DNA from: a virus
IMG/VR virus record: IMGVR_UViG_3300043570_000557
Span: 1 to 33,277 of that record
Length of the DNA: 33,277 nt
Direction: 5' to 3' (one strand)
Part shown: positions 1-33,277 of the stretch, piece by piece
How the letters are laid out: every line of letters begins with the position of its first letter
How positions within the stretch are numbered: position 1 is the first letter of the stretch
Translations under genes and position numbers: made by a program
Notes under the pieces: model-generated
Database searches by the model: none
What the model was told of the DNA's origin: nothing
What the model saw: only the letters and a program-made list of their open reading frames with translations

Positions 1-45
1 CTCGTGAGGGTCGCGTCTTTTTTTTAGTTTCTCTTTGTCTTTCAA
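1..45 (-). CDS. possible 5' end of the next leftward gene (partial)
   Basis: A reading frame with TTG as candidate start at 45 stays open to the left edge and encodes 15 mostly charged residues (KDKEKLKKRRDPHE after the initiator). It begins nine bases downstream of the HNH gene stop. No ATG and only a weak ribosome binding site are visible. By position, between an HNH gene and, on a circular map, the portal, it could be the start of a small terminase subunit. This is inference only; a second frame is also open to the edge. Confidence 0.3.
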   Translation of the reverse strand, partial: MKDKEKLKKRRDPHE

Positions 46-53
46 TGACTTAG

Positions 54-503
54 CTACGCAATAATTCGAGAGGCTACCCCCTCGTAGTCATTAATATAAT
101 AATCTTTATAAGAGCCGGAATGATAGTAGCGATAGATACCCTTAGCCTCTAGGGTAGTCTTAGTGCTATGGCATGACGCGCATAGTGATTGGAATAGATT
201 GATGTAGAAGGCTTGCTTCCCTATCTGTTGCCACGGGAATACATGATCGACGTGATGGGCTTGGGTTACTATGTTGCGAGATATGCAGGATACGCATACA
301 GGCTGCTTGCTTAGTTGGGTCTGTCGTACCTGTTGCCAGTGTCGGGTAGAGTATTGAGCATTACTCTCTCTCCTCTGGTCTGTTGGTGCCACATACCTAC
401 CTATTGTGTCCCTCCCCCCGTGCTTCAGGCAGTACACTGTTACAGTGCGTGGGCTATTGCAGCCTAACTCCGCGCAGGTCTGCTGCTGTGGTACTGTCGG
501 CAT
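54..503 (-). CDS. HNH endonuclease
   Basis: This protein of about 149 residues has a zinc-ribbon HNH nuclease core: C70-x2-C73, then HHVDH at residues 83-87, N102, and C108-x2-C111-H112. The His/Asp cluster, the Asn and the second Cys pair are the standard metal- and DNA-cleaving layout of the family. An ATG at 503 was chosen over an in-frame TTG at 533; neither has a strong Shine-Dalgarno sequence and both overlap the upstream gene, so translation is probably coupled. In many HK97-like phages an HNH protein encoded beside the terminase and portal assists DNA packaging. Its place at the end of the leftward operon fits that role, but the terminase is outside the window. It could instead be a free-standing homing nuclease. 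Confidence 0.8.
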   Translation of the reverse strand: MPTVPQQQTCAELGCNSPRTVTVYCLKHGGRDTIGRYVAPTDQRRESNAQYSTRHWQQVRQTQLSKQPVCVSCISRNIVTQAHHVDHVFPWQQIGKQAFYINLFQSLCASCHSTKTTLEAKGIYRYYHSGSYKDYYINDYEGVASRIIA

Positions 504-720
504 AGTGGTTAACGAATACGTCAGTAAATACAATGGCTGGCAGTGATGCCCCTTCTACTAATAGCTTGGCATACTCTATGGTATCGGCTCGGTTACGTCC
601 TGAGACTACTGCGGTGGTATGACCCCACGGGCTACCCTCATCATCGTAATGAATCTCCCTGACCTCGTAGTAATAGCCTGTTTCGTCCTCTAGCTTTACC
701 ATTCGGAGAGTCCAGTTCAT
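454..720 (-). CDS. hypothetical protein, 88 aa
   Basis: This small acidic protein is rich in aromatic residues near its N-terminus (GYYYEVREIHYDDE at about residues 15-28). I recognise no catalytic motif and no membrane segment. The ATG overlaps the stop of the upstream DUF5856 gene as ATGA, and its own 3' end overlaps the HNH gene by about 50 bases, so it is an internal member of the polycistronic leftward operon. The alternating polar/hydrophobic N-terminal half suggests a beta-sheet fold. Function is unknown. Confidence 0.75.
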   Translation of the reverse strand: MNWTLRMVKLEDETGYYYEVREIHYDDEGSPWGHTTAVVSGRNRADTIEYAKLLVEGASLPAIVFTDVFVNHYADSTTAADLRGVRLQ

Positions 721-1196
721 CTTAGGAACCTCAGTTTGTAGATAGTGCTGTCGATTAGTCCAGCTATCTCGTCAACTAAGTTCTGCAATTCTGAGTCTTG
801 GGGAAGGTCTTGGCGTTCGTCTTTAACGTAGTCATTCAGACTGATGAGGTATTCTAGGGCGGGAGTAGGCAAGAAGTAATCTTGTTCATAGTTAGAGATG
901 ATGCCGTACTTTCCCTGATACGCCTCTACAAAACTATCAACCAAGTCTCCTACTTCCTCATAGTACGCACCTAGAGCAACGTGTTCAGAGTATGAGCGAG
1001 ACTGAAGGTGAAGGATATGAGCATTGGTGACACTGTGAAGCATTGTTAGAACGAAGTGTTGTGGCGTGTAGTCCATCTTAGTCTCCTTAAATCCGCTGGC
1101 GTGGGCTGCGGCTGCTACTTGTAGGGCTTTCTGTTTGGTAGGGAATGGGCCTTTACTGCCCCAATACCATCCGTCTTTATCATTTCTGATTGGCAT
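717..1196 (-). CDS. KGPF-module / DUF5856 ferritin-like fusion protein
   Basis: Two parts are visible in 159 residues. Residues 1-38 form a short module (DGWYWGSKGPF at about 8-18, then an Ala-rich helix) that I recall as a recurring N-terminal piece in other phage proteins. Residues 45-159 are helical and match the DUF5856 pattern known from T4-like and cyanophage genomes: H60 and H63, then SYSEHVALGAYYEEVGDLVD and a following VEAYQGKYG. The His/Glu spacing (H60, H63, H72, E80, E81, E91) resembles Dps/ferritin-like four-helix proteins, so metal binding or a structural role is possible but unproven. The start has a GAGG ribosome binding site and the stop overlaps the next ATG. Confidence 0.7.
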   Translation of the reverse strand: MPIRNDKDGWYWGSKGPFPTKQKALQVAAAAHASGFKETKMDYTPQHFVLTMLHSVTNAHILHLQSRSYSEHVALGAYYEEVGDLVDSFVEAYQGKYGIISNYEQDYFLPTPALEYLISLNDYVKDERQDLPQDSELQNLVDEIAGLIDSTIYKLRFLR

Positions 1197-1198
1197 AT

Positions 1199-1378
1199 CT
1201 ACCTCAGTTTATAACGATCCCTACACGGCGCACATACGGACTCAATAAGCCGTCCACTGTACTCCCCACATAGAGTACACTCTCCGGGTTCGCCCTTCGC
1301 CAGCGGCTTCCTAGCCTGTTTAATCAATATGTCAAGCCGTTGTTGCGCTTGATCATTCCCTATATCAGCTTCGTCCAT
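1199..1378 (-). CDS. TraR/DksA-like C4 zinc-finger protein, 59 aa
   Basis: This short gene starts with ATG at 1378 and ends with TAG at 1199. It begins MDEADIGNDQAQQRLD and has a helical N-terminal half. Its C-terminal half carries ECTLCGEYSGRLIE followed by VCAPCRDR, a CxxC...CxxC finger with the layout of the TraR/DksA zinc finger. Phage-encoded TraR-like proteins bind in the secondary channel of RNA polymerase and mimic DksA plus ppGpp, shifting host promoter choice. That role here is inference from the family. The gene overlaps the upstream 75-residue gene by 14 bases and ends two bases before the next start, consistent with coupled translation. Confidence 0.75.
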   Translation of the reverse strand: MDEADIGNDQAQQRLDILIKQARKPLAKGEPGECTLCGEYSGRLIESVCAPCRDRYKLR

Positions 1379-1592
1379 CTACCATTCTCTGTCGATAACA
1401 AAATATCTTGCACTTGCAGCCCCCATCTTGCACCTCATTGATACCATAGGTTCTGAATCGTGCTACCAGTTCCTTTCTTGCTTCTCTACATCTCTCCTTC
1501 GATATTAATCTTTCCCGACAACTACGGCAATTGAATTGATATAGACCAGAGCCGGGGTTCTGCTTTGCTGTCTCACACTCAGGACAGGTCAA
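1365..1592 (-). CDS. small zinc-ribbon-like protein, 75 aa
   Basis: The reading frame begins with TTG at 1592 inside the 3' end of the methyltransferase gene and overlaps it by 14 bases; there is no ATG before residue 70. The protein opens TCPEC, continues with LYQFNCRSCRERLI and a basic helix (about residues 31-47), and ends with GCKCKIFCYRQR. Two CxxC pairs suggest one zinc ribbon, and the late CxCxxxC cluster may bind a further metal. I do not recognise a named family. It lies between a DNA methyltransferase and a TraR-like finger protein, so nucleic-acid or polymerase binding is plausible only by association. Confidence 0.65.
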   Translation of the reverse strand: MTCPECETAKQNPGSGLYQFNCRSCRERLISKERCREARKELVARFRTYGINEVQDGGCKCKIFCYRQRMVDGRS

Positions 1593-2811
1593 ATTCCACG
1601 CCCGTAGACTCTAGCGTTGCCTTCTTGCCCGTGAACTCTTGCCAGCGTTTGACTATAACATCGCAGTATTTAGGGTCTAGTTCCATCCCATAGCAATTCC
1701 TTTCTGTTTTTTCTGCGGCAATTACAGTTGTCCCGCTTCCACAAAAAGGCTCAAATATAATTCCCGTGTTGACATTAACTAAAGCAATTCCCTTTTCCGG
1801 CAATTCAACTGGAAAGCAAGCCTTATGGTTTTCTTGCTGCGCGTTTGTGTTGCTTATTTGCCAGAAATTGCTAATGACATTTTTAGTATTAAGGCTTTGT
1901 TTATTAGTCGACAAAACGTAAATTGGCTCCCAGTCGCGCATTAAGGAACCTTTGAATGGAATAGTGCTGCTTTTCTTCCAGCAAATTTGCTCTACTAGAT
2001 AAGGCAGTCTCCCAGATATTTGCTGTATATATTCAAATCTTGATTTCGCGTTATAACTTACATTCCAAAAAATAAAGCCGTCAGTTACTGCGAAACATAT
2101 TTCCAATACAGAAGCGGCAAAATGTACATAATCACACGATGGAAGTTTATCCGAATATCCTTCTGAGTATAACTTAACGCTTTTCTTACCATTAAATATA
2201 TCTCCCTGACCAGCTTTTGTATCTGCGTTATATGGTGGTGATGTAAATACCATATCAGCTTTTTGCCCATCCATCAGATTCTCTACCGCATCAATGCTGG
2301 TCGAATCTCCGCACATAACCCGATGCCTATCTAGCAGCCATACATCGCCTAGCTTAGTTATCGGAGTCTCTGGGACTTCCGGCACAGCGTCCTCGTCGGT
2401 TAACCCCTCGGTTATCTTTGGGTTAAGTTCCGCTATTTCATCGACCGTAAATCCAGTCAAATCCATATTGACCCCGAATTCTGTCAGTTCGGTTAACTCT
2501 AAAGCCAGTAACTCCTCGTCCCATCCAGCGTTCATAGCGATCTTATTATCTGCGATAATGTAAGCCCTTCTTTGCGTCTCTGAGAGGTGATTAAGCCTTA
2601 TACACGGGACAGCATCCAATTCTAGTTTCCGTGCAGCCAAAACCCTCCCGTGACCTGCTATGATGCTTGACTGCTCATCTATTAGAACGGGATTGTTAAA
2701 GCCGAACTCTCTGATACTTGCTGCGATCTGCGCGACCTGCGCTTCACTGTGAGTCCGGGCGTTGTTTGCGTAGGGAATTAATGTCTCGATGCCGATCTGT
2801 TCAACCTGCAT
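1579..2811 (-). CDS. ParB-domain / beta-class DNA methyltransferase fusion
   Basis: The 410-residue protein begins with a ParB/Spo0J-type N-terminal domain (about 1-130; GHGR at 53-56, IIADNK at 85-90). The catalytic domain follows: motif IV is TSPPY at 190-194 and the AdoMet-binding motif I is FCGSGTT near 356-362. Motif IV before motif I marks the beta class of N4-cytosine/N6-adenine methyltransferases. The region between them should hold the target-recognition domain and is visibly more AT-rich in DNA (about 1840-2230) than its flanks, which suggests recombination. Phage enzymes of this kind protect DNA from host restriction; ParB domains may cleave DNA or bind CTP, unproven here. ATG at 2811 has GAGGG upstream; an in-frame TTG lies at 2826. 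Confidence 0.9.
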   Translation of the reverse strand: MQVEQIGIETLIPYANNARTHSEAQVAQIAASIREFGFNNPVLIDEQSSIIAGHGRVLAARKLELDAVPCIRLNHLSETQRRAYIIADNKIAMNAGWDEELLALELTELTEFGVNMDLTGFTVDEIAELNPKITEGLTDEDAVPEVPETPITKLGDVWLLDRHRVMCGDSTSIDAVENLMDGQKADMVFTSPPYNADTKAGQGDIFNGKKSVKLYSEGYSDKLPSCDYVHFAASVLEICFAVTDGFIFWNVSYNAKSRFEYIQQISGRLPYLVEQICWKKSSTIPFKGSLMRDWEPIYVLSTNKQSLNTKNVISNFWQISNTNAQQENHKACFPVELPEKGIALVNVNTGIIFEPFCGSGTTVIAAEKTERNCYGMELDPKYCDVIVKRWQEFTGKKATLESTGVEFDLS

Positions 2812-3076
2812 TGACGAATCCCTCAATAGCCCCGGCTTTTACTGCTGGTACTGACATTCTGACGCGGTGATAGGTGTATGACCAGACTTCCTTTCTACCC
2901 TTAATATTATCAGCCTTTATTCTTTCGCGAGTAACGTACCTCTGTTTTAATAGATAGCACATGACCATTGATATTTCGTTAGATTTTAACGTAGTCTTTT
3001 CAGCAATCTGGGCCAAAGTTATCTCGCCTTCATGCTCTCGTAGTAATGCTCTTATCTTTACTGCTGCGTTAGCCAT
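2801..3076 (-). CDS. winged-helix-like putative DNA-binding protein
   Basis: This 91-residue basic protein has a clear AGGAG-type ribosome binding site before ATG at 3076. Residues 4-60 follow a helix-turn-helix layout: a first helix (KIRALLREHEG), a helix-turn-helix (ITLAQIAEKTTLKSNEISMV), then a recognition or wing segment (YVTRERIKADN). The TLAQIAEKTTL stretch is typical of small winged-helix regulators. It overlaps the methyltransferase gene by 11 bases. A role as a local transcription regulator or accessory DNA-binding protein is inference; no operator can be assigned. Confidence 0.65.
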   Translation of the reverse strand: MANAAVKIRALLREHEGEITLAQIAEKTTLKSNEISMVMCYLLKQRYVTRERIKADNIKGRKEVWSYTYHRVRMSVPAVKAGAIEGFVNAG

Positions 3077-3116
3077 TCCTGTCTCCTAGATGTATTAGCC
3101 GCGCGAGTATTATATC

Positions 3117-3344
3117 TTATATAACTACAGCAGCTATGACACATATTAGACCGCCTACGGCTGCTACGAAAGCTATTTTGATCCATATTACCAGCCGCCG
3201 ATCATCCTCCTCCCAACTGCTTGAAATATAGCCCCGCCCTATGCCGCGAGGAGCGTTTAGGTAGGGTAGATACCCATCATAGTTCTTACTGCGTTCTGCG
3301 CCTTCTCGTGACGTTCTGGGGCTAGTATCGTAGTTAGAGTTCAT
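3117..3344 (-). CDS. small single-span membrane protein, 75 aa
   Basis: Residues 1-48 are polar, with several Arg and Tyr residues. Residues 50-75 form one strongly hydrophobic span (LVIWIKIAFVAAVGGLICVI and on to the end), a C-terminal tail anchor with no cytoplasmic or periplasmic tail after it. The ATG overlaps the upstream stop as ATGA. I recognise no family. A tail-anchored early protein could modify the host envelope or act in superinfection control, but the sequence does not show which. Confidence 0.65.
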   Translation of the reverse strand: MNSNYDTSPRTSREGAERSKNYDGYLPYLNAPRGIGRGYISSSWEEDDRRLVIWIKIAFVAAVGGLICVIAAVVI

Positions 3345-3520
3345 GTGTTCTCCACTTCATATATCCACCCTTCAGCAAGACCATTCTTAATATATTCTCG
3401 TAACTCATCCACTTCCTCATGTAGTCTCTCTTTGAGCATAATGTGGGTAATCATGCCATTTTGATGATCAGGATGTGTATTACACCGATCAAAGAAATTC
3501 TTAATGTCTGCGTAGATCAT
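3341..3520 (-). CDS. hypothetical protein, 59 aa
   Basis: The ATG at 3520 follows a good AGGAG ribosome binding site (spacing about 6), and the TGA overlaps the next ATG. It reads MIYADIKNFFDRCNTHPDHQ and then a charged helix containing KERLHEEVDELREYI and a C-terminal GWIYEVENT. The middle resembles an amphipathic coiled-coil helix. No conserved family is recognised. The start, Shine-Dalgarno and stop/start coupling make it a convincing gene despite its size. Confidence 0.65.
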   Translation of the reverse strand: MIYADIKNFFDRCNTHPDHQNGMITHIMLKERLHEEVDELREYIKNGLAEGWIYEVENT

Positions 3521-3660
3521 GTGTTCTCCTCGTCGTAAGCAACTAAAGCAGCCTTAGCATTATTGTATTCAACCTCCGCAGCATCCCTAGCATCATCAGC
3601 GGCATACCAAGCATCGCTAGAATCAACAACAGCCTTCACCAGTTCTTCTCTAGTTGTCAT
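3517..3660 (-). CDS. hypothetical acidic helical protein, 47 aa
   Basis: The frame runs from ATG at 3660 to TGA at 3517, overlapping the neighbours at both ends by one and four bases. It starts MTTREELVKAVVDSSDAWYA and is rich in Ala, Asp and Glu; the whole protein is probably one long helix or a helical pair. There is no known motif. The overlaps at both ends support translation, since the chain from 4181 to 3117 is continuous. Confidence 0.55.
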   Translation of the reverse strand: MTTREELVKAVVDSSDAWYAADDARDAAEVEYNNAKAALVAYDEENT

Positions 3661-3911
3661 TAGAAGTCACCTCTGTTTAGCGGCTCTGCCTGTCCGTGGC
3701 GTGGATTGTCCAGATATTCGTCTAAGTTGCGCTTTTCTTCTGCTTCTACTTGTCGATCTAGCCGAACTTCGTAATCATCTATCATATATTGATAACTGTC
3801 TAATACCTGTTGTTTCATTTCTTCACTCAAGTTTGCAAACGAAAGGATGGCACGAGCCACCGCTATTTGATACATTGAATTAGCTTTATCCACTTCTTTT
3901 TTAATGTCCAT
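3660..3911 (-). CDS. hypothetical helical protein, 83 aa
   Basis: ATG at 3911 is chosen because AAAGGAG lies six bases before it. A longer in-frame start at 3974 would sit inside the upstream 49-residue gene and has no good ribosome binding site. The protein starts MDIKKEVDKANSMYQIAVAR and is helical throughout, with an acidic/basic mix (VRLDRQVEAEEKRNLDEYLD) and a short polar tail. No family is recognised. The stop overlaps the following ATG by one base. Confidence 0.65.
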   Translation of the reverse strand: MDIKKEVDKANSMYQIAVARAILSFANLSEEMKQQVLDSYQYMIDDYEVRLDRQVEAEEKRNLDEYLDNPRHGQAEPLNRGDF

Positions 3912-4050
3912 TAAATTCTCCTTTATACAATTCAACCAGTTTAGATAATTCGTTATATTTTTCTTCGAGAGCAATATATTTTTTTACCAAATCATTATGG
4001 TCCGCGACCATTTGATCTACCTTTATCTCTTTCAAATTAAATATGTCCAT
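3901..4050 (-). CDS. hypothetical coiled-coil-like protein, 49 aa
   Basis: The frame has ATG at 4050 and TAA at 3901. It reads MDIFNLKEIKVDQMVADHND and continues with a heptad-like helix (LVKKYIALEEKYNELSKLVE), consistent with a short coiled coil. Its TAA lies 11 bases past the start of the next gene, and its ATG shares one base with the stop of the membrane protein before it. No family recognised. Confidence 0.55.
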   Translation of the reverse strand: MDIFNLKEIKVDQMVADHNDLVKKYIALEEKYNELSKLVELYKGEFNGH

Positions 4051-4181
4051 TACATACTCCCGCATTGATCAATTATTGATGTTATTGCTACCGCAAGCAC
4101 TATTATAACCACGATCAGCCACGGGGTAGGCTCGAATGGCTTGCGGGGTGGGCGGGGAAAGAACTCGTCATATTTACTCAT
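4050..4181 (-). CDS. small single-span membrane protein, 43 aa
   Basis: ATG at 4181 is preceded by AAGGAG (about 8 bases upstream). Residues 1-19 are polar and proline-rich (YDEFFPRPPRKPFEPTP), residues 21-36 are hydrophobic (WLIVVIIVLAVAITSII), and a short tail DQCGSM follows. The layout is an N-in/C-out or tail-anchored miniprotein. Short prolines-then-span proteins are common in early phage operons, usually without assigned function. Confidence 0.6.
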   Translation of the reverse strand: MSKYDEFFPRPPRKPFEPTPWLIVVIIVLAVAITSIIDQCGSM

Positions 4182-4191
4182 CTGTATCTCC

Positions 4192-4404
4192 TTATTGAAT
4201 ACACAGGCTATCAACGCCAAGAAGGGTTTTTATCTGGTCGATAACGCCCTGACGAGTCTCACTAGAAAACTCAACAAGTTCACCTTGTAACTCTAAGACA
4301 TTTGTCCTAATAGGAATTCCCTCGCACTCACCTACCCAACGAGTCTGAAAATCATTACCTTCATATCCCTCAAAGCAATAAATCCATGTTTTGGTATTAA
4401 TCAT
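4192..4404 (-). CDS. hypothetical protein, 70 aa
   Basis: It starts MINTKTWIYCFEGYEGNDFQ at an ATG with GGAG upstream and ends with GVDSLCIQ. The pattern of short beta strands (WIYCFEG, TRWVGECEGIPI) followed by a helix (RQGVIDQIKTLL) suggests a compact alpha/beta fold. I do not recognise it. A UUCG hairpin lies just upstream of its ribosome binding site (4421-4438). Confidence 0.65.
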   Translation of the reverse strand: MINTKTWIYCFEGYEGNDFQTRWVGECEGIPIRTNVLELQGELVEFSSETRQGVIDQIKTLLGVDSLCIQ

Positions 4405-4420
4405 TTGTATCTCCAGAGAA

Positions 4421-4438
4421 TCCTCCCCGAAGGGAGGA
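4421..4438 (-). promoter_or_regulatory. UUCG-tetraloop hairpin between two genes
   Basis: On the transcribed strand this is a seven-base-pair stem TCCTCCC / GGGAGGA closing the loop TTCG, an exceptionally stable tetraloop type. No U-tract follows, so it is not a typical intrinsic terminator. It sits seven bases after the 97-residue gene and 17 bases before the next ATG, where it could stabilise the 3' end of a processed message or modulate translation of the downstream gene. Confidence 0.6.
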
Positions 4439-4444
4439 AGGTTG

Positions 4445-4738
4445 TTAGTATGAGAAAAATCCGGCTTGGCTGACTACTCCTAGATACCCGCCAACTGATG
4501 TTTTTCTGTTTACGAGTTCGTTTAGGTTTACAGCACCGATCCACCTGCCCCACGCTGCGTTAAATACAACAATGTATTCAGCTTCGTTCCCGGCTCTGTC
4601 GAAATGTCTACCTGCGAGTTTAGCTACAGCAGAGGTAGCTTTCTCAGCAGCGGCTTGCGTCTTGTAATTCTTGCACGGGTTAGCATTGGTGGCTCTGTAT
4701 TCTTCTACTCGTGCAATCAAGTTGTCTATGATATTCAT
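4445..4738 (-). CDS. hypothetical protein, 97 aa
   Basis: It begins MNIIDNLIARVEEYRATNAN. A helical N-terminal half (to about residue 45) with several Ala/Lys repeats is followed by a mixed beta region (EYIVVFNAAWGRWIGAVNLN) and a Gly/Val-rich tail. I recall similar small proteins in early regions of freshwater and enterobacterial phages, but no biochemical function is assigned. The start lies two bases from the stop of the promoter-proximal gene, so it is the second gene of the operon. Confidence 0.65.
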   Translation of the reverse strand: MNIIDNLIARVEEYRATNANPCKNYKTQAAAEKATSAVAKLAGRHFDRAGNEAEYIVVFNAAWGRWIGAVNLNELVNRKTSVGGYLGVVSQAGFFSY

Positions 4739-4740
4739 GA

Positions 4741-4872
4741 TTATTGCCCCTTCACAAAAGCTACTGCATCAAAGATTGTGTAGAATCTTGCTATCACATT
4801 ACGGCGTTCGTTTCTAATGATCCAGACTGTGATTCCGCTTTTTACTGTTGAGGTTCTTTGTATTGTTAACAT
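4741..4872 (-). CDS. promoter-proximal basic protein, 43 aa
   Basis: ATG at 4872 has a strong ribosome binding site (CAGGAG, spacing about 8). A longer in-frame reading to 4950 would begin inside the promoter, so the short form is preferred. It reads MLTIQRTSTVKSGITVWIIR and continues with RNERRNVIARFYTIFDAVAF. It is basic with beta-like N-terminal strands. It is the first gene of the leftward early operon. Function is unknown; such first genes often encode host-takeover proteins, which is inference here. Confidence 0.7.
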   Translation of the reverse strand: MLTIQRTSTVKSGITVWIIRNERRNVIARFYTIFDAVAFVKGQ

Positions 4873-4918
4873 TTTGTTTCTCCTGTTTTGGGCTTCAAAA
4901 TGAATCCCGATGTAGAGA

Positions 4919-4947
4919 ATATTAAAGAGATGTATTAGAACTGTCAA
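4919..4947 (-). promoter_or_regulatory. sigma70-type promoter of the leftward early operon
   Basis: On the minus strand a perfect -35 hexamer TTGACA (4947-4942) is followed by exactly 17 bases and a -10 hexamer TAATAT (4924-4919). Position, strength and the downstream CAGGAG/ATG at 4872 make this the likely early promoter for the whole 4872-to-left-edge gene chain. A weaker second set (TTGATT, then TATTAT after 18 bases) lies just upstream in the same AT-rich stretch. Such consensus promoters are typical of immediate-early phage transcription by host RNA polymerase. Confidence 0.8.
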
Positions 4948-4949
4948 CA

Positions 4950-5085
4950 TATTTATAATACATTTATTTATCTAATAGAATCAATCTTTTACAAAGGCTT
5001 TCCCGCTTCCCGCTTTGCCCGTTTCGATATATTTCGGTGCAAACGGGTAAAAGACAGTCTCCGCCGGACACGGATAATCTGAACG
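4950..5085. other. non-coding regulatory gap with repeats
   Basis: No coding frame is visible between the early promoter and the terminator. The stretch 5000-5024 holds three near-repeats (TCCCGCTT, CCCGCTTT, GCCCGTTT). An inverted repeat CCCGTTT (5018-5024) / AAACGGG (5041-5047) follows, with an AT-rich core around TTTCGATATATTTCG. This could be an operator, a regulatory hairpin or part of an origin; the sequence alone does not decide. Confidence 0.4.
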
Positions 5086-5114
5086 AAAAAAAGGGCCACG
5101 ATTTCTCGTAGCCC
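5086..5114 (-). terminator. intrinsic terminator after the SSB operon
   Basis: On the minus strand the stem GGGCTACGA / TCGTGGCCC (nine pairs, one of them a G-T wobble) closes a GAAA tetraloop and is followed at once by seven T residues (5092-5086). This is a textbook rho-independent terminator. It separates the recombination operon from the next operon, which has its own promoter at 4919-4947. Confidence 0.9.
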
Positions 5115-5179
5115 CCTTTCCCTTTGCTGCTTTGATGGAGGGTGTCGCAACTACCAGATTACGACTCTTTCATTATATA

Positions 5180-5593
5180 TCAGAACGGCAAATCCGAAGG
5201 CATATCGTCAAACGGCGTAGAGTATGGGTCGGTTACTTTTTGAGTCTTTATTGGCACTACGTTATCCGTCTCTTTTGCCTTCCCTCCCAAAAACTGCACT
5301 GTATCAGCCGCGATCTTGGTAGAGTATTTCACTGCACCAGACTTGTCCTGATACTTGTCCGTTTGCAGCCGACCTTGTACGAACACCTGAGAGCCTTTGC
5401 CGATGTACTGGCCGCAAAGTTCTGCTAGCTTACCGAAGGCTGAAATATTTACCCACTCAACTCCTTCAGACTTTTTGGTTTTCCAATCGCAAGCAATACT
5501 AAAACTAGCTACAGAATCGCCAGCCGGGGTGACGCGCAACTCTACATCCCGCCCTAATCTCCCGATACCACTCCACTGATTCAGATCAGACAT
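5180..5593 (-). CDS. ssb: single-stranded DNA-binding protein
   Basis: The 137 residues form one OB-fold domain (GRLGRDVELRVTPAGDSVAS at about 11-30, then IACDWKTKK, WVNISAFGKLAE, GSQVFVQGRLQTDKYQDKSG) and a flexible acidic tail ending DDMPSDLPF. That tail is the protein-interaction peptide of bacterial SSBs (consensus ending in DIPF). It coats replication and recombination intermediates and recruits partners. It overlaps the exonuclease gene by eight bases and is the last gene before a strong terminator. The ATG has GGAG upstream. Recombination-type phages commonly encode SSB with an exonuclease and annealing protein, as here. Confidence 0.95.
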   Translation of the reverse strand: MSDLNQWSGIGRLGRDVELRVTPAGDSVASFSIACDWKTKKSEGVEWVNISAFGKLAELCGQYIGKGSQVFVQGRLQTDKYQDKSGAVKYSTKIAADTVQFLGGKAKETDNVVPIKTQKVTDPYSTPFDDMPSDLPF

Positions 5594-6239
5594 TTTTATT
5601 CTCCAGTTGAATTAACTCATCATCTACGTCTATTGAAAATAATTGATTTAACGAATCTTCTACTTCGCTTAAAAATTTATGCACTTCGGTTTCCATCTTC
5701 TTTATTAAAGCGTCATCACGATCCAGCCTGACTATAAATAGCTGTAGATGATTCGGGACTCGTGGGTCATAGCTTACAAAGTCGCACCAAGCCCGACCTG
5801 TTACCCACATTTGCGTCTGCATTTGATTGACGTAAGCAGCCGGGGCTTTCTTGTCGAGCATATAACCGAGGTGCGTCTGGGTATTTGGACACTTAATTTC
5901 TAATAGCCCTCCTGTATCGTTCAGAAGCCCATCGGGTGACGCGCCAAGCCATTTTATCGTGGGGTGAGTATAGAACTCCGCCTCGTCTACAATACGCCCA
6001 GTAGCGGCTGCATATCGCATCCTAGCGTAAGGCTCCTGTTCTGTACCCCACAACATCGCCGCAGAACTGAAACTATCAGCAACTTGACCAGTGACACGTT
6101 CTGCAATTATCTGCATACGGTATTTGGCGCGGGTGACGGCCTCTCCTGATTTCCCCTTTGCTAGTACATCACTCATTTTGCTTGCGGTAACATGACCGAG
6201 CCGCTGCTCGAACCATTCAGGCGATCCCTGAGTTATCAT
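5586..6239 (-). CDS. YqaJ/lambda-exonuclease-like recombination nuclease
   Basis: The 217-residue protein starts MITQGSPEWFEQRLGHVTAS, the hallmark N-terminus of YqaJ-type viral recombinases. It continues with GTEQEPYARMRY (about 65-76), GASPDG (99-104), LEIKCPNTQ (113-121) and QMQTQMWVTG (139-148). D103, E114 and K116 form the PD-(D/E)XK metal site, and the QTQMW segment is the conserved Q motif. The enzyme resects double-stranded DNA 5'-3' to feed the annealing protein encoded two genes upstream. It is translationally coupled at both ends, by ATGA to the upstream gene and by an eight-base overlap with ssb. Confidence 0.93.
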   Translation of the reverse strand: MITQGSPEWFEQRLGHVTASKMSDVLAKGKSGEAVTRAKYRMQIIAERVTGQVADSFSSAAMLWGTEQEPYARMRYAAATGRIVDEAEFYTHPTIKWLGASPDGLLNDTGGLLEIKCPNTQTHLGYMLDKKAPAAYVNQMQTQMWVTGRAWCDFVSYDPRVPNHLQLFIVRLDRDDALIKKMETEVHKFLSEVEDSLNQLFSIDVDDELIQLENKNV

Positions 6240-6439
6240 TTTAAAAAGTACCTCCCAATAACCTTACCATTGTCGAGGTGGACGTTCTCTGTGTGGATGT
6301 TGTAGCCCATCGAGCGTAGATTATAAACCCGCGCTGATAACCTCATACACTGCGCCTCATACATTGCGTCCAAAGAAGTTATCCGGCGTTTCTTTTTTAG
6401 CTGTGCAAGTAACCAAAAGTTCTGTGATGATGGGTTCAT
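6236..6439 (-). CDS. small helix-turn-helix-like protein, 67 aa
   Basis: It reads MNPSSQNFWLLAQLKKKRRI and then SLDAMYEAQCMRLSARVYNL before a C-terminal HTENVHLDNGKVIGRYFLK. The middle follows a short helix-turn-helix, and the end looks like a beta-hairpin wing, so a minimal winged-helix fold is likely. Such small proteins are often found between phage annealing protein and exonuclease genes. Start and stop overlap the neighbours as ATGA, which ties its expression to recombination functions. Its exact role is unknown. Confidence 0.65.
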   Translation of the reverse strand: MNPSSQNFWLLAQLKKKRRITSLDAMYEAQCMRLSARVYNLRSMGYNIHTENVHLDNGKVIGRYFLK

Positions 6440-6912
6440 GTCGTTTCCTTTTCTATGTGAAGTACGCCGTTATGCCAAAGTTCAAGACCTGCACCAAATC
6501 GCATTGCAGCATTTCGCAGCGCGTCTCCGATCCGTTCTTTGCTGGCGTTAGCCCCGGTCTTTCCCTGTGCGTCTCCATAACCCAAGCGAGTCACTCCCAA
6601 GACTGTCAGTCGAATCCACATCCCGCCTTCTGAGTCTACAAAGGGTAGTCCGTTCTCATCGTAAGCAAGCGGCTCCCAGTGCCAGCTAGGATCAACATCG
6701 AGAAGCCGATCTGTTAAAGCAGCGTGACCTACATAATCGAGGTGGACTACTTTCGGATGATGCCAGCCGCCACACTCACCGCATCTAATACCTTTCATGT
6801 AATCGGCTCGTACTTCTTCGGTCTGTTTTGCTGTAGGTTTTGGTAGTCTACCGATTAGATGATCTGGGAATTTAGTTCTCATCGTTACGGGTTCGGCTAT
6901 AATTTTTTCCAT
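6436..6912 (-). CDS. Rad52-like (Sak/Erf-type) ssDNA annealing protein
   Basis: ATG at 6912 is chosen because GGAGG lies five bases before it; a TTG further upstream (6933) would include that sequence. The 158 residues include a small zinc-ribbon-like segment (CGECGGWHH at 44-52) and a C-terminal region GYGDAQGKTGANASKERIGD ending ALRNAAMRFGAGLELW (111-146), which matches the conserved Rad52/Sak/Erf core (GYG...A...DALK.AA..FG..L). Proteins of this group pair complementary single strands and drive recombination-dependent replication together with the co-transcribed exonuclease and SSB. It is the first gene of the operon. Subfamily assignment is less certain than the fold. Confidence 0.82.
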   Translation of the reverse strand: MEKIIAEPVTMRTKFPDHLIGRLPKPTAKQTEEVRADYMKGIRCGECGGWHHPKVVHLDYVGHAALTDRLLDVDPSWHWEPLAYDENGLPFVDSEGGMWIRLTVLGVTRLGYGDAQGKTGANASKERIGDALRNAAMRFGAGLELWHNGVLHIEKETT

Positions 6913-6927
6913 TTCAACCTCCAAATA

Positions 6928-6952
6928 TGGCAAAATGCCAACAAGTATTATA
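6928..6952 (-). promoter_or_regulatory. candidate promoter and operator at the early divergence point
   Basis: On the minus strand a perfect -10 hexamer TATAAT occupies 6952-6947, about 35 bases before the annealing-protein ATG. No good -35 hexamer is seen. Directly downstream is an interrupted palindrome TGGCA-AAA-TGCCA (6928-6940), well placed for a regulator to block the leftward promoter. The rightward rusA gene starts 17 bases beyond the hexamer, so both operons diverge from here. Confidence 0.45.
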
Positions 6953-6968
6953 AATGAATTAGGGAGCT

Positions 6969-7313
6969 ATGATAGAACTAAATTTACCTTATCCACCGTC
7001 AGTGAACACCTATTGGGGGTTCCGTGGATCAAGACGGTTTTTAACTAAGACCGCTAATGACTTTAAACTAATAGTTAATCTTGCCAGCAAAAGGGCTAGA
7101 TTCGGTGCTGATAAAGTAGGCATTGAAGTTATACTCCACGCGCCAGATCGCAGACGCAGAGACTTAGATAATTCCACCAAAAGTTTGGGTGATGCCCTAC
7201 AGCAAGCGGGAGTATTCGATGATGATTCTCAAATAGACGAATGGAAAATATCTCGCGGTAGCGTTATTAAGGGAGGTTGTTGCATAGTGCGAATTAGGTC
7301 TTTACAAGATTAG
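6969..7313 (+). CDS. rusA: RusA-type Holliday junction resolvase
   Basis: The 114 residues begin MIELNLPYPPSVNTYWGFRG, the typical RusA N-terminus. The catalytic part contains PDRRRRDLDNSTKSLGDALQ (59-78) and AGVFDDDSQID (80-90). The Asp residues (D65, D67 and one of D84-D86) and K71 match the known metal-binding acid/lysine set. RusA dimers cut four-way junctions symmetrically and resolve recombination or replication intermediates, fitting the divergent exonuclease/annealing operon. The start has AGGGAG immediately upstream, and it is the first gene of the rightward operon. Confidence 0.95.
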   Translation: MIELNLPYPPSVNTYWGFRGSRRFLTKTANDFKLIVNLASKRARFGADKVGIEVILHAPDRRRRDLDNSTKSLGDALQQAGVFDDDSQIDEWKISRGSVIKGGCCIVRIRSLQD

Positions 7314-7329
7314 TATTTATATATATTGT
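7301..7329 (+). promoter_or_regulatory. weak candidate promoter at the end of rusA
   Basis: TTTACA (7301-7306), a 17-base spacer and TATTGT (7324-7329) resemble a sigma70 promoter. It overlaps the rusA stop and would produce a leader RNA for the small ORF and the DUF1376 gene. Two mismatches in the -10 and the AT-rich setting keep confidence low. Confidence 0.35.
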
Positions 7330-7347
7330 ACTGCTATCGGGATTAGT

Positions 7348-7468
7348 AACCCCGACTTCAGAGAGGGAGTCAGTTATGCAATTCAGTATTTTTTTCGGTG
7401 AGATAAGGGCTTACAGCCTACCCCTTTCTATGGTTGTATGCCTGTCGGGTTACTACCGGCTCTCACCG
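7348..7468 (+). promoter_or_regulatory. structured leader upstream of the DUF1376 gene
   Basis: The transcript can form CGGTGAGA (7396-7403) pairing with TCTCACCG (7461-7468), enclosing AAGGG (7405-7409) with CCCTT (7422-7426). A third pairing, AACCCCGAC (7348-7356) with GTCGGGTT (7444-7451), would cross the first as a pseudoknot or act as an alternative fold. The long stem ends three bases before the AAGGA ribosome binding site of the DUF1376 gene. Together with an ORF inside it, this resembles translational or attenuation control, but no known riboswitch class is recognised. Confidence 0.5.
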
Positions 7469-7471
7469 TAA
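7376..7471 (+). CDS. 31-residue leader ORF upstream of DUF1376
   Basis: An ATG at 7376 has GGGAG six bases upstream and the frame ends at TAA 7469-7471. The peptide starts MQFSIFFGEIRAYSLPLSMV and is moderately hydrophobic. The coding sequence overlaps the structured leader, so ribosome movement through it would melt the long stem, which is the logic of a leader peptide. It could also be a true small protein or chance; the ribosome binding site is the main evidence. Confidence 0.4.
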   Translation: MQFSIFFGEIRAYSLPLSMVVCLSGYYRLSP

Positions 7472-7482
7472 AGGATATTGAT

Positions 7483-8238
7483 ATGCACTATTATAAATTT
7501 AACATTGCAGACTATCGGAAGGATACGGCTCATTTAACTCCGATCGAGCATTACATTTATCGCAGCTTAATAGATTGGTACTATCTGGACGAGTTGCCAA
7601 TACCGAAAGAAACCGAGTCGGTTATTCGTCGCTTATCACTCGATAACCACTCGCTTGGGTTATTGCAAAATGTGCTACATGACTTCTTTAAACTCTCCGA
7701 AACTGGGTACATCCATAAACGCATCGACATAGAAATTGCCGAATATCACGGCATGATTAAGGCAAATACTGCGAATGGGAAGAAAGGTGGCAGACCTGCA
7801 AAGCCAACAACCAAGCGGGATAAAACCGAGTCGGTTAAATCCGTTAACCGAAACGAAAGCGAAATTAACCCTAACTATAAACCACTAACCATAAACCAAG
7901 AACCATTAACCACTATAGAGAGTCTGCGCGGTTCGCGCCTAAATATTCCCCAAATTCATGATGAATGGGTGAACTGGGCGATACTAGAAAGACCAGAACT
8001 CACCGCCTCTAAAGTAAATTCTATCTACGAGCAATTCTATGATTACTGGAAGGCTCAACCGGGAAGCAAAGGAATTAAGTTAGATTGGTTTGCTACTTGG
8101 CGTAATTGGGTAAGGCGTGACAAGTCGTTTACTAGGGTAGAAAGGCTGTCTATTGCAGAACAGAATCGAGCAGTAGTGGACGCTTTCAATTTGAAATTGG
8201 ACCAACAAGAGGAGGGGGCTATATATGAACACGAGTGA
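7483..8238 (+). CDS. DUF1376 phage replication-region protein
   Basis: ATG at 7483 is preferred because the conserved DUF1376 N-terminus (MHYYKFNIADYRKDTAHLTP, then EHYIYRSLIDWYYLDELPIP) starts exactly there with AAGGA upstream; an earlier in-frame ATG at 7438 lies in the leader. The domain covers about residues 1-90, including ESVIRRL. A charged linker follows (GKKGGRPAKPTTKRDK at about 105-120). A C-terminal part (about 150-235; WVNWAILERP, FYDYWKAQPG, WFATWRNWVRR) resembles a DNA-binding tail of phage replication proteins. Genes of this type sit beside helicase loaders and are thought to act in replication initiation. It overlaps the next gene by 14 bases. Confidence 0.82.
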   Translation: MHYYKFNIADYRKDTAHLTPIEHYIYRSLIDWYYLDELPIPKETESVIRRLSLDNHSLGLLQNVLHDFFKLSETGYIHKRIDIEIAEYHGMIKANTANGKKGGRPAKPTTKRDKTESVKSVNRNESEINPNYKPLTINQEPLTTIESLRGSRLNIPQIHDEWVNWAILERPELTASKVNSIYEQFYDYWKAQPGSKGIKLDWFATWRNWVRRDKSFTRVERLSIAEQNRAVVDAFNLKLDQQEEGAIYEHE

Positions 8239-8788
8239 GAAAAAGGAATTTAATAACCTGCTTATCGGTACTTTTGAAGTCTACGGAACGAAACTAACGC
8301 CAGCTTCAATAATGATCTGGGCGAACTCGATGGATAAGTATTCGTTTTCTGATCTTAAAAATGCTCTTTCATACCATATTCAAAGTTCTCCTTTCGCTCC
8401 AAAGCCTTCAGATCTGATTCATATCATACAAGCCCAAGACGGTAGACCTTCTGCCGATGAAGCGTGGGGCATGATTCCACGCAATGAAAGCGTCAGTGCT
8501 ATCCTGTCCCAAGAAATGCTAACCGCTATGGCAGCAGCGCAGCCGTTGCTTAACGAGGGCGATCAGGTGGCAGCTAGAATGGCTTTTAAAGAATCCTATT
8601 CGAATCTGGTCAATTCTGCCCGCCAGACTTCTCGACCTGTCGAGTGGTTCCCTTCGCTTGGGAATGATAAGTACGGTAGGGAAGCAGTCGTTAAAGAAGC
8701 TATTAGACTTGGTAGAATTTCAGAGACACACGGCAAAAAGCTACTGCCTCAGATCACGAACTGGACTGAATTAATGAGGCTGTCATGA
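8225..8788 (+). CDS. putative helicase-loader-like replication protein
   Basis: The 187 residues start MNTSEKKEFNNLLIGTFEVY. Residues 18-72 (LTPASIMIWANSMDKYSFSD, ALSYHIQSSPFAPKPSDLIH) resemble the small helical domain of phage helicase loaders such as the G39P N-terminal domain, where a Trp-x-x-x-L-x-x-ysf pattern precedes a Pro-rich ADI-like motif. The C-terminal half is helical (ALLNEGDQ-like and NDKYGREAVVKEAIRLGRIS). No ATPase motifs are present, so it is not a DnaC-type ATPase. Position after the DUF1376 gene and a strong GGAGG support a replication role. The assignment rests on pattern and context only. Confidence 0.5.
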   Translation: MNTSEKKEFNNLLIGTFEVYGTKLTPASIMIWANSMDKYSFSDLKNALSYHIQSSPFAPKPSDLIHIIQAQDGRPSADEAWGMIPRNESVSAILSQEMLTAMAAAQPLLNEGDQVAARMAFKESYSNLVNSARQTSRPVEWFPSLGNDKYGREAVVKEAIRLGRISETHGKKLLPQITNWTELMRLS

Positions 8789-9189
8789 CTTGGCCTGTGG
8801 GTTCTCAATACTTTGACCTGACTGGCAAAGGATCGCTTGTTGGAATCGCTGACGAGATTCTCAGTATCAATAAATTAAACCGCCAGAAGCGAGACTCTGC
8901 CCAAAGAATTAGGCTTATGCGAACGGTGGAGATGAGGGACTATAAAAGGGAAAGCCGCGCTAGACCAAGCAAAAGAATGACTGAAGCAATGCGAGACATT
9001 GTGAAATACATCACCAAAAAACCCGGCGCACAACGTAGAGAGTTGCTGGAAAAGGCTTTAGGTGGACACATTATCTCGCCCTCAAGTCTCGGCGGTAGCT
9101 TAAAAGCCCTAGTCGATCAGAAGATCATCACTGGAAACGGACGCACCACCAATCGAAAATTTTACTTAGTAGGGGAAAGTTTTGACTGA
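8785..9189 (+). CDS. winged-helix-like protein, 134 aa
   Basis: It starts MTWPVGSQYFDLTGKGSLVG at an ATGA overlap with the previous stop. The basic N-terminal half (about 30-65) contains LNRQKRDSAQRIRLMR. The C-terminal half (about 69-125) has the helices of a winged helix: MRDIVKYITKKPGAQRRELL, then SSLGGSLKALVDQKIITGNG and a final beta strand NRKFYLVGE. It is a probable DNA-binding accessory of the replication operon. No specific family is recognised. Confidence 0.6.
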   Translation: MTWPVGSQYFDLTGKGSLVGIADEILSINKLNRQKRDSAQRIRLMRTVEMRDYKRESRARPSKRMTEAMRDIVKYITKKPGAQRRELLEKALGGHIISPSSLGGSLKALVDQKIITGNGRTTNRKFYLVGESFD

Positions 9190-9529
9190 CACTATTGATC
9201 CAATTATCAGCCCATTCGCAGCACTTGATTTCATACGCGACCATTCGACAGCCCTAGCAGAATCAAAGGCAGTCGTTTTATATCTGACTGAGTACCGCAA
9301 AAGCAAGAAGGCGTTGCTTATGATCGAGTCGGACGCTAAGACGGAATCAGCAAAAGAAAGCTATGCTTACGCTCATGTAGACTACATCGCCCACATTAAA
9401 GCCCTAGCATCAGCGGTGCAAGAGTACGAGAGGCTACGTTGGCTGATGGTAGCAGCAGAGGCTAAGATTTCTGTTTGGCAGACGTTAGAAGCGACTGCAC
9501 GAATAGAGATGAAGGCTTCTAATATATGA
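9182..9529 (+). CDS. hypothetical helical protein, 115 aa
   Basis: It starts with TTG at 9182, eight bases before the previous stop ends, with AGGGG upstream; no ATG occurs before mid-protein. It is all-helical with three long helices (ALAESKAVVLYLTEYRKSKK, ESAKESYAYAHVDYIAHIKA, VQEYERLRWLMVAAEAKISV). The last motif, a helix with ERLRW...AAEA, is a pattern I recall in small phage proteins of unknown function. It may form a helical bundle. Context suggests replication or recombination. Confidence 0.6.
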   Translation: MTDTIDPIISPFAALDFIRDHSTALAESKAVVLYLTEYRKSKKALLMIESDAKTESAKESYAYAHVDYIAHIKALASAVQEYERLRWLMVAAEAKISVWQTLEATARIEMKASNI

Positions 9530-10008
9530 AAAACATTCCTACATTTAAAAAATATTCGATTAATGAAAATGGAGAGGTTTGGATAGATAGATTAAATAGG
9601 AAAAAAGGGACATTTTTATTAAAAAATGGATATGCAGCCGTTTCTTTAACAAAAGATGGTAAACAAAAAAACTACACTATTCATAGCTTAGTATTGCTTA
9701 CTTTTGTTGGTGAGCGTCCATCTAATAAACATGAGGCTATGCACTTAGATGGAACAAGATGCAATAACTCATTGTCAAATTTAAAGTGGGGAACCAGAAG
9801 TGAAAATTGTTTAGACAAAAAAAATCACGGCACTTTCCAAGAAGGTGAAAAGCACGGGATGCACAAATTAAATAAAGATCAAGTATTACAAATAAAAAGT
9901 AGCAATTTACCTTTAGTTTATTTTGCAAAATTGTTTTCCGTTACACCAGAAGCTATAGGCTATGCGAAAAATATAGGCTGGAAAAGCCTAGATGTGAAAC
10001 CCCAATGA
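9526..10008 (+). CDS. HNH homing-type endonuclease with NUMOD4-like start
   Basis: The 160-residue protein has a NUMOD4-like DNA-binding start (YSINENGEVW at 10-19) and an HNH core: YTIHSLVLLTFVGERP (50-65), HLDG at 73-76, N81, and NLKWGTRSEN (85-94). A C-terminal helix-turn-helix-like repeat (KLNKDQVLQIKSSN at about 114-127) matches homing-endonuclease tails. The gene is visibly more AT-rich than its neighbours and uses AAA/ATT-rich codons, which supports recent insertion. It begins at an ATGA overlap and ends overlapping the next start, so insertion has kept the operon intact. Nearby copies in other phages would define its target. Confidence 0.88.
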   Translation: MKNIPTFKKYSINENGEVWIDRLNRKKGTFLLKNGYAAVSLTKDGKQKNYTIHSLVLLTFVGERPSNKHEAMHLDGTRCNNSLSNLKWGTRSENCLDKKNHGTFQEGEKHGMHKLNKDQVLQIKSSNLPLVYFAKLFSVTPEAIGYAKNIGWKSLDVKPQ

Positions 10009-10286
10009 ACAGGAAAAAAGAGTATGCGCGAATTGCTGAATGGGGCTGCATCCTGTGTCGGCATAAGGAGGTGTATGATACTCCGGCAGAAATTCATCAC
10101 ATTAGAAATGGTGGTAAGCGTGAGAACGCGCCTGTTATCCCTTTATGCCCGGAGCATCATCGAGGAAAAACGGGAGTCCACGGGTTGGGTAGTCGAGGCT
10201 TTCTACGAGTTCACGGGATTAGCGAGGAGACATTATTGAGTTATCTAATATTAATTATGGGAGGTAATCGTGACAACGAAATTTAA
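10005..10286 (+). CDS. Ref/DUF968-like HNH nuclease
   Basis: The 93-residue protein has C15-x2-C18, IHHIRNGG (30-37), IPLCPEHHRGK (45-55) and GVHGLG (57-62). This is the small HNH layout of the Ref/DUF968 group, in which the P1 Ref protein is a RecA-dependent nuclease that cuts D-loops. Location next to replication and RusA genes fits a recombination role. It may alternatively belong to another small HNH group, but the HHxxxxG...CPEHH pattern is characteristic. The ATG overlaps the homing nuclease stop. Confidence 0.82.
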   Translation: MNRKKEYARIAEWGCILCRHKEVYDTPAEIHHIRNGGKRENAPVIPLCPEHHRGKTGVHGLGSRGFLRVHGISEETLLSYLILIMGGNRDNEI

Positions 10287-10389
10287 GCGTAAGTTATCGG
10301 CTCACGAAGGTCTGATTGTCTTTCTAGCAATGGCCCCAATAGTCGTGATCTTGGTTATCGTCGGTTATTTAATAGGACTGATGCTTTGA
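10270..10389 (+). CDS. small membrane protein, 39 aa (GTG start)
   Basis: GTG at 10270 is preceded by GGGAGG (spacing about 4). The peptide is MTTKFKRKLSAHEGLIVFLA and then a hydrophobic stretch (PIVVILVIVGYLIGLML) ending at TGA 10387-10389. One transmembrane span with a basic N-terminus is predicted, orientation N-in. It overlaps the preceding nuclease by 17 bases and the next TTG by four. The ribosome binding site and span support a real gene; no family is recognised. Confidence 0.6.
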   Translation: MTTKFKRKLSAHEGLIVFLAMAPIVVILVIVGYLIGLML

Positions 10390-10862
10390 GTAAAATAGAA
10401 GTTGAGTTAACTCCTAGCGATATGATGTTGATAAATATAATTGGTCGTAATAGATCATTAATATCTAGGGCGGGAGGGATTAAAGATGTTAAACAGGGGA
10501 ACCAAGATGGTATAGATGGAGACATACTTGGCTACACCGCCGAACACGCTTGGGCAAAACATTGGAATTTATTTCCAGATTTTCAATTTACTAATAGAAG
10601 CGGATCGCCAGACGGGAAGATAGGAAGATTCTCTTATGATATAAAGGCTACCGATTACCCTAATGGCAGATTGCTTTGCACGTTAAAAGAAAATCATTCG
10701 GTAGATATTTATGTGCTAGCAATTGTAGATAAAAATAAAGTTACTTTTGTTGGATATGCCGCTTCTGAAGAACTTAGGCAAGATAAAAATATAATAGATT
10801 TGGGCAAAGGAGATACATACGCATTAGATCAATCAAAGTTAAGAGGTTTTAATAAACGATAG
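10386..10862 (+). CDS. PD-(D/E)XK-like protein, 158 aa
   Basis: The TTG at 10386 overlaps the upstream TGA; AGGA lies upstream. Residues 48-95 contain LGYTAEHAWAKHWN, SGSPDGKIG and SYDIKATDYPNG. E53, D76 and D85-x-K87 could form the metal centre of a PD-(D/E)XK nuclease fold. Proteins of this pattern occur in other phage genomes without known activity. The DNA is AT-rich like the homing nuclease gene upstream, hinting at co-acquisition. It lies in the replication operon just before the SleB-like hydrolase gene. Nuclease activity is inferred from motif spacing and not certain. Confidence 0.6.
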   Translation: MSKIEVELTPSDMMLINIIGRNRSLISRAGGIKDVKQGNQDGIDGDILGYTAEHAWAKHWNLFPDFQFTNRSGSPDGKIGRFSYDIKATDYPNGRLLCTLKENHSVDIYVLAIVDKNKVTFVGYAASEELRQDKNIIDLGKGDTYALDQSKLRGFNKR

Positions 10863-10904
10863 AATCGACACGTTGTCTCTATATGTCGATCAAAGGAGGT
10901 TTTG

Positions 10905-11270
10905 ATGGCTGAAGTTCTCTTATGGTTAACTATGACGGTGTATTTTGAAGGTCGCGGCGAACCTGTAATCTGTCAGGAAAAAATAGCGAGGGTAGTTTTG
11001 AATCGAATGACAGACGGAGATATTAAGAAAGTTATTCTAGCCCCATATCAGTTCTCGTGGGTGCCTGAGAAGATGAACGGAGAAGTTTTAAAGCCTGAAC
11101 ATCGACCAAACATAAAGAGCGTGGCGTGGAAGCAAGCCGAGCAGTCTGCTAGGACCGCCCTTTATACAGATAGAGAATTCAAAGCTACACACTTTCACTC
11201 AAAATCAGTTAACCCTAAATGGGGCCGTCCTTTTTACCGCACTTGCGGCAACCATCACTTCTATCTATAA
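10905..11270 (+). CDS. SleB-like cell wall hydrolase
   Basis: ATG at 10905 follows AAGGAGG, an ideal ribosome binding site. The 121 residues show the Hydrolase_2 (SleB) features: TVYFEGRGEP near 11-20 with the catalytic-type Glu, IARVVLNRM, QFSWV, and HFHSKSVNPKWGRPF with the conserved His and Pro-Trp. SleB enzymes are lytic transglycosylases or related peptidoglycan hydrolases. No signal peptide is seen. It is the last gene of the rightward operon, far from the lysis cassette and on the opposite strand, so it could aid lysis or virion/early wall modification. Confidence 0.85.
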   Translation: MAEVLLWLTMTVYFEGRGEPVICQEKIARVVLNRMTDGDIKKVILAPYQFSWVPEKMNGEVLKPEHRPNIKSVAWKQAEQSARTALYTDREFKATHFHSKSVNPKWGRPFYRTCGNHHFYL

Positions 11271-11361
11271 ATAAGTCGGGCGGCTGATAAAGAATTTACT
11301 GGGTTTCCCGACGCAGAACTCTAAAACAGTTTTCGGCTATGTCCTCCTAGCCTGACTTATT
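11270..11361. other. structured RNA-like element between convergent operons
   Basis: The ends of this 92-base stretch pair over twelve positions: AATAAGTCGGGC (11270-11281) with GCCTGACTTATT (11350-11361), one G-T wobble. Inside are alternatives that compete with it: GTCGGG (11275-11280) with CCCGAC (11307-11312), and GGCTA (11335-11339) with TAGCC (11348-11352). It may serve as a bidirectional terminator or transcript boundary, or encode a small RNA. No T-rich tail follows on either strand and no tRNA T-arm motif is present. Confidence 0.5.
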
Positions 11362-11412
11362 CGGCACTTTATACTTATCTATATCTCAAAACAGGTATAA
11401 ATGAGTATACTT

Positions 11413-11847
11413 TTAACTGTAAAGACGGGTTCCAGCACTATCAATAATCAATCCGCTTCGTCTTGGCTTGAACTCAAGCAGCGGAATAGATACATGAGTC
11501 CAGCTATTAAACTCCAAAATTACTTGGTCGTATTCCAATTTCGATTTAATGATCGCCTCGCAGACCTGCCGAGGAGTCATTCCTACTACACGAATATCTG
11601 CCGCGCAGCCAAAGCGGTGTTGGCTCGTATCCTTACTTCCAACCGAGTCATTGACCAGTTTGCAGCGATAGCCTGACGTAATCGAGATAGGCTTATTCCC
11701 TAACACTACTCTAACTCGCTCTAGGAACGCCGCCAGTCGCATTAAATTAGCTGTGTGGTCGGCATTAGGTGTGTTATCCCATCCCCGTCGTTGCGCCGCG
11801 TCTGAAGCGGTCATTTCGTCAAGTGTAAAGTGTTCGGATAGCTTCAT
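11413..11847 (-). CDS. M15-family peptidase endolysin
   Basis: The 144-residue enzyme starts MKLSEHFTLDEMTASDAAQR and has the M15 zinc-peptidase set: ITSGYR (56-61), SQHRFGCAAD with H77 and D84, and THVS with H118. These residues bind the zinc that cleaves peptide cross-links, so it is the phage endolysin. No signal peptide or membrane anchor is seen, so a holin must release it; the holin lies two genes upstream. It overlaps the spanin gene by four bases and ends the late operon, before the convergent structured element. Confidence 0.92.
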   Translation of the reverse strand: MKLSEHFTLDEMTASDAAQRRGWDNTPNADHTANLMRLAAFLERVRVVLGNKPISITSGYRCKLVNDSVGSKDTSQHRFGCAADIRVVGMTPRQVCEAIIKSKLEYDQVILEFNSWTHVSIPLLEFKPRRSGLIIDSAGTRLYS

Positions 11848-12326
11848 TCTATTTTCGATTGATTACGAATCCACTCTTGCAGCGAGTTCAGTTGCGTTAT
11901 GTTTTCGTGGCACGAACCGTAATTGGCGTTGATGGTTTCGGTAACGTCTGCAATTGAGACGGTGGCTGCATCAATAAAGTCGGTGGATAAGGGAACGGAG
12001 TTCGTGGCGGCAGAGTCGTGGAACACCCGAAAGCTACTAGGCAGAATAATACTATCGTCCACTTTTGCATTTCTTAATATCTCCCTCGATCGCTTCTGTA
12101 CCTGTCCAATAGTTGCTGAGTAATCCGTGATGACTTTATCAGTAACCAGCACCTGTTCTGTGATTGCCTGTACCGTATGCCTTTCTGACTCAATTACAGC
12201 CTCTCTACACGACGATTCGCCAATTCTGATACCTTCATATACACCCGCCCCGAACAATGCAACAGAGAGCGTTACAACGGCAGCAATTTTAGTGGCAAGC
12301 GGTAGTGCTAATAAAAACGGAATCAT
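11844..12326 (-). CDS. Rz-like inner-membrane spanin
   Basis: The 160-residue protein begins MIPFLLALPLATKIAAVVTL, with a single N-terminal membrane anchor of about residues 2-30. A helical, charged ectodomain follows (about 40-110), with a Cys at 40. The C-terminus contains VTETINANYGSCHENITQLN and LQEWIRNQ, a pattern I recall in Rz-like i-spanins. Spanins fuse inner and outer membranes at the end of lysis and imply a Gram-negative host. No nested Rz1 lipoprotein gene was established here, but I did not search exhaustively. It lies between endolysin and holin as expected. Confidence 0.75.
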   Translation of the reverse strand: MIPFLLALPLATKIAAVVTLSVALFGAGVYEGIRIGESSCREAVIESERHTVQAITEQVLVTDKVITDYSATIGQVQKRSREILRNAKVDDSIILPSSFRVFHDSAATNSVPLSTDFIDAATVSIADVTETINANYGSCHENITQLNSLQEWIRNQSKIE

Positions 12327-12511
12327 TCAATCGGTTCGGTAGTTTTGAATCTCAAAATCATATTTCCGGCACTGCTGACAAAGATTAGGCTAGCATAAAC
12401 GATGGGCTGGATAAAAAATTGAAATGTGGTGGCGGCTAATTCTATTAATCCTAGAGACAGAATTAATACTGCGTTCCACCAGAGCGTCTTTGAATGATGA
12501 GCCTGTTTCAT
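12323..12511 (-). CDS. holin-like small membrane protein
   Basis: The 62-residue protein has two hydrophobic spans, about 11-32 (WNAVLILSLGLIELAATTFQ) and 34-53 (IQPIVYASLIFVSSAGNMIL), with a basic/polar end RFKTTEPIE. Size, two spans and position between an Rz-like gene and a coiled-coil membrane protein gene fit a class II-type holin, which forms the lesions that let the endolysin out. The stop and start overlap neighbours by four bases on both sides. Other small membrane proteins of the lysis cassette cannot be excluded. Confidence 0.75.
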   Translation of the reverse strand: MKQAHHSKTLWWNAVLILSLGLIELAATTFQFFIQPIVYASLIFVSSAGNMILRFKTTEPIE

Positions 12512-12741
12512 TTATCTGCTTTGGTATCTAGCTTATCGAATATCTTTTCTAACGTAATATCTATCTTATCGAAGCGGCACTGAATGTCATCCTTTCTACT
12601 GTAGCTGGATGGTAAGCAGACTTCAATCCTTTGAATATCTGTTTTGAGTCTCTCGACCGCATCCCAGAGAGTACGACAGAGCCATCCGACTGTAGCTAGT
12701 GTCGCGCCAGCCCCGATATTGATTAGAGTTTGAGCATCCAT
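12508..12741 (-). CDS. membrane-anchored coiled-coil lysis-region protein
   Basis: This 77-residue protein has an N-terminal hydrophobic part (INIGAGATLATVGWLCRTLW, about 7-26) and a long charged helix (AVERLKTDIQRIEVCLPSSY) with KIDITLEKIFDKLDTKADK at the end. I recall many phage genomes with such a protein just upstream of the holin; it may be an accessory or antiholin-like factor. It overlaps the holin by four bases and is adjacent to the fibre gene that starts the lysis-proximal cluster. Function is not established. Confidence 0.7.
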   Translation of the reverse strand: MDAQTLINIGAGATLATVGWLCRTLWDAVERLKTDIQRIEVCLPSSYSRKDDIQCRFDKIDITLEKIFDKLDTKADK

Positions 12742-15203
12742 TAGGTTGGGTAGACTAGGTCTACTCTCGTATTAAGTGCCACGCCAGTTGTGAATACTAC
12801 TGAAGTTCCGCTTGTTACCGTTACGTCAGCAGCGTTAACCATCTTTACGCCGTTTGCATACACTTCGATCTTACCAGATATATATGTCGCGCTGGTGGTA
12901 AAGGTAGTCTGAGCAGCCGTAGCAGTGAACTGGTCATAGATCATCTTGCCAGCGACTACCCCGGCAGCTACCCCGTTCGCAGTTGTAGCCGTTCCAGCAG
13001 TTAAACCAGTTGCCGTACCTGTTGCATTAGTTAAAACTGCCGCTGATGGTGTGCCGAGGTTAGGCGTTACCAATACAGGAGAGGTGGCTACTACGAACGT
13101 ACTCCCTGTTCCTGTCTGAGAAGCAATGCTTGTGGCGTTGCCTACAGACGTTATTGGGCCAGTTAAATTTGCGTTAGTAGTTACATTACTCGCAGTGAAA
13201 GCCGTTGCTGTGCCGGAGATGTTTGTTCCGACCAGCGCAGTCGGAGTGCCAAGTGCTGGCGTAACTAGTGTCGGAGACGTTGCTCGAACGAATACTCCTG
13301 TCCCCGTTCCCGCATACTCCGCAGCGGTCGAGTGATAATACTCATCGGCAGCACCGCCATTTAAACCAGCTAGGTCATTGTGTAGGTTAGCTAAAGGAGT
13401 AACAACGTGGGTATTTCTGGTCGTGCCATTGTAGGTTAGGGATATAGTTCTCGTATGATCGGAAGTAACAAAGCCAAGAATCCCCATTTTTGTTGCGGCA
13501 GTAACTACAGTTGAAGGCTGAGTTGTATATATACTGAATTCAGTGTAGTTAGGGGATATAGATGTTATTTCTGGGGTAGTAATTCCAAATAGTTTCTTCC
13601 ATACAGTGCCAGCAACCGCCGATTCATTGGTATATCCGCTAGGTGTGGTAATAGTTACTACAGTATCAGAGGTTCTAGCTGTTATCTGATATAGACCTTG
13701 GGGAGTTTGCAAGAATGATGCAGTTGTATTCGTAGCAGAAGCATCTATAACCGAAGTTGCAAAGGGCGTTCCTGATGATGCTGTAGCTGTGCGGCTTGAT
13801 CCTGTGCCTGTAGTAGTTACAGTACCAACTACAAAGGGAGTGGCTGTATATATCTGTCTAGTAATGGTTGTAACAGAGTTGCTAGCGTGGCTGTCTACAC
13901 CCGCCCATATCGTAAAATCATATACGCCAGCATCAAATATAATTCTATTTAGCGCGGTAGTAACAAAAGCAGAAAAGCAAACAGTATTATTAACTGCTGT
14001 TCCTGTTATGACCTGCTCTGCTGTTGTGACTGGGATAGATGCAAAGGTAAGAATGGCTATATCGTTGTCAGTTCCCGATGCAGTTATGACCGGAGTAGCG
14101 TTATAAAATACCACTCCTGTTCCCGCTGATGCCGAGTTAGGCGCAACATTAACCCAAGCGGTGCCGTTAAATCCGAGCAATTCATTAACCACCGGGGTGC
14201 TGAATGTTACGTCTGACAAGTTAGATAATGGAATATTGATACTTGCCGATCCATCAAACGATACGCCAGCAATATCACGCGGGGTAGTTAGGGTCGCAGC
14301 CGATCCCGTAGTATCTGCATTAATGGTCGCTGGTAGGGATAGAGTCACCGCACCAGTCGGAGAGGATACGTCTATCTCGTTTGCTGTTCCTGTGATAGAG
14401 ACTACAGCCCCATCACCTTTATCGTTAAAGGTATTCCAATCAGTCGAGCTTAGATAGCCAGAGGTAGCTACTCCAGCAGCACTGATGCTTATATCAGGAG
14501 CCGCGCCGCCGCTGGATGAAATAGGACTGGTAGCGGTAACAGAAGTGACCGTGCCGACACTGACCGAACCGCCGAGGGCTGTGACTGATCCGTTTATTGT
14601 GATATTTGAATTGACCAGCTTGGCGTTCGCTATCGACCCCGCCAGCATTGTATTGGTTACGGTCGAGGTGTCCGTTGTATAAACCCCATCCGTAACCGTT
14701 CCAGCATTGCCGCCAATTGAAAGGCCAGAAGCTGTGCCAGAGATATTGGTTCCGACTAAAGCGGTCGGAGTGCCAAGAGCCGGAGTGATGAGAGTCGGGC
14801 TAGTTGCCAGAACATTATCCCCCGTTCCCGTATTCGCTACGCTTACAAGATTCTTCGAGCCGTCTGTAGCCACGGCTGACGAGACTGTAAGCCCCGATAT
14901 GTTCGCGCCTAATACAGAGACTACCCCGGAGTCATCCAGCGTAGCTGTGGAGTTCTGAATAAGAAGTCCAGTCGCACCATCGAATCGAGTTATAGCGTTG
15001 TCGGTAGATGAACCGGGGCCAACTACATCCCCCGATCCAGCCCCGCCAGTGTTAACCGTGACGATAGATTCTGTTCCATCATCCTTCTTCATGTACAACT
15101 TACCATCGTATGTATTGATAGCAAGTTCACCCAAAGCCAAATCAGTGGTCAGCGGAACCTTAGCGGCAACCGCCGACCTTTTAATCTTGATACTGTTAGC
15201 CAT
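12741..15203 (-). CDS. large tail fibre protein with modular repeats
   Basis: The 820 residues open SIKIKRSAVAAKVPLTTDLA and GELAINTYDGKLYMKKDDG, a common phage fibre attachment module. The body is Thr/Ser/Gly-rich with repeats such as SPTLITPALGTPTALVGTNI and a near-copy SPTLVTPALGTPTALVGTNI about 500 residues further on, plus a third variant SPVLVTPNLGTPSAAVLTNA. The C-terminus (about 750-820; KMIYDQFTATAAQTTFTTSA) is a distinct domain likely to face the receptor. This layout is typical of trimeric beta-rich fibres. The gene starts after AAAGGAG and ends one base from the lysis cassette. Receptor specificity cannot be read from the sequence. Confidence 0.88.
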   Translation of the reverse strand: MANSIKIKRSAVAAKVPLTTDLALGELAINTYDGKLYMKKDDGTESIVTVNTGGAGSGDVVGPGSSTDNAITRFDGATGLLIQNSTATLDDSGVVSVLGANISGLTVSSAVATDGSKNLVSVANTGTGDNVLATSPTLITPALGTPTALVGTNISGTASGLSIGGNAGTVTDGVYTTDTSTVTNTMLAGSIANAKLVNSNITINGSVTALGGSVSVGTVTSVTATSPISSSGGAAPDISISAAGVATSGYLSSTDWNTFNDKGDGAVVSITGTANEIDVSSPTGAVTLSLPATINADTTGSAATLTTPRDIAGVSFDGSASINIPLSNLSDVTFSTPVVNELLGFNGTAWVNVAPNSASAGTGVVFYNATPVITASGTDNDIAILTFASIPVTTAEQVITGTAVNNTVCFSAFVTTALNRIIFDAGVYDFTIWAGVDSHASNSVTTITRQIYTATPFVVGTVTTTGTGSSRTATASSGTPFATSVIDASATNTTASFLQTPQGLYQITARTSDTVVTITTPSGYTNESAVAGTVWKKLFGITTPEITSISPNYTEFSIYTTQPSTVVTAATKMGILGFVTSDHTRTISLTYNGTTRNTHVVTPLANLHNDLAGLNGGAADEYYHSTAAEYAGTGTGVFVRATSPTLVTPALGTPTALVGTNISGTATAFTASNVTTNANLTGPITSVGNATSIASQTGTGSTFVVATSPVLVTPNLGTPSAAVLTNATGTATGLTAGTATTANGVAAGVVAGKMIYDQFTATAAQTTFTTSATYISGKIEVYANGVKMVNAADVTVTSGTSVVFTTGVALNTRVDLVYPT

Positions 15204-15217
15204 TAGGCTCTCCTTTA

Positions 15218-15229
15218 GGCTATATAGCC
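15218..15229 (-). repeat. palindrome and SD-pairing element before the fibre gene
   Basis: GGCTATATAGCC is a perfect 12-base palindrome in the 36-base gap between two fibre genes. On the minus strand CTCC sits before it and the AAAGGAG ribosome binding site of the large fibre gene after it. A CTCC/GGAG pairing around it could mask the ribosome binding site. This is a weak regulatory suggestion. Confidence 0.35.
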
Positions 15230-15239
15230 GGAGTTTAAA

Positions 15240-16517
15240 TTAGAACGTGCCGCCGTCCACATTAATCTCATAATCAGCCGCATCGGTTAACTGCCCCTGT
15301 GCGTTAACTGTGAACGTGGTTGTATAGAAACCATCAGTAGTTCCGTAGGTTGCTGCGGTTACTGCGGTGTTAGTAATCGAGAACTCGTTACCTGTCAGCG
15401 TCAATCCTGTGCCAGCGGTATATGCACCAGCGGCAGAGAACTGAACCCAAGTTACAGGAGTCGTTCCGAGCGTTCCACCAGAGTTTACTGAGCAAACCCA
15501 CCCGCTATCTGCTTGTGTGGTTCCTTGTTCGATGAAAGTAAATGCACCGATTAAAGAATCCCAAGTATTCGCATCGGTAGTCCGAGTCCACGCACCAGCG
15601 TTGCATTGGTAGATGCCGTTGTTCTCGTCTAGCGTTTGATTCTTTACCAGAACGCGCATACCAGCGGTGATTGAAATTCCGTCAATCGTTTGTGCGCCAG
15701 ATAAAGTGATGTTAGCAGTGGTAGCAGCAACGCACGAAGCCTTTGGATCAAGACCCTGTGCGACTGAATCTACATAGGCTTTAGTAGCAGCATCTTGTGC
15801 AGAGGTAGGATCGCCCAGACCAGTGATCTTGTAAGTTCCCCAAGCTACATCACCTGTTGGCGCGGTCAAATCAGAGATGGAAGCATCGACCGCAGCCGTT
15901 ACTAAACCCTTTTCATTTACGGTCACTTTGGTGAAAGTGCCTACATTGCTATTTACTGTAGCAAGCGTACCTGTTCCCGTCACTGCTGCTGTGCCATCGA
16001 AAGCATCCGAGGTGTAAGCAATATCACCAGTGATGGAGATAGTGCGACCAGTCTCTAAAGCTACAGCGGTGTCGGCTGTTCCAGTTAGATCACCAACGAA
16101 GTCGGTAGAGGTAACAGAGACTAGGCCAACGATGGTAGTCTCAGAAGAACCTAAAGTAATTTCTGTGGTTCCTACTGTAACGGAATCATTCACCAGCATC
16201 GTGTTGGTGACAGTTCCCGTATCGGTCGTATAAACGCCGTCGGTAACTGTTCCAGCATTGCCGCTAATGTCAGCGACGATTTCATCAGTAAAGGTTTTTA
16301 TTCCATCGACTGTTTGTGCTGATGACAAATCTACGAAGGCGCCATTACCAGCGATAGTAATAATGCTAGTAGCTGTCCCACCAGCCCCGCCCGTTCCTGT
16401 ACCGTAGTACAGAATATTCGTTTGTTCGTTAAAGGCTAGTTCTGCGTTCTCTAGTGAAGCGGGTGCGCCAGCCCCGCCGCCATTTGCTCTACGTTTAATT
16501 CTGATCTTGTTTGCCAT
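15240..16517 (-). CDS. tail fibre protein, 425 aa
   Basis: It opens NKIRIKRRANGGGAGAPASL followed by ENAELAFNEQTNILYYGTGT, similar in layout to the start of the larger fibre. The middle carries NAGTVTDGVYTTDTGTVTNT, nearly the same as a segment of the 820-residue fibre (about residues 165-184 there). The later part has DPTSAQDAATKAYVDSVAQG and a GLDPKASCVAATTANITLSG-type module with GMRVLVKNQTLDENNGIYQC, which is widespread in phage fibre proteins. The ribosome binding site AGGAG precedes ATG at 16517. The shared modules show recombination between neighbouring fibre genes. Confidence 0.88.
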   Translation of the reverse strand: MANKIRIKRRANGGGAGAPASLENAELAFNEQTNILYYGTGTGGAGGTATSIITIAGNGAFVDLSSAQTVDGIKTFTDEIVADISGNAGTVTDGVYTTDTGTVTNTMLVNDSVTVGTTEITLGSSETTIVGLVSVTSTDFVGDLTGTADTAVALETGRTISITGDIAYTSDAFDGTAAVTGTGTLATVNSNVGTFTKVTVNEKGLVTAAVDASISDLTAPTGDVAWGTYKITGLGDPTSAQDAATKAYVDSVAQGLDPKASCVAATTANITLSGAQTIDGISITAGMRVLVKNQTLDENNGIYQCNAGAWTRTTDANTWDSLIGAFTFIEQGTTQADSGWVCSVNSGGTLGTTPVTWVQFSAAGAYTAGTGLTLTGNEFSITNTAVTAATYGTTDGFYTTTFTVNAQGQLTDAADYEINVDGGTF

Positions 16518-16529
16518 TTTTAATACTCC

Positions 16530-16763
16530 TTAGAAATTTCCGCCGTCCGTTATTTCGGTTTGATTAACATTGTTCCATTCGTTAGAACCGAACATTACTA
16601 CATCCCGATATTGAATATTGCTCATCACCACGGGATAACCTGCGATAAGATTGTTATTACCCCCACCAGTGCCTCTATTTATCTGAATGACTTGTCTGGG
16701 TACTGGCGTTACCTGTACCGTGAGATTATTCCCATCGGTTACGTTTACATTAAGGTTCGCCAT
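16530..16763 (-). CDS. small fibre-region protein, 77 aa
   Basis: It starts MANLNVNVTDGNNLTVQVTP and is beta-rich and Asn/Gly-rich; the end is NNVNQTEITDGGNF. The Gly-rich finish resembles the end of the 425-residue fibre (DGGTF). It is probably a short structural appendage, a fibre connector or a chaperone. The ribosome binding site is weak, so translation may be coupled to the frameshifted gene just upstream, whose stop is one base before this start. Confidence 0.6.
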   Translation of the reverse strand: MANLNVNVTDGNNLTVQVTPVPRQVIQINRGTGGGNNNLIAGYPVVMSNIQYRDVVMFGSNEWNNVNQTEITDGGNF

Positions 16764-16764
16764 A

Positions 16765-17291
16765 TCAGATCTTTACAATGCCATCACTGCGAACGATAAA
16801 GAGAAGAAAGATTATATTGTCCTCTGCCGGAGTGCTTCCAGCAGCGACGAAACCTATCTTGATTCGACCAGAGAAGCCCGCGCCATTGATTGAACTGATA
16901 GCTAGTTGAGCGTCATCATCAACTAAATCCCACGAGTCATCATTTATGATAAGCGTGAAAGAGCCAGCAGCGTTGTCACGGTTAACAATAGTTAAAGGAA
17001 TCGCGGCAGGTGTTGGGGTGTAATTCGTTATGTCGAAGGTCAGCCCGTAGCGGGAGTCCTTCACATTGGATAGGGTTCTACGGACTATCTGAGCATCTAT
17101 GGTCGCGCCAGTTAGATTTACAGGCGTTACGCCATCATCACCAGTTAGGGCGAGATTCCAGAATGTAGACTGCTGATATACGAGTTCGCCAGCGATGATC
17201 GGATTGTCGAATCCGCTGACTTGAGATAGGGAGTTCTTGTTAAAGACAGCTATGACGCTACCCTAACCTTTTGCTGCGATGCCGTTCTCAT
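16765..17291 (-). pseudogene. frameshifted tail or fibre-region gene
   Basis: ATG at 17291 has an excellent AAGGAG six bases upstream. It reads MRTASQQKVRVAS and then stops at TAG. The -1 frame from just before that stop is open to 16765 and continues naturally (VIAVFNKNSLSQVSGFDNPI, then GELVYQQSTFWNLALTGDDG and TGATIDAQIVRRTLSNVKDS). One extra G in the CCC run at 17261-17263 would join both parts into a 175-residue protein. So the gene is either broken, a sequencing or assembly error, or read by -1 frameshifting. The content (beta strands, Ig-like IDAQIVRR) resembles a baseplate or fibre accessory. Confidence 0.7.
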
Positions 17292-17299
17292 GCTCTGCT

Positions 17300-17393
17300 C
17301 CTTACTAGGAATTCGGTTCGCTCACTAGCGAATCCGTGCAGTCATGTCTTATCTTATTTTTAGATTTTAACTTATATCAGAATTAAAATAAAT
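17300..17393. other. AT-rich intergenic gap with hairpin and palindrome
   Basis: This gap before the frameshifted gene contains no coding frame. The plus-strand sequence GGTTCGCT-CACT-AGCGAATCC can form an eight-pair stem with one bulge (about 17314-17334). An AT-rich palindrome AAATAAATTTATTT spans 17386-17399, overlapping the stop of the chaperone gene. Several TATAAG/TAAAAT-like hexamers on the minus strand could be a late promoter, but none has a good partner. Confidence 0.4.
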
Positions 17394-17759
17394 TTATTTC
17401 CATACCTCTACAGGAGGCGTGGGCCAAACCACAGTGCCAGCAGGTGGATATACAGCAATCTGACGAATCACTTGGCGATAAGCAATGAACTGCTCCTGAT
17501 TGGCTAGTCTGGGATTGGCTGTTGGGAGTGATACGTCTGCTATGGTTGTCCAGTCAGTGCCAGCAAGTAGTGATGATGCTTTGGCTTTGTTAGCAGACTT
17601 GCTATCGGCTTCTTGTGTAGGTATCCATAGAGCATCAAGTTCAGCTTGTGTTGGCTTTGGAGTGGAGTCGTACCATTCCAGACCAGAGTATTCATTACCG
17701 CGTAAAGCCCACTGAGTGCCAACGTAGTTGAGTACAAGTATTTCATAATAGTTAATCAT
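17394..17759 (-). CDS. tail fibre assembly-type protein
   Basis: The 121-residue protein begins MINYYEILVLNYVGTQWALR. Its C-terminal half holds SSLLAGTDWTTIADVSLPTA, then QEQFIAYRQVIRQIAVYPPA and VVWPTPPVEVW, the pattern of tail fibre assembly chaperones and XkdW-like proteins (TDWT...YR..lR.i...P...WP..P). These help fibre subunits fold or trimerise and often follow the fibre gene, which is the case here (ATGA overlap with the small fibre gene). It could instead be a structural accessory of the fibre. Confidence 0.78.
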   Translation of the reverse strand: MINYYEILVLNYVGTQWALRGNEYSGLEWYDSTPKPTQAELDALWIPTQEADSKSANKAKASSLLAGTDWTTIADVSLPTANPRLANQEQFIAYRQVIRQIAVYPPAGTVVWPTPPVEVWK

Positions 17760-18457
17760 GCTGCTATCTCCCAGACGGTCATTTGTATGCGGGCAGAGGA
17801 ACCAGTAAGCGCACCATTAGCATTTCCATTAATCTGTAGAGTCTGTGCTAATTGCCCCCCAACCCTAACCGAGATTGTTCTTGTGCTAGTGCTTCCTGAC
17901 GTATATGAATTATTAAGGGTGTAATATCCAGCGTTCAAATTAGCTGCAAAAATTTGAAAACCTACTGTTCCCGAATTTGCGGCAATAAATGTGTTCCCGT
18001 CCCATAAAGCAAGCCAAAAATAATTTCCCACGTTTGTTGGTTCGTACACTGAAATAGTGCTTGTCTGTACCAATATTTTGCTAGTTGCGCTTGTAGGTGT
18101 AAAGCTAAGTGAAAAAAGTCCATAACCAGCACTTATAGATGTTGGGCCACCTGCGGCGGCAGAAGCAGCCACATATCCATCAAAGGTAGTCACTCCCACC
18201 TGCAAAACACTGCTTGTTGGTAGCGCAGAAGCCCAAGTCGTACCATTAGAAGTCAAGACATTGCCTGACGTACCCGCTGCGATCCCTGTAACCGCGCTAG
18301 TTCCCGCGCCGACTAATAGATTGTTAGCGGTTAAAGTTGCTGCACCAGTGCCGCCATTAGCTACAGGAAGTGTTCCCGCAACCCCTGTGGTTAGAGTGAC
18401 CTGCCCCGATGAGTTCGTATTATTTGCTAACTGACTTAGATTAAAAGCATTTGTCAT
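17756..18457 (-). CDS. short tail fibre protein, 233 aa
   Basis: Residues 1-75 contain FNLSQLANNTNSSGQVTLTT, VANGGTGAATLTANNLLVGA and GTSGNVLTSNGTTWASALPT, a repeat-like linker seen in many phage fibre proteins. The remainder is beta-rich (YGLFSLSFTPTSATSKILVQ, VGNYFWLALWDGNTFIAANS) and likely a globular tip. It overlaps the tail-tip gene by four bases and is followed by a fibre assembly-type chaperone. It is probably a receptor-binding fibre attached near the tail tip. Confidence 0.82.
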   Translation of the reverse strand: MTNAFNLSQLANNTNSSGQVTLTTGVAGTLPVANGGTGAATLTANNLLVGAGTSAVTGIAAGTSGNVLTSNGTTWASALPTSSVLQVGVTTFDGYVAASAAAGGPTSISAGYGLFSLSFTPTSATSKILVQTSTISVYEPTNVGNYFWLALWDGNTFIAANSGTVGFQIFAANLNAGYYTLNNSYTSGSTSTRTISVRVGGQLAQTLQINGNANGALTGSSARIQMTVWEIAA

Positions 18458-21400
18458 GCTGCCCCCGCGCGTGCGAATGTTTGTTGGAGAATCACATTAC
18501 TTACCGTATCAGGAATATTAGATAACGTATACGCCCCAACAACAGTCGTAAAGTCCGTTCCTAACTTTAATAATACACCGTTTTGATAAAGATTAAAACC
18601 ACCCGAAGTGAATGAGAATGGGTATGTTGCCTGACCTATTGTAGTTTGAATAACCTCATTGACTGGCGTTCCGTTCGGCACTCCCAGATTGTTTGGTGTC
18701 CATTGTATTATCTCAAGATCGCCAGTTGTTACGTTCGGGAAGTTTGTAATAGTCTGCCCAACTATATCGTAATCTTGCTCATTGACCACCGTTCCATTAA
18801 TGAACAGAAGTTCATAGCCTGAGATTAAGGTAAAGCCTGATACCGTGTAACTGCCCTCGGCTGATAGAACTGCTGAGTATCTTGCGAATGAAGCATAAGA
18901 ACCTGTAGCAGAATTAGTCGATCTAAAAGATATAACAGTAATGATATTATCTAATACTACTCCCGTTCCGAACGTCACCCCGCCAGCCGCGTCAGTATAT
19001 TCTGAAGTCTGGCACAATGTTCCCTGATTAAATACGAAACACTGCCCAACTATATAGGCTACATCCCTAGAAACCGGGAAAAATGTCTGTCCACTTGTCG
19101 CAGTAAATGTCGATATGGTCATCTCAAAAGTATCAGGAGTGGTGAAGCCTACCACCCGCCCATAAATATCAATGGTGAGCGTTGCTGCTGATGCTGTGTA
19201 GGTATAAACCCCCGCGCCGAAGTCTAGGTAAGGTGCGAGATGAGCAACTACAACTCCATCAGAATTATTAGAGACAGATATTTCACCAGTCCCGACGCTC
19301 GTAGTCCCTACCTTTAATAGCTGTCCTGTTCTTACATCAAGATCAATGTAGTTAGTTCCATCAGGCAAAGCCGCCCAGATTGTAGGATCGAATAGATTAG
19401 TCTCGTATGGAACGAAAGCCGCTGTGCCGGAAGCGTAGATAGCAAAGCCTGTGTCGAAGGATATTTTGCGACCCGTTCTATTCGTATACAGAGGGTAGAT
19501 AGTCGTTCCGAAAGCGGGTTCAGCTAGATACCAAGAGTAAGCCGCCGGATCGATACTAGGCGTTATGCTGCTTTGATTAATCAACCCGTAGTAATACTTC
19601 CCTCTGGGATTAAGATTAAAGCCTGTACCTGTGATCGTATCGGCGTAAGCGATAACTAAGTATTGTTCTGAGTATTGAAAGGTTGTGGGCCGCCATTCAA
19701 AGACCGCACTAGGCAGACTGAAGCTAGACGCCCCTAGACTATTCATCATTCGAGTGACGAAATACCAATTTCCAGAAGGTATGCCAGCTAAAGAGATTAA
19801 CGGTAAAACTGTATTAGTATTCCACGGAGTTCCGTTAGCCTGTACCTCGCTAGTACCTGCAAAGATTAGCTGTGCCTCTGTAGGATCAGCGAACGCGGTG
19901 TAATAGAGTTCCGCATACTGAGAGATGCCAGCAGCCGGAGTCGTTACTTGAACCAAGAACAATGGGTTAACCGCAGTCGGATATTCTTGCTCTACTGTTG
20001 GTGGCGGGACTGTCCCGAATACCAGAGGATCGCCGATACCCGTGTTAGGACTTGGTTGAAATTCGGTAATAGCCACATCATCATAGACGGTTGGATTAAA
20101 TTCCATCAGCAGCAGATTTACTACAATCGCCCCATCATCTTTAAAGGTCTGAGATACTTTGTTAGTTCTGAATAGTTTATCTACCCATCCATAATTAGCG
20201 TTGGTTAATGTCATTACATCACCAGCTTCTAATTGGAGTCCATCAAACCCAACAGAACAAGTGACCTGCAAATCCTCCCGCGAAGCCTTTAAGAATCGGT
20301 TAGCTAGATATTGTGCGCGTACATTATTGTTACAGAACGGAACTGTTATTGATTGCTTATTGATTGGCTCATTAGGGAATAAAAGTGCCGGATCAATTTG
20401 GGCTAGATCAAAAGTTGAAGTATTAAACGCATCTTGATTAGACTTGTCGGGGAACTTGACCTCGGCAATATTGAATGAATTAGATAGGTCAATAGGCGTT
20501 ACCTGTATCGAGGATATAATATTGCTATCATTTATAGCCATTGCTACGGTGTATGTGGGCTTCTGGACGATCACGCCCCACTTAGCCGTTACCTCATCAT
20601 ATCTTAATAAGCAATCGCAGCTAGAGGTCATGTTCTGTAGCGTACTCATGATAGTCCGAGCCGCGTCTACCGCCCCATCAAACCTAAATCTAGTCTGAGT
20701 TGTTGTCACCCCATCATAATCTGTATAGGTGAATGACTCGTCCGAATAAACGTCTAGTGCCGTAAGGCTTGCAGTGTCAATCTGAGTTGAAGGGATTGCC
20801 GCGCCATATCGAGTGTTGGTCAAGAAGTCTGAGAAACATTCTCCCGGCTTGTGTCTACTATTTTTTACTTGGAACCTAGTCGGGGCCAAGCCTCGGATAT
20901 TCGCGGTGACGCTATAAGTAAGGACAAGAATTGCGAACGCGCAATTGGTCATTAGCTTTGTTCCGTCCCACTTGTAGATTAACTTACTATTCGACATTAT
21001 TTGAACTGCGGACTGGTCTGAATTCGTTGGCGTATTTGAGCCGTTGCTATAGAGATATATATTAATTTTACCTTTCACATTCGTCTCGGATTCTCCCGTG
21101 GACTCATCTAACAGAGAGTTAACCTGATATTTTTTTGTCGCATCAAATACGCATTTCTTTCCTGAGTAGTAAATATCCCCGAAAGTAATTGTATCGGCAG
21201 TCTGACCGGGGTTAGTATTCGTAACCTCGCTCAAAGCTAAAACGTAATATAATTTCTGATCGTTATCGGTTATGCTTAAATCTATTACAGTTCCACCAAT
21301 CCACGAATCGCCATAGACAACAGGGAGTTTATTAGATGTAGCCGGAGGTATCTGGGTCCTGTTGCCCGGATCGCGCTGCTCCGCACCACCACCACCACCG

Positions 21401-21573
21401 GGAGCATTAGGGCCACCTATAACCGCTGAGACTGCAAAAGATATAGCCATTGATACAACCATACTGATCGCAACAGCTAAGACTTGGGCTGTAGCAAGCG
21501 ATATAGTTAACGCTGTGACAAGAAAGGCTGTTAGCGTAGCAACGAAAGCATAAGCCTGACTTGTGAATGTCAT
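18454..21573 (-). CDS. tail tip / central tail hub protein (J-like)
   Basis: The preferred ATG is at 21573, giving 1039 residues beginning MTFTSQAYAFVATLTAFLVT. A GTG at 21633 would add 20 residues and overlap the acetyltransferase gene. The first 75 residues are hydrophobic and Ala/Val-rich, probably a membrane-interacting segment. A hub region follows (LPVVYGDSWIGGTVIDLSIT, YYVLALSEV, then FGDIYYSGKKCVF). Middle and C-terminal parts hold beta-rich, fibronectin-type repeats. Size, position before the fibres and the GTVIDL start fit the central tail hub, which plugs the tail and carries receptor-binding fibres. Domain limits are approximate. Confidence 0.85.
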   Translation of the reverse strand: MTFTSQAYAFVATLTAFLVTALTISLATAQVLAVAISMVVSMAISFAVSAVIGGPNAPGGGGGAEQRDPGNRTQIPPATSNKLPVVYGDSWIGGTVIDLSITDNDQKLYYVLALSEVTNTNPGQTADTITFGDIYYSGKKCVFDATKKYQVNSLLDESTGESETNVKGKINIYLYSNGSNTPTNSDQSAVQIMSNSKLIYKWDGTKLMTNCAFAILVLTYSVTANIRGLAPTRFQVKNSRHKPGECFSDFLTNTRYGAAIPSTQIDTASLTALDVYSDESFTYTDYDGVTTTQTRFRFDGAVDAARTIMSTLQNMTSSCDCLLRYDEVTAKWGVIVQKPTYTVAMAINDSNIISSIQVTPIDLSNSFNIAEVKFPDKSNQDAFNTSTFDLAQIDPALLFPNEPINKQSITVPFCNNNVRAQYLANRFLKASREDLQVTCSVGFDGLQLEAGDVMTLTNANYGWVDKLFRTNKVSQTFKDDGAIVVNLLLMEFNPTVYDDVAITEFQPSPNTGIGDPLVFGTVPPPTVEQEYPTAVNPLFLVQVTTPAAGISQYAELYYTAFADPTEAQLIFAGTSEVQANGTPWNTNTVLPLISLAGIPSGNWYFVTRMMNSLGASSFSLPSAVFEWRPTTFQYSEQYLVIAYADTITGTGFNLNPRGKYYYGLINQSSITPSIDPAAYSWYLAEPAFGTTIYPLYTNRTGRKISFDTGFAIYASGTAAFVPYETNLFDPTIWAALPDGTNYIDLDVRTGQLLKVGTTSVGTGEISVSNNSDGVVVAHLAPYLDFGAGVYTYTASAATLTIDIYGRVVGFTTPDTFEMTISTFTATSGQTFFPVSRDVAYIVGQCFVFNQGTLCQTSEYTDAAGGVTFGTGVVLDNIITVISFRSTNSATGSYASFARYSAVLSAEGSYTVSGFTLISGYELLFINGTVVNEQDYDIVGQTITNFPNVTTGDLEIIQWTPNNLGVPNGTPVNEVIQTTIGQATYPFSFTSGGFNLYQNGVLLKLGTDFTTVVGAYTLSNIPDTVSNVILQQTFARAGAA

Positions 21574-21599
21574 CGTACTTATCCCGACGAAAATTACCC

Positions 21600-21629
21600 A
21601 AGTTCTTTTATTTATGAAAGTTCTTTTAT
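21600..21629. repeat. 12-base direct repeat at the end of the GNAT gene
   Basis: AAGTTCTTTTAT occurs at 21600-21611 and 21618-21629 with a six-base gap. The second copy encodes the C-terminus WIKEL of the acetyltransferase; the first lies just past its stop, in front of the tail-tip gene. It may be a duplication scar from insertion of the GNAT gene or a slippage event. Confidence 0.6.
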
Positions 21630-22055
21630 CCACGTTTCTTCCATTTTCTTAAAACCATATTTTTTATAATTCAAATTAGGGCTGTTATGCAGCTTGCCCA
21701 TTACAAAAAAAGTTATTCTGCCTGCGTCTTTTAATTGGTTTCCGTAGTTCACGAATTCTTTAAAAAGCCTATATCCTACCGTAGACTTCCTATATTCCGG
21801 CTTCACATACCACGCCAATTCATGTAGTCCAAACGTTTTGTTACACCACAAAGAGGGAACTATCATACCTATTATCAGCCCCTTCCCCGGCTCTATAAAA
21901 ATTACCCCTAGTCCAGAATTAATGCTATCAAATAACTGACTCCACCAGTCTGGATTTTCTAATGCTCTAAGGAAGTCAATGTCGCTTTCCGTCTTGAACA
22001 TTCTCATCATTTCAATGACGTCGGCTTTATCAAATTTATTAGATTTTCTTATCAC
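21612..22055 (-). CDS. GNAT-family acetyltransferase
   Basis: The 147-residue protein begins at GTG (22055), overlapping the previous stop. It has GNAT features: IIGMIVPSLW, then HELAWYVKPEYRKSTVGYRL, where the R/Q-x-x-G-x-G/A-like loop is RKSTVGYRL, and FVMGKLHNSPNLNYKKYGFK as the acetyl-CoA and C-terminal region. GNAT enzymes transfer acetyl groups to amines in proteins, small molecules or nucleosides. I recall similar genes between tail genes of other phages, where host or tail-protein modification is suspected. The substrate is unknown. The gene is visibly AT-rich and flanked by a direct repeat at its 3' end, so it may be a late insertion into the tail operon. Confidence 0.85.
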   Translation of the reverse strand: MIRKSNKFDKADVIEMMRMFKTESDIDFLRALENPDWWSQLFDSINSGLGVIFIEPGKGLIIGMIVPSLWCNKTFGLHELAWYVKPEYRKSTVGYRLFKEFVNYGNQLKDAGRITFFVMGKLHNSPNLNYKKYGFKKMEETWIKELS

Positions 22056-22657
22056 GATGAAGCTAAAGCATCTTTTCCAAAGTTATAATTAATAGTGCTT
22101 ATGAAGGCCACTCTATTCATGCTTGTGTCACCCGGAGCAAAAAATTGCCAAGCGTTGTCATTCGTATATCTTCCAGCCGTTCTATTCTGCAAAATCATTT
22201 GAATTGATGAGGCTGATACCGTTATAACGCCAACATAAGATCTGGCTTCTTCTAGCCATTCTTCCGAGATAGAGAATGAAGTTATATATCCGTTAAAATA
22301 TTGATATAGCCCACCAGTACCGCCATCGGTGAGTAGCACCCCATCAGTCCCGAAAAAACCTTTCCACGCCTCGATCTGCGAACCCTTTATATTCTTACTT
22401 AATACAAAGCCTAAAAACGCCGTATCAATTCCAACAAAAGAGAATATAGTTTCGTTGGCAGTAGATTTTATGTCTCTAATCGCATCTCCCGCTTTTACTA
22501 ATACCCCTAACCCAGAGAATGGTTGTGCGTCTACTTCTGGAATGGTAAGTGTCGACGGGGCTGAAGATATTAAAAAAACCTCCTCTGGCGTTGTGATCCT
22601 GAGAAAGTCTGCATAGCGAATGTTATTGGTGCCGTCAACTGGTGGAATAACATTCAT
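22052..22657 (-). CDS. distal tail protein, 201 aa
   Basis: ATG at 22657 overlaps the upstream TGA as ATGA and is preferred over an upstream in-frame GTG-type extension. It starts MNVIPPVDGTNNIRYADFLR and is mostly beta with segments such as FLGFVLSKNIKGSQIEAWKG and VGVITVSASSIQMILQNRTA, and ends NYNFGKDALASS. The middle resembles baseplate or distal tail proteins of siphoviruses that connect the tape-measure end with the hub. It lies between the tape-measure group and the GNAT/hub genes, as expected for such a part. Confidence 0.72.
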   Translation of the reverse strand: MNVIPPVDGTNNIRYADFLRITTPEEVFLISSAPSTLTIPEVDAQPFSGLGVLVKAGDAIRDIKSTANETIFSFVGIDTAFLGFVLSKNIKGSQIEAWKGFFGTDGVLLTDGGTGGLYQYFNGYITSFSISEEWLEEARSYVGVITVSASSIQMILQNRTAGRYTNDNAWQFFAPGDTSMNRVAFISTINYNFGKDALASS

Positions 22658-23334
22658 AGGACCGCCTCGAACGCTTTGAATGTTCCCTGCCAACTTATAA
22701 ACGAATCATTCTGCATCGGAATGAGGGTGTAAGCGGGGTAGTCCCGAAGGATAACTGGGAAGGTGCAGCCCGTATAAGAATCTCCGCCCATTGCTACCGT
22801 TGTTCCATACTGCCCTATAACCGCCGCCACGGGGCTAACAAGCTCTGTGATTAGGTTACGGTGGACGGGAATGTTTACGGTCGACCCAGAGCCTCTAACA
22901 ACGTCTGCTGTGGCTATGTAAGAATATCTGCCGACCTGACAAAAGTCTCCGGCTTTAACTATATAGAGTCCGGCTCCGATGCTAGGAAGCGAACCAAGTA
23001 CAAGAACCTTTGCTGCTGATGTAATCTGCCACTCGCATACTTCGATAGCACCAGAACTCATGTCTCCCTGATATGCTATGTAGTTAACCCATCCAGTCAC
23101 GCCAAAATTCAAGTATTGCTCTAGTGACTTATCTGGTATCCGTAACGAGTTAAGAAGCCCTCTGCTTTGACTGTATTTCAAATAGTTATGCGGCTTCATC
23201 TCAAACGCGAAAGGAACGACCGTTAAAATCTCTGCGGTCGCTATTCTCTGATTCCGGCTGACTACTTGACCGACAAAGCGATGATCGTTAATTGCAACCG
23301 ACTCGCTATTAATTAAGATCGTATTAAGGCTCAT
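22654..23334 (-). CDS. distal tail protein, 226 aa
   Basis: The gene follows the tape-measure gene directly. The 226 residues start MSLNTILINSESVAINDHRF and include FEMKPHNYLKYSQSRGLLNS, IPDKSLEQYLNFGVTGWVNY and many Gly/Val strands. The content and place between tape measure and hub suggest a distal-tail or tail-tip component (Dit-like). I could not match a named Pfam family by eye. It overlaps the next gene by four bases. Confidence 0.72.
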   Translation of the reverse strand: MSLNTILINSESVAINDHRFVGQVVSRNQRIATAEILTVVPFAFEMKPHNYLKYSQSRGLLNSLRIPDKSLEQYLNFGVTGWVNYIAYQGDMSSGAIEVCEWQITSAAKVLVLGSLPSIGAGLYIVKAGDFCQVGRYSYIATADVVRGSGSTVNIPVHRNLITELVSPVAAVIGQYGTTVAMGGDSYTGCTFPVILRDYPAYTLIPMQNDSFISWQGTFKAFEAVL

Positions 23335-23337
23335 AGT

Positions 23338-25284
23338 TTACCTGTTCACTGGAACGGATCGGTTCGCGGATTGATTCGCCGCCCACACGCCCATTTTGTT
23401 TTTAGATAGGAACTGAAGTGCTGATTGAGTGTCTATGGCTGACATTTGCGCGATGTACGGGCCATTATATACAACAGACGGCTGTGTGCTAGGATTGAGA
23501 GAGTCAGATAACTTATTGTTAGGAATAACATTACCCCTTCCAGAAGGAATGAATAATTCTGGGCCGTTCTCCCCGACTATCGTAGGGCCACCAATCTCCC
23601 CGCCTGTTGCCGCAAACCCAACCCCAGTAGTCCCAGAAGGCATAAAACCACCCTTCATTGAGCCACCCTTCCCCATCCCACCAAAGGCACTTGTAATAAA
23701 CCCGACCGCCATCATTGCAAGCTGCATAGCGTAGAACTTAGCGATCATTTTAGCTATGTCAGCTATAATACTTAGCGTAAATTTGCCGAATGATTTAGTT
23801 CCATTAGCTGCGAATTCATCTATCGCTGATCCAATAGTATTGGTAAACATACTAAAAGCGTTCTCTCCCATCTTGGCATAGTTCTGAGCGTCATCATTGA
23901 ACTGATTAAAAGATTTTTCCCATCCAAAAGTAAATGAATATTGTTGGGACTGTATGTTGCGGATCGTTGATTCGGTCTGCTCGACGTACATCCTTCCCTG
24001 TTCTTGTATGATGTTTCGCTGCTGCTCTAGGACTACCGCCAGCTTCTCATTGCCCATAATTCGAGCGTCAAGAATCTTTAATTCTACTTGTGCGATTTGG
24101 TTGCTAAGTTGTTGTTCTACATTAAGAACATCCATCCTTACTTTCTGTTCGCGCTGCGCGTATACCGCTATCTCGGCGCGAGTCGTTACCTGTTCCAAAG
24201 CGAGTTTATTCTGCCTCATGTATTCCGCTGATAATCTTTCTGCTAGACCGATCTGATGATCTAGGGCTAGAGCCTTTGCAGCGTCTGGGTCTTTTGCAGC
24301 GGTTACAGATCTTCCTGTACCAGCCACACCAGAGGGAGCCTTCCCTTCTGGAAGCATTATATCTTGCATCAATCTTTGATTCGCCGCCCACGTTTCAAGA
24401 TTCTTCGCCTTCAGCATATCGTATCCGGCAGCGATACCCTTAAAATCTCCAGCCAATACTTTTGCTAGTGACCCGCCCATAAATACTATAGTGTCACCTA
24501 GCTGTGCGGCTGCTGATGCTAGAGTATTTATTCCAATCGCCGCGTGTTTAACAAACCATTCTAATTTCTCAAAAAAGAATTTTGACGCTGCAGTATTTTT
24601 ATTCCAGTGATCGAACAGCGTCCCAAGCGTAGGGATAACCGCGTTAGTGAACATCAACATCATTTGACTGGTCTTTGCGCTGAAAGCATCATTTAATCTT
24701 CCGGCTTCTTCTACTGCTGCCGCATAAGTTTTAAACTTATCTCGCGCTGCCTGTGTCCCGCTTACCAAACCTACAAAGTCTACGCCTTTTCCTGCGCGAC
24801 TAAACATTTCTACCCCCGCAGCCGCCCTCATAATTGGGTCTTGAATAGCTGCTACAGCGTATAAAGTCTTGTCGAAAAGTTTATCTGGGCTTAGTTTGGC
24901 TAGATCATTTAATGAAACACCCAAGCGACCAAAGGCTTGTTGCGCGCCTAGTGAACCCTGTGCGGCTTCGCCTACTTTAGATGAGAACGAGGATAAGAAC
25001 TTGCCAGCGTTATCGGCTGACCCTCCATTTTCTGCTAGACCCTTAGAAAGAGCTAGTATAGAGGCTACAGCGACTTCATTGGCTTTGGCGGTATCAGAGA
25101 TAGCGTCACCGTAAGATAACGCTTTGTAGGTCATTGCAACGAAGGCAGCACTAGCTATCGTCGCGGCTTGCTGTGCATTATGAGCGAATTTTGCGAGGCT
25201 ACGATCAGCACCCTCGATGCCCTTCTGAAACTCTGCTGAGTCCAGCCCCAGAACTACGCCAAGTCTTGCTAACATTCCCATCAT
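23338..25284 (-). CDS. tape measure protein
   Basis: The 648-residue protein starts MMGMLARLGVVLGLDSAEFQ with AAGGGG upstream. It has repeated helical segments such as IEGADRSLAKFAHNAQQAAT near the N-terminus, then long coiled-coil-like regions (about 330-470; EYMRQNKLALEQVTTRAEIA, VLNVEQQLSNQIAQVELKIL) and a hydrophobic segment with IAKMIAKFYAMQLAMMAVGF (about 510-540). A Gly-rich ending (GGMGKGGSMKGGFMPSGTTG) precedes a conserved C-terminal motif GGEIGGPTIVGENGPELFIP. That motif and the hydrophobic span are typical of siphovirus tape measures, which set tail length and help DNA passage. The short size implies a tail of moderate length. Confidence 0.93.
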   Translation of the reverse strand: MMGMLARLGVVLGLDSAEFQKGIEGADRSLAKFAHNAQQAATIASAAFVAMTYKALSYGDAISDTAKANEVAVASILALSKGLAENGGSADNAGKFLSSFSSKVGEAAQGSLGAQQAFGRLGVSLNDLAKLSPDKLFDKTLYAVAAIQDPIMRAAAGVEMFSRAGKGVDFVGLVSGTQAARDKFKTYAAAVEEAGRLNDAFSAKTSQMMLMFTNAVIPTLGTLFDHWNKNTAASKFFFEKLEWFVKHAAIGINTLASAAAQLGDTIVFMGGSLAKVLAGDFKGIAAGYDMLKAKNLETWAANQRLMQDIMLPEGKAPSGVAGTGRSVTAAKDPDAAKALALDHQIGLAERLSAEYMRQNKLALEQVTTRAEIAVYAQREQKVRMDVLNVEQQLSNQIAQVELKILDARIMGNEKLAVVLEQQRNIIQEQGRMYVEQTESTIRNIQSQQYSFTFGWEKSFNQFNDDAQNYAKMGENAFSMFTNTIGSAIDEFAANGTKSFGKFTLSIIADIAKMIAKFYAMQLAMMAVGFITSAFGGMGKGGSMKGGFMPSGTTGVGFAATGGEIGGPTIVGENGPELFIPSGRGNVIPNNKLSDSLNPSTQPSVVYNGPYIAQMSAIDTQSALQFLSKNKMGVWAANQSANRSVPVNR

Positions 25285-25599
25285 CTACCCCTTAAATATT
25301 TTCTTGGGTGCGTTCGGTGCTGCTCTCATATAACTTTGCAAAGCCGTATTAGCGGCTGCGTCTTTTTGTTCCTTCGTCAGCGGTGGGTATAAATATTCAT
25401 ACGCCTTCGGTATGATGTCTTGTAGTTTAAAAGCGGTCTGATTTTCCGACCTCATGTAATTATATATCGCGCCAGTCAATGATCCTAGCACTTCTAACAT
25501 CCCACGATTCCCGATAAGCCCGTCGGCATACATAATACAAATATCGGTAAAGCGTTCTTCGTCTATGCTGTCAGGATCAGTTCCATTAGCCGTAAGCAT
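25285..25599 (-). CDS. tail assembly chaperone C-terminal part (T-like)
   Basis: The 104-residue frame is open upstream of its ATG (25599) and lies in the -1 frame relative to the upstream chaperone gene, which ends at a slippery heptamer. It contains EERFTDICIMYADGLIGNRG and IYNYMRSENQTAFKLQDIIP. The T-like part is normally made as a G-T fusion by programmed -1 frameshifting; the predicted fusion would be 270 residues. It starts immediately before the tape-measure gene, the usual place. Independent translation from ATG 25599 is possible but its ribosome binding site is weak. Confidence 0.8.
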   Translation of the reverse strand: MLTANGTDPDSIDEERFTDICIMYADGLIGNRGMLEVLGSLTGAIYNYMRSENQTAFKLQDIIPKAYEYLYPPLTKEQKDAAANTALQSYMRAAPNAPKKIFKG

Positions 25600-25628
25600 C
25601 GCTTTTACCTGCCTACGGACTGACCCCG

Positions 25629-25638
25629 TTATTTTCCC
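25629..25638 (-). promoter_or_regulatory. programmed -1 ribosomal frameshift site
   Basis: On the transcript the heptamer GGGAAAA is read as G GGA AAA and is followed at once by the stop TAA (25631-25629). This fits the X-XXY-YYZ rule exactly. Slipping back one base gives ATA-ACG-GGG and continues without stop into the downstream chaperone frame, adding 11 codons before its ATG. A second overlapping heptamer AAAGGGA in the same register lies just upstream and could act too. Confidence 0.85.
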
Positions 25639-26096
25639 TTTGCTTCCTCGTATCCGGGAGAGACTGTCTCGCTGATATTCTTAATCACCTGTAGCTGAAT
25701 CGGCAGAGGGAATAACTCATCTATCATAGGGTAGGTGATGTTAGCCATATCAAAGTCTGCTTCTTCTGGTACTAGCAGTCGGAATAGTTCTGTAATACGT
25801 TGCTCCAGTATTCTTTTATTCGTTGCCGCCGCCTTCATAGAGTTGCCGTCTACTAAAACATCGTCCTCAGTAATGTGACAGTTCTCGCCTTCTTCTAAAT
25901 CTTTAATCAGGTCTTGGTAGTAAATGTCGATGATTTCATCATCTATCAACTCCATCCGAACCTGCATCTCCTCGAATTCTTTTGTAAGCGGTACTTTAAC
26001 TTTAAAGGTATGACCGCCCATAGTGAATGAGCGAGTCCTTACGCTTTCTTTATGCTTTACGAACTGTGAACCTAATGCTTTCTCTAGCTTATTCAT
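25629..26096 (-). CDS. tail assembly chaperone (G-like)
   Basis: The 155-residue protein begins MNKLEKALGSQFVKHKESVR and contains FTMGGHTFKVKVPLTKEFEE near the start, an acidic stretch VDGNSMKAAATNKRILEQRI, and ends YEEAKGK. It has the all-helical, acidic character of G-type chaperones that wrap the tape measure during assembly. Its last codons contain GGGAAAA before the TAA stop, so a fraction of ribosomes should slip to the -1 frame and make a GT fusion. Gene position before the tape measure is canonical. Confidence 0.85.
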   Translation of the reverse strand: MNKLEKALGSQFVKHKESVRTRSFTMGGHTFKVKVPLTKEFEEMQVRMELIDDEIIDIYYQDLIKDLEEGENCHITEDDVLVDGNSMKAAATNKRILEQRITELFRLLVPEEADFDMANITYPMIDELFPLPIQLQVIKNISETVSPGYEEAKGK

Positions 26097-26107
26097 GTCT
26101 TATCCTT

Positions 26108-26626
26108 TTATATTTTCTTTGATTTAAATTTCTCTAAGTTTTGTTTTATTAATCCTGATAGCTGATTAAGTACAATTCCCGCTTCTCCTTCTAATGCTGG
26201 ACGTAGAAATGGAGTTCCTACCATATTCTTTGTCCCAAACTCTACCGCTGCTGCTCTCATATCACTTTTTATTCCGACCTGCTTTTCACCAGTCTTTCTA
26301 TTAGTAAATTTCGTTTTTGCTAACTTCTTTCCGGGAGCCGTTGTAACCAGCCCAATTACTGTATCAGTCTCGCTTATATACTTCGACCTCTTGTCTTTTC
26401 CAGTCGGACGCCTAGATTCGACCCGTAGAGACGCTGCCAGCGCGCCAGTGTCTCGTGGTACTAATGCTATTGCCTGAGCGAGAACGGGCAGCATAGCCTG
26501 TCTTACGGACTTTTTAAGTATCGCTTGATTATCTTTTGGGCCAAAGTTGTCCGATAACTCTTGGAATACATCTTTTAGTTCTTTGAAGCCTGTAAATTTT
26601 ACCGTAGTGTTAGCGGTGTTAGCCAT
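26108..26626 (-). CDS. HK97 gp10-like tail component protein
   Basis: The 172-residue protein begins MANTANTTVKFTGFKELKDV. The middle has QAIALVPRDTGALAASLRVE, the PRDTGALAASL signature of HK97 gp10-like proteins, then AVEFGTKNMVGTPFLRPALE (about 128-147). This family joins head completion and tail; it is usually encoded near the connector genes. Here it lies downstream of the major tail gene, which is a slightly shifted order. The stop is followed closely by the G-like chaperone start. Confidence 0.88.
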   Translation of the reverse strand: MANTANTTVKFTGFKELKDVFQELSDNFGPKDNQAILKKSVRQAMLPVLAQAIALVPRDTGALAASLRVESRRPTGKDKRSKYISETDTVIGLVTTAPGKKLAKTKFTNRKTGEKQVGIKSDMRAAAVEFGTKNMVGTPFLRPALEGEAGIVLNQLSGLIKQNLEKFKSKKI

Positions 26627-26850
26627 TACTCACCCTTAACGACTATCTTTTTATAGATTTCGTTATTCAGAGCGACTGTGTAATCTGCTACCTCCTCCGG
26701 AGTCATTGTGTCGGCGTGGTTCTTTGCTATCTCATAGGCTAGATGAATTCCAGCTATGCGCTGCTGCTGGTGACTAAACCAATTTTTCTGGCCTGAGTTA
26801 GCCTGATGAATTATGTATTCGAGAAGTGCTGCGGAATTATTTGTTGTCAT
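26626..26850 (-). CDS. hypothetical protein, 74 aa
   Basis: The 74-residue protein begins MTTNNSAALLEYIIHQANSG and is helical (FSHQQQRIAGIHLAYEIAKN, VADYTVALNNEIYKKIVVKG). It lies between the major tail protein and gp10-like genes; the TAA overlaps the next ATG. No good ribosome binding site precedes its ATG, and a UUCG hairpin lies 12 bases upstream. It may be a small tail assembly factor; the sequence shows no known family. Confidence 0.65.
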   Translation of the reverse strand: MTTNNSAALLEYIIHQANSGQKNWFSHQQQRIAGIHLAYEIAKNHADTMTPEEVADYTVALNNEIYKKIVVKGE

Positions 26851-26861
26851 ATATTGTAGAA

Positions 26862-26877
26862 CCGCCCCGAAGGGCGG
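26862..26877 (-). promoter_or_regulatory. UUCG-tetraloop hairpin after the major tail gene
   Basis: On the transcript CCGCCC-TTCG-GGGCGG forms a six-pair stem with the same UUCG loop as the hairpin at 4421-4438. It begins nine bases past the stop of the major tail gene. Only a short U-containing tail follows (TTCTACAA), so termination would be partial at best; it may stabilise the upstream message and lower downstream expression. Confidence 0.6.
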
Positions 26878-26885
26878 CTCATCTC

Positions 26886-27410
26886 TTAGGTGTTGTTAGA
26901 CCAGCCGTAGTTCAACCCACCAATAGGATGGATAGTGAACTCAAACTTGTTTTCAGCGTTAGGCTGCAAATCCCACTTCAAACCACCGACCATACCATTG
27001 AAGGCATAAGCGACAGTATCAGTGCCGTCATAGACTGCTACTACATAGGTGCGAACAACTGTACCGCCATATCCATCTGAACGGATTTGCAGTTGTGCTA
27101 CGTCAGCAGGATTCCAAGCAGAAGTAACTGTTAATGAAGTTACTTGATTCTGCGTGGTGACCTTCGCGCCAGTTCTTGCGCCAGCGACCGAGTACGCTGC
27201 TACAGCATCATCAGAACCAAAAGCAGGTACAGCCTCAACAGGAACCGCCATACCTGTAGAACCGTTACCGCCAGCAGACGTGCCTACCAATTCTTCCACC
27301 CAACCTGTCCACGTTGAAAGATTAGCAATAGAAAAAGGGGTTGGAGTTGCCGCCACTTGCATCCAGAGGGTAGCTGTGTATCCGGGTAAAATTTTATTAA
27401 TCAGTGCCAT
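26886..27410 (-). CDS. major tail (tube) protein
   Basis: The 174-residue protein begins MALINKILPGYTATLWMQVA and is beta-rich, with VTSLTVTSAWNPADVAQLQI, VRTYVVAVYDGTDTVAYAFN and a C-terminal KWDLQPNAENKFEFTIHPIG. Size, beta content and position between tail terminator and chaperones fit a siphovirus tube protein. A good AAAGGA site lies before the ATG, and a stable hairpin follows the stop, as usual for a protein needed in many copies. Confidence 0.85.
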   Translation of the reverse strand: MALINKILPGYTATLWMQVAATPTPFSIANLSTWTGWVEELVGTSAGGNGSTGMAVPVEAVPAFGSDDAVAAYSVAGARTGAKVTTQNQVTSLTVTSAWNPADVAQLQIRSDGYGGTVVRTYVVAVYDGTDTVAYAFNGMVGGLKWDLQPNAENKFEFTIHPIGGLNYGWSNNT

Positions 27411-27446
27411 AATAATTCCTTTGAATAAGATTTAAGAAATTTTGTC

Positions 27447-27872
27447 TTATGATGATGTTGGAATGTCCATTTTTACATCTAGTATAATTTGATTCATGCC
27501 TAACTCGTTATCATAGGTATTGTATAACCAGTGTACGTCAGCTTTAGCAATAAAAAATCCTTCTGCCAGACTACCGAATAATCCACTGTAGCCGTGCAAT
27601 TCTTGCAGTATCGTGTTGCCCAGATTAAAAGCGTCTGCCATAGCCTTACAAAATATCGAAGTCTGAAAAATCGGCGTATCTATTCCTTTGTTATCCTGAG
27701 TCTGTCCAGTGTACACGGGCTGATGGACGTTCCGCAGTTGCCACGTTATAAACTTTTCTTCTGTTGCCCAGTTCCGATTAAAGTTTGCATAGACTGGAAC
27801 GGGGTCAACAATCGCCGCCAGTTGATATTGAATTGCTTGCGCGTACACATAAGGATTATTCTGAGTTGTCAT
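27447..27872 (-). CDS. tail terminator-like protein
   Basis: ATG at 27872 overlaps the upstream TGA (ATGA) and starts MTTQNNPYVYAQAIQYQLAA; an upstream extension begins at a less likely codon. The 141-residue protein is mixed alpha/beta with IFQTSIFCKAMADAFNLGNT and ends ILDVKMDIPTSS. The fold pattern, with a helix pair and a final beta strand, and the position before the tube gene fit the lambda U/HK97 gp-type tail terminators. The assignment rests on context and size, as no strict motif is known. Confidence 0.72.
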   Translation of the reverse strand: MTTQNNPYVYAQAIQYQLAAIVDPVPVYANFNRNWATEEKFITWQLRNVHQPVYTGQTQDNKGIDTPIFQTSIFCKAMADAFNLGNTILQELHGYSGLFGSLAEGFFIAKADVHWLYNTYDNELGMNQIILDVKMDIPTSS

Positions 27873-28213
27873 ACTGGCGTCTCCGGGTCGTTGCGGTAAC
27901 AAGTATAAGTTACCTTCATCCGATCATTAGATTCCCTGATGTCCGTTATTCTCCAATCAAATCCGCGCCAAGTAATACTATACAAGTTTTGATTATCTAC
28001 AATCTCTTTATTGTTCGGAGTGTAGTTAACCGTGATCTTTACCAAGTCTTGATAGACTCTATATCTCTCGCTTATCCGTAATGAATTAGATACATCCTCT
28101 ATTAGTCCTCGCGTCTCAAACCACGGAGTAATAGTGGTCGTGTATTCGCCAACGGTATCAACCCCGTTAGTGACGTTATTAATCGTAAGGTTCTCATAGC
28201 GGACTATAGTCAT
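27869..28213 (-). CDS. head closure / head-tail joining protein
   Basis: ATG at 28213 shares one base with the upstream stop. The 114-residue protein starts MTIVRYENLTINNVTNGVDT and is beta-rich: WFETRGLIEDVSNSLRISER and YSITWRGFDWRITDIRESND in the C-terminal half. The WRI-DI-ES-D ending is common among head closure proteins of the SPP1 gp16 / HK97 type. It lies between the connector and tail terminator genes, where a head closure factor is expected. Confidence 0.72.
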   Translation of the reverse strand: MTIVRYENLTINNVTNGVDTVGEYTTTITPWFETRGLIEDVSNSLRISERYRVYQDLVKITVNYTPNNKEIVDNQNLYSITWRGFDWRITDIRESNDRMKVTYTCYRNDPETPV

Positions 28214-28875
28214 TACATCACAAGCGGCTTGTATGGTCGAAGTAAAGTATCCACGCCCCAACTAATCATTTGGGTTGTATTCATCGCCCCGTTGCTAGTC
28301 GCGCTTCTGTTGTTATAGATGTGCGTAAGCAGCATTAATCCAGCCTGTTTAACGACAGGATAATTCGCAATAGGGTTGGCGTTCTGCGTGTATGTAACTA
28401 TGATCGGATTAGCAAAGGTCTGATTAAGCGTGGTAGGTATTGCTGATACCACAACTCTATTCCCTGTCTGATCGTAAAAATAGTTAGTCGTTGCCAGAGT
28501 AACTGGTGCATTACTGTTTACTCCGTAATAGCTAACTGAGTTGACTGTAACTCCTGTCGATCCAATTGATACTTCTGGCAAGTCGAGATAAAGTGCCGAA
28601 CCATACACACCAGAATTGCCGTAATACACTCTGAACTGCGTGCTAAATATAGCCATCCCTAAATAATCTTCAATGGCAAATCGAGTTGCTAGTTCGATGC
28701 TTTCGAGATAAGCATCCTGAGATTCGTCTTGAAATAAGTTTAACTGCTGCGTTATTTCCTCAAGCGAGAGCCATTGCGTTACCGTGTCCCGCGCTATCTG
28801 TTCTACTTTCGCATAGTTATACGGATTTCGGTTTGATCCGAAAAACTCCGATAGCGTCATATTTTCGACTGGCAT
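28213..28875 (-). CDS. head-tail connector (gp6-like adaptor)
   Basis: The 220-residue protein has AGGGAG upstream of ATG 28875. It contains a helical N-terminal part (YNYAKVEQIARDTVTQWLSL, then LNLFQDESQDAYLESIELAT and FAIEDYLGMAIFSTQFRVYY), a beta region (YLDLPEVSIGSTGVTVNSVS) and a final helix (VKQAGLMLLTHIYNNRSATS). The DYLG...YY and LLTHIYNNR pieces are typical of gp6-like connector proteins. Position directly after the capsid genes fits the dodecameric adaptor below the portal. Confidence 0.85.
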   Translation of the reverse strand: MPVENMTLSEFFGSNRNPYNYAKVEQIARDTVTQWLSLEEITQQLNLFQDESQDAYLESIELATRFAIEDYLGMAIFSTQFRVYYGNSGVYGSALYLDLPEVSIGSTGVTVNSVSYYGVNSNAPVTLATTNYFYDQTGNRVVVSAIPTTLNQTFANPIIVTYTQNANPIANYPVVKQAGLMLLTHIYNNRSATSNGAMNTTQMISWGVDTLLRPYKPLVM

Positions 28876-28885
28876 AGTTCACTCC

Positions 28886-29923
28886 CTATGCTGGACAGAC
28901 TGCGCGCACACCAGCAAATACATCACGAATGGTTGAACATACCCGCTTCTCTGCATACAGAGAAATAAATCCGGGCTGATACTGCTCAAGACGTTGAATA
29001 CTCATCATCTCGTTATCGGCAATGGTCATGAAGCAATCCCAAGCAGCCAGATAAATAGGTGCCGTAGATGCCCCGTATTGGTTCATATAAGGATTTGGGA
29101 TAACTGGGAATCCAAAGATGCTACATACAGAACCACCATCATCATCACCTGATTCAAATAAAACTGGGAATCCGGCGGTGTCTTTTAATTGCCTAAACAA
29201 TTGGATTGTGTTCGGGTGCATCATCCACGCTGTACACGGACTCATCCAATACTGAGAAGGAAGTGCAGAAGCTAAAGCGGTAAGGTCGTTGTAGGTAACT
29301 ACAGTCTTAGACGCTGCGGCTGTCTGTAGCATCGTGTGCCGACCGTTAGTAGTTGCTGATCCGCTAGTACCGAAAGATGCTGCCGATGTACTACCATCGT
29401 AAAAATTTAGCCCTCTGAGTCCATCCGCTTGCCCTGTTTGTGGCGTTGCTGGTCCACTTGCTTGGTCGTTGTTTAACATCATTGACAAAGCCTCTTGCTG
29501 TGCGAATTCTAAGGCTATATCTGAGACAATGCTTTCATCAAGTCCGTTAATGTCAGACATAATTGCCGTCCGAATAGGCACAACTGCATTAATAGATTTA
29601 ACAGAGACTTGCCAAAAAGATGTGGCGTAGTTGCCTACATCATTCTTTACGCTGTAGCCCCACGGGTTCGTGGTGCTGGTTTGGATTACTGTAGCGTTAC
29701 CTGTCTTGACTACGAAGGCTTCATCAGAACCGATAGTGGTTATTTCACGAACTCCACACATACGGAACGGGTTGCCATATCTTAATGGTGCAAAGGCTTG
29801 ATCGTAAATAACGCGACCACCGACACCAGTACCAGAACCCGTAAGTCCGGCTGCTTCCTTCAAACTAACATCAGCCCGACCCTCGGACAATGCTGTTTTT
29901 ACTGCTTCGAGAATTAGGCTCAT
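28886..29923 (-). CDS. HK97-fold capsid paralogue without delta domain
   Basis: The 345-residue protein starts MSLILEAVKTALSEGRADVS with AAAGGA upstream. Residues 22-345 align with residues 104-447 of the neighbouring capsid protein: KEAAGLTGSGTGVGGR vs KEAAGLQGSGAGVGGR, VPIRTAIMSDINGLDES vs FPLRTAALDDIDGLESN, LNNDQAS vs QNNDQSS, and GLRGLN in both. The end PGFISLYAEKRVCSTIRDVF matches PGFITFFGEKRLCTSVVDPF. It lacks the N-terminal scaffolding-like domain. It could be a second capsid protein for pentamers or a decoration, or a mature-form copy; both genes are intact. Confidence 0.88.
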   Translation of the reverse strand: MSLILEAVKTALSEGRADVSLKEAAGLTGSGTGVGGRVIYDQAFAPLRYGNPFRMCGVREITTIGSDEAFVVKTGNATVIQTSTTNPWGYSVKNDVGNYATSFWQVSVKSINAVVPIRTAIMSDINGLDESIVSDIALEFAQQEALSMMLNNDQASGPATPQTGQADGLRGLNFYDGSTSAASFGTSGSATTNGRHTMLQTAAASKTVVTYNDLTALASALPSQYWMSPCTAWMMHPNTIQLFRQLKDTAGFPVLFESGDDDGGSVCSIFGFPVIPNPYMNQYGASTAPIYLAAWDCFMTIADNEMMSIQRLEQYQPGFISLYAEKRVCSTIRDVFAGVRAVCPA

Positions 29924-29948
29924 GTGAGTTTCCTTTAAATTGGAAAGA

Positions 29949-29966
29949 CGGGGGATTTCTCCCCCG
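29949..29966 (-). promoter_or_regulatory. GAAA-tetraloop hairpin between the two capsid genes
   Basis: On the transcript CGGGGGA-GAAA-TCCCCCG is a seven-pair GC-rich stem with a GNRA-type loop, followed by TCTTTCC. It sits eight bases after the stop of the upstream capsid gene. This could partly terminate transcription or protect the message of the most highly expressed gene, setting different levels of the two capsid proteins. Confidence 0.65.
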
Positions 29967-29973
29967 CGTTTTC

Positions 29974-31317
29974 TTAGTCGTTAGCCGTATAGGTTGAACG
30001 GTAACGGATAATGCTGAAAGGATCAACCACGCTGGTACATAGACGCTTCTCGCCGAAGAAAGTAATAAATCCGGGGAGAGTCTGATCGTACCTACGGAGA
30101 ACCATATTCAAACGATCGACGATGGTATGTCCGCGCGACCAGTCACCAAAATACATTGGGTACAGGTTATTTTTGTTTACGCCAGCGTAGCTAGGTGTAT
30201 CCAGATACTTGTTTACAACAACATCAAATCCACACAAGCGACCTACGATTCCGTCTGTTTCCAGAGGACTCATACGCTCGAATACTGGAGTGCCGTTGTC
30301 ATCGGTCAATCCGCGAATCTGTGAGAGCAAGATTGGATTGATAACGAAACGTGCAGAGGTAGTCCAATACTGTTGTGGCAAAGCATAGATAAAGTTAATA
30401 ACGTCCTTGTACTGGATGTTTGCTGCGCCTGCGGCGTTGCCATTCGTTACCAACTGATCGTAGGTAGCGATGCTAGACAATCCACTGCTAGAGCCTGTAC
30501 CGCTTGTTCCGTATGCAGCCGTAGTGGTTACACCCGGAGCGTAGGCACCGTTACCACCAGCGTACTGATTCAGACCGCGCAGACCATTGATACCACCAGT
30601 AGCAGCGATTACGCCAGCATCGGAACTCTGATCGTTGTTCTGGATCATTGAGATGCCTTCTTGCTCACTAAACTCGACCAACATATCTGAGACTACGTTG
30701 CTTTCCAGACCGTCAATATCGTCCAATGCAGCGGTACGCAATGGGAACTGAACATTAATATCTTGCAAAGTCAGTTGCCAGATGTTCGTGGCGACTGTGG
30801 TTGCGGCTCCGTTGTTCTGGATAGGATAGCCCCACGCTGGCGCAGAATTGCCAATTTTCGCGCGAAATTGATAGGTAGAGCCATCAGTTGCAACGGTGCG
30901 TGATACGCCGCGCATAGGATTAGCTAAACGCAATGCAACGAATACAGGATCGTAGGCAGTACGACCGCCGACACCCGCGCCAGAACCCTGTAGGCCAGCG
31001 GCTTCTTTTAAGAAAGCGTCATACTGGGAATCGCTCTCGAACAGGCTAATTTCTTTTTCCATCCGGCTACTAGACTTCGTGAAGTCGCTCAGTTGTTCCT
31101 TAACTCTGCGGTTCACATCTTGCGAGACGCTCTTAGCTTTAGGCTGGATGATCGAAGGAATTTGAATAGATGCAACCTTAGCTTCTAGGGCGGCTACTTT
31201 CTCCTCAACTTCTGCGCGTACAGCTTCCAGAGATACACTTACTTCGCTTTTGATTTCTTCGATCTTGGCAGTGTTAGCTGCTTCGATATGGTCTAGCTTC
31301 TCGATAACTTCTAACAT
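29974..31317 (-). CDS. major capsid protein with delta domain (HK97 fold)
   Basis: The 447-residue protein starts MLEVIEKLDHIEAANTAKIE. Residues 1-100 form a charged coiled coil (EIKSEVSVSLEAVRAEVEEK and more), a scaffolding delta domain normally removed by the protease encoded just upstream. Residues from about 104 form the HK97-fold capsid: GVGGRTAYDPVFVALRLANP, WQLTLQDINVQFPLRTAALD, GLRGLNQYAGG and the C-terminal PGFITFFGEKRLCTSVVDPF. Cleavage probably occurs near residues 100-106. AAAGGA precedes ATG. A closely related second gene follows. Confidence 0.93.
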   Translation of the reverse strand: MLEVIEKLDHIEAANTAKIEEIKSEVSVSLEAVRAEVEEKVAALEAKVASIQIPSIIQPKAKSVSQDVNRRVKEQLSDFTKSSSRMEKEISLFESDSQYDAFLKEAAGLQGSGAGVGGRTAYDPVFVALRLANPMRGVSRTVATDGSTYQFRAKIGNSAPAWGYPIQNNGAATTVATNIWQLTLQDINVQFPLRTAALDDIDGLESNVVSDMLVEFSEQEGISMIQNNDQSSDAGVIAATGGINGLRGLNQYAGGNGAYAPGVTTTAAYGTSGTGSSSGLSSIATYDQLVTNGNAAGAANIQYKDVINFIYALPQQYWTTSARFVINPILLSQIRGLTDDNGTPVFERMSPLETDGIVGRLCGFDVVVNKYLDTPSYAGVNKNNLYPMYFGDWSRGHTIVDRLNMVLRRYDQTLPGFITFFGEKRLCTSVVDPFSIIRYRSTYTAND

Positions 31318-31328
31318 TTTGATTTCCT

Positions 31329-32111
31329 TTATTTAAGACGTTGATTTAATGCCTTCAGTAATTCCCGCTCTTTTAGGGCTTTAAGAATTTCGTCGGCTTG
31401 CTTTGTTGCCACCGCATCAGGCTCCCCCTGAGTTGGTTGAGTGTCAAGATTTTTATGGGTGGCTTCCCGCGCATCCACTATTTTCTTGAATACCATAGAT
31501 GCGGTGGTCGCATCTTTTCGCGTTAACCCTGCTTCCCGCAGAGTCTTTTCGATTACTCGAATCATTAGCTGTCCTTCAGCATTAAATGCTTCCAGCTTAC
31601 TGATTTCTGAATTAGGATTGTTAGGGTACATTACGACAGAGACTTCCCGCAGACCGCCTTTAGTAATTCTAAAGTATCCGTCAGCCTCTTGTGATGGATT
31701 TCCTTCTGCGTCAACCATAATGGCTTCATCAGCGTATGCGCCGACAGAAACGCCACCGAACATATTGGGAGATTCTTTTAATACAGAATGAAGATCAGAG
31801 CCGCCTACAGTATTCATGTAGATCTGCCCTTTAGCGGTCATACCTTCTTCATCAAAGATAAACTCGTTCCACTGACCGACAGGCATACCGCTGTCGTTAT
31901 GGTTTAAGAACATAGGTAGCGGCTTTTCCATTTTGTGAAAATTTTCAGCCCATTGAGCAAAGCCTTCGGGCTGATAGTTAAATCGCCTGCCGTCTAGTCC
32001 TTCTCTCGCACCCCAAGTAGTAGCACGAGCCTCTATGTTGCCTCGATTACTGCTTGACTCGCTTTCGTCTAGGCTTAGTTTCGCTTCGCAAACCAGCATC
32101 AGATTTTTCAT
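31329..32111 (-). CDS. prohead protease (HK97 U35 type)
   Basis: ATG at 32111 gives 260 residues starting MKNLMLVCEAKLSLDESESS; an in-frame GTG at 32123 is less likely. The protease domain has FLNHND with H71, GGVSVGAYA with S122, and DGYFRITKGGLREVSVVMYP, giving the His/Ser core of U35 proteases. The C-terminal 70 residues are charged and helical (LKALKERELLKALNQRLK), suitable for capsid-scaffold contact. The enzyme cleaves capsid delta domains during maturation. It is directly upstream of the capsid gene, as in HK97, and its start overlaps a small gene. Confidence 0.93.
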   Translation of the reverse strand: MKNLMLVCEAKLSLDESESSSNRGNIEARATTWGAREGLDGRRFNYQPEGFAQWAENFHKMEKPLPMFLNHNDSGMPVGQWNEFIFDEEGMTAKGQIYMNTVGGSDLHSVLKESPNMFGGVSVGAYADEAIMVDAEGNPSQEADGYFRITKGGLREVSVVMYPNNPNSEISKLEAFNAEGQLMIRVIEKTLREAGLTRKDATTASMVFKKIVDAREATHKNLDTQPTQGEPDAVATKQADEILKALKERELLKALNQRLK

Positions 32112-32244
32112 TGACTGCCCCACTGTTAATAGATTGATTGTTATCTTTTATAGTGTGTGGCTTCTCAAGAATAACCGGAATAAAAACGTCTGACTTCCGC
32201 ACTTGTTTAGCAAAAAAACTTAGTATCTTATCGAGAATGCTCAT
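32047..32244 (-). CDS. small basic protein between portal and protease
   Basis: The 65-residue protein starts MSILDKILSFFAKQVRKSDV with a good AGGA site and overlaps the portal stop as ATGA. It is basic at the C-terminus (SETKPRRKRVKQ) and has an amphipathic N-terminal helix. It overlaps the protease gene by 65 bases, which is unusual. It may be an internal accessory or a shortened head protein; no family is recognised. Coupling to the portal gene makes a real product likely. Confidence 0.55.
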   Translation of the reverse strand: MSILDKILSFFAKQVRKSDVFIPVILEKPHTIKDNNQSINSGAVNEKSDAGLRSETKPRRKRVKQ

Positions 32245-33277
32245 GTTTTTCCTATGTTCATTTTACTCGTTTGGTTCCCGCCGCCACCGCCAGTATCTTG
32301 TGGACTTGTTCCAGCTATCATACCACCATCTGTGCCACCTGTTAACTCATCTCCATCAGCGATCATATCCATATTCAAATATTCTCTCGCTTCATTCGGG
32401 GTAAATATCCCGTTAGATACTCCGGCTACCACAAAATTCATTTGATCTAGGGCTGCACCCTTTAGAAAGTCTTTAGTATCAAATCGGATCGAAAGGTTAG
32501 GGTAGCCTTTTAATAGATGCTGTTTCAACTTCTGCTCTACATTGATAATCATAGGGTACATAGTTGTTTTGTAGAACTCGTCGAGCATAGTTTGAGTGTT
32601 ATTAAACTTTCCATCGGATACCCCTATCATTTGAGGAGGTACGCCGAATAGCCCACATATTCGCTTCATAGTCTGAATCTTTAATTCAGCAGTCTGAGCG
32701 TCTTGCAGAGTCAACATATCGACCGGAGTATATTGCATTCCCTGATCTAGTAGCATTCCCTGACCTGCTTTACTCAAGTCTGTATTCCTACTTCCCGTCA
32801 TTGCGTTCCACGTCTCTTTAAGACGGCTTGCTACTTCTTTATACTTTGCGTCTGGGATAACTTGATCGGTAGTAAAAATGCCAGAGGGCTTCGCGCCGTT
32901 CTGCATAATGAAGTTGGCGTAAACGTCTATGTCCTGATCGAGTGCTACTAACTCCGTTGCCAATATGCCCTTATTAAAACCTGATGATCCCTGCCACGGG
33001 GCTTCTTTAATGTGCATCACTTGATGAGATTCTAGCGGCTGATCCTTACTGAACCCATAGGACGGGGTAGAGAGGCGATATGAAGGATAGCGGGTAGGAT
33101 TCAGAATAACCGTTATGAGGGTCGAATCCAGCATATACATCTCAAGCGGTGTCGATAGACTATCCTTCTGGTCTTTTCTCCACCATAGCGTGAACGACTC
33201 GCCGCTTATGTCTTGCCACATACACCACTGATACCAGAACTCGTACTGACTCTGAAAGTTATTAGGGTTCGTTAGCA
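32241..33277 (-). CDS. portal protein (HK97 type), 5' end outside window
   Basis: The frame runs off the right edge; 344 residues are visible. The visible start LTNPNNFQSQYEFWYQWC is the conserved portal region before the first internal Met. It continues with PLESHQVMHIKEAPWQGSSG, KRICGLFGVPPQMIGVSDGK and FNNTQTMLDEFYKTTMYPMI, all typical of HK97 portals. The protein ends in a flexible Gly-rich tail (DTGGGGGNQTSKMNIGKT). Twelve copies form the DNA gate at one capsid vertex, bound by terminase and connector. The gene is coupled to the following small gene by ATGA. Confidence 0.95.
   Translation of the reverse strand, partial: LTNPNNFQSQYEFWYQWCMWQDISGESFTLWWRKDQKDSLSTPLEMYMLDSTLITVILNPTRYPSYRLSTPSYGFSKDQPLESHQVMHIKEAPWQGSSGFNKGILATELVALDQDIDVYANFIMQNGAKPSGIFTTDQVIPDAKYKEVASRLKETWNAMTGSRNTDLSKAGQGMLLDQGMQYTPVDMLTLQDAQTAELKIQTMKRICGLFGVPPQMIGVSDGKFNNTQTMLDEFYKTTMYPMIINVEQKLKQHLLKGYPNLSIRFDTKDFLKGAALDQMNFVVAGVSNGIFTPNEAREYLNMDMIADGDELTGGTDGGMIAGTSPQDTGGGGGNQTSKMNIGKT

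Follow-up and report, generated by a model that had tools for sequence, protein, structure and literature searches.

A covarying leader RNA as a probable translational switch for a phage replication initiator

We report a structured 5'-leader RNA, about 150 nt long, that precedes a phage replication initiator gene and, judging from comparison of its relatives and from computed folds, probably acts as a translational switch for that gene, opened by translation of a short ORF within the leader; we put the probability of this reading at roughly 70%. The window, that is, the whole stretch of DNA that was analyzed, is a 33,277-base virus record (IMG/VR record IMGVR_UViG_3300043570_000557, positions 1-33,277), the portal protein of which is 67% identical to the portal of Methylophilaceae phage P19250A. 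The leader lies between rusA (6969-7313) and a DUF1376 gene (7483-8238, plus strand) that starts at the ATG at 7483 and encodes a 251-aa replication protein matching Pfam PF07120 (E 6e-22) and, in PHROGs, primosomal / replication initiation protein. The next gene of the operon (8225-8788, plus strand), which overlaps the DUF1376 gene, has a weak helicase-loader match (phrog_2289, E 2e-6). Elsewhere in the window, a single minus-strand ORF (1579-2826) combines a ParB-like domain with a following DNA methyltransferase domain, and another minus-strand gene (717-1196) matches PHROG 858, "starvation-inducible transcriptional regulator" (Dps-like).

The leader RNA (7337-7482, plus strand) is made up of five elements, namely a 5'-terminal hairpin (H1), a Shine-Dalgarno sequence (SD1) followed by a 31-codon ORF, a long stem (gamma) that buries the Shine-Dalgarno sequence of the DUF1376 gene (SD2), an inner hairpin (H3) with a loop that can pair with that of H1, and a further loop whose sequence complements SD1. 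H1 (7337-7355) consists of 5 bp (TCGGG/CCCGA) capped by a loop, ATTAGTAAC, that is 9 nt long in all leaders. Part of this loop, TAGTAAC at 7344-7350, forms the 5' strand of a long-range pairing, alpha, with GTTACTA at 7449-7455, which is the 7-nt loop of H3 (7444-7460, GUCGG-GUUACUA-CCGGC). SD1 (AGAGAGGGAG, 7360-7369), the ribosome binding site of the leader ORF as judged from its sequence and from relatives, contains the 5' strand (7360-7367) of another long-range pairing, beta; the 3' strand, or anti-SD1 (CCCUUUCU, 7422-7429), lies in the loop region inside gamma. The leader ORF (7376-7471) encodes MQFSIFFGEIRAYSLPLSMVVCLSGYYRLSP and ends in a UAA stop that abuts SD2 (AAAGGA, 7470-7475). The gamma 5' arm (7383-7403) pairs with the SD2 region through its lower part (7383-7394), its upper part (7396-7403) being CGGTGAGA, and the 3' arm (7461-7481) holds SD2. 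A small hairpin, h2a (7407-7419, GGGCU-UAC-AGCCU), completes the structure, and its closing pair covaries (U-A/G-C).

This architecture bears out much of the original prediction, which had been made from the sequence of the window and had described a long inverted repeat ending just before the ribosome binding site, here AAAGGA upstream of the ATG at 7483, a 31-codon ORF with its own Shine-Dalgarno running through that repeat, and a third pairing that would form a pseudoknot or an alternative fold. The third pairing exists as alpha, which covariation identifies as a kissing contact between the loops of H1 and H3. An extended 12-bp duplex between the two hairpins was rejected, and kissing is preferred, because conservation does not reach past the loops. 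The fourth pairing, beta, was absent from the prediction. The inverted repeat itself, CGGTGAGA (7396-7403) with TCTCACCG (7461-7468), is the top of a longer imperfect repeat of 27 nt (7377-7403/7461-7487) that is 78% complementary. The RNA of 7335-7482 folds at -55.8 kcal/mol, compared with -37.6 +/- 3.4 for shuffled sequences (z -5.3; none of 200 shuffles as good), while the opposite strand of the leader folds at a z of only -1.9. A local hairpin around SD1 in the window's fold (GACUUC/GGAGUC) was discarded, as it is not conserved in one relative (L004). A 13-mer of the leader, GTATGCCTGTCGG (7436-7448), recurs on the minus strand at 31876-31888, inside a late gene, probably by chance (about 0.2 occurrences expected).

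Searching IMG/VR for DUF1376 relatives and with three DNA patterns yielded 16 distinct leaders of the window's type. A covariance model added one diverged leader (L118, identical to L208; 85.7 bits), and the gapped pattern recovered L193 and seven similar leaders, which form another subtype, eight other matches to this pattern (L194, L196, L197, L199, L200, L204, L206, and L209) being chance hits without a leader. Altogether, IMG/VR contigs supply about 20 distinct relatives, none of which has lost an element of the leader. Searches of cultured phages, plasmids, and bacterial genomes, the first two by blastn, did not find the leader; the single bacterial-genome match (L192, Anaerostipes) was a chance match in unrelated sequence, and 72,556 plasmids gave no blastn match to the leader at E 1. 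Methylophilaceae phage P19250A, the closest relative in culture, lacks the leader, which is therefore not essential for such phages.

The original prediction had proposed a covariation analysis across homologous leaders, and compensatory changes prove to be abundant. Because a MAFFT alignment (A1) misplaces SD1 in one subgroup, where beta is only 63% paired, the elements were registered without gaps. In 14 distinct cores treated in this way, a registration that uses knowledge of the pairing and for which L118 and L193, outside the building set, provide a check, 93.9% of 700 pair cells form, and 19 of the 50 pairs show double-sided changes, a result equaled by none of 500 shuffles. When the partner strand is slid by one to three columns, pairing drops to 44-50%, and zero to three pairs show such changes. 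The H1 and H3 stems are 100% paired, H1 with double-sided changes in three of its five pairs; beta is 97% paired (five of eight pairs changed on both sides), with energies of -9.2 to -12.0 kcal/mol in all cognate pairs; and alpha has double-sided changes in five of seven pairs. The gamma 5' arm is 95% paired, with double-sided changes in four pairs, and since some of the lower gamma stem was prescribed by the patterns used for retrieval, the constancy of that stem partly reflects how the sequences were selected, the remainder having been free to vary.

Comparison across the more distant subtypes establishes the same pairings. In L118/L208 and L193, which were found after the structure had been drawn, the upper gamma stem, H1, H3, SD1, and the loops are all rewritten, and alpha (ACGA/UCGU and AUUGAC/GUCAAU, respectively) and beta (CACGGAG/CUCCGUG and AGGAACG/CGUUCCU) are intact. 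Alpha covaries across nine mutually complementary loop pairs, the summed cognate energy of these nine loop types being equaled by only 2 of 362,880 permutations, the true one included. Against the proposed switch, alpha shrinks to 4 bp in one group (L028/L042/L095), with energies as weak as -1.5 kcal/mol. For the six SD1 types, the cognate set of beta pairings is equaled by 1 of 720 permutations, the true one included.

As for the leader ORF, all 20 leaders keep its frame open from the ATG onward, and 37 of 40 alternative frames close well before the end. Its stop falls between -11 and +4 of the next AUG in all 20, which, being related, represent fewer than 20 independent cases. In lineages that have undergone a 1-nt deletion or no longer have the UAA, the stop is a UGA or UAA at -1, or an AUGA overlap. 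A frameshift at a run of seven U residues was considered and dropped, as the -1 frame stops at once. The peptides differ between subtypes (MQFSIFFGEIRAYSL... versus MTFNFQYFFTSGVGN...), so it is probably the translation of the leader ORF, rather than its product, that is under selection.

The original prediction left the type of control as translational or attenuation. The translational part is well supported by sequence comparison: the computed probability that SD2 is unpaired is 0.01 in the folded RNA and rises to 0.74 when the gamma 5' arm is occupied by a ribosome, and the leader stop adjoins the initiator start in 20 of 20 leaders. The attenuation part is not supported for this leader, because the stem is followed by AAAGGAUAUUGAUAUG, which lacks a terminator U-run, and no intrinsic terminator was found before the DUF1376 gene. 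We infer the direction of control as follows. In the folded RNA, gamma would bury SD2. The leader ORF crosses the gamma 5' arm and stops beside SD2, and a ribosome translating it would unzip gamma, thereby exposing SD2 or placing the ribosome for initiator translation, which would proceed through coupling or re-initiation. The output would depend on how much the leader is translated, not on the peptide. The leader ORF itself appears to be gated, since SD1 pairs with the loop inside gamma to form beta, and alpha may clamp this closed form. As beta is a pseudoknot outside the nested model, the nested fold leaves SD1 only half occluded, and the gating of SD1 therefore rests on covariation rather than on computed accessibility. 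The anti-SD1 is transcribed about 60 nt after SD1, so early ribosomes on nascent RNA may escape the clamp. Candidate signals that could shift the balance are the folding time of the nascent RNA, a trans-acting RNA, or a protein.

The transcript probably starts near the base of H1, from a sigma70-like promoter (TTTACA-17 nt-TATTGT, 7301-7329, plus strand) that is the best plus-strand site in the window, scores above shuffles, and has its -35 element in the 3' end of rusA. In 11 of 12 leaders, the -10 element ends 55-62 nt before AGTAT.

The leader behaves as a portable module. It stands ahead of DUF1376 genes whose products mostly share only 25-50% identity with one another. In L096 and L188, it precedes replication initiation proteins that do not match DUF1376, separated from them by a 61-aa ORF or an HNH gene; in L208, it is followed by a GIY-YIG gene and then by another primosomal-type protein. 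The genes further downstream resemble those of the window. Among otherwise syntenic contigs (L084, L090, L096, L099, L104, L188, and L208), the initiator is exchanged like a cassette and the leader stays; five kinds of DUF1376 start occur behind it, along with two initiators that do not match DUF1376, and the intervening genes are of the HNH, GIY-YIG, or 61-aa kind. Within this module, sequence comparison of close pairs indicates that the two kissing loops diverge faster than the rest of the leader. They hold seven of the eight differences between the window and L059, although they make up 16 of 107 positions (P 3e-6), as well as 7 of 10 differences between the window and L004 and seven of nine between L028 and L095.

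This divergence raises the tentative possibility of a specificity module, in which a trans-acting RNA, either antisense to H1 or the leader of another phage, would recognize the kissing loops, and the loops would diversify so that co-infecting phages avoid mutual shut-off, as do plasmid incompatibility loops. This is compatible with the translational switch. Besides the concentration of differences in the loops and the nine mutually complementary loop pairs, it would fit the comparison of L095 with L100, in which the whole leader is 88.9% identical and the flanks are 97.4% and 99.0% identical, the changes including SD1 and the anti-SD1 as well; the coexistence of different loop types in one metagenome sample (L082 and L086 in 3300043409; L083 and L091 in 3300044984); and the decisive role of RNAI top-loop changes in the compatibility of IncK1 with IncK2 plasmids (PMC10724649). 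However, no trans-acting partner was found when 12 leaders were scanned for an antisense promoter, as no minus-strand site scored above shuffles, a search that a non-sigma70 promoter or a distant gene would escape. Nor did cmsearch find a second copy of the module in the window, where it returned the leader, its reverse-strand echo, and one chance-level match, and the swapping of whole leader blocks between lineages could give the same pattern. An unlikely extension is a phage "incompatibility" module, in which RNA of co-infecting or resident phages would recognize the loops in trans, phages with the same loop would limit each other's initiator, and new types would escape; if true, phages would possess an RNA-based form of exclusion that acts on replication and is carried as an exchangeable cassette before different initiator genes. 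A different role for alpha is possible, if somewhat doubtful. Gamma would again be the OFF element, and alpha would be the ON element, keeping the initiator's ribosome binding site accessible once leader translation has opened the stem, as the repZ pseudoknot does in ColIb-P9. The parts are those of repY/repZ (a 5' hairpin loop, a leader ORF, an SD-burying stem, and a loop complement near the initiator SD), and in I-complex plasmids the leader peptide gene, which RNAI inhibits, must be translated for repA expression (PMC10286972). Yet the partner of alpha sits in a hairpin loop of its own, H3, exposed even with gamma closed, so alpha need not wait for unfolding, and a closed clamp is suggested by beta, which covers SD1.

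Three other explanations fare far worse. That the leader peptide stalls a ribosome on an amino acid or a drug, in the style of ermC or SecM, and so exposes SD2 would suit a short conserved ORF across an SD-masking stem, but we consider it very unlikely given that the peptides differ between subtypes, that shared residues track paired RNA, that no codon run is present, and that three different stop arrangements occur. An RNA thermometer or ligand riboswitch with an incidental ORF is highly improbable: SD2 does pair with a U-rich strand, as in fourU-type thermometers, but the leader is very stable (-55.8 kcal/mol), the ORF and its stop position are kept in every lineage, and no Rfam class matches. 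Least probable of all is a feature acting at the DNA level, in which a repressor or the initiator would bind TAGTAACC and GGTTACTA as inverted sites of an operator or origin; H1 and H3 are indeed inverted DNA copies that vary between phages as operators do, but such sites would not account for the covarying pairs of gamma, beta, h2a, and the H1 stem, for loop lengths that hardly vary, or for the strand bias of folding.

Two other leader types occur before DUF1376 genes. The unrelated class B, with 31 distinct sequences just upstream of DUF1376 (L013:2896-3003, L016, L020, L041, L049, L153, and others), comprises P1 (CGGC/GCCG), a conserved GGCUA, a freely covarying hairpin P2, a conserved GAAAA, P3, and a pseudoknot, CUCCC/GGGAG (also AAUUCCC/GGGAAUU and CGUUAC/GUAACG), around a conserved UUUCUUU. 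No leader ORF was seen in it, and six scanned sources (L008, L013, L019, L041, L049, and L012) gave no Rfam match. Class B has the look of an independent, new RNA family that might bind a ligand or a protein. Class C, found about 100 nt before the DUF1376 start in L039, L047, L054, L056, L060, L064, and L065, has a long hairpin (GGCUUCAC...GUGAAGCC) that ends in a terminator-like UUUUU directly before the gene, and an upstream TTGGAAG complementary to an inner CTTCCAA, a pairing that covaries (TTGGTAG/CTACCAA in L060; GGTGG/CCACC in L039). This arrangement suggests transcription attenuation of the DUF1376 gene.

The phage leader was compared with IncI-alpha (ColIb-P9) repY/repZ, I-complex repB/repA (IncB/O, IncK, and IncZ), and IncL/M repA. 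It resembles these IncI and I-complex systems in that the leader ORF stop lies next to the initiator start (20 of 20 leaders, with coupling a prediction here), the initiator SD is sequestered in a stem that leader translation opens (a computed result here), and a 5' hairpin loop pairs with a downstream element (here alpha); in the plasmids, loop changes define specificity. It differs in being carried by a phage, in showing no blastn similarity to the plasmids, in having the loop partner in a separate hairpin (kissing), in the masking of its own SD by the inner loop, in that no antisense promoter was found, and in its DUF1376/O-like initiator, which is not RepZ. With IncFII (R1) tap/repA and its CopA/CopT pair, it shares the dependence of initiator expression on translation of a leader peptide ORF just upstream, again as a prediction for the phage, but no CopA counterpart was detected, and the leader has two long-range pairings of its own. 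Mechanistic details of repY/repZ and tap/repA beyond the cited papers are general knowledge. Phage P1 offers another example of RNA control, C4/icd/ant, where a gene is coupled to a small ORF upstream of it, but the target of C4, an antisense RNA that works in trans, is an antirepressor gene, and the leader described here has no Rfam C4 match. REx-C control modules of Pseudomonas plasmids (RepA-PFP and RepJ), which are exchanged among non-homologous rep genes, are likewise portable regions with stem-loops, in some cases with a leader peptide gene, and have one hypervariable loop while the stems are identical (PMC5304414); however, they are plasmid-borne and encode a putative antisense RNA, and we saw no sequence shared with the phage leader. 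The best reading by analogy is that the leader would do in a phage what leader-peptide control of replication does in plasmids (IncI repY/repZ and IncFII tap/repA); with no sequence homology and no antisense promoter found, it is not shown to be a member of the plasmid systems.

The leader is not described in the literature searched, most subscription papers lying outside that search. Within the scope of Rfam 15, the prediction that none of the known riboswitch classes fits is upheld, as neither the window nor any of 19 other sources, which included leaders of the window's and other types, gave a family a score at its gathering threshold, and the sole sub-threshold match at permissive thresholds was a lncRNA (13.8 bits against a threshold of 55). 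The leader would define a new, strongly covarying family of structured RNAs, and it would exemplify, in tailed phages, the leader-peptide control logic of plasmid replication initiators. It would link plasmid copy-number control with phage replication control, and it shows a control RNA that travels as a cassette before interchangeable initiators. Finally, the fast co-variation of the kissing loops would make RNA specificity (exclusion) groups among phages directly testable.
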